Assembly (NCBI GenBank): GCA_009695205.1 | Contig: SIBK01000006.1 | Span: 28,994 to 92,993 of the forward strand | Direction of reading: 5' to 3' | DNA length: 64,000 bases | Source: Pedosphaera sp. | GTDB taxonomy: Bacteria > Verrucomicrobiota > Verrucomicrobiia > Limisphaerales > UBA9464 | Shown: one piece after another, positions 1-64,000 of the stretch | How the letters are laid out: every line of letters starts with the position of its first letter | Numbering within the stretch: position 1 is the first letter of the stretch | The notes under the pieces: model-generated | Told to the model about the DNA's origin: nothing | The model's database searches: none | The model's input: only the letters and a program-made list of their open reading frames with translations | Position numbers and translations under genes: made by a program

Positions 1-65
1 GGACGGACGTCTGGCCGGTGACTACTCAATTGCGGAAATAGGGGCAACCGGCGATCATTCCAACC

Positions 66-1220
66 ATGTCCAGCCTCTCAAAGCCAGACTTCCGAAGATC
101 ATCGCGCGGCACATCCACCGGATTGTCGGTGTCGCTGAAGATTCCCGTTCAGGTCCTGGCGTTGACGGGAGCCTTCCTGGGATTGCTAGGATCCACAGTA
201 GTGCTGCGAGGTGGCGCCGAGCTGAAGCGGGTGTCGACCCACCGAATTGCTGATCCGGCGCCCACTCCGGAGAGTCATGCCTCGACGATTGTGGAGACAG
301 GGGATGGTCTGCTGGCGTCCTGGTTTGGGGGCACGGCGGAAAAAAACCCCGATGTGTGCATTTATACCGCTCGATTGAATGGCAAGACGTGGGAGATTCC
401 GAAGAAAGTGGCCGAAGGCACTGAGGACGGGCCTACGCGGTATCCCTGTTGGAACCCGGTGCTGTTCCGCCCAGCTTCTGGACCCCTTTGCCTGTTCTAC
501 AAGGTGGGGCCAACCCCAGACAGTTGGTGGGGGCGCGTGATGACTTCGTCCGATGATGGCCAGACTTGGTCGCGATCGGCGCGGTTGCCGGAGACGATTC
601 TGGGTCCGGTTCGCAACAAACCGGTGCAGTTGAGCGAGGGCACGATTCTGGCGGGGTCCAGTACGGAGCATGACGGCTGGCGGGTCCATCTAGAAAGGTT
701 GCAGCTGCCGGTTCTCAATCGGGCGGGCGTGCCGAGTGCCCACCCCAACGTTAACACCTGGGATCCCACGGATTGGAAATGGCAGCGTTCTTCCCCGCTC
801 CATACGGTGGAGGAATTTGAAGCGATTCAACCGACGGTGTTGGTGTGGGAACCGGGACGACTGCAGATTCTCTGCCGGACACGCTCTCAAAAGGTAATTT
901 CCCAGTCGTGGAGTCTGGATGGGGGCTGGACATGGTCTGGGATGACGGCGACGCCTCTACCCAATCCCAACAGCGGGATTGACGGATTGGTGATGAAGGA
1001 TGGACGCGGCGTGCTGGTTCACAATAACACAACGCGCGGACGAGGGGTCCTCGGGATTGCGTTGTCGCGGAACGGTCAAGATTGGCACCAAGCCTTGGAG
1101 TTGGAGAATGCCGATGGGGAGTTTTCCTATCCGGCGGTCATTCAGGCGCGAGACGGCCGGTTGCATGTCACCTACACGTGGAGACGTCGCGCGATCCAGC
1201 ATGTGGTGATCGCCCCATGA
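66..1220 (+). CDS. Sialidase / BNR-repeat family protein
   Basis: 384-aa ORF; ESHASTIVETGDGLLASWFGGTAEKNPDVCIYTARL and SSDDGQTWS / SRNGQDW Asp-box-like motifs typical of sialidase-like exo-hydrolases. Confidence 0.85.
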   Translation: MSSLSKPDFRRSSRGTSTGLSVSLKIPVQVLALTGAFLGLLGSTVVLRGGAELKRVSTHRIADPAPTPESHASTIVETGDGLLASWFGGTAEKNPDVCIYTARLNGKTWEIPKKVAEGTEDGPTRYPCWNPVLFRPASGPLCLFYKVGPTPDSWWGRVMTSSDDGQTWSRSARLPETILGPVRNKPVQLSEGTILAGSSTEHDGWRVHLERLQLPVLNRAGVPSAHPNVNTWDPTDWKWQRSSPLHTVEEFEAIQPTVLVWEPGRLQILCRTRSQKVISQSWSLDGGWTWSGMTATPLPNPNSGIDGLVMKDGRGVLVHNNTTRGRGVLGIALSRNGQDWHQALELENADGEFSYPAVIQARDGRLHVTYTWRRRAIQHVVIAP

Positions 1221-1276
1221 GCGTGGACAAATCGAGTTGACCCCCGGGGCGTTGTCGGCAGTTTTATTGGATACGT

Positions 1277-4200
1277 ATGAGGGTCGCCTCTTTCGCACTC
1301 GCAAGTCTGATGGTGATGATAGTAGTAGTCCTTAGGGGCGCCGACCTGGCACACCCCCGGTTTGGATTCCCGGTCTATTCCAATCAGCAGTCCGGGCGGC
1401 AGCTCTCCGGCCAGCATGCCCCGGCGAGCACACCTGCGTTGTCACCGGACGACGCTCAAAGAAAGTTCACCGTGCCGGATGGCTACCAGATGCGGCTTTT
1501 CGCTTCCGAGCCTGAGGTCGTCAACCCGGTGGCGATGTCGTGGGATGACCGCGGGCGCCTGTGGGTGTTGGAGCTTTATGAATATCCGCTGGGCACGAAG
1601 CCCGGTGTCAAAGGCCGGGATCGGATCAAAATTTTGGAAGACATCGATGGGGATGGCCGGGTGGACACTGTTAAAGTGTTTGCGGACGGATTCAGCCTGG
1701 CGACAGGCCTGCTTGTCGGCAATGGCGGGGTCTACGTCGGCGAAGCTCCAAATCTGTGGTTTCTCGAGGATACCAACGGCGATGACATCGCCGACAAGAA
1801 GACAGCGGTGCTGACGGGCTTTGGCCTGGAGGACCGGCATGAGTTGCTGAATGGGTTTACCTGGGGTCCGGACGGCCGGATGTATATGACGCACGGAGTG
1901 TTCACGCGCTCTTCGGTGATGGATCCGGACGAGAAGCTGGCCGACGCGCGTCCGACTGTTCTTACTGCAGGCGTTGCGCGCTTTGAACCCGCCTCACGCC
2001 GGTTCGAAGTGTTTGCCGAGGGCACCAGCAATCCCTGGGGTGTGGATTTCGACGCAAAGGGTAATGCTTTTGTCAGCGCCTGTGTCATTGACCATTTATT
2101 TCACCTGATTCCTGGTGGGATCTACGCCCGGCAAGCGGGTCAGCCTCCGTTTCCGTATGCCTACGAATTGCTCCCCAGCATTGTGGATCACAAGCACCAC
2201 ATGGCTGCCTATGCCGGCGTTTGCGTCTACGAGGGCGACCAATTCCCGGCGGACGTGCGGGGCGCGGTGTTAATGGGGAACATTCATGACAATGCGATCC
2301 ATTGGGATCGATTGACTCCCAACGGCTCCACCTTCAAAGCCTCGTTTGTCCGTGACCTAGTGCGGGCCAACGACGGCTGGTTCATGCCGGTTAGTACTCA
2401 AGTGGGTCCGGACGGGGCAGTATGGATCATGGATTGGTATGACCGCTATCCATGCTACCAAAATGCGAATGCAGATCCCGACGGTGTGGATCGCGAGCGC
2501 GGTCGAATATGGCGCTTGGTGCATGTCGGCGCGAATCCTGGAAAGAATGTGCCGTCGCGTCCGCCCGGATTGAACCTGGGTGCGGGGAGCAGCGAGGATT
2601 TGGTCAAAGCGCTCGCTCACCCGAACGTGTGGCACCGTCGTATGGCTCAGCGAATCTTGAATGGCCGCAAGGATCCCGCCACACGAGATCGGTTGCTGAA
2701 AAGTCTACGGGAAACGCCGTCGACCGATGGTCGCCTAACCGCATTCTGGACTCTGTTCAGCTCGGGACTGGGGACCGAGGCAATCCTCGACGAAGGGTCA
2801 TTGTCTCGCGACGCCGCCATCCGGGCGTGGGCGATGCATCTCACCGGCGACAAGCGGGAGTATAGTGTGGAGGCGATGAAACGCCTTGACCATGCCAGCA
2901 GGGATTCCGACCCGGGCGTGAGGCTTGCAGTTGTGTCCGCGATCCGCTGTTTCTTAAGCGGATCCCTGACCATCGACACCCCGCCACCCGCGACGGCTAA
3001 TTCAGCGATGGTCGGGCAACTCCTGCCTGCGGTCGTTGAGGCGAACCGCGACACGGACGACCCCCTGATTCCGTTTATGATCTGGATGGCCGCCGAGCCC
3101 TTGGTTGCTCCGCGGGCCGGCAACATCCTCCAATGGTTTGCGGAACAGGGAATCAGCAATCAACCGCTTGCCGGGCGCATCCTCAACCGCATTCTGCGCC
3201 GCATCTGCGATGAGCGGAGCAGCCGCCAGCTGGATTTGGCGGTCAAATTCCTCGAGAAACTTCCGGAATCGTCGGCGTCACTGACCCTAGCCGCCTTGGA
3301 TGGACTTCTCGAAGGGCAGCGGGGCAAGGCCGTCGTTCCTGCAGCCCCCACTCAGCCGTTCCTCGACAAACTCCTTGCGAGCACGAACAAAGAGATCGTG
3401 GTCCGAGCTCAGCAATTGGGCACGTTGTGGGGAGACGCCGCGGCGTTGCAGGCGACACTGTCAAGAATAGGCGACGCCAAGGCGGCGGAAGCAGATCGGC
3501 TGGAGGCGATCCGAGTCGTGCGCCAAACCAAGACGGAGGATGTGCGGAACGTTCTCGCGGCAGCGGCAGTTTCGAGTGCTCCGGACAACATTCGCGTTGA
3601 AGCGATCCGGGCGCTGGGTGAAGCGGGCAATGATGCCTCGACGTCCTCGCTACTCGCGGCGTGGTCAGTATTGGGCATTACTCCACGTCGGGCCACGGCG
3701 GAGTTGCTTGCATCCCGTCCGGCATGGACGGCACTGCTGTTGAAGGCGATTGATGGCGGCCGGGTGGGACGCAGCGACGTTCCGACGACCGTGATTCGCA
3801 ACCTGATCAGCAGCAAAAATGATGCGGTGCGTCGTCAGGCCCAAAGGGTGTTTGGCAGGATCCAGGAAACCCCGGAGGATAAACTCAAGCTGATCGCTGA
3901 AAAGCGGAAGATGGTGATCGACGGTCCCGTGGATCTGGCGGCCGGGCGCCAGATCGCGCAGAAAACGTGCCTCGTATGTCACAAGCTGCACGGCGGAAAC
4001 GCCGAGGTGGGACCCGACCTCACAGGGGTAGGACGCAGTTCCCTGGATGCCTTGTTACATAATGTGATTCACCCCAACGAAATCATCGGGCAAGGCTACG
4101 AAAACGTGGTTCTCGAACTGCGGGATGGGCGCACACTTACCGGGCGGATGATCGAGAGTAACGACGTGCGGATCCGATTGCTCCTGGCGGGGCCTCAGGA

Positions 4201-4846
4201 GGAAGTTATCGCCCGCAGCGATGTGAAATCCGTGGTGGTGAGCGACAATTCAGCGATGCCTGAGGGGCTCGAACAAATCCCGGACGAGGATTTCCGAAAT
4301 CTTATCTGGTACATCCTTGCTCCGCCCGAAGACGGCAAGCCGTTGACACCGGAGCGGCGGAAGGAGTTCATTGGATCTCTGGATTCGGCGACGGTTTCCG
4401 CACCGGCCGACGGAGAATCCATTGCGCTGTGGAACCCGCCGTGGAGGGTGGATTGCCCGGTTATGGAGGGAGTGCCCGCCAAGCTCCCCGAGATGAAGGG
4501 TTGGCGAAACGTTTTGGTGACCCATCCGTTTGATCGAAGCCGGCCGGCCACTCTCGAACGCGATGTGGACGTCGCACCGGCGGGCCGCACTCATTTCCGC
4601 TGTGCCGTTGCAGCCCATCCCCATGGAGGATGGGAATTTAGGATCCTGGCGGATGGAAAAGTCCTACAAACACACACCGTGGAGGGCTCGACGGACAAAT
4701 GGCAGGCCATCTCAGTGGATCTATCAAAGCTGGCAGGCCGGAAGGTCCGCCTGCGTCTGGAAAACGGGCCGGGAAACGCTGGGGACAGTTTTGGGTATTG
4801 GGCGGGTCTCGAAATTCATTCCGGAGACGCGGTCATCCCCCGCTGA
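1277..4846 (+). CDS. PVC-type heme-binding CxxCH protein (membrane-bound dehydrogenase-like beta-propeller + HEAT-like region + cytochrome c)
   Basis: 1189-aa ORF; FTVPDGYQMRLFASEPEVVNPVAMSWDDRGRLWVLELYEYP N-terminal signature; C-terminal CLVCHKLHG (CxxCH) with GPDLTGVGRS. Confidence 0.9.
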   Translation: MRVASFALASLMVMIVVVLRGADLAHPRFGFPVYSNQQSGRQLSGQHAPASTPALSPDDAQRKFTVPDGYQMRLFASEPEVVNPVAMSWDDRGRLWVLELYEYPLGTKPGVKGRDRIKILEDIDGDGRVDTVKVFADGFSLATGLLVGNGGVYVGEAPNLWFLEDTNGDDIADKKTAVLTGFGLEDRHELLNGFTWGPDGRMYMTHGVFTRSSVMDPDEKLADARPTVLTAGVARFEPASRRFEVFAEGTSNPWGVDFDAKGNAFVSACVIDHLFHLIPGGIYARQAGQPPFPYAYELLPSIVDHKHHMAAYAGVCVYEGDQFPADVRGAVLMGNIHDNAIHWDRLTPNGSTFKASFVRDLVRANDGWFMPVSTQVGPDGAVWIMDWYDRYPCYQNANADPDGVDRERGRIWRLVHVGANPGKNVPSRPPGLNLGAGSSEDLVKALAHPNVWHRRMAQRILNGRKDPATRDRLLKSLRETPSTDGRLTAFWTLFSSGLGTEAILDEGSLSRDAAIRAWAMHLTGDKREYSVEAMKRLDHASRDSDPGVRLAVVSAIRCFLSGSLTIDTPPPATANSAMVGQLLPAVVEANRDTDDPLIPFMIWMAAEPLVAPRAGNILQWFAEQGISNQPLAGRILNRILRRICDERSSRQLDLAVKFLEKLPESSASLTLAALDGLLEGQRGKAVVPAAPTQPFLDKLLASTNKEIVVRAQQLGTLWGDAAALQATLSRIGDAKAAEADRLEAIRVVRQTKTEDVRNVLAAAAVSSAPDNIRVEAIRALGEAGNDASTSSLLAAWSVLGITPRRATAELLASRPAWTALLLKAIDGGRVGRSDVPTTVIRNLISSKNDAVRRQAQRVFGRIQETPEDKLKLIAEKRKMVIDGPVDLAAGRQIAQKTCLVCHKLHGGNAEVGPDLTGVGRSSLDALLHNVIHPNEIIGQGYENVVLELRDGRTLTGRMIESNDVRIRLLLAGPQEEVIARSDVKSVVVSDNSAMPEGLEQIPDEDFRNLIWYILAPPEDGKPLTPERRKEFIGSLDSATVSAPADGESIALWNPPWRVDCPVMEGVPAKLPEMKGWRNVLVTHPFDRSRPATLERDVDVAPAGRTHFRCAVAAHPHGGWEFRILADGKVLQTHTVEGSTDKWQAISVDLSKLAGRKVRLRLENGPGNAGDSFGYWAGLEIHSGDAVIPR

Positions 4847-4892
4847 TGCGAGCTGTTAGGGGTTGGGCAACAAAATGTGGTGAGGGTTATTC

Positions 4893-6668
4893 ATGGCACG
4901 AGAACTGGAAAAAAGGCACGGGAAAACGGTCCACAAGCTTCCGACGGGTGCCTACGAGGATCCGGGGTTCGATGACAAATCTCGGTGGGTCATCCTTGGG
5001 GCCGCGGCGGCTACGATTCTGGCCGTAGTGGCGCTGGTGTACGCCAAGCCGATCTACGTGCATCTCCGCACAGCGCGTGGCTTGCGCTTTGCCCAAGAGT
5101 CGGAGGCATTCCTCGCCCGAGGAGAAATGCACCAGAGCGGCAACCGCATCCAGGCCTCGCTGAAGCTGGCAAGCTTAGAACCGGCCGTCTGGCGTGCGGC
5201 CGCTCATTTTTGTGCCACCAATTACATGAGGGGAGGGTTGAATTACTACACCATGCTGCTGCGTAGCTCGGCAGCAACTCGTGACGACCGCCTTGGGTAT
5301 GCTCACCTCGCTCTCGACCTCAACCTTACGGATCTTCCGGGGCCAGTTCTCGACGAGTTGATCCGGGTCGATCCGCTCGATTCGGATGCCCTGCGACTTC
5401 GCGTGAGTCAACTTAATTTGACCGGCCGGGCGACCGACGCCATTTCTACAGCCCGGGTATGGCTCGGCAGCAAACCGGACAGCCCGGATGCCCAATGCGC
5501 CCTGGGCGTCCTATTGCTGTATGAGAAGGATGCGACGAATCGCAGCGAGGGACGCCGGATGCTGTGGACTCAGGCTATGGGCGACGGACCCATGCACTTT
5601 CGCGCGGCAGAACTTCTGGGTCCAAACCAAGAATTAACCCGCGATGAAAATGAAGGATTGATCCGCTCGCTGCTGGGCCGCCCCAAACCTTCCTACGCCG
5701 AACGGTTGGCTGCGGCTTCGATCCGCATCAAGATTGATCCTCAGCATCGGGCATCAGAGATCCAAGAGATGATGCCAAAATCGAGCGAAGCCGTTCCGAA
5801 CGACGAACTGGCAGCGCTCGTGAACTGGATGGTCGATCAGGGGGAAGCGGTCCGGGCGCTCGAATTATTGCCGGCAGAGCGGGCGCGGGATCACCCTGAA
5901 CTGCTCGCGGCCCGGCTGCGCGCACAAGGATCGGCGGGGCTTTGGGGCGATGTCTCCACGATGTTGGAGCGGGATGAAAAGGCTAAAGTGCTCGAGCCCT
6001 ACCTGTTCCACCTTTATAGCGTCGCCGTGGAAATCGCGAAAGGTAACACCGAGGAAAACGCGGGCCGGGATGTGATCCTCGGTCATTTCCAAAACGCGCT
6101 CGCCGCCTGCGGGAATCGCGTCGCCCCCATTCAATTTGTGGCGCAGTATGCCGAACACCTCGGCCAGTATCGCGCCGCTATCTCTTCCTATTCCCGGCTG
6201 ATGGACTATCCGCCACTCTTGATCTCCAGCGGCAAGGCCATCCTCCGTTTGGTTGAACCGCTGGATGATATCAATATACAGCGTCAGACTCTTCGCCGGC
6301 TGGTGAGTTTCGTCCCCACCGAATCGTTGTTCCAGTTGCAGAATGCCTACCTGGCGTGTCTGTCCAATAACGAAGTGGCCAAGGCCAAAGCCTACCTCGA
6401 AAAGTATCTTACGACGAATCCAAGGGACGGCTTTGCCCGTGCCACCATAGCCCTGGCGTTACTCCGCTTGGGACAGTCGGCGGCTGCGCTTGAGATGATC
6501 GAAAATTCGGGCCTCAATTGGGCAGCAGTCCAGCCCCGTTGGACGGCCATTCACGCTGCCATTCTTGGAGCAACCGAAGATCGATCTGGCGCTCGAATGC
6601 TGGCCCGCAAGCTGGAAAATGCCCCATTGCGGGGCGAGGAGCGGCGCCTGATCGAACCCTGGCTTTGA
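4893..6668 (+). CDS. TPR-containing membrane protein
   Basis: 591-aa ORF; single N-terminal TM segment (WVILGAAAATILAVVALVYA) followed by TPR-like helices. Confidence 0.7.
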   Translation: MARELEKRHGKTVHKLPTGAYEDPGFDDKSRWVILGAAAATILAVVALVYAKPIYVHLRTARGLRFAQESEAFLARGEMHQSGNRIQASLKLASLEPAVWRAAAHFCATNYMRGGLNYYTMLLRSSAATRDDRLGYAHLALDLNLTDLPGPVLDELIRVDPLDSDALRLRVSQLNLTGRATDAISTARVWLGSKPDSPDAQCALGVLLLYEKDATNRSEGRRMLWTQAMGDGPMHFRAAELLGPNQELTRDENEGLIRSLLGRPKPSYAERLAAASIRIKIDPQHRASEIQEMMPKSSEAVPNDELAALVNWMVDQGEAVRALELLPAERARDHPELLAARLRAQGSAGLWGDVSTMLERDEKAKVLEPYLFHLYSVAVEIAKGNTEENAGRDVILGHFQNALAACGNRVAPIQFVAQYAEHLGQYRAAISSYSRLMDYPPLLISSGKAILRLVEPLDDINIQRQTLRRLVSFVPTESLFQLQNAYLACLSNNEVAKAKAYLEKYLTTNPRDGFARATIALALLRLGQSAAALEMIENSGLNWAAVQPRWTAIHAAILGATEDRSGARMLARKLENAPLRGEERRLIEPWL

Positions 6669-6779
6669 TTCCTACCTCGGTTGACGACATCGCCCGAGGT
6701 GCCCGCAACCAAGCTCCCCTGCCCCCCCGCCCTTGCGGGCGCCAAAACCCGGCTTGGCACAGTCCGATAATCGTCTAAG

Positions 6780-9548
6780 TTGGCTCTCTATCTTTTTGAC
6801 GAATTTCCAACTTTGAACACCAAAGGTTCTCTCTCCAACGGTTCGGCAGTAGCGTTGTCTTCCCGCCCGAAAACGGCGGCCCGCTCGGGCTCAGCCCTCA
6901 CTCGGTTCAGCGATTCGCTCGCCGATCTCGCCGAACTGGTGCTGGCTGGCAAATCGCCGGAACAGGCCAATCTCATCATCAGCGAGTTCATCAAGGACCT
7001 GCGCGCGAAGGGGCACTCGATTCCCACGGTCACCTCGACGCCTTATTTGAACACGATTCCGACCGATCAGGAACCGGAGTACCCGGGCGACCTCGTACTC
7101 GAACGGCAGATCAAATCCTACGTCCGCTGGAACGCCATGGCGATGGTGGTGAAAGCCAACTCCGGCAACCTGGGTGTCGGCGGCCACATCTCCACCTACG
7201 CCTCGCTGGCCACTCTTTATGAAGTAGGATACAACCACTTCTTCCGCGGTGGCGATGACGGCCGGACTGCCGATCTAATCTATTTCCAGGGCCACGCCTC
7301 ACCCGGCAATTACGCCCGTGCCTACGTTGAGGGCCGCTTCACGGAGCAACACCTCCACAACTTCCGCCAGGAACTCCAGCCGGACCCGGGCCTCTCCAGT
7401 TATCCGCATCCATACCTGATGCCGGATTTTTGGCAGTTCCCGACCGTGTCCATGGGCCTTGGCCCGATTCACTCCATCTATCAGGCCCGGTTCACCCGAT
7501 ATCTTCAAAACCGAGGGCTTATACCGCCGCAGACGGAGCACGACCCGAAAATCTGGAGTTTTATTGGCGATGGCGAATCGGATGAACCGGAAACGCTGGG
7601 GGCCATCGGTCTCGCCACCCGCGAGGGACTCGACAACCTGGTCTGGGTCGTCAATTGCAATCTACAGCGCCTCGATGGACCGGTCCGGGGCAACGGGAAA
7701 ATCATCCAGGATCTCGAAGGCCAATTTCGCGGCGCAGGCTGGAATGTAATCAAGGTGATCTGGGGCGGAAACTGGGACACGCTGCTCGCCCAGGATAGCA
7801 CCGGACTGCTCGCCCGCCGCATGGAGGAGGTGGTCGACGGTGAATATCAGAAATATGTCGTCGAGCCCGGCAGTTATATCCGTCGGAATTTCTTCGGCAA
7901 ACACCCCGAGCTGCTTTCGTTGGTGAAAAAATACTCTGACGACCAGCTGAAGAAGCTCATGCGCGGCGGACATGATCCCCGCAAGGTGTATGCTGCCTAC
8001 AAGCTGGCCACCACACCCAATGGGCTGCCCACGGTAATCCTTGCAAAAACGGTCAAGGGTTACGGCCTCGGGGAAGCGGGTGAAGGCCGCAATCCAACCC
8101 ACGGCCAGAAGAAACTCAATGAACGCGAGCTTCGGGAATTCCGCGCCCGGTTCAATATCCCGGTGTCCGATGAGGTCATCGCCGACATGCCGTTCTTCCG
8201 GCCACCATCGGATGGCCCGGAAGGCCGCTACCTGAAGGCCCGCCGCCAAGCCCTCCACGGGGATGTTCCCAAACGAATGCCTCGGGCGCCAAGACTGACC
8301 GCTCCCAGCCCTTCCGAGTTTCCGTCGCTTCTCTCCGGCGCCGTTCTCAAAAACGCATCCACCACCAAGGCGTACACCGTGTTCCTCAGCGCCCTCCTGC
8401 GTCACCCAGGCGTCGGCAAATACATCGTACCCATCGTACCCGATGAAGCCCGCACCTTTGGCATGGAGGGATTGTTTACCCAGGTGGGTATCTATTCATC
8501 CAAGGGACAACTCTATAACCCGGTCGATTCGGCCAGTTCCATGCCCTACAAGGAATCCAAGACGGGCCAGTTGCTCGAAGAAGGCATCAACGAGGCCGGT
8601 GCCATGGGCAGCTTTGTTGCCGCGGGAACCGCCTACTTCAACCATGGCGTTCCCACCATTCCATTCTATATTTATTACTCGATGTTCGGATTCCAGCGGG
8701 TCGGTGACCAGATCTGGCTCGCCGCCGACAGCCGATGCCGTGGTTTCCTCTTTGGAGCCACCTCGGGCCGCACAACCCTGAACGGTGAAGGACTCCAGCA
8801 TCAGGATGCCCAAAGCCATCTGATTGCCACGGCGGTTCCCACTCTGTACAGCTACGAACCGGCCTTCGGTTATGAACTTGTCGTCATTGTCTGCGATGGA
8901 ATCAAGCGGATGTATGAAGAGGGTGAGGATATCTTTTACTATATTTCGCTGCATAATGAGGATTTCAAGCACATGGCAATGCCCGAGGGAGATCATGTGG
9001 TTCCCGGCATTCTCAATGGAATGTACAAGATCAAGGCAGGCCGCGCCGATCTGAAATACAAAGTCCAACTGTTGAGCTCGGGCTCCATCCTCCATCAGGC
9101 CCTGAAAGCGCAGGAGATACTCGAAAAGTATGGAGTCAGCGCCGATGTTTGGAGCGTGACCAGTTTCAAAAGGCTTCGCACCGAAGCGCTCGCTGCGCAA
9201 CGCTGGAACATGTTGCACCCCACCGAAAAGCTGAGGGTCAGTTTCCTCGAGACAACGGTCGCCGCCGAGCTCGGCAGTTGGGTGGCGGTCACCGATAACT
9301 TGAAACTGGTGGCGGATCAAATCGCTCCCTGGCTTCCTGGAGGCCTGACAACGCTGGGGTGCGATGGTTTCGGCCGAAGTGAAGCCCGTCCAGCCCTCCG
9401 ACGGTTTTTTGAAATTGACGCCGAATGCACGGCGGTCGGTGCCTTATATTCGCTTGTCCGCAGGGGGGAACTCCCCGCGACGACGCTTGAAGCGGCGATT
9501 CGCGAACTCCGTGTCGATCCCGAGAAGGCATTTGGTACGTGTGTCTGA
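6780..9548 (+). CDS. aceE: Pyruvate dehydrogenase (acetyl-transferring), homodimeric E1 component
   Basis: 922-aa ORF with TTG start; GHISTYASLATLYEVGYNHFFRG, TPP-binding GDGESDEPETLGAI and FNIPVSDE motifs characteristic of AceE. Confidence 0.95.
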   Translation: MALYLFDEFPTLNTKGSLSNGSAVALSSRPKTAARSGSALTRFSDSLADLAELVLAGKSPEQANLIISEFIKDLRAKGHSIPTVTSTPYLNTIPTDQEPEYPGDLVLERQIKSYVRWNAMAMVVKANSGNLGVGGHISTYASLATLYEVGYNHFFRGGDDGRTADLIYFQGHASPGNYARAYVEGRFTEQHLHNFRQELQPDPGLSSYPHPYLMPDFWQFPTVSMGLGPIHSIYQARFTRYLQNRGLIPPQTEHDPKIWSFIGDGESDEPETLGAIGLATREGLDNLVWVVNCNLQRLDGPVRGNGKIIQDLEGQFRGAGWNVIKVIWGGNWDTLLAQDSTGLLARRMEEVVDGEYQKYVVEPGSYIRRNFFGKHPELLSLVKKYSDDQLKKLMRGGHDPRKVYAAYKLATTPNGLPTVILAKTVKGYGLGEAGEGRNPTHGQKKLNERELREFRARFNIPVSDEVIADMPFFRPPSDGPEGRYLKARRQALHGDVPKRMPRAPRLTAPSPSEFPSLLSGAVLKNASTTKAYTVFLSALLRHPGVGKYIVPIVPDEARTFGMEGLFTQVGIYSSKGQLYNPVDSASSMPYKESKTGQLLEEGINEAGAMGSFVAAGTAYFNHGVPTIPFYIYYSMFGFQRVGDQIWLAADSRCRGFLFGATSGRTTLNGEGLQHQDAQSHLIATAVPTLYSYEPAFGYELVVIVCDGIKRMYEEGEDIFYYISLHNEDFKHMAMPEGDHVVPGILNGMYKIKAGRADLKYKVQLLSSGSILHQALKAQEILEKYGVSADVWSVTSFKRLRTEALAAQRWNMLHPTEKLRVSFLETTVAAELGSWVAVTDNLKLVADQIAPWLPGGLTTLGCDGFGRSEARPALRRFFEIDAECTAVGALYSLVRRGELPATTLEAAIRELRVDPEKAFGTCV

Positions 9549-9585
9549 TCTTGCCAAGTGAGCCTTCTCAACGACGTTCCAGCCT

Positions 9586-10431
9586 ATGGAACTATCGATG
9601 GAATCCGTCGATGCGGACGCTAATTCTGCCGCCGCCCCCATAGCGGCCCGGTCGGAACGGCAGGCGATGGATTGGAGTCTGGTATTGGTGAGCCAGGGAA
9701 TTGAGGTTGCGATTGCGCAACCGAATCCAATCCTCTGGCAGCTACTGGTTGCCCCAGCGGACCATGCGCGCGCCCTGAATGTTATCCGGCGGTTTCGTCT
9801 TGAGAACCGACGCTGGGCTTGGCGCCACATTTTGCCGTCGGGTGGTATTGCGCCGCATCCGGCCGCACTCATCTGGGTGTGTGGGCTCGCGGCGATCCAT
9901 GCCGGGCTGCCTCCCTCTCTTGTGCAACGAGGTCTGTTTAGTACGCACTGGGTTCGAGCGGGCGAATGGTGGCGTGCGTTTACCGCGGTCGGTCTTCACG
10001 CAGATCTGGGCCATCTCGCCGCCAATTCGGCCATTGGCGTGATCGTTCTGGGTCTGGCGATGACTCGGTTTGAGGCTCTTAGGGCTTTCACACTCACCTG
10101 GCTTGCGGCCGCTCTCGCTAATTTCTCCGCCCTAGCTTGGCGGAACCACGAGTATACGGGGCTGGGTGCCTCGGGGATGGTGATGGCTTCTATCGGTCTA
10201 TTGACGTCTGAGGCCGTCACGCAATGGCGATTCGGCCGGTTTGCCACCCGCTCGATCCTGAGTGCATTCGGCGCGGGGACCTGCCTGTTCGTCTTATTGG
10301 GCACCAGTGGACCCGGGGATATACTGGTCCATACCGCCGGATTCCTCTGGGGACTCGTGCTCGGAAGCGTCACCGCCTGGATGGGAAGCCGGCGGGATAA
10401 TGACATACGAGTATCACGACTCCGGTACTAA
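9586..10431 (+). CDS. Rhomboid family intramembrane serine protease
   Basis: Multiple TM segments, catalytic GASG (GLGASGMVMASIG), late-TM His (HTAGFLWG), and HADLGHLAANS early motif. Confidence 0.85.
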   Translation: MELSMESVDADANSAAAPIAARSERQAMDWSLVLVSQGIEVAIAQPNPILWQLLVAPADHARALNVIRRFRLENRRWAWRHILPSGGIAPHPAALIWVCGLAAIHAGLPPSLVQRGLFSTHWVRAGEWWRAFTAVGLHADLGHLAANSAIGVIVLGLAMTRFEALRAFTLTWLAAALANFSALAWRNHEYTGLGASGMVMASIGLLTSEAVTQWRFGRFATRSILSAFGAGTCLFVLLGTSGPGDILVHTAGFLWGLVLGSVTAWMGSRRDNDIRVSRLRY

Positions 10432-11619
10432 GCTACCAGCCACATCGGTTCGGTAAGCTTTGATTGCGGGGATAATTCCGGCGAGTGCGCCCAGGAATAT
10501 CAGGGCTGCGGGCGCCCAGAGCCAAACCCAGTCGGGCTTCCATACTTCGATGACCACGCCGGTTTGGGTTCGCACCACGACTCCGGCGAAGGCGAGCAAT
10601 GCAAAATGAAAGGCGAACGCGACGATCATGCCCAACGCGGCGACCGCGGCGGCTTCGAGTACAATTGCGGCAAATATCGTGCTGCGTCGGGCACCGAGGG
10701 CACGCAGAATTGCCAAGTCTCTTCGGCGCGCACTCATCGAGTTGTAGAGAGACGCGAGAACCGAGGCGCAGGCGACGAGAGCCACCATGACGGCGACCAG
10801 AGATAGTACCTTGTCGAACCAGCCCAGTTTGTCGAAGAGATCCTTAAGCACTGCGCCAATCGGCCATGCAAACGTGAATCGGTTTCCTTGGCGATTATAG
10901 AGCAGATCCAGCATCATCCCAGCGGTCGGAGACCGAAGTTTCACCAGTGCGGCGCTGACGTCATTCGCCGCGCTGGCGACGTGGCCGCTCATTGATTGCA
11001 ATCCGGCGAGAGGAATCCAGATCACACGATCCGCCGGGGTTGACGACGGGGACAGGATGCCTGTCACGGAATACGTCTCGGAATGCTGCTCCCTTTCGTT
11101 AAAGATCAGTCCGTGATAGGGGTGAAACGTGTCACCCAATTTCATCCCCAGCTGCTTTGCAGCAAAGGCACCCAGCACGGCCTCATGTTGGGCGGGGTCA
11201 AAAACCCGGCCACCCGGTTCCACAGCAAGCCGCTTTCCCGGCCTGTATTCGACTTTTTCGAACATCTCCGGCGTGGTTCCCACCAGTCGCCAGCCGCGGT
11301 AGTTGTCGCCCACGGCGATCGGGACTACGAGAGCAACGGCTCGGTTGCTGGCGAGGGTTGCGACATCGGCCATGGGGATGTTTCCGGGCGATGCTTCCAG
11401 GTGGAAAATGGAATTGAGCACGAGCTGCAGTTTGGCGCCCCGCGCCCCAAGAACGGCGTCCCATCCGCCCGTCATTCCGGTAAACGCGGCCTGACTTTGC
11501 CGCTTGAGCGACCAAACAGTCATCAGCAAGGCACCGGCGAGGGCAATCGACAGAGCGGTGACCACGGTTGCCAGGGCGTGTTGGCGGAGGCTACGGCGGA
11601 CGAGGAGAGGGAGGGTCAC
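10414..11619 (-). CDS. ABC transporter permease (FtsX/MacB-like)
   Basis: N-terminal TM, extracytoplasmic domain, three C-terminal TMs with SARRRDLAILRALGARRSTIF motif; ends converge with the rhomboid gene. Confidence 0.9.
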   Translation of the reverse strand: MTLPLLVRRSLRQHALATVVTALSIALAGALLMTVWSLKRQSQAAFTGMTGGWDAVLGARGAKLQLVLNSIFHLEASPGNIPMADVATLASNRAVALVVPIAVGDNYRGWRLVGTTPEMFEKVEYRPGKRLAVEPGGRVFDPAQHEAVLGAFAAKQLGMKLGDTFHPYHGLIFNEREQHSETYSVTGILSPSSTPADRVIWIPLAGLQSMSGHVASAANDVSAALVKLRSPTAGMMLDLLYNRQGNRFTFAWPIGAVLKDLFDKLGWFDKVLSLVAVMVALVACASVLASLYNSMSARRRDLAILRALGARRSTIFAAIVLEAAAVAALGMIVAFAFHFALLAFAGVVVRTQTGVVIEVWKPDWVWLWAPAALIFLGALAGIIPAIKAYRTDVAGSLVPES

Positions 11620-11631
11620 GTGAATGCGGGA

Positions 11632-12360
11632 TCAGGCGGGCGGGTGTGCCGCTCGATTCAGTTCCCCGAGAGAGAGGGGGTTCGATCCGAAGCGGGCGAG
11701 CACCTCGGGATCGTGACTTACCAGCAGGAGGGAGGCGCCGCTTTCGCGGCACGTTTCCCGGATCAGTACCAATGCAGCCCGAGCATTGGCCGGATCGAGA
11801 TTGCCGGTCGGTTCGTCAGCGAGGATCAGTTTCGGTCGATTGGCCAATGCGCGGGCTACCGCGACTCGCTGTTGCTGTCCGGTGGAAAGCTGACGTGGAT
11901 AGTGGTGGAGTCGATTGCCCAGTCCCATTCGCTTCAACAAATCCTCGGCACGGCTCCGGTCCGGTCCCGGGCCAAACGCCATTCCCAAAAGGACATTTTC
12001 CACGCAGGTGAAACCCTGTAGGAGGTTGAAGGTTTGAAAAATATAGCCGAATGAACGAGCTCGGTGACGATCCCTCGCACTCTCTGACAGGAGGGCTAGA
12101 TCCGAGCCGTCGAATCGGATGGATCCGCCATCGGCTGCAAGAATTCCTGCAATCAGATTCAGGAACGTGGTCTTGCCTGAACCGCTCGGACCCGACAGTG
12201 CCGTCTGCGCCCCTGCCTCCAGTTGAAATGTCGGCACATCGATGACGGTCATGACGGCTCCGTCAGGGGTGACAAACCCCTTTCTTAGATCGCTGATTTC
12301 AAGTAACGCCATCGCGGGAACCGATGTGTCAGCATGGGAACCAGCACGGATCGGAGTCAA
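11632..12360 (-). CDS. ABC transporter ATP-binding protein (LolD/MacB-type)
   Basis: Walker [10 protein letters not shown], signature [15 protein letters not shown], Walker [13 protein letters not shown]. Confidence 0.95.
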
Positions 12361-12412
12361 ACCGTAAGGAGCTCACTCTATCGTGCAGAGCCAAAAAGTG
12401 GGCGGACTGTTG

Positions 12413-12943
12413 TTAGAACTGATTCTCTTTGTCCTGGAACAGCACGTTGAACGTGGTCATGGATCCGTAGCATCGGGTGATGTATTGCTGCCAGTCGAAT
12501 TTCTCCGCAGAGGTGAGTCCTTCGTGGGAATTCACCTTTTGCTCCAGGACCCTTAAATTGTTGCGCATCATCACTAGCTTGTGAAAGAAGAGTTGCAGTT
12601 CGACCTCTTTGGTTTGAAGGGTCGGGTCGGTGGGGTGCAAGACCATCCGGCCTCCCTTCCAACGCTTCGCCAGTTCCCGCACAGCACCGTCGGGTCGTTC
12701 CAATCCGAGCCGTTGCAGGGTGGAGTCGACCGTCTGGCTGATGAGTTGGGTGAGTGGAAGGTGCAACCCGGTGAGAGCCGCCTGCGATTCGGCGGGTTCG
12801 AGCCCGCTCGTTTCCGGATGAACGGTTCGGCGCCCATCCAAAAATTGAATCTCTGCGGAGTGCTCGTGGATTACCTTGACCGTTCCCGCTCCGTAATCGG
12901 GGTGACGTACCTGCATGCCAAGAGTCAGCAATTCAGCTTTCAT
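12413..12943 (-). CDS. Hypothetical protein with N-terminal CarD/SH3-like segment
   Basis: 176-aa ORF; MQVRHPDYGAGTVKVIHEHSAEIQFLDGRRTV resembles a CarD/SH3-like beta barrel start; adjacent to the ABC pair. Confidence 0.6.
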   Translation of the reverse strand: MKAELLTLGMQVRHPDYGAGTVKVIHEHSAEIQFLDGRRTVHPETSGLEPAESQAALTGLHLPLTQLISQTVDSTLQRLGLERPDGAVRELAKRWKGGRMVLHPTDPTLQTKEVELQLFFHKLVMMRNNLRVLEQKVNSHEGLTSAEKFDWQQYITRCYGSMTTFNVLFQDKENQF

Positions 12944-13051
12944 GGGGAAAAGATGCCTCGACGGGCGCGGGTTGCAATGACGCAGGTACGCAGCGAGCGA
13001 TTCCCGTGCGGACTGCTTGGCGAGAGGGGGACCGGGCGGTAGCCTCGCGAT

Positions 13052-13576
13052 ATGCCGACTTGGTTACGATTTCTTGCCGTTTACAACGTGGCGGTTTGGC
13101 TGGGCGCATGCGTCTCAGCCACCCTTTTCATTCAACCGCTTTTCTTTACGCCTGAGGTGACTCCAGGGTTGGTTCAAAAATATACCGCTGGAAAACTCGC
13201 CCAGTTGGCGTTTGGGCGGTACTTCGCCCTCCAGGTTGGGTGCGGAGTCCTGACGGCTCTTTTTCTTGTCGCGGAACGGCTCTCGACGGGAAAGCCCATT
13301 GCACGGGCACGCATCTGGGTGTTGGCGGGTCTGCTCGTGATGCTGGGATCCGGATTCTGGCTGTTGCCGAAAATGGAGAGATTGCATCTGGTGAAGTATG
13401 CCGTGAACACCGGCATTGCTCAGAAAGCGGCCGCAACCCGCGAATTCGGCGTGTGGCATGGGATATCGCAGGTAGGCAATTTACTCGGGGGAATCGCCGT
13501 AGCGTGGATTTTCTGGCGGACCGTGTCGCCCGTTAAGCTAACCCGGTTCGATCCGGTCCCCCGGAGGGGAGGGTGA
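13052..13576 (+). CDS. DUF4149-like four-TM membrane protein
   Basis: 174-aa hydrophobic ORF; FLAVYNVAVWLGACVSATLFI...LLPKMERLH resembles DUF4149 proteins. Confidence 0.65.
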   Translation: MPTWLRFLAVYNVAVWLGACVSATLFIQPLFFTPEVTPGLVQKYTAGKLAQLAFGRYFALQVGCGVLTALFLVAERLSTGKPIARARIWVLAGLLVMLGSGFWLLPKMERLHLVKYAVNTGIAQKAAATREFGVWHGISQVGNLLGGIAVAWIFWRTVSPVKLTRFDPVPRRGG

Positions 13577-13674
13577 GATGGGCGGCGTGCGGTACTCTAA
13601 GTTCCTGGGTGGGGAGGTTTTCCAACAAATGGACATGAATTGGGACCATGAACCGCTCCTGGGAAGAGATTGGG

Positions 13675-13750
13675 GCGGACTCCCGTCCGCGACTGGAGAT
13701 TGGCCATTTCTCTGTGCGCTTTGGCCTTCCTTAGTCGGAAACTTTGTCGA
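13675..13750 (+). repeat. Intergenic repeat copy A (with GCGGAC-TCCC-GTCCGC hairpin)
   Basis: gcggactcccgtccgcgactggagattggcc...cttccttagtcggaaactttgtcga; matches the reverse complement of 14061-14137. Confidence 0.9.
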
Positions 13751-14060
13751 GTCCGTTCAGCAGGGAAATAGATGCTCACCTATGACAAACGCAAAGTTTA
13801 TAAGAAGGCACTGGCTTTCGGCGCATGCGCCGAAGAGTTTTCTGCCTCCTGGGGTAGGCGGCACGCCATCGGCGATTTCTTGAGATTGCCGCCACTTCGG
13901 TCGCGAAAACGGTCGCCTATCTGGATCTTTACTAGCGGAAGGCACTTCCAGCCCACGTCCAAACGACTCGCGGAAGAGAGCTTTTGAACCGAATCATTGC
14001 GATGCTACACAGGTTTTGAAGATTCTGGAGGCTCTAAAGTTCCAGCCGCCAATTTCCGGA

Positions 14061-14137
14061 TCGACAAAGTTTCCGACGAAGGAAAGCAAGAGGAGGCCAA
14101 AAAACGGCCAATCTCCAGGCGCGGACTCCCGTCCGCG
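14061..14137 (-). repeat. Intergenic repeat copy B, inverted relative to copy A
   Basis: Reverse complement: cgcggacgggagtccgcgcctggagattggccg...ctttccttcgtcggaaactttgtcga. Confidence 0.9.
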
Positions 14138-14138
14138 A

Positions 14139-14552
14139 CTACGGAAGGACGGCTTTGGGCTTTGGCTTTGGCTTTGCCCTGAGTTTTTTCTTGCCCGAGG
14201 CAGATTTTTCGTTGGATTGGACACTCAGCGCGTCACTCCAAAGCCCTTCCAAATCGTACTTTTCACGGACATCAGGATGCATTAGGTGCACGATCACGTC
14301 GAAATAATCGATTACAATCCAGCGACCTGCTGCCGTTCCCTCGGCGTGAGTGGGCTTTAGGTCGTGTTCTTCGTGCAGTCGATCCCGAATCTCGGATTCC
14401 ACGGCCCGCAGGTGGGGCTCGCTCGAACCCGACGCCACGACGAAGAAGTCTGTCACCGAGGACACATTGCGGACGTCCAATACCACCACATTTTCCGCCT
14501 TTTTATTGCCGGCAAGGTCCCGGCACAGAAGAGCCAGCATTCGCGAATCCAT
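14139..14552 (-). CDS. rsfS: Ribosome silencing factor
   Basis: KKAENVVVLDVRNVSSVTDFFVVASGSSEPHLRAVESEI and EGTAAGRWIVIDYFDVIVHLMHPDVREKYDLEGLW are characteristic of RsfS. Confidence 0.95.
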   Translation of the reverse strand: MDSRMLALLCRDLAGNKKAENVVVLDVRNVSSVTDFFVVASGSSEPHLRAVESEIRDRLHEEHDLKPTHAEGTAAGRWIVIDYFDVIVHLMHPDVREKYDLEGLWSDALSVQSNEKSASGKKKLRAKPKPKPKAVLP

Positions 14553-14672
14553 CTCGGAGAGAATGCAATGCGCGTCGCTAAAATAAAGAGCATTCGTCCG
14601 ATACGCAGTTTTTGGATCACTTTTTCAAGCAACCCTCTTTGACAGAATCGAGAATCGTTTCACAATTCAGCC

Positions 14673-16228
14673 ATGGTAAAATCAACCGGCAAATCCAAAT
14701 CCAAACCCATTCCCATGTCGGCTCCCACCTTGACGGCTCCGATGCTTACCACGGCGTCCGGCGCTCCGGTCGGGGATAATCAGAATTCCATGACTGCGGG
14801 TCCGCGTGGCCCAGTGCTCATGCAGGACTGGTGGCTCATTGAAAAGATGGCCACTTCAACCGGGAACGGATTCCGGAGCGAGTCGTGCATGCCAAGGGTG
14901 TGGCTGCTTACGGCTCGTTGACCATATCACGGGACATTTCGAAGTATAGCCGGGCGAAGCTTTTCGGGACGGTGGGGACCAAGGCTGAATGTTTCCTGCG
15001 GTTTTCAACTGTGGCGGGCGAGAGGGGAGCTGCGGATGCCGAGCGGGACGTCGGCAGCTTTGCTCTCAAAGTGTACACCGAGGAGGGGAACTGGGATCTG
15101 GTAGGCAACAACACCCCGGTGTTTTTCATCCGTGACCCGCTGAAGTTCAGCGATTTCATCCGGACACAGAAGCGGGATCCGAAGAGCAATCTTCGGAACA
15201 ACACGGCGTCGTGGGATTTTTGGTCGCTCTCGCCGGAATCGCTGCACCAAGTGACCATCCTGATGAGTGACCGTGGGCTTCCTCGAAGCCTGCGTCAGAT
15301 GAACGGCTATGGATCGCACACGTACAGCTTTATAAACGCCAAGGGACAGCGGCACTGGGTCAAATTCCATTTTAAGACACTTCAAGGACACTCCTTTTAT
15401 ACCGATGAAGAATCGGTTTCGGTGGTGGGACACGATCGTGAATCCTCCCAACGGGATCTGTATGACAACATTGCGAGAGGCAATCATCCGCGATGGCGTT
15501 TTTGCGTCCAAATTATGTCCGAGAAGGCTGCGGAAACCTACCGGTGGAATCCCTTCGACCTCACGAAGGTTTGGCCTCACAAGGACTATCCGTTAATCGA
15601 CGTAGGCGTTCTGGAACTGAATCGGAACCCGGAGAATTACTTTGCGGAAGTCGAGCAATCGGCGTTCGCTCCGGCCCTTGTGATTCCGGGCATCGGTCAT
15701 TCGCCGGACAAGATGCTCCAGGCGCGGATTCTTTCCTATACCGATGCGCATCGGTACCGGTTGGGGGTCAATTATCAAGACCTTCCGGTGAACAAGCCCC
15801 GTTGCCCGGTGATGCATTATCATCGCGACGGCACGATGCGTTTCGATGGCAATTTTGGTGGAGCGGTGAATTATGAGCCGAACAGCCTGAATGGCCCGCA
15901 GCAATGCCCGGCGTTTAACGAGCCACCGCTTAAGTTGTCGGGTGCGGCGGACCGCTTCAATCATCGGGATGGCAATGACGATTATACGCAGCCGGGGAAT
16001 TTGTTCCGGCTGATGACCCCGGAGCAGCAGGGCCGGTTATTTTCGAATATTGCCCGGCACATGGCGGCGGTGCCGCAGGAGATCCAGATGCGCCAAGTCA
16101 GCCATTTCTTCCGGGCGGACCCGAACTACGGCATGGGGGTGGCGAATGCGCTGGGGTTGGATATCCGCGAGTTCGCTGCGGCGGCCGGCCACGGGCAACC
16201 CACGCCGAAAAAGCGTTCTACAAAATAG
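14673..16228 (+). pseudogene. Heme catalase, split by a frameshift near 14850-14852
   Basis: N-terminal part in one frame ([36 protein letters not shown]); the rest continues in another frame as [21 protein letters not shown]...; C-terminal ORF 14885-16228 is otherwise intact. Confidence 0.85.
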
Positions 16229-16240
16229 AAAGGCCCAGAG

Positions 16241-17446
16241 CTACTTCGATCCCAGCGCGCTCGCCATTGTAAAGATCGGGAGGAGCAGGCCCAGGGCCAG
16301 GAATCCTATGCCGGCGGCCACCAAGCAGAGGATCGCCGGTTCGATGAGGCGGACCGCCTGGTCGACTTGGCGGTTTGTCTTGCGCTCAACGGTATCGGCT
16401 ATTTGCACGAGAACCTTGTCCAACTTGTTCGATTCTTCCGCGACGGCGATCATGGCCAGGATTTGATCAGGGAAAAATCCACCCGCAGCGAGGGGTTCGG
16501 AGAGGCGTTTTCCGTCCCGCACGGCTTCGGTTGCTTCAGCGATGCCGTCGGCAAGAATGGTGGAACCGGTGGCGTCGCGACTGATGCGGAGGGCTTGGAG
16601 CATCGGAACACCGTTGGCGAGCATCGTTCCGAGAATCCGGCAGAACCGCGTGATGGCGAGCAGGCGCAGGGCTGAACCGACGACGGGCACCCGGAGTTGC
16701 CAATGTTCAAGTTTTCTTCGAGCGGTGGCGCTTCGGACATTGGCCCAGATCAACGCAGCGAGTCCGGCTCCCGCGACAATCAGGAGGTACCAGTATCTTC
16801 GAACGGCAATGCTGGCGGCGAACATGATTTCGGTGGGGAGCGGTTTCTTGGCCGACGCGAGGAGGGGTTCGAATTTCGGCACGAAGAAGATGAGGGCAAG
16901 GATCATCACGGCAAAACCCAGTGCGCTGAGCATTGCCGGATAAATGATTGCGCCCAACACCTTCCCACGAAGTTCCTCGAACCGTTCGAGGAATGCTGCG
17001 AGCCCCCGCAGTGCGTCCTCCAAAAATGCAGCCCGTTCGCCCGCCTGAATCATCGACGTGTGAAGGGGTGGAAAGATGTCGGGAAATTGCTTGAGCGAGT
17101 CGGTGAGCGTTTTGCCGTCCGCTATCGAGGCGCGGATCTCCTTCAGGAGTCCTTTCGGCCCCGAAGAGCCGGTGGACCGAATCAGGGAATCCAGGGCCCG
17201 CAACAGGGGAACGCCTGACCCGAGCAGGTCTGCGAGCTGCCCGTAGAGAATTCCCAGATCGCGTGTTCGGACCCGTAGGTGTTTGGCGGGTGCCTTGCCG
17301 GACACCCAACCCTTTCCAGCGATGCTGACTGGAAATAGACCTTGGTCTTCGAGCATCCGCAGGCCGGCGGACTCGGACTCGGCTTCCAGAGTGCCGGTGA
17401 TCCTTTGCCCGCCGCTGTTGAGGGCTGTATAGTTGAAGCGCGTCAT
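16241..17446 (-). CDS. Type II secretion / type IV pilus inner-membrane protein, GspF/PilC family
   Basis: N-terminal FNYTALNSGGQRITGTLEAESESAGLRMLEDQGLFPVSI and repeated GspF domains with C-terminal TM. Confidence 0.92.
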   Translation of the reverse strand: MTRFNYTALNSGGQRITGTLEAESESAGLRMLEDQGLFPVSIAGKGWVSGKAPAKHLRVRTRDLGILYGQLADLLGSGVPLLRALDSLIRSTGSSGPKGLLKEIRASIADGKTLTDSLKQFPDIFPPLHTSMIQAGERAAFLEDALRGLAAFLERFEELRGKVLGAIIYPAMLSALGFAVMILALIFFVPKFEPLLASAKKPLPTEIMFAASIAVRRYWYLLIVAGAGLAALIWANVRSATARRKLEHWQLRVPVVGSALRLLAITRFCRILGTMLANGVPMLQALRISRDATGSTILADGIAEATEAVRDGKRLSEPLAAGGFFPDQILAMIAVAEESNKLDKVLVQIADTVERKTNRQVDQAVRLIEPAILCLVAAGIGFLALGLLLPIFTMASALGSK

Positions 17447-17483
17447 GAGGCATTAATTCAACCGCCCTCCAAACGGGGGACGT

Positions 17484-19154
17484 TCAGAGAGCCGTGCATA
17501 GTAATACTTCGTCGGGGGTGGTCGTGCCCGCGCGAACCTTTTCCCAACCGTCTTCGCGCAGGAGACGCAGTCCGGAAGCCTTGGCAGCCGCGACCAGTTG
17601 GCTGAGGGGAGCGCGTTCGATGATTTTTTCCGCGATTGTGTCGTTTGAGAGCAACAGTTCGTACAAGCCCGTACGGCCTCGGAACCCGGTGTTCCGGCAA
17701 TTCGGACACCCGGTTCCGCGGTACAGTTTTTGTCCGGGCTCCAGCTTGAGATCCCGCGGTAGAGTGGTGACATCCGGAACGTAGTCGACACGGCATTTGG
17801 GGCAGATCCGGCGCACCAACCGTTGCGCCATCGCACCGATCAGCGTGCTGCTGATGAGAAAGGGCTCGACCCCCATGTCGATGAGTCGCATCGGGGCGGA
17901 AGCCGCATCATTGGTGTGGAGTGTGGACAGCACCAGATGGCCGGTCAGCGCCGCCTGCACGGCAGCGCGAGCGGTCTCAAGATCGCGAATTTCACCGATC
18001 ATGACGACATCAGGATCATGACGGAGGATGGCCCGGAGACCGCGTTCAAAGGTCATGCCCACCTGTGCATGAACGGGGATCTGATTGACACCGGCAAGGT
18101 GGTATTCAACGGGATCCTCGACCGTCAGGACCTTGAGCCCCGGGCCGACCAACGCATTGAGAGCGGCGTAGAGAGTGGTCGTTTTCCCGGCGCCCGTGGG
18201 GCCGGTCACCAGGAAGATCCCGTGCGGTCGGTCGATGACCTCCTGGAACCGAGCGTAGGTAACGTCGTCCATGCCCAGTTGCGGTAGCGTGAAAAGGACG
18301 TTGGATTTGTCGAGCAACCGCATAACCACGCCTTCCCCGAACAACATGGGAATCACGCTGACGCGGACATCGACCTGTCGTCCACCGACATGAAACTGGA
18401 TGCGGCCGTCCTGCGGGACGCGGCGTTCGGCGATATTCAGGCTGGCGAGGATTTTGATGCGGCTGATGATGGCGGCCTGGAACCGGTGCATCTGAGGTGG
18501 GATGGACGCCTCTTGAAGAATACCGTCGATTCGGTAGCGGATGACGATCTGGTGTTCGTACGGTTCGACGTGGATGTCACTCGCTCGTTCGTTGATTGCT
18601 TCGAGGATGATTTCGTTGACGAGTTTGACGACACTGGCCTCGCGGGCCATTTCGAGAAGATCCTCGCTGCCCTGGACCGAGGCGGTCGCGGCTCCTGACT
18701 CCTCATTACCGACCATTTCATCGAGTGTATCGCCGCCCAGTCCGTAGTGGGATTTGATGATCTTGTCGATGGCCTCCTTCGGGGCGAGGACGGGCTGGAT
18801 GGTCAGGCCCGTCATCAGCCGGAGATCATCGAATGCGTAGAGGTCGAACGCGTCGCTCGTTGCCACATTGAGGGTGTCGCCAGTCTTAGAGATCGGCACG
18901 AGGCGTTTCCGATAAATAATCTTCGACGGCAGTGCCCGGAGAGTTTCTGGGGCGATTGTGATGTCCTCGAGTTTGACCAGAGGCAGGTGCAGTTCCTCGG
19001 ACATCACCTCCAGCAATTGGTGCTCGGTGAGCATGCCGAGTTGGATGATGGCGCGATCGATCCGGAGACCCTCCGAACGGTGGAGCATCATCGCTTCCTC
19101 AAGCTGGCTCTCCGAGAGGAGGGAGCGGTCGAGAAGGATTTGGGAAATGCTCAC
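17484..19154 (-). CDS. Type II secretion / type IV pilus assembly ATPase, GspE/PilB family
   Basis: Walker A GPTGAGKTTTLYAAL, VEDPVEYHLAGVNQIPVHAQVGMTFERGLRAILRHDPDVVMIGEIRDLETA, CPKC/CPNC zinc motif. Confidence 0.95.
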   Translation of the reverse strand: MSISQILLDRSLLSESQLEEAMMLHRSEGLRIDRAIIQLGMLTEHQLLEVMSEELHLPLVKLEDITIAPETLRALPSKIIYRKRLVPISKTGDTLNVATSDAFDLYAFDDLRLMTGLTIQPVLAPKEAIDKIIKSHYGLGGDTLDEMVGNEESGAATASVQGSEDLLEMAREASVVKLVNEIILEAINERASDIHVEPYEHQIVIRYRIDGILQEASIPPQMHRFQAAIISRIKILASLNIAERRVPQDGRIQFHVGGRQVDVRVSVIPMLFGEGVVMRLLDKSNVLFTLPQLGMDDVTYARFQEVIDRPHGIFLVTGPTGAGKTTTLYAALNALVGPGLKVLTVEDPVEYHLAGVNQIPVHAQVGMTFERGLRAILRHDPDVVMIGEIRDLETARAAVQAALTGHLVLSTLHTNDAASAPMRLIDMGVEPFLISSTLIGAMAQRLVRRICPKCRVDYVPDVTTLPRDLKLEPGQKLYRGTGCPNCRNTGFRGRTGLYELLLSNDTIAEKIIERAPLSQLVAAAKASGLRLLREDGWEKVRAGTTTPDEVLLCTAL

Positions 19155-19280
19155 CAGTTACCTCCGTTCCAGGATTGAGGTAACAACCCGGAGGAAGTCT
19201 GAGGGATGCCGGGGAGAATTGGGAATAAGGCCACCATACAGCGAGCATGGCCGAGACGGCGATACAGCCAAGGACAATTG

Positions 19281-19703
19281 TCAGACCCCGTCGTTGGGGG
19301 CGACCGGCTTTTCCCGGTGGGAACGGCCAACGCCGGCGACGCGTCCCAGCATGCGGAGCAGGAGATGACCGGAGATCCGCAGTCCGAGCAAGTCGCGAAG
19401 GAAATTGAACTTCCGGCGGGGGTCATGCCGGAGACTGCTCGCGGCCGCCTCGACCTGGATCATCGAGTCAGCGGTGAAAGCTTCTTCCAGGACGTCGTAG
19501 TCTGCGGCGAACGGCTTGCGACTCAGGGCGTGAACGATGCGCACAAACGGTTTCTTAACGGGCGGGATGCAAGCCCAGAAGGCGCGCTCGACGAATTCCT
19601 CCGGCGGCCACTGTTTTCGGTCGCAAATCCGTCGTGCAAGGGATCCAATTTCCTGGCTGGCTGGAATCATTTTCGAGAAACTTATGAAGCATCGGAGGTC
19701 CAA
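19281..19703 (-). CDS. Hypothetical protein upstream of the GspE-like gene
   Basis: 140-aa ORF with protein-like composition, same strand and just upstream of the GspE-like gene; no family recognised. Confidence 0.4.
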   Translation of the reverse strand: MDLRCFISFSKMIPASQEIGSLARRICDRKQWPPEEFVERAFWACIPPVKKPFVRIVHALSRKPFAADYDVLEEAFTADSMIQVEAAASSLRHDPRRKFNFLRDLLGLRISGHLLLRMLGRVAGVGRSHREKPVAPNDGV

Positions 19704-19846
19704 AGAAAAGCAGTAGATGAACGGGGACAGGGGTTCCGTGCATCCACCCGTTGCCGGTGGTGGACCTCACGACTCTACTCCCCCTCAATTTCCATCCGAC
19801 GCGAAGCTCGCTTGAGCTTGCGCCAGAATAGGGCAATCTATGGACA

Positions 19847-22483
19847 GTGAATACACCAAGGGACTCAAATGACCCGAAACGATGGCTCTGCGATGGTGTG
19901 CATTGGATGCCTTGGTGGATTGGTTGGGCTTTGATGCTGATGTCGGTGCTGACGGTGCCGTTGGTGGCAGCGGAAATTTCGGCAGCCGAGGAGTTGTTGC
20001 GAAAGGGAGAGTACCGGGCGGCAATTGATGTCGCGCAGGCGGTAATTGCCACCGAGCACCTGACCAACAATTACAGTCCGGACAAAGACCGCTTGGAGGG
20101 ATGGAGCCGGGTGTTGGCGACCGGGCTACTGACCGTGGGCCGATATGCCGAGGCATACCCGGTGATGACCAATGCCCTGCGACGGGTGCCTCGGAGTGTG
20201 CGATTGCGTTGGCTGGCGAGAGATGTATTTCGAGCCAATGGCGAGCCGGAGCGTGGGATGAAGATGGTCGATGAAATTCGCGAGCAGGTTGCAGGACGAA
20301 ATTCGAGCGTCCGCGACGGTGCCAGCCTGGTTGTCTTCGGGCGTGCCCTTCTTTTGCTGGGTGCGGATCCCAAAGACGTGCTGGAAAAGGTATATGCGGT
20401 GGCTCAAAAGGTGGAACCCAAGCTCCGGGAAGTATATTTGGCGCGTGGAGAGCTCGCCCTGGATAAGCATGAGCCTGACTTAGCAGCGAAGGCGTTCAAC
20501 GAAGGCTTGAAGATATTTCCGGAGGACCCCGACCTTCTCTGCGGTCTGGCTGAGGCTCATGTCGGCGGAGATCGGACGGAGATGATCGCGTCGCTCGAAG
20601 CAGCCCTCAAGGTAAATCCGCGACACCTCCCGAGTCTGCAGCTTCTGGTGGATCATAGGATTGACGCTGAGGACTACTCCGGAGCGGGCCGGATGCTGGA
20701 CGAGATCGAAAAGGTGAATCCGGCGGATCCTGATGGCCGTGCCTACCGTGCGGTGCTTGCATTTTTGCGAAATGATGTTGCGGCGATGAGCGAGGCCCGG
20801 GAGGCGGCGTTGGGCCTTTGGATCACCAATCCCCGGGTGGATCACCTGATTGGCCTCAAGCTTTCCCAGCGCTATCGGTTCGCCGAAGGTGCCGCCCACC
20901 AGCGACAGGCGCTCGCACTCGATCCCGACTATCTCCCCGCAAAATCCCAATTGGCCAGCGACCTGTTACGACTTGGGGAGGAGGCGGAAGGCTGGCGGCT
21001 GGCGGAGGAAGTGCAGGCCAGAGACGGGTACGATGTCGCCGCATTCAATCTGGGAACTCTCCACGCGACAATGTCCCGCTACGCGACGATTACCAACGGC
21101 GATTTCATCCTGCGCATGACCGATCATGAGGCGGCGGTCTACGGGCCCCGGGTGCTGGATCTCCTGAACCGGGCGAAACACCGGTTAAGCGATAAATATG
21201 GTTTTCAACTAACCCTGCCGACCATTGTGGAAGTTTTCGCAAACCAAAAGGATTTTGGAGTGCGCACGTTTGGTATGCCGGAGAACCCCGGTTTCCTTGG
21301 GGTTTGCTTCGGGCGAGTTGTGACCGCCAACAGCCCGGCGGCAAATGGAGGACACTCCGTCAATTGGGAAGCGGTGCTGTGGCATGAATTCTGTCACGTC
21401 ATCACTCTCCAACTGACCCGCAACCGTATGCCACGCTGGCTCAGCGAGGGCATCTCGGTGTATGAGGAGGCCCAGGAGAATCCCACGTGGGGACAGCGGA
21501 TGACGCCTCGGTATCGGGAGATGATCCTGGGGGGTGAGCTGATACCGATTGCGCGATTGAGTTCCGCGTTCCTAACGCCGAAGACCCCGTTTCATTTGCA
21601 GTTCGCCTACTTTGAGTCGTCGTTGGTCGTCGAATTCCTCATTGAGCGGTATGGGCTGGATCGATTGAGGGCCATTCTACACGGCTTGCGGGACGGTGTG
21701 GAGATTAATGGGGCGATTGTGACTAATGCCGGGCCCCTGGAGAAAGTGGAGCGAGATTTTGCTGAATTCGCGGGCAATCGCGCACGCCAGTTGGGGCCCG
21801 GGCTTAGTTGGGAAAAACCGGCGTTGGAAGGATTGCTGGGAAAGACTCCAACGCGAGTCGCCCCGCTCAAAGGACCTGTGAGCTCGCCGGCGGGAAGCTC
21901 GACGAATTATTACTCGTTGCTCCGGGAATCGGCGGGATTTGTGAACGAGAAAAAGTGGTCGGAAGCGCGCGAGCCGTTGCAACGGTTGCTGGAGCTCTAC
22001 CCCGATCAGCGGGGAGGTGATAGCGCGTATGCGATGCTTGCGGCGGCCTGCCGGGGGATGGGTGATACCAACGAAGAGCGCCGCGTTCTGACGCGCTGGG
22101 TGGCCTTGGATGGGGAGGCCGCCGATGCGTGCCTACGCCTGATGGAACTTTCGGCGGCATCGGGAGACTGGGGCGTGGCGAAGGAAGCGGCTGGGCGGTT
22201 TCTAGCGATCAATCCATTGACGGCCCCCCCGTATCGGTTTTTGTCGGATGCAGCGGAGAAAACGGGAGACCGGCCGATGGCGGTCGCTGCGTATCGATCG
22301 TGGTTGAAGCTGGATCCTCCCAACCCAGCGGAGGTACACTTTCGCCTTGCGCGAGTTCTGCACGAGGCGGGGGATGCGGCGGCGCGGAGGGAAGTGCTGC
22401 TAGCCCTCGAGGAGGCACCCCGCAATCGAGCGGCGCTGGATCTTCTCCTTAAGATTACTGCGGCGACCGGTGCCCAGCCTTAG
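19847..22483 (+). CDS. TPR protein with gluzincin (peptidase MA-like) domain
   Basis: HEFCHVITLQLTRNRMPRWLSEGISVYEE contains HExxH plus a downstream Glu; TPR-like repeats on both sides; GTG start followed by a hydrophobic segment. Confidence 0.85.
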   Translation: MNTPRDSNDPKRWLCDGVHWMPWWIGWALMLMSVLTVPLVAAEISAAEELLRKGEYRAAIDVAQAVIATEHLTNNYSPDKDRLEGWSRVLATGLLTVGRYAEAYPVMTNALRRVPRSVRLRWLARDVFRANGEPERGMKMVDEIREQVAGRNSSVRDGASLVVFGRALLLLGADPKDVLEKVYAVAQKVEPKLREVYLARGELALDKHEPDLAAKAFNEGLKIFPEDPDLLCGLAEAHVGGDRTEMIASLEAALKVNPRHLPSLQLLVDHRIDAEDYSGAGRMLDEIEKVNPADPDGRAYRAVLAFLRNDVAAMSEAREAALGLWITNPRVDHLIGLKLSQRYRFAEGAAHQRQALALDPDYLPAKSQLASDLLRLGEEAEGWRLAEEVQARDGYDVAAFNLGTLHATMSRYATITNGDFILRMTDHEAAVYGPRVLDLLNRAKHRLSDKYGFQLTLPTIVEVFANQKDFGVRTFGMPENPGFLGVCFGRVVTANSPAANGGHSVNWEAVLWHEFCHVITLQLTRNRMPRWLSEGISVYEEAQENPTWGQRMTPRYREMILGGELIPIARLSSAFLTPKTPFHLQFAYFESSLVVEFLIERYGLDRLRAILHGLRDGVEINGAIVTNAGPLEKVERDFAEFAGNRARQLGPGLSWEKPALEGLLGKTPTRVAPLKGPVSSPAGSSTNYYSLLRESAGFVNEKKWSEAREPLQRLLELYPDQRGGDSAYAMLAAACRGMGDTNEERRVLTRWVALDGEAADACLRLMELSAASGDWGVAKEAAGRFLAINPLTAPPYRFLSDAAEKTGDRPMAVAAYRSWLKLDPPNPAEVHFRLARVLHEAGDAAARREVLLALEEAPRNRAALDLLLKITAATGAQP

Positions 22484-22499
22484 CCATGAGGTTCGACAG

Positions 22500-23345
22500 A
22501 TGAAACGACTTGCCCCCATTCTGCCCTGTCTGTTGGTCTGCACGGGTCTGCTTTTTGCCCAATGGGGTGGTGAACGCACACACATTCGTGAGGAGGTGCG
22601 GACTGCCCGTGAAGTACCCTCGCACAGTAGCGGTACCCCGGAGTGGAAGAACCCGCCGGGGTTTAATCGGGACACCTTCACGTTCGCTCGAATCCGGTAT
22701 CGCCGTGGAGGGGGTCGCGGATGGGGAGCCGGATGGTCAACGGATTTGCCCGACAGCGACCTTAATCTCTCCTACCGCCTTCAGCAGATGACCTCCATGA
22801 AGGTAGATCCGGATGGGCGTGTGCTGCGCCTGACCGATCCGGATCTCGCCGACTACCCGTTCATTTATATCGTCGAACCTGGAGGATTGTCGTTGGACGC
22901 CGAGGAAGTCGTGGCGTTGCGCAAGTATCTCCTCAACGGTGGATTTCTGATGCTCGACGATTTTTGGGGTGAACGGGAATGGGAAAACTGCGAGGCCGTC
23001 CTCAAGGAGGTTTTCCCACAGCGCAATTTTGTGGAACTTCCCCTGATTCACCCGCTGTACCATTGCGTGTTTGAAATTAAGTCCAAGGGGCAAGTTCCTA
23101 ACATCCGAACCGGCATCATGAGTCAGTACACGGGGGTCACCTGGGAGCGAGAAGATGCAACCGAGGTGCATCATCGGGGAATCGAAGACGACCATGGCCG
23201 CTTGATGGTTCTGGCGACTCACAATACAGACAACGGAGATGGCTGGGAGCGCGAGGGCGAGGACGATTATTACTTCCACAATTTTTCCGAGAAGATTTCT
23301 TACCCGCTTGGAATCAACATAGTGTTTTACGTAATGACCCACTGA
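22500..23345 (+). CDS. DUF4159-like secreted protein
   Basis: ORF 22470-23345, likely start ATG 22500 with signal peptide; FTFARIRYRRGGG...YPFIYIVEPGGLSLDAEEVVALRKYLLNGGFLMLDDFWGEREW matches DUF4159 style. Confidence 0.85.
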   Translation: MKRLAPILPCLLVCTGLLFAQWGGERTHIREEVRTAREVPSHSSGTPEWKNPPGFNRDTFTFARIRYRRGGGRGWGAGWSTDLPDSDLNLSYRLQQMTSMKVDPDGRVLRLTDPDLADYPFIYIVEPGGLSLDAEEVVALRKYLLNGGFLMLDDFWGEREWENCEAVLKEVFPQRNFVELPLIHPLYHCVFEIKSKGQVPNIRTGIMSQYTGVTWEREDATEVHHRGIEDDHGRLMVLATHNTDNGDGWEREGEDDYYFHNFSEKISYPLGINIVFYVMTH

Positions 23346-23401
23346 ACCGCCCCGCATTCCTTCTCAACCTCTCCGATTCGCTTCAACGACCCTTCTATCT
23401 C

Positions 23402-24448
23402 ATGAGTTCCCTTGATTCACGCACTGACACACCGCCTGTGCTGCCCGCCGACCCGAATGCCGCTGACCGGCTTCTGTTTGAACGCCTGACGGGTAGCCAG
23501 GCGCGGATCCAATCCGAGCTGGGCAAAGTGATCGTGGGCCAGCGGGCCGTCGTGGATCAGATCCTAATCGCGCTGCTTGCCGGTGGCCATTGCCTGATCA
23601 CCGGAGCGCCCGGCCTCGCCAAAACACTGCTCGTGAAATCCATCGCTCAAATCCTGGACCTGCGGTTTCAGCGGATCCAATTCACACCCGACTTGATGCC
23701 GGCAGACATCACGGGAACGGAGATCTTGCAGGAAACCGGCGGTGCTCGCCGCCTGACATTTGTTCCCGGGCCGGTCTTCGCAAACCTGATTCTCGCTGAC
23801 GAAATCAATCGCACGCCACCCAAGACCCAAGCGGCGTTGCTCGAGGCCATGCAGGAACATCAAGTAACCGCAGCGGGTGTTCGCCATCAATTGGAGGAAC
23901 CCTTTTTTGTTCTCGCAACCCAAAACCCGATTGAAATGGAGGGCACCTATCCGCTGCCCGAAGCTCAACTAGACCGGTTCATGTTCAACGTGGTAATGGA
24001 TTACCTCCCGGAGGACGATGAAGTCCGGGTGGTGACCCGAACGACGGCTGGTGCGGCTGAGGCGATACAGCCCTTTTTCACGGGGCAGGATGTCCTTGAG
24101 TTCCACCGATTTGTTCGACAGGTGCCGGTGGCGGAGGAACTCGCGCGATATGCGGTCCGACTCGCCGCGGCGTCCCGGCCACGGCAGTCGGCAGCGTTGG
24201 ATTTCATCAACAACTGGGTAACCTGGGGGGCGGGCACGCGGGCAGGGCAGTTTCTGGTTTTGGGCGGGAAAGCGCGGGCGTTGATGCACGGACGCTCGCA
24301 TGTAACCGTTGAGGATATTCAGACGCTCGCCCTGCCGGTGCTGCGGCATAGGATTCTGCTAAACTACCGCGCCGAGGCGGATCAGGTTCGCGTCGAGGAC
24401 GTGATCCAGAAGCTGCTGGACGCCGTGAAAGCGCCCATTGCTGCATGA
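23402..24448 (+). CDS. MoxR family AAA+ ATPase
   Basis: GAPGLAKTLLVKSIAQ, LILADEINRTPPKTQAALLEAMQEHQVT, ATQNPIEMEGTYPLPEAQLDRFMF. Confidence 0.95.
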   Translation: MSSLDSRTDTPPVLPADPNAADRLLFERLTGSQARIQSELGKVIVGQRAVVDQILIALLAGGHCLITGAPGLAKTLLVKSIAQILDLRFQRIQFTPDLMPADITGTEILQETGGARRLTFVPGPVFANLILADEINRTPPKTQAALLEAMQEHQVTAAGVRHQLEEPFFVLATQNPIEMEGTYPLPEAQLDRFMFNVVMDYLPEDDEVRVVTRTTAGAAEAIQPFFTGQDVLEFHRFVRQVPVAEELARYAVRLAAASRPRQSAALDFINNWVTWGAGTRAGQFLVLGGKARALMHGRSHVTVEDIQTLALPVLRHRILLNYRAEADQVRVEDVIQKLLDAVKAPIAA

Positions 24449-25419
24449 CCTCTTCCGAGCCTTCTTCCGTCCCGTCCCGCGGTTCGCTTATTGATCCCCG
24501 GACGCTGATGCGGATCCGCAACCTCGAGCTGAGAGCCCGGGCTGTTGTGGAAGGTTTCTGGACCGGACTTCATCGCAGTCCGTACCACGGGTTTTCGGTC
24601 GAGTTTACTGAGTATCGTCCGTATTCGCCTGGCGATGACCAGCGCTTTGTCGATTGGCGTGTCTATGCACGGAGCGATCGGTGTTTTATTAAGAAATTCG
24701 AGGAAGAAACCAACCTGCGCTGTCACCTCCTGGTGGACCAGAGTCGTTCGATGACGTTTGGCACGGTCGGGTATACGAAAGCGGAGTATGGCGCGACGCT
24801 GGCGGCGACCCTGGCTCAGTTTCTCCATTTGCAGGGCGACGCGACCGGTCTGTTGACCTTTGACGAAACGGTCCGGGAATTCCTGCCCGCACGCAGACGG
24901 CCGGGACATTTGCGGCGTTTAATGTTGGCATTGGAACCTCGTGCCGAAGGACGCGCGGAGGGGCGGTCCACCGATCTTCGGGCACCGCTGCAACGCATCA
25001 TCGAAATTGTTCGCGGACGAGGATTGCTCGTGTTGATCACCGACTTGCTCACGCCCATTGATTCGCTGCAGTCGGAATTGCGGACGCTGACGGCCCGAGG
25101 CCACGAGGTCATTGTGTTTCAAATACTCGATCCTGCCGAACGAACTTTGGATCTGGGGCCGTCTGCGCTTTTGGAGGATTTGGAAACGGGACAAACCTTG
25201 TGGATCGATCCCAATTCAGCCGGTGGAGAATACCGTCGGAACCTGGAGGCACATCTCGCGTCGGCAGCCGCGATCTGCGATGTGCTGGGGATCACGTGGC
25301 ATCGGCTGACAACCAATCAGCCGCTGGAGCTAGCTCTGTTTGAATTCCTGCGGGACCGTACGGCGCGGAGTCGCCGGGCGCGGCTGCTTGTCGGGCGCGG
25401 ACGGGGAGGTGGACGGTGA
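24445..25419 (+). CDS. DUF58 domain-containing protein
   Basis: FSVEFTEYRPYSPGDDQRFVDWRVYARSDRCFIKKFEEETNLRCHLLVDQSRSM; ATGA overlap with the MoxR gene. Confidence 0.93.
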   Translation: MTSSEPSSVPSRGSLIDPRTLMRIRNLELRARAVVEGFWTGLHRSPYHGFSVEFTEYRPYSPGDDQRFVDWRVYARSDRCFIKKFEEETNLRCHLLVDQSRSMTFGTVGYTKAEYGATLAATLAQFLHLQGDATGLLTFDETVREFLPARRRPGHLRRLMLALEPRAEGRAEGRSTDLRAPLQRIIEIVRGRGLLVLITDLLTPIDSLQSELRTLTARGHEVIVFQILDPAERTLDLGPSALLEDLETGQTLWIDPNSAGGEYRRNLEAHLASAAAICDVLGITWHRLTTNQPLELALFEFLRDRTARSRRARLLVGRGRGGGR

Positions 25420-27500
25420 ATTTTCTGGCACCTTTGTTTCTTGTCGGTGCACTCGCGATAGCAGGACCGGTGATTTTTCACTTGTTGCGGCAGAGCCCGC
25501 GCGTCCGGGTTCTATTCAGTTCGTTGATGTTCCTGCGACCCACGCCGCCCCGACCGACCCGGCGTCGGCGATTGGACAACCTCCTCTTGCTGTTGCTCCG
25601 CTGCTTGGCCCTGGTGTTGCTGGCTCTGGGTTTTTCTCGCCCGTTCCGACGGCAAACCGTGGATCCGAATCCTCCGGCCGGTCCGGGGAAACGCATCGTG
25701 TTGATGCTTGATACCAGCGCCAGTATGCGGCGCGCCGGGTTGTGGGCCGAGGCCCGGGCGGAGTTGGCGACGGTTCTGGAGCGGGTGACACCGGCGGATA
25801 GCCTGGCGGTGTTCACCTTCGATCGGACGGTTCGATCGGTGGTGTCTTTTGCGGAATGGGAGGCAATGGCGGCCGGCGACCGGACAGCAGGCGTACTCGG
25901 CCGATTTGCAACGATCACGCCCGGCTGGGCCGGCACGCAATTGGCCGCAGCCCTGATGCAGGGAACCGAGACGTTGGTCGGCTCCGACGAGAAGTCCCCG
26001 GGAATTCTGTGCCAAGTGGTTCTGGTGAGTGATCTGCAGGAAGGCGGCCACCTGGAGGCTCTGCAGTCCTTTGAATGGCCAAAGGGGATCGAGCTTTCGG
26101 TTCGTCCGGTCGGTGTGAAGGCGGGGAGCAATGCGGGTCTGCAACGGACCTCTGAAAATGCGGATGCCCCCGATGCGGGCGAGACCCTGAGGCTTCGCGT
26201 AAGCAATTCCGCCAATTCGACGAAAGAACAACTCCAGCTCTCTTGGCGGCGGCCCGACGGGTTGACCGCGGGAATCGCGCCCCTGGATGTCTATGTGCCG
26301 CCCGGCCAGAGCCGGATGGTGTCGGTACCGTTTCCTCAGGGTGCGGCGGACGCCGACCGGATCGTGCTGACGGGCGATGACGCTGATTTCGACAACACCG
26401 TTTTCGTGGTCGCGCTGCCGACCAACCGCCTGACCGTGCTGTACCTGGGTGCGGATTTGGAAACGAATAGCCGGCTTCCGCAGTACTTCCTTCGACGGGC
26501 CCTGCCGTCGGGTGGACACCAGATCCGGGAAGTGTTGGCCCGCCCGCCTTCCATGGCGATTCCACCCGCGGAACTGGAGGCTTCCGCATTGGTGATCGTT
26601 ACAGATTCCCTGCCGGAGATAACGATGACACAACTGCGTCGTCATTTGCTTGCCGGCCACACGATCCTCGTGAGTCCACAGAGTTCGGCGGTGGCACCCA
26701 CACTGGCCGGTCTGCTGGGGGTGGATCGAATCGCGCTGGACGAGGCGCCTGCGACCCGTTACGCGATGTTATCGGAAATCGATTTCCGGCATCCGGCCTT
26801 TGTGCCTTTCGCGGATGCGCGGTTTCAGGACTTCACCAAGGTCCGCTTTTGGAAACATCGTAAACTGGATCTGCGATCCTTTCCGGATGCGCGTGTTATT
26901 GCCCGCTTTGATGACGGGGATCCGGCGTTCGTCGAGTTCCAGGCCGGCAGCGGTCGGGTAATGGTGCTGACTTCGGGTTGGCATCCGGAGGATAGCCAGT
27001 TGGCGCTATCCACGAAATTTGTCCCACTGATCCACGCCGTATTGAATGCAGGAAACGTCGTCAGTGAAACGGTGTCCTCGGTGCTGGTTGGGGAACCCAT
27101 AACCTTGCCGACCGTCGCTGCGGACTTGCCGAAGGATGCACTCCGAGTTCGGAAACCCGACGGAACAGAGATTGCCGTGGCCGGTGGGACAGCGCAGTTT
27201 GCCGACACGATGGTCCCTGGAATCTATTCGTTCTTTGCCGCGGAGAGGGTCTATCGGTTTGCCGTCAATGTTGACCCGATGGAATCGCGCACGCGGCAGG
27301 TCGGGATGGATGAATTGCCTCGGGTTGCCGCAGTCGTTGCTGCTGGCGGTGTTGCCAGGCAGGCGATCGCCAATCAGTCAAAGACTCAGGAGATTGCAAT
27401 CGAGATTGAGAGCCGTCAGAAACTCTGGCGGTGGGCTCTGGTGGCGGCCTTGCTGGTTTTGCTCATGGAGACCTTGGCAGCCGGCTGGATGACCCGCTGA
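25416..27500 (+). CDS. BatA-type VWA domain membrane protein
   Basis: FLAPLFLVGALAIAGPVIFHLLRQ N-terminus, VLMLDTSASMR MIDAS-like motif, C-terminal TM; start overlaps the DUF58 stop. Confidence 0.9.
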   Translation: MNFLAPLFLVGALAIAGPVIFHLLRQSPRVRVLFSSLMFLRPTPPRPTRRRRLDNLLLLLLRCLALVLLALGFSRPFRRQTVDPNPPAGPGKRIVLMLDTSASMRRAGLWAEARAELATVLERVTPADSLAVFTFDRTVRSVVSFAEWEAMAAGDRTAGVLGRFATITPGWAGTQLAAALMQGTETLVGSDEKSPGILCQVVLVSDLQEGGHLEALQSFEWPKGIELSVRPVGVKAGSNAGLQRTSENADAPDAGETLRLRVSNSANSTKEQLQLSWRRPDGLTAGIAPLDVYVPPGQSRMVSVPFPQGAADADRIVLTGDDADFDNTVFVVALPTNRLTVLYLGADLETNSRLPQYFLRRALPSGGHQIREVLARPPSMAIPPAELEASALVIVTDSLPEITMTQLRRHLLAGHTILVSPQSSAVAPTLAGLLGVDRIALDEAPATRYAMLSEIDFRHPAFVPFADARFQDFTKVRFWKHRKLDLRSFPDARVIARFDDGDPAFVEFQAGSGRVMVLTSGWHPEDSQLALSTKFVPLIHAVLNAGNVVSETVSSVLVGEPITLPTVAADLPKDALRVRKPDGTEIAVAGGTAQFADTMVPGIYSFFAAERVYRFAVNVDPMESRTRQVGMDELPRVAAVVAAGGVARQAIANQSKTQEIAIEIESRQKLWRWALVAALLVLLMETLAAGWMTR

Positions 27501-27526
27501 GTGCCGATGATGGAAGGAATGAACTT

Positions 27527-30500
27527 ATGATAGATCCCGTGCTGATGGCGGCCTTGCGGCCCTTGTTTCGACGCCAACGGCGGCGCGATCTGCTACGACG
27601 CTTGGCCACGGTGTGGACCCTCGCGGGAATCGTGGGAATTGTTGGCCTTGGCGGTGGACCGTGGATCGGTGTGCCTGCGTTCTGGGCGCGGTCGGTCGTG
27701 GCGATCATTGCCGTTTTGGGAATGGGCTGGGCGGTCTGGCGATTCCGGCAGACCCGCCCTGATTTTCGAGCGATTGCGGGCGTGGTTGAGGTGGCGCATC
27801 CGGAATTGCGCGGGCTTTTGCTGACCGCCGTGCAGCAAGAGATGCCAGCAGGCCGAGATCTCGATTTTCTGCCCCGTCGGGTTGTTGAATCCGCGATTGA
27901 TCATGGAATGACCCGCGACTGGCGTGCGGGGGTTCCGGCCCGGGACTTGAGCTGGGCGCACGCGGCTCACCTTGCGGGATTGTTTTTGCTGCTCGCAGTG
28001 CTCGTGGCGCCGTGGGGATCCGTCGCCGAGCGATTCCGATCCAGCCTCGCTGCCGAAGGCCTTTTCGTAACTCCAGGCGACCTAACCCTCGAGAAGGGAC
28101 ACAATCTGGTTGTGCTGGCCCGTTTTGGTCGGGCTCTGCCGACCGCCGCCGAATTGGTGGTGGAGGCGGACAATGAACCCCCTCGCAGAATTCCTCTCGT
28201 ACAGAGTTTGTCCGATCCCGTGTTCGGCGGAACGGTCACCGATGTGCGCCATCACTTCCGGTATCGTGTCGAGTCCGGCTCCGAGCGGTCGCCGGAGTAC
28301 AAGGTGACCGTGTTCGAGTTCCCCAGGCTTGAGAGGGCCGATGCGGTGCTCACCTTCCCACCCTACACAGGATTGCCGCCCAAGCGGATCGAGGACACCC
28401 GCCGATTGAGTGCCGTCGTGGACACACACCTCGACCTTACCCTCCAGTTGAACAAACCCGTGACCTCCGCTCGCCTCATTGTCCGAGGAGCCCCCACCAA
28501 CCGCATCGATTTGATTGTGGTGACCAATCAGGCCCGCGCGTCCTTAAGCAATTATTCATTGATCGCAAATCAGACGCTCGACCTGCAGTTGGTCGATTTC
28601 GACGGACGCACGAATGCGGTGCCTGCGTCCTTTTTTTTTGCGGTATCGAGTAATCAAACTCCCGAAATCCGGATCACTTCTCCCCGCGGAGATTTACGAC
28701 CCTCAATGCTGGAGGAGATTTCCTACGAAGGTCAGGTTTCGGATGATTTCGGAGTTCTATCCTATGGGATTGCGTTTACCGCCGCCGATCGTGAAACACA
28801 AATCGTGGAATTGGGCGGAACCGTGCCTGGCCGGGAGAAGAAGAGTTTTCAACACGTGCTCCGACTTGAAGACCTCGGGCTGAAACCGGACCAATTGGTG
28901 TCCTGGTATGTATGGGCGGATGACTTAGGTCCCGATGGCAACCGGCGTCGCACGACAGGCGACCTGTTCTTCGCGGAGATCCGGCCGTTCGACGAGATTT
29001 TCCGGGAGGGTGCGGGAATGGCGGGGGGCGAGGGGGGCGAATCGGATCAGGCGGGTGGGCCGGCCACCAAGCTCCTGGAATTGGAGAAGCTGATACTGAA
29101 TGCCACGTGGAAACTGCGGCGCGGCGACGGTCAGGCGGTGGATCGGCAGTATCACGCCGACGCGGGTGTGGTACTTGGGTCGCAAGCGCAGGCATTGAAA
29201 CAGGCACAGGAGGCGGCCGAAGAGGCAACGTCAGCCCGGGCAACGACCTCTTGGGCGGCGGTAATCGACGCCATGACCCGGGCGGTGGACCGTTTGACCG
29301 CAGCGACAAATACCCGTCCGCCGCTGGCGGAAGCCCTCACGCATGAGCAGTCGGCATTGGGAGCCCTGCTGCAATTGCAGGCGCGCGAATACGAAGTGAG
29401 CCGCTCCCGGAACCGAAGCCGCAGTAGCGGCGGCAGCGGCGAGAGTCAGAACCAACGGCAGATTGACCAGTTGGATCTTGCCCAATCCGAAGACAGGTAT
29501 GAAACGCAGCGCCAGGCCCGCGCCAATCCGAAGCCTGAGCAGCGCGAACAATTACAGATCCTGAACCGATTGCAGGAGCTGGCCCGCCGACAGCAGGACT
29601 GGAATGAGCGCGTGAAGGAATTGCAGTACGCACTTCAGGAGGCGCGGACCGAGCCCGAGAAAGAGGAGATTCGCCGCCGGTTGAAGCGATTGCAGGAGGA
29701 GCAACAGGAGCTTCTCGCGGATACCGACGAATTACGTCAACGCATGGAGCGACCTGACAACCAGTCTCGCATGAGCGCGGAGAGCCGTCAGCTCGAGGAG
29801 ACGCGGGAAGATTTGCAACGAGCTGCAGAATCGGCCGGGGAGGGATCGACCTCCCAAGCTCTCGCGGCCGGCACGCGGGCACAGCGGAAATTGCAGGATC
29901 TGAAGGAGCAGGTCCGGAAACAAAACGCGGGCGAATTCACGGAACAACTCCGTGAGCTTCGCTCGGATTCACGCGAGCTCGCCCGCGGCCAGGAGGAAGT
30001 CTCACAGCAAATGGAGAATCTGGGTCGCGAAAACCGGAAATCTTTGTCCGCTGCTTCCGGTCAGGAAAAACTGCTCGATCGTCTTGGCGCGCAACGGACC
30101 CGAATGACCAATCTGGTGGAGCGGGCCACAGAGCTATCCCGCCAGACAGAATCCGCCGAACCACTCGTCTCCCGGCACCTAGAGGAAACATTGCGCAAGT
30201 TCACCCAGGAAGATGGAGCGACTGCGCAGCGGTTGGAGAAGGAGCTGGTCGACCAGGGTTTGCTCACGCGCCAAATACACGACCAGTTGAAGGCGATCCC
30301 GGAGACCGATCAGGCAAAATCGCTGGGGATTGCCACCGAGATGCTGCGCCAGGGGTTTACGCCTCAGGCAGGCCAGGCGGAAAAGCAGGCGCGGAGTATC
30401 GTGGACAGTTTCAAGGGTGGAATCGAGAAAGCAGCGGAAAGCGTGCTGGGCGATGACACGGAAGCGCTGCGTGTCGCTCAGCAGGAGCTCGAAACACTCA

Positions 30501-31255
30501 CCGATGAGCTTCGACGGGAACTGGAACCAACAGGCAATCTGTCTGGGAAGCCGTCTGGGAAACCGAGTGCATTGGCTGATTCGTCCCAGCCGGGTGCGGG
30601 ATCGGGCCAGCCTCTTGAGCCGGCCGATGGAACAGACCCGTCTGCGAGCTCCCCGAAGACCGGAGCGTCGGCAGGCTCTCCGGGAAAACCGGGTCAGCAG
30701 CCTCCGGGGGATCCTTCTCCTGGCGCGCAGGCTCCTGGCGGGTCTCCCAATGGGAACGGCACTCCTCAATCCGGTCAGGCACGCGGGGAACGTTCGGCAG
30801 GGCAACCCGGAGGACAGGGCCGTGGGGCACGAACCGCCCGTTCTGGAAGCGACCCAGAATCGATGGCACGTGACGTGGCTGCGAACGGAGGGCGCGGCGG
30901 ATCCGGGAACCGGGGGCCGCTGTTGGGGGAGGAATTCGGGCCGTGGGCCGATCGACTTCGGGATGTCGAGGAAATGTTGGATGAACCGGGGTTAAGGAAT
31001 GACGTTGCGACAGCCCGGGAGAGTGCACGGCGACTGCGGCAGGACTTTCGGCGCGAGAAAACCAAGCCCGACTGGGCTGTGGTTCAATTGAAAGTGATCA
31101 ATCCGTTGGTCGAGGTTCGAAGCCGAATTGCAGAGGAACTTGCCCGCCGTGGTTCTAGGGAGGCTTTGGTGCCAATTGACCGAGATCCCGTTCCAGGCCG
31201 CTACACAGACCTCGTCCGCCGTTACTACGAAGATCTCGGAAAGGATCGGCGCTAA
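27527..31255 (+). CDS. DUF4175-like large membrane protein with coiled-coil region and Pro/Gly/Ser-rich linker
   Basis: ORF 27431-31255, likely start ATG 27527; two N-terminal TM segments, long Gln/Glu/Arg-rich helix region, low-complexity GKPSGKPS...GGQGRG linker. Confidence 0.75.
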   Translation: MIDPVLMAALRPLFRRQRRRDLLRRLATVWTLAGIVGIVGLGGGPWIGVPAFWARSVVAIIAVLGMGWAVWRFRQTRPDFRAIAGVVEVAHPELRGLLLTAVQQEMPAGRDLDFLPRRVVESAIDHGMTRDWRAGVPARDLSWAHAAHLAGLFLLLAVLVAPWGSVAERFRSSLAAEGLFVTPGDLTLEKGHNLVVLARFGRALPTAAELVVEADNEPPRRIPLVQSLSDPVFGGTVTDVRHHFRYRVESGSERSPEYKVTVFEFPRLERADAVLTFPPYTGLPPKRIEDTRRLSAVVDTHLDLTLQLNKPVTSARLIVRGAPTNRIDLIVVTNQARASLSNYSLIANQTLDLQLVDFDGRTNAVPASFFFAVSSNQTPEIRITSPRGDLRPSMLEEISYEGQVSDDFGVLSYGIAFTAADRETQIVELGGTVPGREKKSFQHVLRLEDLGLKPDQLVSWYVWADDLGPDGNRRRTTGDLFFAEIRPFDEIFREGAGMAGGEGGESDQAGGPATKLLELEKLILNATWKLRRGDGQAVDRQYHADAGVVLGSQAQALKQAQEAAEEATSARATTSWAAVIDAMTRAVDRLTAATNTRPPLAEALTHEQSALGALLQLQAREYEVSRSRNRSRSSGGSGESQNQRQIDQLDLAQSEDRYETQRQARANPKPEQREQLQILNRLQELARRQQDWNERVKELQYALQEARTEPEKEEIRRRLKRLQEEQQELLADTDELRQRMERPDNQSRMSAESRQLEETREDLQRAAESAGEGSTSQALAAGTRAQRKLQDLKEQVRKQNAGEFTEQLRELRSDSRELARGQEEVSQQMENLGRENRKSLSAASGQEKLLDRLGAQRTRMTNLVERATELSRQTESAEPLVSRHLEETLRKFTQEDGATAQRLEKELVDQGLLTRQIHDQLKAIPETDQAKSLGIATEMLRQGFTPQAGQAEKQARSIVDSFKGGIEKAAESVLGDDTEALRVAQQELETLTDELRRELEPTGNLSGKPSGKPSALADSSQPGAGSGQPLEPADGTDPSASSPKTGASAGSPGKPGQQPPGDPSPGAQAPGGSPNGNGTPQSGQARGERSAGQPGGQGRGARTARSGSDPESMARDVAANGGRGGSGNRGPLLGEEFGPWADRLRDVEEMLDEPGLRNDVATARESARRLRQDFRREKTKPDWAVVQLKVINPLVEVRSRIAEELARRGSREALVPIDRDPVPGRYTDLVRRYYEDLGKDRR

Positions 31256-31259
31256 CGTG

Positions 31260-33641
31260 ATGTTGGCTGCGACCCTCACCTTTGCGGACGGTAGTCGGAT
31301 ACCGCTGGCGATCGGCCTGCTCGGGGTCCTGAGCTTGGCGCTTTGGTGGAGCTACCGCCGGGCAGATGGCACTGGAGTGCGCTGGGGTGGACGGATTCTG
31401 AAATGGCTCGGTCTGATGGCGTTGGTGCTTTGTTTGCTGGATCCGCGCTGGACGGAACAGAGGGCCCGACCGGGTGCCAACCTCTTTGCCGTGATCGCTG
31501 ACAACAGTCAGGGCCTCCAGATTCACGACCCCGGAGCGTCCCGGTCCCGGGGCCAACAATTGCTCGATCTGCTAAATCCCGACGTGTCACCGTGGTTGCC
31601 AGAAATCGAAAAACACTTCGAACTGCGTCGGTACCTGTTCGATGTCCGGCTGCAAAATGTCCGGGATTTTGGGTTGTTGAATTTTGAGGGACCCGCCTCG
31701 GGAATTCTTGGAGCTCTGCGGACTGTGGCAGACCGGCATCAGGGGCGACCCCTCGCAGGGGTGCTGTTGCTCACCGACGGAAATGCCACGGATCTTCCGG
31801 AAACTATGCCGGAACTGGTGGGCCTTCCGCCGGTTTATCCCGTCGTCCTCGGCGGGCGCGAAGCCCCCCGCGACCTCTCTCTTCAATCGGTCACTGTTAA
31901 TCCAACGTCCTTCGAGGATGCCCCCGTTTCATTGCAAGCCGTTGTGCAAGCCGCCGGATTTCGCGGACGCGACGTCGTGGCCAATCTCCGGGATCCGGCT
32001 GGGCAATCGCTCGGGCGTCAGGTGCTTCGCGTGCCGGCCGAAGAGTCCCCGCTCCATTTCCGGTTTCAATTTCGCCCGGCTAAACCCGGTCTCTCATTTT
32101 GTGAACTCGAGGTCTCCCTCGCAGAATTGGGGACGGCTTCCACACGTTCCAACGCCCCCCCTGAGGAGGCCACTCTCGCAAATAACAGGCGAGTCGCTGT
32201 CGTGGACCGCGGGCAGGGCCCATACCGTGTGTTATACGTGGCCGGCCGGCCCAATTGGGAGTATAAGTTTCTCAATCGCGCCGTGCAGGGGGACGATCAG
32301 ATTCAAATGGTTGGTTTGATTCGAGTCGCAAAACGGGAGCCGAAATTTGACTTTCGCGGACGCCCGGGCGAGACCAGTAATCCCCTCTTCCGCGGTTTCG
32401 GTGAGCAATCCCGCGAGGAAATCGAGCGCTATGACCAGCCAGTGCTCGTGCGGCTGAATACCCGGGACGAACTCGAGCTCCGCGCCGGTTTCCCGCGGGT
32501 TGCTGAAGATCTATACGGATATCACGCGGTGATCGTAGACGATCTCGAAGCCGGGTTCTTTGGCGCCGATCAGGCCCTGCTGCTCCAGAAATTTGTCTCG
32601 GAACGCGGGGGTGGTTTTCTCATGTTGGGCGGCATGGAATCACTGGCGGCTGGCTTGTACCACCGCACCGCCATCGGTGACCTCCTGCCGGTATATCTAG
32701 ACCGGGTCCCGGAACAACCGCCCGTGGGACCCATCCGCTGGAATCTGTCTCGCGAGGGTTGGCTGCAACCCTGGGCGCGATTGCGTGAGGGCGAAGCGGA
32801 CGAAAAGCTTCGCATGGCAAGCATGCCTCCCTTCGAAGTGTTGAATCCTGTCGGCGGAATCAAACCAGGTGCCAGCGTCGTTGCCAACGCCATCGACGCC
32901 TCCGGTCACGAAGTCCCCGCTCTGGCCATTCAACGCTTCGGCCGAGGTAGGGCCGGCGTCCTGACGATCGGGGATTTCTGGCGATGGGGGATGCAGGATC
33001 CCGCGGCCCGGGAGGACATGGAGAAGGCGTGGCGTCAGATGATTCGCTGGTTGGTGACGGATACTCCCCGGCGGGTGGAATTGACCGCAAACACAACTCA
33101 CGTCGCCAGCGGCGAGGGGGTGACTCTTCAGGTCCGCGTCCGGGATCCCCGATTTCAACCTCTCGACGACGCTTCGGTGCAGCTCATCATTCAGCCTGTC
33201 TTTTTTAGCAATAGTCCGCCAAATCTGATGACCAATTCCATCCGCGTGGCAGCCGAACCCTCGGCCTCGGAACCCGGTCTTTATGAAGCGGTGTTTGTGC
33301 CGCATCTCACCGGCGGATTCCACGCCACGGCATTCGTCACCAACTCAGTCGGAGCGGAGGTCGGCCGAGCGGAGGCCGGGTGGAGCAGCGACCTTGCCGA
33401 GGAAGAGTTCCGTTCATTAACCCCGAACCGAAGCCTGCTGGAGACTATAGCGCGTCTCACGGGTGGGAAGGTGTTGGAGCCCGCCGAGCTAGCAGAATTC
33501 TCCCGAAAAATCCCCGGACGCCCAGCTCCGATCATGGAAGCGACATCCTCACCGGCCTGGCATACTCCGTGGTGGTTTGCTTTCGCCATGAGTTGTTTGT
33601 TGGCGGAGTGGGGCCTTCGCCGGTTACGAGGCCTTCCCTGA
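31260..33641 (+). CDS. Membrane protein with glutamine-amidotransferase-like domain
   Basis: ORF 31128-33641, likely start 31257/31260; N-terminal TMs, FLMLGGMESLAAGLYHRTAIGDLLPVYLDR GATase1-like segment, C-terminal TM. Confidence 0.8.
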   Translation: MLAATLTFADGSRIPLAIGLLGVLSLALWWSYRRADGTGVRWGGRILKWLGLMALVLCLLDPRWTEQRARPGANLFAVIADNSQGLQIHDPGASRSRGQQLLDLLNPDVSPWLPEIEKHFELRRYLFDVRLQNVRDFGLLNFEGPASGILGALRTVADRHQGRPLAGVLLLTDGNATDLPETMPELVGLPPVYPVVLGGREAPRDLSLQSVTVNPTSFEDAPVSLQAVVQAAGFRGRDVVANLRDPAGQSLGRQVLRVPAEESPLHFRFQFRPAKPGLSFCELEVSLAELGTASTRSNAPPEEATLANNRRVAVVDRGQGPYRVLYVAGRPNWEYKFLNRAVQGDDQIQMVGLIRVAKREPKFDFRGRPGETSNPLFRGFGEQSREEIERYDQPVLVRLNTRDELELRAGFPRVAEDLYGYHAVIVDDLEAGFFGADQALLLQKFVSERGGGFLMLGGMESLAAGLYHRTAIGDLLPVYLDRVPEQPPVGPIRWNLSREGWLQPWARLREGEADEKLRMASMPPFEVLNPVGGIKPGASVVANAIDASGHEVPALAIQRFGRGRAGVLTIGDFWRWGMQDPAAREDMEKAWRQMIRWLVTDTPRRVELTANTTHVASGEGVTLQVRVRDPRFQPLDDASVQLIIQPVFFSNSPPNLMTNSIRVAAEPSASEPGLYEAVFVPHLTGGFHATAFVTNSVGAEVGRAEAGWSSDLAEEEFRSLTPNRSLLETIARLTGGKVLEPAELAEFSRKIPGRPAPIMEATSSPAWHTPWWFAFAMSCLLAEWGLRRLRGLP

Positions 33642-33663
33642 CATCGGACCTCCCATTCTCACG

Positions 33664-34638
33664 ATGCATAGTTCAACTCTTCGATCCCTTGGCCTCTTGA
33701 TTTCCTTAGTAGCCGGAATGGCACGAAGCGCCGTTGGGGCGCCAGCCGACGCGCCTTCGGTGTCGCCTTCGGTTTGGCTCGTGATGGGTGCGTCGGGCGA
33801 CACGGATCTTACCACCAATTTTCTGCGACAAGCCCACACCTGGCAGGATACCGCCGCCCGCGCCGGTATCACGGCCCGGTTAATTGGAGATTCACCCGAT
33901 AACCAGACAAATGACTGGTCTCGCCTCCGGGATGCCCTTGCCGGCGAACCGCGCGATGGAAATGCCGAGCTCTGGTTGATCCTCATCGGCCACGGCACCT
34001 TCGATGGCCGGGATGCCAAATTTAACCTGCGCGGTCCGGATGTCTCTGCCGGGGAACTCTCCGGTTGGTTGAATCCAATCCACCGACCGACGATCGTCAT
34101 CGACACCACTTCGGCGAGCGCACCCTTTCTAAACAAACTGAAAGCACCCAACCGTGTGGTCGTCACGGCAACTCGCAGCGGGCATGAGAAAAACTATTCA
34201 CGGTTCGGATCATTCCTAGCCGAGGCCATCGCGGATCCCGCCGCCGATCTCGACCAGGACGGCCAGACATCGTTGCTCGAAGCATTTCTCTCCGCATCCC
34301 ACCGGAGCGCTGAGTTCTATCAAACCGCGGGACGTCTCGCGACCGAACATTCCCTGCTCGATGACAACGGCGATGGGCAGGGCACGCCGGCAGATTGGTT
34401 CCGCGGCGTCCTGGCGGTTAAGAAGCCGCAGAAGAATGTGCTGGTCGACGGGCTTCGCGCCCATCAGGTCCACCTAGTTGCCTCGGAGGCGGAGAGGCTA
34501 TTGACACCCGAGAGCCGCCGACTACGGGACGAACTTGAGCGCCAGGTGATGCGCCTTCGGGAGGAAAAGGCGCGTGTGCCCGAGGAAGAGTACTATACCC
34601 GGCTTGAAAAATTGCTGCTCGAACTGGCCCGGATTTGA
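33664..34638 (+). CDS. Secreted caspase/legumain-like (clan CD-like) protein, catalytic Cys apparently absent
   Basis: ELWLILIGHGTFDGRDAKFNLRGPDVSAGELSGWL followed by PTIVIDTTSASAPFL where a Cys would be expected, then VVVTATRSGHEKNYSRFG; signal peptide. Confidence 0.65.
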   Translation: MHSSTLRSLGLLISLVAGMARSAVGAPADAPSVSPSVWLVMGASGDTDLTTNFLRQAHTWQDTAARAGITARLIGDSPDNQTNDWSRLRDALAGEPRDGNAELWLILIGHGTFDGRDAKFNLRGPDVSAGELSGWLNPIHRPTIVIDTTSASAPFLNKLKAPNRVVVTATRSGHEKNYSRFGSFLAEAIADPAADLDQDGQTSLLEAFLSASHRSAEFYQTAGRLATEHSLLDDNGDGQGTPADWFRGVLAVKKPQKNVLVDGLRAHQVHLVASEAERLLTPESRRLRDELERQVMRLREEKARVPEEEYYTRLEKLLLELARI

Positions 34639-34686
34639 GGTCCGGCCAGCCGTTGTCCCGGAGCGTTTGAAGAATGGGTAAGGAAG

Positions 34687-35484
34687 CTACTTTTTCCGCA
34701 CGGTAAGCTTCCATTCGCGATTCCACTTCAGAGGCCAAAGCTTTTCCAGTTTCACGAGCTCAGCATGCCCTTCCGCAAAACCGACGTTGACCGCGCCGGG
34801 CAGGGTGTCCGTTCGCTTGATTGTTGTCTTGGCGCCGAAGGGAGGTGCGGCGTGACGGGGGATTGCGATCCGGTCAAGTCCGCCCGATCCACCCAGTCCG
34901 CCGTTGTTCGGGGTCAGATCCGGTTGATCGGTTTCGAGCGGCCAAGCATCCACCCACGCCGAGTCAGCGAAATAGGGCGTCTGGGAAGGCTCTTGAATCG
35001 CCGCCTCACCCTTGAACATCAGCTTGTCCTCACCGTATGGACTCTGGGTGTACATGTACCCGTTGATCGCATAGCTCCCCTGGTAGTTCGTACGGTCACC
35101 CGCCACGACCCATGGCTTGGTAATGGTGCCCCATCCATTCTCAGTCAGCACCTGCTTCGCTGTCCGTTGAGGGGTGCTTGGGCACAGTCGGACCCCATTG
35201 ACTGCCGCATAGCGGTTCTGGAGTCGCTGCATCCAAAGATCTGGCCAGGGATCATAGTTGATCGTTTTCCCCGTGTCTTGAATGTACATGAAGTTCGCGA
35301 CACCAATCTGCCGCAGGTTGCTGATACACTTGATCGCTTGAGCCTTGGATTTTGCCTTGGCCAGCGCCGGCAGCAACATGCCTGCCAGGATTGCGATTAT
35401 GGCGATCACAACCAATAGCTCAATCAGAGTGAATCCGATCTGCTCGCGGTGCCGGCGGGATTTGAGGAAGGTTTGTGTTGGCAT
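34687..35484 (-). CDS. Type II secretion pseudopilin-like protein (prepilin N-terminal cleavage/methylation motif)
   Basis: [37 protein letters not shown] and C-terminal [13 protein letters not shown] (H-X9-DG-type family). Confidence 0.92.
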
Positions 35485-35721
35485 GGAAGTTCCGAGGTGG
35501 TGTGGATTTGAAATTAGAAATAGCGCTGGCTATTTTTTAGAAACCTAAAGCGTCCCGATGGCGGCCCACTGCACTGCACTGCACCGGAATATCGCGGGAC
35601 ATCTCCAAGACATAAGAATAGTTCTAGGCAGATGGCTCGATGGTGTCGAGCGATGATTTCGCACCGGCAGCGGATTGTGAGATCCAGACCACCAACTCCC
35701 GAGAATCCTTCTCAGCCGTCG

Positions 35722-36438
35722 TCACTCCCCCAAGGGGCGTGCCGCCAGCAATCTGGCCTCATGACACTTCTGCATCAGGAGACTCACGACGCCCTCCGAA
35801 TTCAGATCACTGGTGTCAATCGTGATGGCATCGGATGCCGGTTTCATCTGGGCGGTAGCTCGTTCAACGTCGCGACGATTTCGCTCCCGAATGTGCTCCA
35901 CCGCTTCGGCGACGGTCGTGTTATGACTCTTGGCCCAACGTGCGCCGGCTGCTTCATCCGCGACGATAAACCAAAATTTCAGAACTGCGTCCGGGAAGAC
36001 CACCGTCCCGCAGTCCCTCCCTTCGACGATCAACCCCTGGCGGCCCTTGATAAGGTCTCGTTGCGCCTGCAAGAGGCCCGCTCTCACACCAGCCAGGCGG
36101 CTAATCCGAGGCGTCAGGTCACCGACGCGCGGTGTGAAAATCTCACCCGTCAGATCGCGGCCCTGATATTCGAAGCGAGTAGCCTCCGGGGTGAGTACCA
36201 CTCGGAATTCCTTCGACCGGATCAAGTCCACGAGGGCTGCTTCGTTGTCGGGCGAGATTCCTGCCGCATCCGCCACGCGCGCGAGCCCGCGGTAAAAGGC
36301 GCCCGTGGAGACCCAGTCCCAGTTGAGCCGTGCCGCCAATCGCTGCGCTGCGGTCGATTTGCCCGTGTGGGCTCCGCCGTCGAGGGTAATTACGTTTTTC
36401 GCCCGCATGCGGGGGTAGGAAACCACAGCGCCTGACAA
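35722..36438 (-). CDS. cmk: Cytidylate kinase
   Basis: VITLDGGAHTGKSTAAQRLAARLNWDWVSTGAFYRGLA, GLIVEGRDCGTVVFPDAVLKFWFIVADEAAGARWA, AITIDTSDL; true start may be ATG 36408. Confidence 0.88.
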   Translation of the reverse strand: MSGAVVSYPRMRAKNVITLDGGAHTGKSTAAQRLAARLNWDWVSTGAFYRGLARVADAAGISPDNEAALVDLIRSKEFRVVLTPEATRFEYQGRDLTGEIFTPRVGDLTPRISRLAGVRAGLLQAQRDLIKGRQGLIVEGRDCGTVVFPDAVLKFWFIVADEAAGARWAKSHNTTVAEAVEHIRERNRRDVERATAQMKPASDAITIDTSDLNSEGVVSLLMQKCHEARLLAARPLGE

Positions 36439-36638
36439 CAGGCGATCCGGATTTGGGGGAGAATGGGATCGATCGGGAACGCAGGGGTAAGGGGCCTGGC
36501 GGTGTCACGCTTTTTCCAAACCGGCAAAGGGTCTCGAGGCGGTTTCCGGGAGCGCGTGACGAACCGCATAAAATCGAAAATCAAATTTCTGCTCTCAAAG
36601 CTGGTGACGTTTCCCCCATTTCAGTCTCCAATCGTGGG

Positions 36639-37934
36639 ATGAAATTCTCCTCTCTTTGTTGGTTGGGCGCGCTGGCCTGTACGGGGACAGCGGCCGCGGC
36701 CAACTGGCCTTCCTGGCGGGGCCCGAATCAGGATGGCTCAACACCTGAAACCAAGTTCCCGCTCACCTGGAGCCCGCGGAAGAATGTGAAGTGGAGGGCC
36801 GCCCTTCCCGAAGCGGGAAATTCGTCGCCGGTCGTCTGGGACAACACCGTGTTCATCACGCAAGCGTTGGCTGACGGCAAGCAGCGGACCCTGATGGCCT
36901 TCGACCGGGCGACCGGAAAGAAGCTCTGGCAGAAAGGAGTCACCTACGATCAGGCAGATCCGCATCATAGTTCCAATCCCCATTGCGCGGCGTCACCGGT
37001 GACGGATGGCGAGCGGGTGATCGTGAGCTTCGCCTCGGCGGGTGTGGTGGCATACGACTTCTCCGGCGAGCAGCTTTGGCGGGCGGATTTGGGAAAGCAG
37101 GTTCATGAATGGGGCCAGGGTTCCTCTCCGGTCATTCACGGCGATCAAGTCATCGTTTATCACGGTCCGGGTGATTCCTCGACCCTCTACGCACTCGACA
37201 AGCGGACCGGCAAAATCCAGTGGAACGTGCCGCTCAAGGAACAGCACCCGCCGGAGCGATGGGACGGGTTTGCGGGTAAAAGCGACGGCGTAATCGGCAC
37301 CTTTAGCACGCCGCTCGTCATCCGGGCCGGAACCCAGGACGAGATCATCCTGCCCGTTGCCAACCAATTGCAGGCGTTTGCCCCAGCCTCCGGAAAACAG
37401 TTGTGGCACGTCGATGGCATGAACCCGCTCGTGTATAGTTCGCCCACTCTCGGACAGGGGACCTTGGTGGTCTTCGGAGGATTCTTTGGCAGCGCGATCT
37501 TCGTCAAGCCGGGCGGGCAGGGAGATCGGACGGCGGATCGTCTGTTTTACGAGCGCCGGCTTAAAAAACACACGATCGGTTCTCCCCTCGTGAAGGATGG
37601 CTACATCTACCAAAGCGCGACCGATGGTTTCGGACAATGTTTCGAACTGGCGACGGGCAAACTCGTGTGGGAAGAGCGCCTGCCGTATTCGGGGGCTAGT
37701 GGTCCGACCTGGGCGTCGATGGTGCGGTCGGGTGACCATCTCTTCGTGGTCAACCAGTCGGGTGACACGCTCCTTCTGCGGGCGGCGCCTAAGTTTGAGT
37801 TGCTTGCCACCAACCCGATTCGAGAACTCTCCAACTCCACACTCGCGCTGTCAAATGGTGAGATCTTCCTGCGCACCCAAGCGGCGCTGTACTGCATCGC
37901 CGAGCCGAAGGGGACAGCGGCAGTGGACCGGTAA
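36639..37934 (+). CDS. PQQ-binding-like beta-propeller repeat protein
   Basis: ORF 36453-37934, likely start ATG 36639 with signal peptide; NWPSWRGPNQDGSTPETKFPLTWSPRKNVKWRAALPEAGNSSPVVWDNTVFITQ. Confidence 0.92.
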   Translation: MKFSSLCWLGALACTGTAAAANWPSWRGPNQDGSTPETKFPLTWSPRKNVKWRAALPEAGNSSPVVWDNTVFITQALADGKQRTLMAFDRATGKKLWQKGVTYDQADPHHSSNPHCAASPVTDGERVIVSFASAGVVAYDFSGEQLWRADLGKQVHEWGQGSSPVIHGDQVIVYHGPGDSSTLYALDKRTGKIQWNVPLKEQHPPERWDGFAGKSDGVIGTFSTPLVIRAGTQDEIILPVANQLQAFAPASGKQLWHVDGMNPLVYSSPTLGQGTLVVFGGFFGSAIFVKPGGQGDRTADRLFYERRLKKHTIGSPLVKDGYIYQSATDGFGQCFELATGKLVWEERLPYSGASGPTWASMVRSGDHLFVVNQSGDTLLLRAAPKFELLATNPIRELSNSTLALSNGEIFLRTQAALYCIAEPKGTAAVDR

Positions 37935-38118
37935 TAAATCGGATTTCTTGGCCCGTGCTGAGCCCAAAGCTCTGGATGCTGTAGCAATCAACTCGACATT
38001 CACTCAGGAATCCTGAGTACAATCTGTGGGGCGACTCCTACGCGGCGAAATACTTTATCCCACGCTAACAAAACCCGTCCTTTCGGAATCGCCGCGGATT
38101 TATTCTGGGTGACGCCAA

Positions 38119-38151
38119 CGTAGCGCAGGTTTCCAACCTGCTGTGTCGCCG
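38119..38151 (+). repeat. Intergenic stem-loop repeat, copy 1 (GCAGGTT-TCC-AACCTGC)
   Basis: cgtagcgcaggtttccaacctgctgtgtcgcc; perfect 7-bp stem at 38125-38131/38135-38141. Confidence 0.85.
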
Positions 38152-38245
38152 ACCGCCAGTAGGCCGGGGGTCGGAAGTATCAAGCGCGTTGGCTCTAGTC
38201 TCAAGGCTCGGAGCGTGTTCAACGCTCAGCAAATTGGAAATCCGC

Positions 38246-38274
38246 GATACAGCAGACTGGAAGTCTGCGCTACG
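38246..38274 (-). repeat. Intergenic stem-loop repeat, copy 2, inverted (GCAGACT-GGA-AGTCTGC)
   Basis: gatacagcagactggaagtctgcgctacg; perfect 7-bp stem at 38252-38258/38262-38268; reverse complement aligns with copy 1. Confidence 0.85.
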
Positions 38275-38585
38275 AACGGCGGTGGGGCCGCCGAAATGGA
38301 CAGATTCGCAAACATCGAGGAAGCTGTTGCAGCTTCGCTCAACCAAAACAGAGCCGGAGCGTGCGAAGGAGGGCTCATCGCCCGCAGGCCAGATCAACCT
38401 GCGGCACATTGGTGTCGATGAGTTACTGCAATCTCCCCGAACGTGTCATTCTCGCCATCGCTCAGAAAATTGATGAAAGCATTCTCTCGACGAATCCTAT
38501 CAAGCCAAAAGAATCTGGCTTTGAGACCCAGCGGCGATGTCAATACGGCGCGCATAAAAGCATAACAATTGCCACTCTCCTCCAA

Positions 38586-38783
38586 TCACCAACTCCACCG
38601 AAGTCGATAGAACTGCGCATCGGGGGTAGTTGGGTCAACAAGTCCAAGTCCAAGTACAATCAGCGATTTATCGCCAGCAATGTTGGTGATAGTCCTCCAG
38701 TGATTGCGCTCTGGAGACCCGTCTATAGAATATGTTAACGTTTTTGAGACGTCGACTACATATATCGAACCGTTAATCCTCAC
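38586..38783 (-). pseudogene. Possible remnant C-terminus of a secreted protein
   Basis: 65-aa ORF ending ...ERNHWRTITNIAGDKSLIVLGLGLVDPTTPDAQFYRLRWSW, similar in style to the FYRLSR end of the 46175-50089 protein; no upstream body found. Confidence 0.4.
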
Positions 38784-39952
38784 TTCGAGTGCTCCTGATT
38801 TCGGTTGGCCGCCAACATTGCGCGCAGCAACGGTCTTTGCCTTACATATAATAATTCCGGGAAGGAATCCAAGTTTTGCAATAATTAAGTTCAGAAGACG
38901 TTTGCTCCCAAACGAGAGCAGCGGGGGAAAGTAGACCCCATTTATAGACTTTGTCGTATGCTTCGATTACGGGTTTTGGAAATGTAATGATTTCGCATTA
39001 ATCGGGATTAATTACGGATTTCGCAAGGGTCGAATTCGCAACACAGAGAGGTGGTCCAACTAAATGGCTTTTAAATATATGTCGTAGAGTGGCTGTTATG
39101 AACCTGCTTCCGTTGATCTCAATTGATTCAGATACTTTGTCCCTGGTGAATAGACGAGTAACGTCAGCACCGCGGTGCGTCGGGGCGAAGAATTCCCCGT
39201 GCAGACCGAATGAATAACTCTCTTGGGAAGAGGTTGGGAGGTGCCAAAGTGTTTGGTCTGTCTCATTGAGATTTCGATTCGGCGAATATTCCAATACCTC
39301 ATCTCCGTTTTCGGCACCGACCGTGGCGATCTCAAGGGACTGCCTCGAGGTGGCAAAATGTGAATCCCGATTCGAATCCGGAATAATGGGATCGCCAGTA
39401 AACGGACTGTTTCGAAATGGAAGCTTTGCGAAGCTCTGGGAAGTATATTTGTTCTCTCCAAGAACCTTCAAAGTGCCGATGAAGTTGCACCGATTTGGTG
39501 GATTCGCCGCCGCCGCACCGTCGAGGACTTCGGCCGTCCGCTGGGGCAATGGCACGCTTCTGGAAATGGGGTACGGTTCGCATAGAGCTTTGGGCAATTC
39601 GCTGTGAGCATCACCGACTACTACGGGGTTCCGGGCGGCTGGTAACAGGAAGCCGGAAGGCATTTGACCTTCCGGGTTAGTAGGCTGCCGGATAGGGCGG
39701 AAGAATGTCAGGCGAAGTACTGCCAAAGGACTCAGGCACGAGTGAGTGCCATTTGTTCGAGACAACTCACTGGAGCGCCGTTTTTGCCGCCGCAGGCGGC
39801 GGATCAGGCGCGACGGAAGCTTTGGATGTGATCAAGTCCTTGTAGAATGGGGTATAAAGTGATTCGCTACGATGAAACTCAGAAAGTTTTGGCGACACTT
39901 TGGGAGTGTAATCGTGAACACGAGCCCGCTAAGCTGAATGACACGAATTGAA

Positions 39953-42265
39953 ATGCTTATCAGATTCCAACGCGGAATCGAACTGGTTGTGATGCTGGCC
40001 GTCGTATTTACTGCGTCCGCGGCGTCCGCGCCGAAGGGAACGGCGCGCCCGGAATGATCGTCTCGGACGAGGATCGCAAGCATTGGTCTTATCTTCCACT
40101 GACAAACCCTCTGCCGCCTGCCGTCATCAGCAATTTCTCCGGGCGCACTCCGGTGGCCCGTTTCATCCTGGCCAAACTCGAAGAGAACAGTCTGGTGCCT
40201 TAGCCTCAGGCGGACTTGCGAAAATTGGTCCGGCGAATTTTTCTCGACCTTATCGGCTTGCCACCAACGCCGGAGCAAGTCGGGACGTTTGTGACGGCAT
40301 TCACAGGCAATTCGCAATCGGCGGTTGAATCACTCGTCGATCAGCTGCTGGCCAGTCCACAGTACGGAGAACGCTGGGCGCGGCATTGGTTCGACGTGGC
40401 GCGTTATGCCGACAGCGATGGGCAGGAAAGCGACGCAGACCGGCCCACCGCCCATCCTTATCGCGATTTCGTCATCCGGAGCCTGAATGACGACCTCGCG
40501 TTCGACACGTTCGTGCGATGGCAACTCGCCGGTGACGAATTGGAACCCGATAATCCGCAGGCCATCGCCGCCACCGGATTCATCGTGGCCGGGACGCTCG
40601 CGGTTCTCCCGAACAACCTGATGGAAGAAGAGAGAACCCGCTCTCGCTTCAATGAACTCGATGACATGATCGCGACAACCGGCTCGGCGATGCTCGCCCT
40701 GACGATCGGGTGTGCGCGCTGTCACGACAACAAGTATGATTCCGTCCCGCGCCGGGATTATTACCGCCTGTTAAGCGCCTTCAATGGCGGTGACCGCGCG
40801 GAAGTGCCGCTCGCGCCCCTCAAAAAAGTCCGGCCTCATCGCGAGGCGGAAGCGAAATAGAAGGGAGAATTCGATGCAGCCAAGAAGCGGAACGACGACT
40901 GGTTCAAGGAAGCGAAGAAGCCGCACGAAACGGCAGTGCATAACGCGAAGATTGACGCGCTCAAAGTCCGTGATGACGAGAGGATGCTTCTGAAAAACAA
41001 CCCTGACGCCAAGGAAGCCACGGGGTTGGCGAAGAAGTTCTCCAAGGAACTCAAAGTCGAGGACAAGGACTTTCGTCGGTTCCTTTCCGAAGAAGAGTGG
41101 AGCGAGTGGGGAGAGAGAGAAAGCGATGAAAGAGGTGGAGGCGCGTAGACCGAAACCGCTGCCTACAGCCTCGGCTTTCGCCGACTTCGACGCCAAGCCC
41201 CGGAAGACTTTCTTGCTGGCTCGAGGCGATTTCCGGGCGAAGAGCGAGTCGGTGGAGTTGGGATTCCTGACCGCGCTCACCCGAGGCAAGACGGCCGCAG
41301 AGTATTGGACGGAAGCGCGCGCCGAAGGCCGCCGGCCTAATTCCACTCAACAGCGACGTGCCTTGGCGGAATGGATGACGGACCTTGAACACGGTGCCGG
41401 CACGCTCGTCGCGCGGGTGATCGTGAACCGGGTCTGGCAGCATCATCTGGGAGAGGGACTGGTTCGTATTGTCAACGATTTTGGTACGCGGTGTGACCCG
41501 CCCACGCACCCGGAATGGTTGGAATGGTTGACGAGCGAGTTCGTGAAAAGAGGCTGGAAGTTGAAACCGCTTCACCGGCATATCATGACCAGCTCGGTCT
41601 ATCTCCAGGACACGGTGTTCGACGCGGCAAAATCCAAGGTAGATCCAGAAAACCGCCTTCTTTGGCGGCGGCGTCCGCAGCGAATGGAATCGGAGATCTT
41701 GCGTGACTCGATACTGGCGGTGAGCGGCACGCTGAATCCCGAAATGTTCGGCCCTTCTTTCAAGGCGCCTGTTGCTCCCGAGGCCATTCAGGCTCGCAAC
41801 ATCAAAGACTCCTATCCCACGGATCTGAAAAACACTCCCGCCACACGACGGCGGAGCGTTTACATGTTCTACAAGCGCGTGGTGCAGCAACCGCTGATGC
41901 AGGCGTTCGACGGGCCGGATGCCCAGGCCAGTTGCGGTCGTCGCGAAAACACGACAGTAGCCCCGCAGGCCCTCGCGTTGTTGAACGACCCATTCGTCCG
42001 GGCTCGCGCGATGGATTTTGCCCAGAGGATAGAGAGGGAGTCCGGCGCGGGGATTGAAGCGCAGGTTCGCTGGGCGTGGAATCTGGCGCTCGGCCGTGAA
42101 CCGTCCGCAGACGATGTAGGGTCTTGTATAGCCTTCATCAACGGACAAATTCATCAGCGAGCGATGCGCGAACCGGCAATACCCCAAACCGACGCCCAAC
42201 AATTGGCGATGGCCGACTTTTGCCAATCGATCTTCGCCATGAACGAATTCATATACGTCGACTAA
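39953..42265 (+). pseudogene. DUF1549/DUF1553 (planctomycete-cytochrome-associated) protein, degraded
   Basis: Signal-peptide-like MLIRFQRGIELVVMLAVVFTASAASA (frame 2), HWSYLPLTNPLPP and LIGLPPTPEQV...HWFDVARYADSDGQE (frame 1), TAG at 40201 and 40858, then frame 2 DUF1553 (GTLVARVIVNRVWQHHLGEGLVRIVNDFG). Confidence 0.8.
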
Positions 42266-42278
42266 CGAAGGCAACGCG

Positions 42279-43706
42279 ATGAATCCGCTCTATTCTCACT
42301 GCGGACGCTACGAGTCGTTCACGAACCGCCGCGACTTTCTGAAGAAGGCCGGCGCGGGTTTTGGCTTGCTGGCGTTGGCGGACCTGTTGCAAGGCGGAGC
42401 TCGGTTCGCCGCGGACATCGAGCTAGCGCGCGGCGTTGATCCGATGGCACCGCCGCTTCCCCATTTTCCCGCCAAAGCCAAATCGATCATCTGGCTCTTT
42501 ATGGAAGGCGCGCCGAGTTCCGTGGACCTTTTCGATCCCAAGCCGGAACTCACGAAACGCGACGGAAAGCGCATCGACATCGATGTCTTCAACGGAAATC
42601 CGGGGCCGCTGATGAAGTCCCCTTTCAGCTTCAAGCAATACGGGCAGTCGGGCGCGTGGGTTCGTGAGAAGTATCCGAATGTGGCGAAGCACGTGGACGA
42701 TTTCGCGTTAATCAAGTCGCTCTACAGCGAGTCCAACGACCATGTCCCGGCACTGTACCAGATTAACACAGGCATCGCTCGTCCAGGTTTTCCGAGCGCG
42801 GGCGCCTGGATTACTTACGGACTGGGTAGCGAAAGTCAGAACCTTCCCGGCTACGTGGTGCTCGGCAACAGTCAAGGAGTGAAGGGCGGACCGCTCAACT
42901 GGAGTGCGGGCTTTCTGCCGACCAGTTATCAGGGCACGCTCTTCCGTTCATCCGGTGCACCCATTCTCAACCTCTCCCGGCCTGAGCATGTCACGCGGGA
43001 GGACCATCGGGCGCAGCTCGATTTCCTGAAGGGGGTCAATACGGAACATCTCAAGCAGCACGGGGGCGAACCGGATTTGCTCGCGCGCATTCAAAGCTTC
43101 GAGCTGGCATATCGCATGCAGAGGGAGGCAACCGATCTGACCGATTTCTCAAACGAACCGAAAGAGATGCGTGAGCTCTACGGTCTCAACTAGGACGTGT
43201 CGAAGAACATTGGGACTAAGTGCCTGATCGCTCGGCGTCTGATTGAGCGCGATGTGCGTTTTGTGCAGGTTTACAGCGATGGCGAGTGGGAAGCCCACAG
43301 TGACCTCAAAGGCAATCACTCCAAGCACTGCGCATCCACCGACATGCCGATCCATGGGCTGCTCACCGACCTGAAACGCCGCGGCCTGATGGACAGCACC
43401 CTGGTGATTTTGGGGGGCGAGTTCGGCCGCATGCCCGTCTCCCAGGGCAACGGCGGTCGTGATCACAACCCGAATGGATTCATGGCCTGGATGGCGGGCG
43501 CTGGCATCAAGGGCGGCGTGAGTTTTGGCGAGACGGACGACATTGGCTACAAGGCCGTTAAGGATCGCGTCAGCGTCCACGACCTTCACGCGACCCTGCT
43601 TCACCTCCTCGGCATGGGGCACGAGAAATTGACCTACTTCCACAATGGCCGGCGTTATCGCCTGACAGATGTAGCCGGAAAAGTCATCGATCCAATTCTC
43701 GTGTGA
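42279..43706 (+). pseudogene. DUF1501 protein (Tat signal) interrupted by in-frame TAG at 43191-43193
   Basis: 42279-43193: TNRRDFLKKAGAGFGLLALADLLQ...FMEGAPSSVDLFDPKPEL; same-frame continuation 43197-43706: CLIARRLIERDVRFVQVYSDGEWEAHSDL...GGEFGRMPVSQGNGGRDHNPNGF. Confidence 0.85.
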
Positions 43707-43835
43707 GGGTGATCGAAAAGGGATTGAAGTGGCCCACGATAAGTGGCCGACGATTTGAGAGGTATCGAGCGTTGGAAATCGCGATAAAACAGTTTGTGTT
43801 GCAGGACCTATCCGGGTAATAAGGAGGGGCTCAGC

Positions 43836-45182
43836 ATGTTCAAAATCTTCGGAGAATCCGGTGGTCCTTTGTGCGACGGCGTGTCGCGCCGCGATTTCTT
43901 GAAGATTGGCGGTCTGGCCTTCGGCGGCCTTTCTCTTCCCCAATTGCTCCAGGCCGAACAACTCGCTGGCATTCGCAAGTCGCACAAGGCCGTGATCATG
44001 ATCTACTTGGTCGGCGCGCCGCCGCATCAGGATATGTTCGACCTGAAGATGGATGCGCCGATGGATATTCGCGGGCCCCATCGCCCAATGCGCACCAATG
44101 TCCCTGGCATCCAGATCTCCGAGCACATGCCTTGCTGCGCGAAGATCATGGATAAGCTCGTGCCCATTCGCACGATGTACGGCTCGCCCAATGGAGACCA
44201 TGACTCCTTCATCTGTTACACGGGACGGCAGGCGCCAAAGCAGCCCCCCGGTGGCTGGCCTTCGATGGGTGCCGTGCTCTCCAAACTTCACGGTCCGATT
44301 GAACCCGCGATTCCCGCCTTCGTCGGCCTGGCTCCCAAGGCAGGACATCCCCCCTACGGCTCACCCGGTCATCCAGGGTTTCTCGGCCCTACCCATTCAG
44401 CCTTCCGTCCGAACGGCCCGGGCATGGAAGATCTCCAGTTGAATGGCGTGACCCTCGATCGTCTCGGCGATCGGAAGGCGCTGCTCGCCAGCTTTGACAC
44501 CTTGCGACGTGACACCGACCGGAGTGGCGTCGTGGAAGGGTTCGACACCTTTCAGCAGCAAGCTTTCAACATCCTCACCTCCAGCAAACTGATGGAGGCG
44601 CTCGATCTGAGCAAGGAACCCGCGGCGGTGCGTGAGCGATATGGCAAGGGCGACCCGAAGAACTATGGCGACGGGGCGCCGAGGAACTGCGACCATTTCC
44701 TCATTGCCCGCCGGCTCGTCGAAGCGGGTGCGCGCTGTGTAACGTTGAATTTCGGCCGCTGGGATTTCCACAGTGACAACCATAGCGAACTGCTAACGCA
44801 TCTCCCGCTCTTCGATCAGGCTATGAGCGCGTTGGTCGTCGACCTCCACGAGCGCGGGTTGGACAAAGACGTGGCGGTGGTCGCCTGGGGAGAATTTGGC
44901 CGCACCCCACAGATCAACAAGGACGCGGGGCGCGACCACTGGCCCCAGGTGGGTTGCGCGCTCCTTGCGGGTGGCGGGATGAAAACCGGTCAGGTCATTG
45001 GCGCGACCGATCGGCTTGGCGGCGAAATCGTGGATCGTGGCGTTCACTTCGGTGAAGTCTTTGCCACGCTTTATCACCAACTTGGTCTCGACCCGAATCG
45101 CGTCACCCTCCCGGATCTTTCGGGACGCCCACACTTTCTCGTGGACGGCTGGCAACCCATGCCGGAACTCATCTCGGGCTAA
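43836..45182 (+). CDS. DUF1501 protein (Tat signal), intact
   Basis: SRRDFLKIGGLAFGGLSLPQLLQ, MIYLVGAPPHQDMFDLKMDAP, GEFGRTPQINKDAGRDHWPQ; ATG 43836 preceded by aaggagg at 43821. Confidence 0.93.
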   Translation: MFKIFGESGGPLCDGVSRRDFLKIGGLAFGGLSLPQLLQAEQLAGIRKSHKAVIMIYLVGAPPHQDMFDLKMDAPMDIRGPHRPMRTNVPGIQISEHMPCCAKIMDKLVPIRTMYGSPNGDHDSFICYTGRQAPKQPPGGWPSMGAVLSKLHGPIEPAIPAFVGLAPKAGHPPYGSPGHPGFLGPTHSAFRPNGPGMEDLQLNGVTLDRLGDRKALLASFDTLRRDTDRSGVVEGFDTFQQQAFNILTSSKLMEALDLSKEPAAVRERYGKGDPKNYGDGAPRNCDHFLIARRLVEAGARCVTLNFGRWDFHSDNHSELLTHLPLFDQAMSALVVDLHERGLDKDVAVVAWGEFGRTPQINKDAGRDHWPQVGCALLAGGGMKTGQVIGATDRLGGEIVDRGVHFGEVFATLYHQLGLDPNRVTLPDLSGRPHFLVDGWQPMPELISG

Positions 45183-45260
45183 AGCATGGGGTGGCGCTCA
45201 TCCCTGTGCATTCTCTTATGTCGCAGCCGGCGAAACAGCTATCAATAATATAACTGAAAT

Positions 45261-46049
45261 ATGCATCCATCGTTTCCAACCAATCAAGCCCGGCACTCCC
45301 GCTGGAGTGCATTTACTCTAATTGAATTGCTGGTCGTCATTGCGATCATCGCGATTCTCGCCGGCATGCTTCTGCCAGCTCTGGCCAAGGCGAAAGGAAA
45401 GGCCAAAACCACGTCTTGCCTGAACAACAATCGGCAAATCGGTCTGGCCACCGTAATGTATGTCCAGGATTATCGGAAATATCCAGGATGCCTTTTCGCC
45501 AACAATCCGGGCCGCTATGTCTGGATGACTCGCCTCTTTACGCAAATTGGAACGAACCGGGCGGTATTTTCTTGTGCGTCCGCCAAGCCTCGCTCCTATT
45601 GGAGCACCAACGTCAACAAGACCCTTGGAATCCCTGGAGATCCATTCGCCGTCCGGTTCGATAGTTATTTTTCGCTTGGCTACAACGACTGGGGGGCTCA
45701 CGGAGCCTTCTCCACCCACGGCCTTGGAGGTGACGTGGACCAAGCCCAGTGGCCTGAAGTGTCGGAGTCGGCGGTGAAGAATCCTTCCGAGATGATCATG
45801 CTGGGAGATACCAAGTCGGATAAAAACTTTGACGCCAACATAGACCCGACGAATCCCAGCGAATGGCCAGCCAGCCGGCATAATGGGCGCACCGTTCTTA
45901 TGTTTACCGATGGCCACGCAGAAAGCCCTCGACGGCGCGATGTCGTGAATCCCAAGAGCGAGTGGAACCGGAAGTGGTGTAATACGGGTGTGGCGGATGG
46001 AGTTTGGACGCTTGACACGAAGCTGGCGGACATGATTGACGTGGATTAG
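45261..46049 (+). CDS. Type II secretion pseudopilin-like protein (prepilin N-terminal cleavage/methylation motif)
   Basis: [47 protein letters not shown] and C-terminal [17 protein letters not shown]. Confidence 0.92.
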
Positions 46050-46174
46050 GGTTTTTTTTCAAGTGTGGCACACTCCCGCAGGATCAAAAACACCTGCGGC
46101 TTCAGGCTGCGATTGACCGCGCGCTCTTGAAAACAGCCTTGACATTTCAACGGCAGGACAGAGGGTGGCGCAAA

Positions 46175-49100
46175 ATGGACACCTTGGAGAAATCGACTCT
46201 GCCTGGTCGGGGAGCATCACTAAACCAAATGCTTATCGCTTTTTGGACGATCGCCGTCCTGGCCGGAACTCAAGCCTTGGCGGAGCTCGCGCGGGTGGAT
46301 ATCGCTCCGCCGCAATTGGACCCGACCCCAGCCGCTGGCTCCTACACGCGGGCTGCGGATGGCGCCTTTTCTATCCGCGGCCAGGGGACGGGCACGACGT
46401 CCAGCCAGTATCCCAACCTGGATTTCGGCAACGCTGTCAACCCCCGCGACATCAACGAGACCGGAGACGTGATGACGTTTGCCTACGAGGAGGTGACCGG
46501 CGATTTCGACCGCAGTGTGAAAATCACCGGGATCGCCAGCGACCCGGCCACCCCCGTGGATAAGTGGACACGCGGCGGCTTAATGGTTAGGACGGGGACT
46601 AATCACTACAGCGCCTCCCTACAGTTAATGGCCGCCAATCCGGCCTCGGGCGGTGGGAACGAAGTGAGCTTTGTCGGACGCGGGCTCGATGGTCAGAACT
46701 ACGGGGAGTTCAGCCGTCATTACTCGAGTGTGATTAAGGCGCTGCCCAATCAATGGCTCCGACTCCGGCGCGTGGGCGATTATTTCGCGGCCTACGTGGG
46801 CAAGAACGGGACGGATTGGACACTGATCGGCGAGCGCTTTCAGGAGTGGCCGGCGAGGGTCCTTATCGGTGCCTATGCGGCGGCTGGCAAAGCCGGTCCC
46901 AAGGCCGTGGTCCAGTTCTCGAATTACGGTGCCCCCGCTCTGAACGACCCCATCGCGCCCCGGTTGGTTTCCGCCGGAACGATCGATAAGAAGGTGGTCG
47001 GGGTGAAATTTTCCGAAATGGTCAGTTCCGCCACCGGGGTGAACCTGGCCAACTACAAGCTGAGCGAAGGTGTCATTACGGAGATCAAAATGGGTATCGG
47101 CGGCGACGCTGTTTATCTGAACGTCACCGGACTCACCTCGGACAACTTTTCCGTGACCGTCCTCGGCGGCGTCAAGGACACCGCCGGCAACCTGATCGCC
47201 GCCAATTCCGTGGTGCAGGCGAGGTCGCTCAACTGGATCGCGCAGGACATCGGTGCCATCCAGGACCCGGCCCATCGGCCCACGGTGGGCGATGATCCCT
47301 ACCGGGTTGGCCGCTCCGTGATGGTCTCCTCGGATGAGAATCCCGAGATCGAAGTGGTGGGCGGGGGTTCCAACCAATGGAACCCGGGAGATTTCATCCA
47401 TTACATCTATCGCGCCGAGCCGCTGTCAGGCGATTTCGACGTGACGGTCGCGGTGAGCCGGTTCGACCGTTCGAATCCCCAGGGCGGCTATTCGAACTCC
47501 GGAATCATGCTGCGCGCCTCGCCTTACATTGCGGGACAGGAATATACCGCGGAGGGAACGAAGGTGCCAATGGTGGCGAACCCGACTTACATCGAGAATT
47601 CAGCCCCGGGTCGGGGAGCCATACCGCTCTGGCGGTTGACGGAAGGCGGCGGCTACGGCAACGGCAAAGACAGCTTTACGTGGCAAACCCTCATCGGCGG
47701 CATCAAAGGGTATTACTCAGGCCTCCGGGGAACCGACGCGAGTGGGACTGTCGACCCGAAATCTTCGCCGACTTCCGCCCGGTATCTTCGTATCCGCCGT
47801 GTCGGCAAGGTCTATACGTTCTATGCCTCCTGGGACGGCGTGGATTGGGCGCAGGTGCATAAGGAGACCCTGCCGGCTCTTCCCGACAAGCTGCTCCTCG
47901 GTTTCTCCACGATGACGGACAGCGGCGCCTTCGCCACCCCTTTCAGCGCTTACGCCAACAACGGACACATGATTGACCCGAACGATCCGCTGAACCCGCT
48001 GAACCCAAACCTCGAGCCACCCGCGCCCGGCGGCCGGAGCTATATGAACGAGGCCAACTATGCCGTACAGCGAATCAAGGTCTTTCCCCATGGCGTGCCC
48101 GCTCCCGTGCCGGTGGACCTAGATGTGGTGAACATCGTGGCGGACGACGGCAGCTCATTCGCGCTGCCGGGAAGTTACGCTTCGAAGGGCACTTATGCGT
48201 TCGACATCGAGGGCGGCGGCACGGGGGCGTTCCGCAGCGCCGGCGACGAACTGACCTTCGCCTATGAGGAGGTCACCGGTGACTTCGACAAGCAAATCCG
48301 CGTCACAAGCATCACTTCGTCATGGTTTGACACGGACGGCAACGCTTACACGCCGGCCGAAGGCGAAGTGCTGCCCGTGGATGCGTGGGCGCAGGGTGGC
48401 CTGATGGTTCGCACCAGCACCAACAACCTGAGTGCGTCCTTGGCGATTGTTGCCGCGAATCCCGCGGGCACCAATCAGGTGCGAGTGATGGGCCGCGCCT
48501 TGGAGGGGCAGAACTTCACTCAGTTCAGTCGATCCTATGCCGGCGTCACGAACGCCCTTCCCAACCAGTGGTTGCGCGTGCAGCGGGTGGGCAATTACTT
48601 CGCATTCTACACGGGTACCAATGGAGTGATCTGGTCGCTTATCGGCCAGCGATATCAGGTACTGCCGGCGACGGTCTTGATTGGAGGCTACGCCGCCGCG
48701 TCCTTGAATCCCGACGATGCCATCGGGAATCCGAATGGGCTGAAAGCCAAGACGCTCATCCATTTCGCTGATTACAAGAACGTAGACCTCGGCGACAAGG
48801 TGCCGCCCGCGTTGGTCTCGGTGGGCACGCTCGATAAGAAAACCGTCGGCGTGAAGTTCTCGGAGTTGGTGAACTCCGCGACGGCAACGGTGCCCGACAA
48901 CTACACGCTCAGCCAGGGCACCGTGACGGCGGCCCGCCTGGGCATCGGCGGGAACTCGGTTTACCTGACGGTGAACGGACTGACTTCAGACACGTTTACC
49001 GTTTCGGTGAAGAATGTGAAGGATCCGTCGGGCAATCCGATTGCATCCGGATCCACCGCCCCGGGCACGGTCGCGAATTGGATTTCGGCGGACATTGGCT

Positions 49101-50089
49101 TCATCCAAAATCCGAACACCCGTCCCACGCCCGGTGACGATCCCTATCGCCCGGGACAAGCCGTGGCGGTTTCTTCGGACGAAGGCACGGAGGTTGAGAT
49201 CATCGGCGGCGGCTCGAACGCCTCGAATTCGGGCGATTACATCCATTACCTTTACGCCAAGAATCCGGTAGTCGGCGACTTCGACGTGGCGGTGGCCATC
49301 TCCCGCTTTGATCGACCGGCCAACACCGCTGGTTCGGCGAACTCCGGCCTCATGCTGCGCGCCGCGATTTTCAATGCAGGCCAGGAGTTTACGCCAAACG
49401 GCACGAAGGTTCCGTTGGTCGCCAACGCGACCTACCTCGAAAATTCCGCGCCGGGCCGCGGCGCGATTCCTTTCTGGCGCACCGCGGCGGGCGGTAGTTA
49501 CGCCAACGGAAATCCCAACTTTGGCTTTGTCACTCTCATCGGTGGGATCAAGGGCTACTACGGCGACCTGCGCGCGATTGACGCGGGCGGCACGCCCGAT
49601 CCGCAGTCATCAGCGGATTCCGCCCGCTGGCTGCGGATCAAGCGCGCCGGAAACGTATTCACCTTCTTTGCCTCGTGGAACGGCGCGGAATGGACCCAGG
49701 TGGACCAGTCCACGCTGGAGCTGCCGAACTCGTTGCTCCTTGGCGTCTCGACCATGAACGACACCGGTGCCAATCCCCCTCCGGGCAATGCCTACTCCGG
49801 CAACGGCCATTCCATCGATCCCGCTGATCTGCTGAACGGAAACCAGAACGAGTCCAACGAAGTGGTCGAACGCGTCCGCCTGTATCCCAAGGGTCCGCCC
49901 GTGGTGGGACAGCCGGGTTCCCTGAGCGTCAGCCTGACCGGTGGGACGGTGACCATCTCCTGGTCCGGGGCCGGCGTATTGCAGTCGACCCCCACGCTCA
50001 CCGGCGGATGGAAGCCTGTGGACAACCCCTCGAATCCCTACGTAATCACCAACCCGACGTCCAATCGTTTCTACCGGTTGTCGCGTTGA
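46175..50089 (+). CDS. Large secreted protein with two tandem homologous ~600-aa units
   Basis: ORF 46127-50089, likely start ATG 46175; both halves contain TFAYEEVTGDFD, GGLMVRT, ALPNQWLR, GDDPYR.G..V.VSSDE, ENSAPGRGAIP; C-terminus TNPTSNRFYRLSR. Confidence 0.85.
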   Translation: MDTLEKSTLPGRGASLNQMLIAFWTIAVLAGTQALAELARVDIAPPQLDPTPAAGSYTRAADGAFSIRGQGTGTTSSQYPNLDFGNAVNPRDINETGDVMTFAYEEVTGDFDRSVKITGIASDPATPVDKWTRGGLMVRTGTNHYSASLQLMAANPASGGGNEVSFVGRGLDGQNYGEFSRHYSSVIKALPNQWLRLRRVGDYFAAYVGKNGTDWTLIGERFQEWPARVLIGAYAAAGKAGPKAVVQFSNYGAPALNDPIAPRLVSAGTIDKKVVGVKFSEMVSSATGVNLANYKLSEGVITEIKMGIGGDAVYLNVTGLTSDNFSVTVLGGVKDTAGNLIAANSVVQARSLNWIAQDIGAIQDPAHRPTVGDDPYRVGRSVMVSSDENPEIEVVGGGSNQWNPGDFIHYIYRAEPLSGDFDVTVAVSRFDRSNPQGGYSNSGIMLRASPYIAGQEYTAEGTKVPMVANPTYIENSAPGRGAIPLWRLTEGGGYGNGKDSFTWQTLIGGIKGYYSGLRGTDASGTVDPKSSPTSARYLRIRRVGKVYTFYASWDGVDWAQVHKETLPALPDKLLLGFSTMTDSGAFATPFSAYANNGHMIDPNDPLNPLNPNLEPPAPGGRSYMNEANYAVQRIKVFPHGVPAPVPVDLDVVNIVADDGSSFALPGSYASKGTYAFDIEGGGTGAFRSAGDELTFAYEEVTGDFDKQIRVTSITSSWFDTDGNAYTPAEGEVLPVDAWAQGGLMVRTSTNNLSASLAIVAANPAGTNQVRVMGRALEGQNFTQFSRSYAGVTNALPNQWLRVQRVGNYFAFYTGTNGVIWSLIGQRYQVLPATVLIGGYAAASLNPDDAIGNPNGLKAKTLIHFADYKNVDLGDKVPPALVSVGTLDKKTVGVKFSELVNSATATVPDNYTLSQGTVTAARLGIGGNSVYLTVNGLTSDTFTVSVKNVKDPSGNPIASGSTAPGTVANWISADIGFIQNPNTRPTPGDDPYRPGQAVAVSSDEGTEVEIIGGGSNASNSGDYIHYLYAKNPVVGDFDVAVAISRFDRPANTAGSANSGLMLRAAIFNAGQEFTPNGTKVPLVANATYLENSAPGRGAIPFWRTAAGGSYANGNPNFGFVTLIGGIKGYYGDLRAIDAGGTPDPQSSADSARWLRIKRAGNVFTFFASWNGAEWTQVDQSTLELPNSLLLGVSTMNDTGANPPPGNAYSGNGHSIDPADLLNGNQNESNEVVERVRLYPKGPPVVGQPGSLSVSLTGGTVTISWSGAGVLQSTPTLTGGWKPVDNPSNPYVITNPTSNRFYRLSR
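46292..49917 (+). repeat. Intragenic duplication: copy 1 approx. 46292-48118, copy 2 approx. 48119-49917
   Basis: Co-linear conserved blocks in both halves of the translation. Confidence 0.8.
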
Positions 50090-50110
50090 ACCGCGCTCGC
50101 CCAATCGCAC

Positions 50111-50143
50111 AAAAGAGGCCTGAGCAATCCGGCCTCTTTTTTT
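50111..50143 (+). terminator. Rho-independent-type terminator
   Basis: aaaagaggcc-tgagcaatcc-ggcctctttt-ttt directly after the 46175-50089 stop codon. Confidence 0.85.
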
Positions 50144-50193
50144 CTTGTCGGCCACGTCATTGGCGAAACCGTGCTTTCACTCCGGCAAGACTC

Positions 50194-53100
50194 ATGAAAC
50201 TTCGCTCCCAGCCCGCGCCAGCGATTTGTGCGGTATGGATTGCCCTGGGCCTTGCCCGCGCCCTTCTGTCGCCGGTCGGCACGGCGCAGACACTTCCTGC
50301 CGCCTCCGCCCGGGGTGACGTCCTGGTCCTGCCGTCCATCGGACAGACTGGTTTTACGCGGTTGGCCACGGAGGTGACCGGCATCGGTTTCACCAACCGG
50401 CTAAGCGAGGACCGCTCGCTGACCAACACAATCGTCAACAATGGCTCCGGAGTCGCCGCTGGCGATGTGGACGGCGACGGACGCTGCGACCTGTATTTCT
50501 GCAGCCTCGAAGGCGGTAACTCGCTCTATCGGAACCTAGGCAACTGGCGCTTCGAGGACATAACTTCCAGCGCCGGCGTGGTCTGCGCCAACCAACTTTC
50601 GACCGGCGTGTTGCTGGCCGATATGGACGGCGACGGTGATCTTGATCTTCTGGTCAACTCAATCGGCGGCGGCACGCGGCTCTTCATCAACGACGGCAAA
50701 GCCCACTTCACCGAGCGCCCGGATTCGGGTCTCGTTCGTCGCTTCGGCAGCACCTCGATGGCCGCAGCGGATATTGATGGCGACGGCGACCTCGATCTAT
50801 ACGTCGCTAACTACCGCACGACCACGATCCTCGATGAACCAAACACCCGCTTCACATTGAGCACCATCAATGGGAAGAGGGTCGTGACCAAGGTCAACGA
50901 CCAGCCCGCGAGCGATCCCGCGCTCACGGACCGTTTTCTCATCGGCGAGAACGGAACCACCCGCGAAGCCGGCGAGGCGGACATCCTCTACCGCAACGAC
51001 GATTCAGGCCGCTTCACGCCGGTTTCCTTCACCGATGGTACGTTTCTCGATGAACACGGCAAGCCAATCGAGGTCCCCCTGGACTGGGGCTTGTCCGTCA
51101 TGTTTCGCGACCTCAATGGGGACGGCGCACCGGACATCTACGTCTGCAACGATGGGGACTCGCCCGATCGCATCTGGATCAACGACGGCCACGGCCGTTT
51201 CCGCGCGCTGTCCAACCTCGCACTGCGCCACACAAGTCTTTCGTCCATGGGCGTGGACTGCGCGGACCTCAACCGCGACGGCGTGGACGAACTCTTCGTT
51301 GTCGACATGCTCGCCCGGCGACACGACAAACGGCACGCCCAGTTGGAGAAATCCAAACGGCCGGTGTGCGGACTGGGCGAGATCGAGAATCGGCCGCAGT
51401 ACACGCGGAACACGCTATTTCTCAACCGTGGTGACGGCACGTATGCCGAGATCGCCGCGCTTGCCGGGTTGGAAGCCACGGACTGGTCCTGGACGCCTGT
51501 GTTCCTCGACGTGGATCTGGACGGCTATGAAGACCTGCTCGTCGCCACGGGCTTTCACCGTGAGGTCGAGGACATTGACGTGGCGAACGAAATCCGCGCG
51601 TTCAAGGCGAAAGGCAGGCTGTCCACACTGCAGGAGCTTCGCCTGCGTCGCATGTTTCCGCGCTGGGATACGCCGAATCTGGCGTTCCGCAACCGCGGCG
51701 ATCTGACCTTCGAGGACGTGGGTGCGCGGTGGGGATTTGACTGGGTGGGCGTCTCGCAAGGCGTCGCGGTCGCCGATCTCGACAACGACGGCGATCTCGA
51801 CGTGGTGGTCAACAACCTGAACGGCCCCGCTGGCCTGTATCGGAACGAGAGCGTCGCGCCACGGGTCGCGGTTCGACTGAAAGGCGCTGGCGCCAACACC
51901 CGCGGAATCGGCGCGCGGGTGCGGCTGATGGGCGGCGCGGTCCCGGAGCAGAGCCAGGAAATAATGTGTGGTGGCCGATACGTTTCGTGCGACGACACCG
52001 CGCGGACGTTCGCCGCCGGACCCAATGCCGGCCCGATGCGCCTCGAAGTGCAATGGCGCGACGGGAGGCGCAGTGTGATCGAGGGCGTGCAGCCGAACCG
52101 GCGTTACGAAGTGGAGGAAACTGTTGCAGTCGCCGCACCGCCCCGCGCGCCCGATACGGTCCGTCCAATCTTTGAGGATGTAAGCACCCAATTGCATCAC
52201 CGTCACCACGAGGAACCTTTCGATGACTTCGAACGGCAGCCGTTGCTATCGCGCAGGCTGAGCCAGTTGGGCCCCGGTGTGGCCTGGTGCGACGTGAACG
52301 GCGATGGCCACGATGACTTGCTGGTCGGCAGTGGCCGGGGCGGAAGCCTTCAGCTATTCCTTAACAATGGACGTGGAAGTCTCGGATCCGTTGATGTCCC
52401 CGCCTGGAAGTCGGCCGCGCCGGACGATCTCACAGGCATCGTCGGCTGGTCCGGCGAGCCGGGCAGCAGCACGGTGCTGGTGGGAATTGCGAACTACGAA
52501 AGCGACGACACTCACGCTCCAGCGGTGCGCCGTTATGATCTTTTCTTTGGTGACGTGCAGGCTTCGGTGGCGGTCCCTGGCGACGGCAGCAGCGTCGGCC
52601 CCTTGGCGGTCGCGGATGTGGATGCCGACGGAGATCTCGATCTGTTTGTTGGCGGGCGAGTGATCCCGGGACACTATCCGGCCGCAGCCTCATCCCGCCT
52701 GTTCCGGAGCGTGGACGGCAAGTTCGTTTTGGACACCGGCAACACGGCGCGGTTCGCGGAAGCCAGCCTGGTGAGCGGTGCTGTGTGGAGCGATCTCGAC
52801 GCCGATGGATTTCCTGATCTTGTCCTCGCGGTCGACTGGGGACCAGTCCGCATCTACCGCAATCGGGCCGGGCGGTTGAGCGGCTGGAATGCGCCGCTCG
52901 TTTGGGCGTACGACGGGACCGAAGCAGAGATGGCCTTTCTGGCCCCGCTCCGTCCTGCGTCCCTCGACCAACTGCGCGGCTGGTGGACGGGTGTCACCGC
53001 TGGCGACTTCGACGGTGACGGGCGCATGGATCTGGTGGTGGGCAACTGGGGGCTTAACTCAAGGTTCCGCGAAGCTATTCCCGACGAACTCCGCGTGTAT

Positions 53101-53976
53101 TCCGGCGACGTGGACGGCAACGGCACCTGGGACCTGCTCGAAGCCCATTGGGATCCGGTGCTGAAGAAAGTGGTCCCCTGGCGCGACTGGCAGGCGGTCG
53201 GGGCGGCCATCCCATCGGTCCGGGAGCGGTTTCCCCAATGCCGAGATTACGCCCGCGCCAGCATGGCGGAAATTTTCGGCTCGAAATTCGCGCAGCTTCG
53301 GGAACAGAGAGTTGGCGTGCTGACTTCGATCGTGTTGTTGAATCGAGGCGATCATTTTGAGGTCCATCCTCTGCCACGGGAGGCGCAGCAGGCACCTGTG
53401 TTCGCGGCAGTCGTCGGCGACTACGATGGTGACGGGCGCGAAGATGTGTTCCTCAGTCAGAATTTCTTCGCCACCGATGTCGAGACCGGACGCTACGATG
53501 CCGGGCGGGGGCTGTGGCTGCGGGGCGATGGCCGCGGCGGATTCACCGCGGTGTCCGGTTCGTCGGACGGCGTTAAGGTTTACGGCGAACAGCGCGGCGC
53601 CGGCTTGGCCGACTACGACGAAGACGGACGTGTGGATTTGGTCGTCAGCCAGAATGCGGCGGAGACGAAGCTCTACCACAACGTCGGCGGCCGACCCGGC
53701 TTGCGGGTCCGGCTCGCCGGCGAGGGAATGAATCAGAGCGGCATCGGAGCCATCGTCCGGCTCGGAGCCGAAGGAAAATGGGGCCCCGCGCGGGAAGTTC
53801 ACGCGGGCAGCGGTTACTGGTCCCAGGATAGCGCCGTGCAGGTATTGAGCACCGCAGAGCAGCCGATCTCAGTTCAAGTGCGTTGGCCGGGAGGCCGAGT
53901 GACGACGGGGACTCTTCCGTCGAGTGCTCGAGAGATTCGGGTCTCCGCCATCGGCACGATCGAAAAACTGCGGTAA
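50194..53976 (+). CDS. CRTAC1-like FG-GAP/VCBS repeat protein with ASPIC/UnbV domains
   Basis: ORF 50008-53976, likely start ATG 50194; repeated DVDGDGRCDLYF / DMDGDGDLDLLVN motifs; RVAVRLKGAGANTRGIGARVRLMGG and LRVRLAGEGMNQSGIGAIVRLGAEG. Confidence 0.92.
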   Translation: MKLRSQPAPAICAVWIALGLARALLSPVGTAQTLPAASARGDVLVLPSIGQTGFTRLATEVTGIGFTNRLSEDRSLTNTIVNNGSGVAAGDVDGDGRCDLYFCSLEGGNSLYRNLGNWRFEDITSSAGVVCANQLSTGVLLADMDGDGDLDLLVNSIGGGTRLFINDGKAHFTERPDSGLVRRFGSTSMAAADIDGDGDLDLYVANYRTTTILDEPNTRFTLSTINGKRVVTKVNDQPASDPALTDRFLIGENGTTREAGEADILYRNDDSGRFTPVSFTDGTFLDEHGKPIEVPLDWGLSVMFRDLNGDGAPDIYVCNDGDSPDRIWINDGHGRFRALSNLALRHTSLSSMGVDCADLNRDGVDELFVVDMLARRHDKRHAQLEKSKRPVCGLGEIENRPQYTRNTLFLNRGDGTYAEIAALAGLEATDWSWTPVFLDVDLDGYEDLLVATGFHREVEDIDVANEIRAFKAKGRLSTLQELRLRRMFPRWDTPNLAFRNRGDLTFEDVGARWGFDWVGVSQGVAVADLDNDGDLDVVVNNLNGPAGLYRNESVAPRVAVRLKGAGANTRGIGARVRLMGGAVPEQSQEIMCGGRYVSCDDTARTFAAGPNAGPMRLEVQWRDGRRSVIEGVQPNRRYEVEETVAVAAPPRAPDTVRPIFEDVSTQLHHRHHEEPFDDFERQPLLSRRLSQLGPGVAWCDVNGDGHDDLLVGSGRGGSLQLFLNNGRGSLGSVDVPAWKSAAPDDLTGIVGWSGEPGSSTVLVGIANYESDDTHAPAVRRYDLFFGDVQASVAVPGDGSSVGPLAVADVDADGDLDLFVGGRVIPGHYPAAASSRLFRSVDGKFVLDTGNTARFAEASLVSGAVWSDLDADGFPDLVLAVDWGPVRIYRNRAGRLSGWNAPLVWAYDGTEAEMAFLAPLRPASLDQLRGWWTGVTAGDFDGDGRMDLVVGNWGLNSRFREAIPDELRVYSGDVDGNGTWDLLEAHWDPVLKKVVPWRDWQAVGAAIPSVRERFPQCRDYARASMAEIFGSKFAQLREQRVGVLTSIVLLNRGDHFEVHPLPREAQQAPVFAAVVGDYDGDGREDVFLSQNFFATDVETGRYDAGRGLWLRGDGRGGFTAVSGSSDGVKVYGEQRGAGLADYDEDGRVDLVVSQNAAETKLYHNVGGRPGLRVRLAGEGMNQSGIGAIVRLGAEGKWGPAREVHAGSGYWSQDSAVQVLSTAEQPISVQVRWPGGRVTTGTLPSSAREIRVSAIGTIEKLR

Positions 53977-54009
53977 AATAGGAAGGAGGGGTCGAGCTCA
54001 CCCTCGGGG

Positions 54010-54879
54010 TTAGGTGTCTTTTTCGAGCGACTTATAATCGTGAACAATAAATTTGTGCCCGCCCCAGCTGTAATCACCCCCGTCGCTATAATCAATCCGG
54101 TGCTTCTCGCAACACTCGATCCACGCACGGCGCTCCCCTCTTTCCCGGGACGAACGATTGCAGTTCCAATCGTCGAACAGGATCAAAGCGCCTTCACTGA
54201 TCATCCCCCGGGCGAAAAGCGGATCCAAAGCCTCGATCGTAGACTGGTACAAATCGCAGTCCACATGCACCAGTCCAAAGGAGATTGTGTCGGCGACCTT
54301 CTTCACGGTCTCCGAATACCATCCTTGATGAATGATGATGTTATCCTCAGGCAAGAATTTCTTACACTTAATGCGCAGCGCTTTCGGGCCGATGCCCTGG
54401 CAGGCTCCCTCGCTCCAGGCTCCTTCCTGTACATGATACGAAGTGCGGTCCCGGTCGCTGGGCGACTCGGGCAATCCTTCGAAGCTGTCAAACAGGTGCA
54501 GTCGGCCTTTGTGTCGAAAGGCCGCCATGGCCGCCGCGAGCACCTGCGCCGTCCGGCCCTTCATCGTCCCAAACTCGGCAACGTCACCCGCGACCGATGC
54601 GCTGGCGGCATACTCGATCCCCAACAAGAGCGCATCCGCAATGATCTGGTTGCTCCTCGACTCCGAGCCGTATCGCAATTGTTCTCCGCGCGAAATGCGT
54701 CCTGCCAATTCGGGAATTGAACGCAATGGGTCTTTGATAAAGCGCCGCTCGAGATCACCGCTTTGCCTTAAGAAGTTGATGAAATTCACCCCGAACATCG
54801 GTGTAAACGGATGACGCTCCAGATAGCGAAGCCATCGCACAATTTTCGAAACCTCGTTGTTCTGCTTGGGTTGGCTCAT
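54010..54879 (-). CDS. TylF/MycF-type O-methyltransferase
   Basis: VAEFGTMKGRTAQVLAAAMAAFRHKGRLHLFDSFEGLPE, VHVDCDLYQSTIEALDPLFARGMISEGALILFDDWN. Confidence 0.88.
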   Translation of the reverse strand: MSQPKQNNEVSKIVRWLRYLERHPFTPMFGVNFINFLRQSGDLERRFIKDPLRSIPELAGRISRGEQLRYGSESRSNQIIADALLLGIEYAASASVAGDVAEFGTMKGRTAQVLAAAMAAFRHKGRLHLFDSFEGLPESPSDRDRTSYHVQEGAWSEGACQGIGPKALRIKCKKFLPEDNIIIHQGWYSETVKKVADTISFGLVHVDCDLYQSTIEALDPLFARGMISEGALILFDDWNCNRSSRERGERRAWIECCEKHRIDYSDGGDYSWGGHKFIVHDYKSLEKDT

Positions 54880-55021
54880 AAAAAACGGCGAAGTGCCGCG
54901 CCCGAATCAGCGCGACCCCGCCGCACGTTTTGAGTGTGGCAACGATTTCATAATTCCACACTGCAACCCACGGTGTCGGAGAAGTCAAATTCAAATGGCT
55001 TTTGCGCACAGCTCTTATTTG

Positions 55022-55087
55022 ATTAATTACCTGTCCCTTTATCCGTTAGTCCCTTTATCCGTTATTAATTACCTGTCCCTTTATCCG
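55022..55087. repeat. Short direct repeat attaattacctgtccctttatccg at 55022-55045 and 55064-55087, with a partial unit between
   Basis: Exact 24-bp match at 42-bp spacing; gtccctttatccgtt partial copy between. Confidence 0.9.
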
Positions 55088-57339
55088 CGACCCGGTACGG
55101 CGCCACCATGTGACCGGCCGACATCGCGTCGGGAATAATCGCGACCGTGTAGAACCGTTCCGAACTGCGCAGTTCATTCGCCCGGGCCAGCGGATTGCCC
55201 ACCCAGCGGCCGTCCCACTCCACCTGATCCGACCAGTCGGCAAGGTCCTGATAGCTGTTCTGCGCGCCATAGAACGTCTGGATCGTCGCCCAGATGCTGG
55301 CGGGCGTGTGGAAGTCGCAGCCCGTGCCGTTCCACCGCATCGGACCATGTTCGAAGAAGGCCGACGGCTGATGCACCGCGGCGTCGAACCGCGTCGCGTC
55401 CCACGTGCCCTGGGCAAACAACTGCGTCAGCGTGGCGAATCAATAGCAGCTTCCCGGCGGCGCGTTCATGCCCGGGTTGAACGTGGACAGGAAGTACTGC
55501 ACGGCCGATGTCCCGCGCGGGCAACCGCGCAGGTCCGAGGTCGTCTTGAGGAATCCGGGATCGAGATCTTCGCCGAACACCGCCTCGAATTCATTGATGC
55601 CATTGGGTTCGTCGACATTGACGAAGCCCATCGACCACAACGCGGGTTCGCTCCAGCGACGCACCTCCAACTCCGCCACCCGCGTCCACGGCACCCCGCC
55701 CGGCCGGCTCCACAGGTCCCACACCAGCCACGTGTACAGGCCCGGATGCTCGAACACGGACGCCGGCACCCGCACCCGTACGCCGTTCCCGTCCGCGTTG
55801 CGCGACAGCATTGTAACGTCGATCAGATCCGGACCGGACGGCGGAAAGACCGCGCTGGACGGTATGAGGTAAACCCGCGTCTCCGCGTGGAGGTTCAAGG
55901 CACGCGCCGAGACGATCGGATCGGGACTCGCGATCGACGGTCCGGTGGCGCTGGCTTCCCGGAACACCCGTTGCGGATACACCGTGTAGGGCGTCGCACC
56001 GATCGCCTGCACCACGCCGGGTCCGACGTACGCCACACGCACCTCACCGACGCCCAGATTCCCGACGGCATCGCGCGCCGAGATGCGGATGACATTCGTT
56101 CCCGGTGACAATTGGACGGGTTGGGCGAACTGGAATGGCGACGCCGCACCGGTGAGATGCGACATGAATCCCGTGTCGACATACGGCGCGGAACCATCAC
56201 CCGGGATCACTTCCAACGTCGCCGAGTTCAAGGCCACATCCTCGGCAATCGAACCCACCAGGGTGACCGTCACGTGGGCATCCGCAGGACGTGAACTCGG
56301 TTGCGGGATCACGGCGCCATCGACCGGATACTTGATGAAGACGACCGGCACCTGGGTATCCACAACGGTCGGCGGTGGCGTCGGGCCGATCTCGAGATCG
56401 TCGATGGTCTCATACCCGGCAATGGCGCAGTCGAAGTGGACCTCGACGCAGTGCAGATCGAATTCGCGCCGGCAGATTTCCAGCGGCACAACAATGTCGG
56501 TCTGGGGCGACAGCAGGACTTCGTGTTCACCCGCAAGCACCGGAGCCGCCGGGGTTCCGCCGTACGCACGGAACACCACGCGCACCCGCACCGCGGCCTG
56601 GGGCGGATCGAGCCGGATCACGAGCGGATCTGGATCGTATTCACCCGACACCCGGCAGCACAGGGCCTGGCTTCCCGAATGCACATTCACGCCGAGCGCC
56701 TCGCGAGAGACGATCTCGGGCGATCCTTCGAACACCACGCCGGGATAGGGCGGCAATGGTGGTTCCGACGGCGCGATCCTCGAAGTCGATCACCCGGCCC
56801 GACGACGGATACCGGCTGAGTTCGAGTGAATCGATCGCCTCCACCGCGGCGCCGTCATAGAGCACCTCCACCTGCGCCAGATCGCGCTCGAGAATGCGGC
56901 AGATGCTGATCGGCGTGAGCACCGACGGTCCGTCGAAGATCGTGACGGTCTGTTCCACCACGGGCTTCTGGGGATCGGCCTTGGTGAAGCCGCGCACGGT
57001 GACCACCTGCGCCTTGGCTCCGTCGGGATTGCCGACCACGAGCCGGACGAAGCTCTGCGGTTGATCGAACAGGAGGATGAGCGGGTCCGGATCGCTGCCC
57101 GGCTTTGGAATCGGGGCGTTTCTCCGGAGGAAATTCTTAGGGGACGCCGTGGGCAGACCCGAGGCAACCAGACCGCCGCCCGGAATGCTGACACCCGCCG
57201 ACTCCAGACGATCGATGACCTTGCCCACGGGTAGATCATCGAACGTGGTGAACGAATCGATGGCTTCCTGGGCGAACAGGCCCCCGGACAGAAACAGGGC
57301 GGCAGCAAGACCGCCCAACCGACGACACACTCCCTTCAT
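55065..57339 (-). pseudogene. Secreted hypothetical protein, broken by a frameshift near 56757, an in-frame TGA at 55440-55442 and a 3' truncation at the 55-kb repeat
   Basis: 57339-56641 (signal peptide, FDQPQSFVRLVVGNPDG) shifts into 56756-55440 (LPPYPGVVFEGSPEIVSREAL...FDCAIAGYETIDDLEIG), then same-frame continuation FATLTQLFAQGTWDATRFDAAV to 55065. Confidence 0.75.
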
Positions 57340-57345
57340 GGGGCT

Positions 57346-57383
57346 ATTGATAGGACATCGGTTTATTGACGCTCCACGATTAC
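57346..57383 (+). repeat. 38-bp dispersed repeat, copy 1
   Basis: attgataggacatcggtttattgacgctccacgattac; near-identical to 63816-63853. Confidence 0.9.
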
Positions 57384-57402
57384 TTTAACCCACCCACAGA
57401 TC

Positions 57403-58416
57403 TTGACGACGAGGCCCAAACCCAAGCCCTTGCCGACGCGGGCGGGGGTAAGTCCGAGCACCGTGGTCTTGCCGGTTGGACCGTGGGGGACGATTGCCGA
57501 CTTTCTCGAGCAACGTTTCCCCGGCATCGCACCTGACGTTTGGGCCGCGCGGATGCTGGCCGGCGAGGTGGTGGACGAACAAGGCGCACCGGTAGGCCGG
57601 CAAAGCCGCTATCAACCGTACCTCCGGCTCTACTATTACCGCGCCCTCGCCGCCGAACCGCGCATTCCGTTCGAGGAAGTCGTGCTGTTCCAAGACGAAT
57701 TTCTCGTGGTCGCGGACAAGCCGCACTTTCTCCCGGTCATTCCAACGGGCTGCTACGTGCAGGAAACCTTATTGGTGCGCCTTAAACGCAGGCTCGGCAT
57801 CGACACGCTTTCGCCGATACACCGGATCGACCGGGAGACCGCGGGTTTGGTTGTCTTCACGATACAACCAGCGACGCGCAAGTTATATCAGGATCTATTC
57901 CTGGATAAGTCGGTTCAGAAGACCTACGAAGCGATCGGGCCGTGGCGGCCCAAGTTGCAATTGCCTCTGACCTATCGCAGCCGGCTTGAGGAAAACCCGA
58001 AGCGCTTCATGCAATTGCGCGAGGTGGCCGGTGAACCGAACTCAGAGACGCCGCTGGAGTTGTTGGAAGTGCGCGGGGAATGGGCACATTACGGCCTGTC
58101 GCCGGAGACCGGCCGCAAACACCAGTTGCGCGCGCACTGCACGGCGCTGGGCATTCCCATTCGTCACGATCAGATTTATCCCGACTATTTGCCCGAGAAC
58201 ACCGACGACTACACCAAGCCACTGCAATTGCTCGCCAAGTCCATCGCCTTCCGCGACCCCCTCAGCGGCGAACCAAGCTGCTTCACGAGTGCCCGGACGC
58301 TATTGCTGGATGGGCCCCGCCAAACGGGAAACCAAGAAGAGCTCCATGACCGCCTGGGTACGGTCATCACAGGATCCCTTGGAGTTTTCAAACAGGCTCT
58401 TACGCCCGAAGATTGA
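57403..58416 (+). CDS. RluA-family pseudouridine synthase
   Basis: VVADKPHFLPVIPT, LSPIHRIDRETAGLVVFTIQPATRKLYQDLF, YGLSPETGRKHQLRAHCTALGIPI; TTG start. Confidence 0.9.
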   Translation: MTTRPKPKPLPTRAGVSPSTVVLPVGPWGTIADFLEQRFPGIAPDVWAARMLAGEVVDEQGAPVGRQSRYQPYLRLYYYRALAAEPRIPFEEVVLFQDEFLVVADKPHFLPVIPTGCYVQETLLVRLKRRLGIDTLSPIHRIDRETAGLVVFTIQPATRKLYQDLFLDKSVQKTYEAIGPWRPKLQLPLTYRSRLEENPKRFMQLREVAGEPNSETPLELLEVRGEWAHYGLSPETGRKHQLRAHCTALGIPIRHDQIYPDYLPENTDDYTKPLQLLAKSIAFRDPLSGEPSCFTSARTLLLDGPRQTGNQEELHDRLGTVITGSLGVFKQALTPED

Positions 58417-58450
58417 ACTTCCGCTGGGCTGATCACCCACTGCGTGTTGG

Positions 58451-60874
58451 CTATTTGAGATGGATGAGTTCCAGGGATTCCGTTGAGACCTGAATCGCCC
58501 GGATCGTTTCGCGGACGCACTTGGCCTTCATGAGCATTAGCTCCTTGGGAAAGTCCTTTTCATCCTTTTCGAAGTAGTCGGCAATTTTTGTCAGTTCAGG
58601 AATGACCGACTTCGCGTGGGCACCGTAGGTGAGGAGAATCTTCATCAATTCAGGTGTGCGCTCCTGGCTACCCCACGGATTCTGATCGCGCGTGTATTTC
58701 ACGCAGGCGCCGATTCCCTCCTCGATCCGATACTTGGCCAAGAGGCGGAGACCCTTCACACGGATCGAGTCGGCGAACATCTCTCCGCTCGGAGCCGGCT
58801 CGATGATCGCCTTATAGATGGCGGGCAACAACGGTTTGATGTCTTCGGGGGAGAGATTCCGATAGACAGATCCCATGCTGCCCCGGGCGCGGCCGTCCTG
58901 GTTTTCAAGCCCGCCCCTCACGGCCTTGTAGAGCGCCTCGCGATCCACTCCATCCAGCGACCGGTTCAGCATTCCTCCGTCATCGAAAAGGGCGAAGGAA
59001 AGATACCGCTGCTGCATGCCGCGCGGATCGTTCTCCTTGTCGATGGGAGCCAGCAGTTCAAGGAGTTCGGGCACCGTTCGCGTGGCGGGCGCACCGATGC
59101 TTGCCAGTGCCTCAGCCGCTTTGATGCGCACCCAGAGGTCTTTTGTCGCCAATGATTTCCGCAGCGCATCAACGGCAGGTGCTCCGCGCCCGCGAAGGGC
59201 GATCAGGGCCTGGCAGGCACCGTAGCGGGATTCCAGGCGCGGCGAATCGAGCCTTATCAGCAGGGGTGCAAAGGGCACCTCCTTGCGGCGAGCCAGTGCC
59301 ATCGCGGCCCGCTCGCGGACCACTGGCGACCAACTGTCGAGGCGCTCAAAGAGTTGGTCCTCGCTGAGTTTGTCGTAAGCGCTGTTGCGATCCTTGTTGC
59401 TCCAGCCGCGGCCATCGAGGATGAGTGCGTGCGCAGCCGCTGCGTCGAGCTGCGGCGCGGTGCTCGGTCGTTTGCCGGTGAGATAAATTTTCCTCAGCGG
59501 CATCGCATAGGCCAGCAGGTAGCCGCCGGTGCAGTCCCAACCCGCGTAGCTGTCGTCGTCCAGCTCCGGAGGTCCCTGGTGAAGAAAAGAGCCGTCCCAG
59601 CGCCGTGCGAGATCGAAATACCACGCGCCGAACTCCTGCATCCAGGCTCCCGTGGCATTGGGGCCGGACTGGGCGACACCCGGGATCGACCATAGAATGT
59701 TAAAGAAATTACCGGTGTGCCCCGTATCGCGCTCCGGCCCGTGGGAAGCGATGCTCATGCGTGAGAAAAACTCCGCCCCCTTCGTCTCGCCCAGCAGGTT
59801 GAACAATACGGCGGCCATTCCGCACTTGCCGTTGTCGTCGTGATTCTCAATCCACGGATGGTGATCGCCATAGGGGATCGCTCCTTTGCCAATGTAGAAT
59901 CGCAACAGGCGGGCACTGAGTTCGATGGCACGCGCCACCTCCGGATCTTCCACGCCCGCCGCCCAGGCCATCACCAGCGAAATGGTCAGCGGCAATCCCG
60001 GAGAATTCATCATCCCGTAGCCGCCGAGTCGTCCATCGGCCACCGCGAAGCCATGGCCCCACGAGCCAACCGCACTTTGGCCCTTGGCTGCCTCCAAGGC
60101 GAGACGCCGCAGGCCCGGCATGACCGACCGATCGCCGGTCGCCAGCACATACTCCGAGAGCAGCATGATGACGTAGCCGTAGTGCCAGGTCTGCATCGAG
60201 TCGGACGAGAAGCCCGCCGCCCATTCGGCCTCTTTCTTGATCAGCGGGAGGTATGCGGGATTGGCGCTGGCCAACAAGGCGAGCGCATTGAAGGAACGCA
60301 CGATGGGATCTTCATTCTGGGGGGATTTCGCCACTTTTTCGGCAAGCGCCTCACACCCTTGCTCAAGAATGCGCTTCGATTTTGGGCAGTCAAAAGGAGC
60401 AGTGACGCTGTAGTTGCCGAGAACCGGGAGCTTGACGACGACTCCCTCGGATTTGCCGGCCCGCCAGCGGGTCAGCTCCAGCCTTCCTCCGCCCGCCTCG
60501 GATTCGGCGGTGGTGAGTGCTTTGCCGAACTCGGTGCGCGGGTCGTAGGAGAACGCTTTCCCTCCGACACCAAGGATAACGTCCCCGACCGCGAGGATGC
60601 CCTCTGAGGGAGAACCCTTCTCCACTGTCGTGACGGAAATCTGCCGCGCATCGGTGGTCACCATCTTGTCGCAAAACATCCACCCGCGCAGCCCCGTGGG
60701 ACCGAGATTCCAGTCGTGCTTTGCGCCCGCGGGAATGGTGCCGCCCTTGGTAAAGTCGGGAAGGTTCAAGGGCTGGCCCTTGCCAGCGGCCAATACCGGA
60801 GGAGGGGTGGCGAGGAGCGCCACGAGGGCGAGCGAGAAAAGAGAGGTCTTCATCAGTTTGGTTTTTTGAGTCAT
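58451..60874 (-). CDS. DUF6288-like secreted protein with PDZ-like and HEAT-like regions
   Basis: KHDWNLGPTGLRGWMFCDKMVTTDARQISVTTVEKGSPSEGILAVGDVILGVGGKAF N-terminus; HEAT-like repeats (VRERAAMALARR, VRIKAAEALASIG). Confidence 0.8.
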   Translation of the reverse strand: MTQKTKLMKTSLFSLALVALLATPPPVLAAGKGQPLNLPDFTKGGTIPAGAKHDWNLGPTGLRGWMFCDKMVTTDARQISVTTVEKGSPSEGILAVGDVILGVGGKAFSYDPRTEFGKALTTAESEAGGGRLELTRWRAGKSEGVVVKLPVLGNYSVTAPFDCPKSKRILEQGCEALAEKVAKSPQNEDPIVRSFNALALLASANPAYLPLIKKEAEWAAGFSSDSMQTWHYGYVIMLLSEYVLATGDRSVMPGLRRLALEAAKGQSAVGSWGHGFAVADGRLGGYGMMNSPGLPLTISLVMAWAAGVEDPEVARAIELSARLLRFYIGKGAIPYGDHHPWIENHDDNGKCGMAAVLFNLLGETKGAEFFSRMSIASHGPERDTGHTGNFFNILWSIPGVAQSGPNATGAWMQEFGAWYFDLARRWDGSFLHQGPPELDDDSYAGWDCTGGYLLAYAMPLRKIYLTGKRPSTAPQLDAAAAHALILDGRGWSNKDRNSAYDKLSEDQLFERLDSWSPVVRERAAMALARRKEVPFAPLLIRLDSPRLESRYGACQALIALRGRGAPAVDALRKSLATKDLWVRIKAAEALASIGAPATRTVPELLELLAPIDKENDPRGMQQRYLSFALFDDGGMLNRSLDGVDREALYKAVRGGLENQDGRARGSMGSVYRNLSPEDIKPLLPAIYKAIIEPAPSGEMFADSIRVKGLRLLAKYRIEEGIGACVKYTRDQNPWGSQERTPELMKILLTYGAHAKSVIPELTKIADYFEKDEKDFPKELMLMKAKCVRETIRAIQVSTESLELIHLK

Positions 60875-60904
60875 CTGAACATTCGAATTCTTCGCACACC
60901 ATGG

Positions 60905-62149
60905 TTATTGGAAACCCCCATGGATAATCTCCAAAGAGAAGACGGCATAGGCCGTGACGAGGTTTGGGTCCTTTTCCCACCAACGCCCATTGGTGTTCGA
61001 CCAGGAGCCGTCCCGCTGCTGCAGATTGATGAGGCGCATCGCCACCTCGCGGCGCCAGTCCACCTTCCGACCGTCCTTCAAATCGAGCGTGTCCAGTCCG
61101 CGCGTGTTCAACGCCTTCGTCATGAGGTGCAAGTAGTAATAAAGGCCCTGCAGCTCCATTCCGGGATTCTCATCAAGAGTGTAATTTGAACGCAGCCAGT
61201 CCAACACGGCGACCACACGGGGATCGTCCCGCTTGAGGTCCGCATAGATGTAGCTCAGCAGCCCCGAGTAACTGACGCTCCCATAGGAACGCAACGCGAC
61301 ACGACCGGTGGCAGCATTCGTCTCGGCTCCAGCCATGCTGTGGCCTGGATAATAAACAAACCCACCTTTGTTTGTCGCGTCATCCGTCACCCACCCTTGT
61401 TGGTTGTAACTTGGGAGATTCTGGCAGTTCTGGATGAATTGAATTAGGGCTGCCCAATTGAGGTCTCGGGACACGGGGCTGTTACTGTCCACCACGAGAT
61501 GCCGCGTGTAATAGATCGCCTCCACCGCGTTCAAGGTGTTGTTCATGTCGGAGTGGGCGTATTTGCTGCCATAACCAACGCCACCATCGAACGGCGAATC
61601 CGCCTGGCCAGGTTTGTCGATATCGATCTGGGACTTGATGAGGAAAGCCCGTCCGCGTCGGAGCAAGTCATCGTATGCCGGATTCCTTGCCGCCAGCAAC
61701 GCCATCATGGAGATCGATGTGTTGTAGTTGATGAGCTCCGCGCGGAATATGCTGCCGTCTGGCTTTGCCAACGTCGTGATGAATTCATAACCCTTCGCAA
61801 GGGATTCGGAGAGATTGGTTTGGTAACGGCCCGTGGGCTCTCCCATGAATGCGGTGAGCACCAGTGCGGTGACCGCAGTATGATCCGGCGTGGACCACCA
61901 ACCGTTGGTATTCTGACTCATCCGCAGCGAATCCAGGCCCCTGGTGATGGCGTGCTGGATTTCATTACCAAACGAGACGTCCCTGGACGATAGCACGGTG
62001 ATCGGCTGTACCGTGTCCGCAGCCGAAACCATCTGGATGGCGAAAGCGCACCCTAGGGCAAAGAGCAGCCCTCGGGAACAGCGTGCAGGATTGGTCCTCA
62101 TTCTCCCGACAAAAACGGTTTCACAGTGGAGTTTCATGGTCGTGGTCAT
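60905..62149 (-). CDS. Secreted protein with prenyltransferase/squalene-cyclase-like alpha-alpha repeats
   Basis: RGLDSLRMSQNTNGWWSTPDHTAVTALVLTAFMG and MRLINLQQRDGSWSNTNGRWWEKDPNLVTAYAVFSLE repeat motifs; signal peptide. Confidence 0.8.
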   Translation of the reverse strand: MTTTMKLHCETVFVGRMRTNPARCSRGLLFALGCAFAIQMVSAADTVQPITVLSSRDVSFGNEIQHAITRGLDSLRMSQNTNGWWSTPDHTAVTALVLTAFMGEPTGRYQTNLSESLAKGYEFITTLAKPDGSIFRAELINYNTSISMMALLAARNPAYDDLLRRGRAFLIKSQIDIDKPGQADSPFDGGVGYGSKYAHSDMNNTLNAVEAIYYTRHLVVDSNSPVSRDLNWAALIQFIQNCQNLPSYNQQGWVTDDATNKGGFVYYPGHSMAGAETNAATGRVALRSYGSVSYSGLLSYIYADLKRDDPRVVAVLDWLRSNYTLDENPGMELQGLYYYLHLMTKALNTRGLDTLDLKDGRKVDWRREVAMRLINLQQRDGSWSNTNGRWWEKDPNLVTAYAVFSLEIIHGGFQ

Positions 62150-63654
62150 TTCTTGGGAATTCCTGGCATGGGGATGTCCAGGTAGAGGTGGACAACCTTG
62201 TGGGTTGGCAATACCGGTTCAAGGAACCTTGTTAGCTGCCCGTAGCGAAGTGTTGAAGGAGCAAACACCATGATCACCGGTGGCTTGAGTCGAGTGGTTC
62301 TCTTCCTGGCCAGCTCATCTGCGGCATCCATTTCTTTGCGGAGCTCCCGCGGACCAGGCACCCACAACTCGACCACCTCCAATTCCGACCGCGAGGCGGA
62401 TTTCTTCCAAACGGATTCGATCAGGAGCAGATGACCCGAGACCTGGCCGCTTGCTTCTGACAAGGCAAGTTCCCAGGGATGAAACAGTCGAGCCTCCCGA
62501 TCCATTAATTCCGGGTCCGGAATGAGCGCACGGTAGTACAATTGACCGACCGGAGGAGGCTCAATGCGGATGCCCTTCTCCCGGTCGATGGTGGAAAGAA
62601 TAGTGGCGAGTGCACGCGCCTGGCTCAGTTCGACGTTGTCGGCGAAACTGACCACCACAAAATAGTCACGCGCCTTTCGGTCGAGTGCGGCCAGGGCTTC
62701 AATCACCGAGATCAAGGTCTCCCTGCTGTTGAGCACCGTGTCCCCATCTTTGAGTTGCACACGCAGGTTGGCCAACCGGGCCCCGTCGTTCGCGGGCTGA
62801 TCGCTCGGGGCCTTGTCCGCCTCGATCGTCAGAATCAAATCCTTCACGCGTTTGGAGCCCTCCCTGTTGGCGGGCTCAATGATCAGGGTCAGAAGGGTCC
62901 CCTCGGCCAATGGGTATTCCGGATTGATGATCGTGTTCTGATAAACCAGTTCCTTTTGCGCCGAGTAGGGAACTTCAAGGACGGAGTAAGTCGAATTGAA
63001 AAGCGAGGCGATGGACATCGGCTGATACTCGTCAGCGGCGTAGAGTGTCCTGCGGGGATCGTTGAGGGCCGGCACTTTTCTGGAACCGGTGAACAGGAAT
63101 CCGTCCTCACGCAGGGTTTTTCCAGTGCGGCGATCCAACAGCAGTTTCTCCAGACGGAGCGGCGGTTCGCTCGTCCCGACAACGCTCAGGATGAACGTTT
63201 CGCCCTTGGGCCAGTAGCGGAGCGAGGCGGGGTCGAAGGATTCCCCCGGATCTGTGCCGATGAACTGGATCGCTTGATGAACGTCGCTGGGCTTGGCGAA
63301 GGAGATCAGGAGCGCCTCGTAGCTGTGGTCGCTGGACTCATCGACGATGGTGAACTCGCAGGGCGCATTCAGGCCGAGCGCCGTTCGTTCGACCATCACT
63401 TCAACACGTCTCGCCTTTTTGTCGGCCACGAGTCCGGGCCGGACGAGGAGGTTTGTGTCGCCGTTGAGTTCCTTTCGGTTGAGTTCGTAGGCAGTGGCCG
63501 CCCGCTGTTTGTTCTGCGCGTGGCCCTGCGGTTTGATTTTGTAGGGCGTCTCGTCCTGCGCCGGCAGAGGCGCGGTCACGAGGAATAGCGCGGCCACGAG
63601 ATGAAGCCCAAAGAACTTCTCCACCAGTACTCTCGTTGTGCAACGCCGCATCAT
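62146..63654 (-). CDS. Secreted protein with YdjY-like domain
   Basis: RRVEVMVERTALGLNAPCEFTIVDESSDHSYEALLISFAKPSDVHQAIQFIGTDPG resembles YdjY domains; stop overlaps the next start (ATGA). Confidence 0.6.
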   Translation of the reverse strand: MMRRCTTRVLVEKFFGLHLVAALFLVTAPLPAQDETPYKIKPQGHAQNKQRAATAYELNRKELNGDTNLLVRPGLVADKKARRVEVMVERTALGLNAPCEFTIVDESSDHSYEALLISFAKPSDVHQAIQFIGTDPGESFDPASLRYWPKGETFILSVVGTSEPPLRLEKLLLDRRTGKTLREDGFLFTGSRKVPALNDPRRTLYAADEYQPMSIASLFNSTYSVLEVPYSAQKELVYQNTIINPEYPLAEGTLLTLIIEPANREGSKRVKDLILTIEADKAPSDQPANDGARLANLRVQLKDGDTVLNSRETLISVIEALAALDRKARDYFVVVSFADNVELSQARALATILSTIDREKGIRIEPPPVGQLYYRALIPDPELMDREARLFHPWELALSEASGQVSGHLLLIESVWKKSASRSELEVVELWVPGPRELRKEMDAADELARKRTTRLKPPVIMVFAPSTLRYGQLTRFLEPVLPTHKVVHLYLDIPMPGIPKK

Positions 63655-63815
63655 GGGGCGGCGACTTCGAGCTGATAGAACCGCTGCGCGATTTCGCTGA
63701 CGCCCTGATCGGTGATGCTCATCGGAGCGCCCGTCGATGTGCCGCTCCAGCCATCGGGCGATGGGAAATCCGGTGGCGCGATGATGGGCAGCCAGGTCGC
63801 ATCGGTCAGAGCATT
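63651..63815 (-). pseudogene. C-terminal fragment of a secreted protein, truncated upstream at the 38-bp repeat
   Basis: LTDATWLPIIAPPDFPSPDGWSGTSTGAPMSITDQGVSEIAQRFYQLEVAAP; stop overlaps the YdjY-like start (ATGA). Confidence 0.55.
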
Positions 63816-63853
63816 ATTGATAGGACATCGGTTCATTGACGCTCCGCGATTAT
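63816..63853 (+). repeat. 38-bp dispersed repeat, copy 2
   Basis: attgataggacatcggttcattgacgctccgcgattat; near-identical to 57346-57383. Confidence 0.9.
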
Positions 63854-64000
63854 TCCGGCGAACGGTGCGAGGATTCGGGAATCCTTCAGCATCCGTCTCT
63901 TCAGATTGAGACCCGCTTCGGTCATCGATCGCACCGCCGCCGCCTGATCGAAATCCTGCTGGGAAATCAGCTTGTCCCGAAGCAATTGATGCAATCGGTC
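63833..64000 (-). CDS. HlyD/MFP-type efflux adaptor, partial (runs off window edge, stops inside the repeat)
   Basis: Reverse-strand DRLHQLLRDKLISQQDFDQAAAVRSMTEAGLNLKRRMLKDSRILAPFAGIIAERQ*; LAPFAGIIAER is typical of membrane-fusion proteins. Confidence 0.6.
   Translation of the reverse strand, partial: DRLHQLLRDKLISQQDFDQAAAVRSMTEAGLNLKRRMLKDSRILAPFAGIIAERQ

Follow-up and report, generated by a model that had tools for sequence, protein, structure and literature searches.

A candidate exported pair of YdjY-like and terpene-cyclase-fold proteins in Pedosphaera sp. and its relation to ebo genes

What might three adjacent genes do together when each appears to encode an exported protein and none has a described role? 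Such a run lies near one edge of the window, the whole stretch of 64,000 nucleotides that was analysed, which comes from the end of contig C115 in a 4.95 Mb draft genome of Pedosphaera sp. The original prediction was an exported operon of a YdjY-like protein, a protein with terpene-cyclase-like repeats and a DUF6288/PDZ/HEAT protein, acting perhaps in surface assembly or in the control of a protease. The exported three-gene unit is supported by our analysis, and we have found no account of these partners in the open-access papers searched; the comparison of related loci nevertheless gives it a rather different genomic context.

Gene layout and predicted proteins

The three genes, designated P1, P2 and P3 (Table 1), lie on the minus strand exactly as predicted, with the P1 stop and P2 start sharing an ATGA and the P3 start 30 bp downstream of P2. 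The 4-base overlap is also present in most relatives, and P1 and P2 are likely to be translationally coupled through it. All three can be regarded as protein-coding beyond doubt, since homologues of 50-76% identity are found in many genomes. The signal peptides ascribed to them are seen as signal-peptide-like N-termini, with a positively charged n-region, a hydrophobic core and AxA-type sites as judged by a simple heuristic, and the description of the locus as an operon-like run with such N-termini holds. A partial ORF upstream of P1 has no match among the neighbours of related loci.

Table 1. Features of the locus (window positions) and contigs carrying ebo genes in the source genome
Feature	Position	Strand	Remarks
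P1 ORF	62146..63654	-	502 aa; predicted signal peptide, YdjY-like domain and C-terminal part without assigned fold (long YdjY type)
YdjY-like domain of P1	62872..63429	-	aa 76-261; NF040466 and hhalign
Partial ORF upstream of P1	63651..63998	-	ATGA overlap with P1; cut by contig end
ATGA overlap of P1 stop and P2 start	62146..62149	-	plus strand reads TCAT
P2 ORF	60905..62149	-	414 aa; predicted exported alpha/alpha-toroid protein, type II terpene cyclase fold
P2 first QW-type motif, QNTNGWW	61895..61915	-
P2 motif NYNT	61718..61729	-	opens another inner helix; invariant at the second N and at T
P2 motif DMNNT	61535..61549	-	invariant D, N and T, with N, S, A or G at the third place; 61 sequences
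P2 last QW-type motif, QQRDGSW	61001..61021	-
P3 ORF	58451..60874	-	807 aa; predicted signal peptide, then DUF6288 and HEAT repeats
DUF6288 domain of P3	59471..60646	-	aa 77-468; invariant H/N/K/Y residues (PYGDH..H..NGK)
Best HEAT_2 stretch of P3	59048..59266	-	aa 537-609
EboA and EboB	contig C129
EboC	contig C137
EboE	contig C68
EboD and EboF	contig C126

P1 scores 42.7 bits against the YdjY family model NF040466, which is under the curated cut-off of 50, but it aligns over the whole domain with the short YdjY partners of its relatives (hhalign 95.9%), which themselves score 122-151 bits, and its designation as YdjY-like is upheld. Escherichia coli YdjY belongs to the same NCBIfam family as the short partners, whereas P1 falls below the family cut-off, is twice as long and has an extra C-terminal part. 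Searches of the PDB with YdjY profiles returned no convincing relative. E. coli ydjY is flanked by two DedA genes (ydjXYZ, encoding DedA-YdjY-DedA), and since some proteins of the DedA family are undecaprenyl phosphate flippases (PMC9876793, PMC12893004), this arrangement gives a hint, and no more, that YdjY proteins may deal with membrane isoprenoids.

P2 matches squalene-cyclase families weakly and under their cut-offs, and as a single sequence it has no match in the PDB; the P2 profile, however, matches squalene-hopene cyclase (E 2.8e-11). The AlphaFold2 model (pLDDT 92.3) has the cyclase fold as a single-domain alpha/alpha toroid, and its best PDB matches by Foldseek are MstE and monodomain squalene-hopene-type cyclases (E 4.5e-7, TM ~0.55, 13% identity). 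The fold also matches the sugar enzymes AprG, MmpH and GH76 and, more weakly, the beta subunits of protein prenyltransferases (1jcq_B, 3dra_B), while no prenyltransferase alpha-subunit gene was identified among the neighbours in the tabulated related loci. Squalene-hopene cyclase, a two-domain protein of about 630 aa with a DxDD motif, has QW-type repeats in common with P2, which by contrast has one domain, is predicted to be exported and lacks DxDD. MstE (PDB 6sbb-6sbg), a cyclase of prenylated dihydroxybenzoate (PMC9401909), is like P2 a single-domain toroid of similar size, though P2 differs in its signal-peptide-like N-terminus and in having no DxDD-type acid.

Conservation within the P2 family is considerable, with 43 invariant positions in 61 sequences from two phyla and invariant residues around the rim of the predicted pocket. 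At the DxxNT position the DxDD general-acid motif is absent from the 61 sequences, and it is found anywhere in just 3 of them; DMNNT resembles the DxDDT site of class II cyclases without the general acid, to which it may be equivalent. A plain terpene cyclase identity for P2 was therefore rejected, DxDD being absent; any chemistry it performs would be non-canonical, and binding alone is a serious alternative. The original prediction set the repeats of P2 apart from terpene cyclases and closer to extracellular toroid proteins: a predicted exported alpha/alpha toroid with QW motifs is indeed what we find, but 'unlike terpene cyclases' is too strong, because monodomain type II terpene cyclases head its fold matches, even with DxDD missing.

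P3 matches DUF6288 (PF19805) over the full length of the model (1-402) at 526.1 bits, against a gathering cut-off of 26.3, and HEAT_2 (PF13646) at 39 bits, the HEAT repeats coming after DUF6288 in a gene placed behind P1-P2. The PDZ matches are weak and under cut-offs, so that the DUF6288 and HEAT parts of the predicted architecture stand and the PDZ part is weak. Structure prediction, suggested as a check, gave a confident fold for P2; the full P3 model has low confidence and finds mainly HEAT-type proteins, and the DUF6288 profile found nothing convincing in the PDB. That P2 and DUF6288 might be related toroids is not supported, as hhalign aligns only 33 columns, at 45%, and a role in anti-phage defence was rejected, PADLOC models giving just weak HEAT matches in P3. 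We found no mention of DUF6288, and no published function for it, in the open-access literature, in which no experimental data on P2 and DUF6288 proteins were found either; among the matches listed, neither PF19805 nor the term 'YdjY domain' is named in open-access papers.

Co-occurrence of the families and linkage to ebo genes

The original prediction would have been refuted had the three families not occurred together in other genomes. A set of 96 genomes from the source's genus, family and order gave matches to DUF6288 in 31 genomes, to P2 in 52 and to P1 in 17, and 24 of the 26 genomes with a strong DUF6288 match also have P2 (Fisher p 2e-6), the two lying no more than 5 kb apart in 19 of these 24. 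The source gene order P1-P2-DUF6288 recurs in about a dozen loci, and P2-YdjY-DUF6288 and DUF6288-P1-P2 are also seen. The families thus do co-occur and lie close together, and the original prediction is not refuted on this count. A wider view was provided by the P2 profile, which has 377 relatives in genome contigs; the best 80 of these were examined, and the related genomes that the searches brought up are mostly labelled Verrucomicrobiota, several as Pedosphaera or Limisphaerales. Within this set, a YdjY gene stands within two genes of P2 and on the same strand in 41 of the 74 loci with a called P2, while DUF6288 is within two genes in only 11.

The DUF6288 tree contains two deep clades, each with members linked to YdjY/P2, and the linked label must have changed three times or more to account for its supported branches. 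Locus L086 has the P2 most similar to that of the source (76%), and the DUF6288 in its corresponding slot belongs to the other clade. The YdjY-P2 pair is the core of the locus, to which DUF6288 proteins from the two clades have been added, seemingly with more than one acquisition or replacement.

The ebo cluster consists of eboA-F (edb in Pseudomonas), and its genes are spread over many phyla and even algal plastids. Published work implicates ebo genes in prenylation; it reports that they are needed for periplasmic export of the scytonemin precursor in Nostoc (PMC6282210), describes farnesylation by an EboC-type enzyme (PMC9235831), and proposes an isoprenoid-cyclitol product while recording unclustered ebo genes in Planctomycetes (PMC5133447). 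The searched portions of PMC5133447 and PMC6282210 make no mention of YdjY or of a cyclase-fold partner in described ebo clusters.

The YdjY-P2 pair is firmly linked to these genes in Geobacter relatives. Among the best 80 of the 377 P2-profile relatives, ebo genes (EboA-F) accompany P2 in all 15 loci of Desulfobacterota type, a group comprising Geobacter and its relatives, Desulfobacterales and some differently labelled MAGs, and a YdjY gene adjoins P2 in most of them; the EboE of L215 scores 423 bits, over its NCBIfam cut-off. In 244 genomes drawn evenly from the class of Geobacter sp. OR-1, P2 was found in 14 and EboE in 20, with EboE in all 14 P2-positive genomes and in 6 of the 230 others (Fisher 1.9e-18, a value that ignores phylogeny). 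The two genes lie on the same contig and strand in the 14 genomes, 2.3-14 kb apart, most often in the arrangement YdjY-P2-EboD-A-B-E-F-C. In L269 and L270 the stretch between EboB and EboE has gained a giant PKD protein, a PEP-CTERM protein and YdjY, yet the set has not been broken up. The Desulfobacterales-type loci have no EboD that we could see, and an inositol phosphate synthase (INO1; PF07994, 188 bits) stands upstream, in line with the idea of an isoprenoid-cyclitol product (PMC5133447). The P2 tree includes 14 of the 15 Desulfobacterota-type loci, which form one supported clade, and the 14 P2-positive genomes are thus not independent; under midpoint rooting this clade falls among Verrucomicrobiota sequences. 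L161 and L171 carry a Pseudomonadota label but likewise group with Verrucomicrobiota sequences in this tree, which makes mislabelling of these MAGs probable.

Next to the Geobacter operons there are also surface proteins, of the PEP-CTERM kind and of a giant PKD kind that has a P2-like domain, and a role at the surface is for this reason conceivable.

The case for extending this link to the source genome is moderate. That genome encodes the full set eboA-F, at four places of which none is near P2 (Table 1), its EboE being over the NF035939 cut-off; its locus differs in this from the Geobacter-type and Desulfobacterales-type genomes, where YdjY and P2 share the gene run of the ebo cluster. Two bridging loci are known to us: in L216, P2 stands head-to-head with a complete eboABECDF set, on the far side of which there is a P1-type gene with a PA14 protein beside it, and in L100 the P2-YdjY-DUF6288 run and EboA point away from each other. 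Within the source's order (96 genomes) the association of P2 with EboE is not significant, EboE being present in 46 of 52 P2-positive genomes and 34 of 44 others (p=0.12), because EboE is nearly everywhere there, and neither EboB nor EboE was found in three P2-positive genomes (G064, G082 and G088).

Possible roles of the pair

We favour, at a probability of about 0.45, the reading that P1 and P2 work as exported partners in an isoprenoid-cyclitol pathway of the ebo type. In this pathway a prenylated small molecule would be made by a cyclitol- or sugar-forming enzyme (EboD or inositol phosphate synthase) together with TIM-barrel enzymes, the UbiA-type prenyltransferase EboC and a hydrolase of phosphodiesterase-like type, and ebo genes are needed to move a metabolite across the inner membrane. 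For a predicted exported protein with an MstE-like fold, encoded beside EboC and its partners in other lineages, the simplest reading is that it acts on the prenyl part or carries it: P2 would take up the isoprenoid portion of the ebo product outside the cytoplasm, and either rearrange it with a non-canonical acid or only bind and carry it. YdjY would have the part of a helper, perhaps one that offers up the lipid at the membrane, and in the source lineage the added DUF6288/HEAT protein would most likely act on, or scaffold, a glycan that receives the product. This glycan-related or scaffolding function of DUF6288 is the least supported step. What the analysis shows directly is the order of the genes, their co-occurrence, the linkage to ebo elsewhere, the six ebo genes of the source genome and the predicted fold of P2, while the location of the proteins, their place in the pathway of this genome, their chemistry and the part played by DUF6288 are inferred.

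In a doubtful alternative, P2 and DUF6288 are exported carbohydrate enzymes, toroid or related helical in fold, that degrade or remodel sulfated or acetylated polysaccharide with YdjY as an accessory. DUF6288 away from P2 does sit with sulfatases and SASA acetylesterases (L112, L141 and L144; in L096 these occur with DUF6288 and P2 together), and the sugar enzymes matched by the P2 fold, the invariant His/Asn/Lys of DUF6288 and the PA14 protein of L216 are all consistent with it; yet the top fold matches of P2 are terpene cyclases, DUF6288 is close to so few of the P2 loci, and outside the PVC group P2 and YdjY are linked to ebo rather than to sulfatases. Unlikely in our estimation is a P2 that is purely a non-catalytic isoprenoid-binding protein, a lipid chaperone moving a prenylated compound with YdjY from the inner membrane towards the surface. 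The want of a DxDD general acid alongside an invariant pocket rim argues for it, as do the export role of ebo genes (PMC6282210) and the DedA neighbours of E. coli ydjY, but so many invariant positions across two phyla look enzyme-like. The surface-assembly or protease-control module of the original prediction, with P3 handling exported proteins through PDZ and HEAT parts and P2 as a structural toroid, appears very unlikely: the HEAT repeats and PDZ-like stretch of P3 and the surface proteins beside the Geobacter operons would fit it, whereas the PDZ matches are under cut-offs and among the tabulated related loci no conserved neighbour encodes a protease or chaperone. We found no pointer to protease control, the pair being linked in other lineages to ebo instead.

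To return to exported partners of the ebo pathway, the more specific proposal that P2 is an exported terpene-cyclase-fold enzyme which, with its YdjY partner, finishes a prenylated ebo product outside the cytoplasm is an improbable one at present, and we know of no class II cyclase in that location. If it is true, P2 and YdjY would supply the exported half that has so far been missing from this pathway of many phyla. Two predicted exported proteins that co-occur with ebo without exception in the sampled Geobacter class would provide new handles on its product, in the form of a predicted ligand pocket on the outside and a short list of genes. The PEP-CTERM surface-protein context hints at where this product may be destined, and the linkage offers a testable role for YdjY and a first neighbourhood for DUF6288.

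Additional genes in the window and its genome

Three adjoining or overlapping ORFs on the minus strand of the window look like a single secreted protein (55065-57339) that has been split by frameshifts, and the middle one has no Pfam match. The operon encoding the YdjY-like protein (P1), the exported cyclase-fold protein (P2) and the DUF6288-HEAT protein (P3) may in fact begin with the partial ORF that the contig end truncates. A second DUF6288 gene (L006; G000:C19:18526-19553) is present in the same genome, broken into frames and close to a contig end; it follows two neighbours that were named by eye, one a planctomycete-type cytochrome/DUF1553-like gene, the other DUF1501-like.

Features of the window and of ebo-associated loci
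Feature	Coordinates	Strand	Remarks
ORF	window 55065-55421	-	ORF call; adjoins or overlaps next
ORF	window 55440-56756	-	ORF call; middle of three
ORF	window 56641-57339	-	ORF call; third
Partial ORF	window 63651-63998	-	cut by contig end; ATGA-coupled to P1
Giant secreted protein	L269:5669-15259		PKD and FG-GAP repeats, P2-like domain
Giant secreted protein	L279:3934-13557		in or beside ebo operon
Giant secreted protein	L215:3-8291		in or beside ebo operon

P2 under discordant labels

Two P2 sequences (L161, L171) are placed among those of the Verrucomicrobiota despite the labels Klebsiella pneumoniae and Proteobacteria, and the contigs that carry them probably belong to metagenome-assembled genomes with wrong labels.

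Gene neighbours of the ebo pathway

An inositol phosphate synthase (INO1) gene lies upstream of YdjY-P2 at four loci (L183, L184, L194, L205) at which no EboD, the putative cyclitol- or sugar-forming enzyme, was seen, which supports the view that the ebo product contains a cyclitol. At three loci, giant secreted proteins (2.8-3.2 kaa) are encoded within or adjoining the ebo operon. PEP-CTERM proteins of 193-237 aa are encoded near or inside the YdjY-P2-ebo operon (L202, L206, L209, L215, L217, L221, L224, L269, L270, L272, L274, L276, L277), and this placement, together with the link between an exosortase and scytonemin in Nostoc (PMC12188702), hints that ebo is connected with exosortase.
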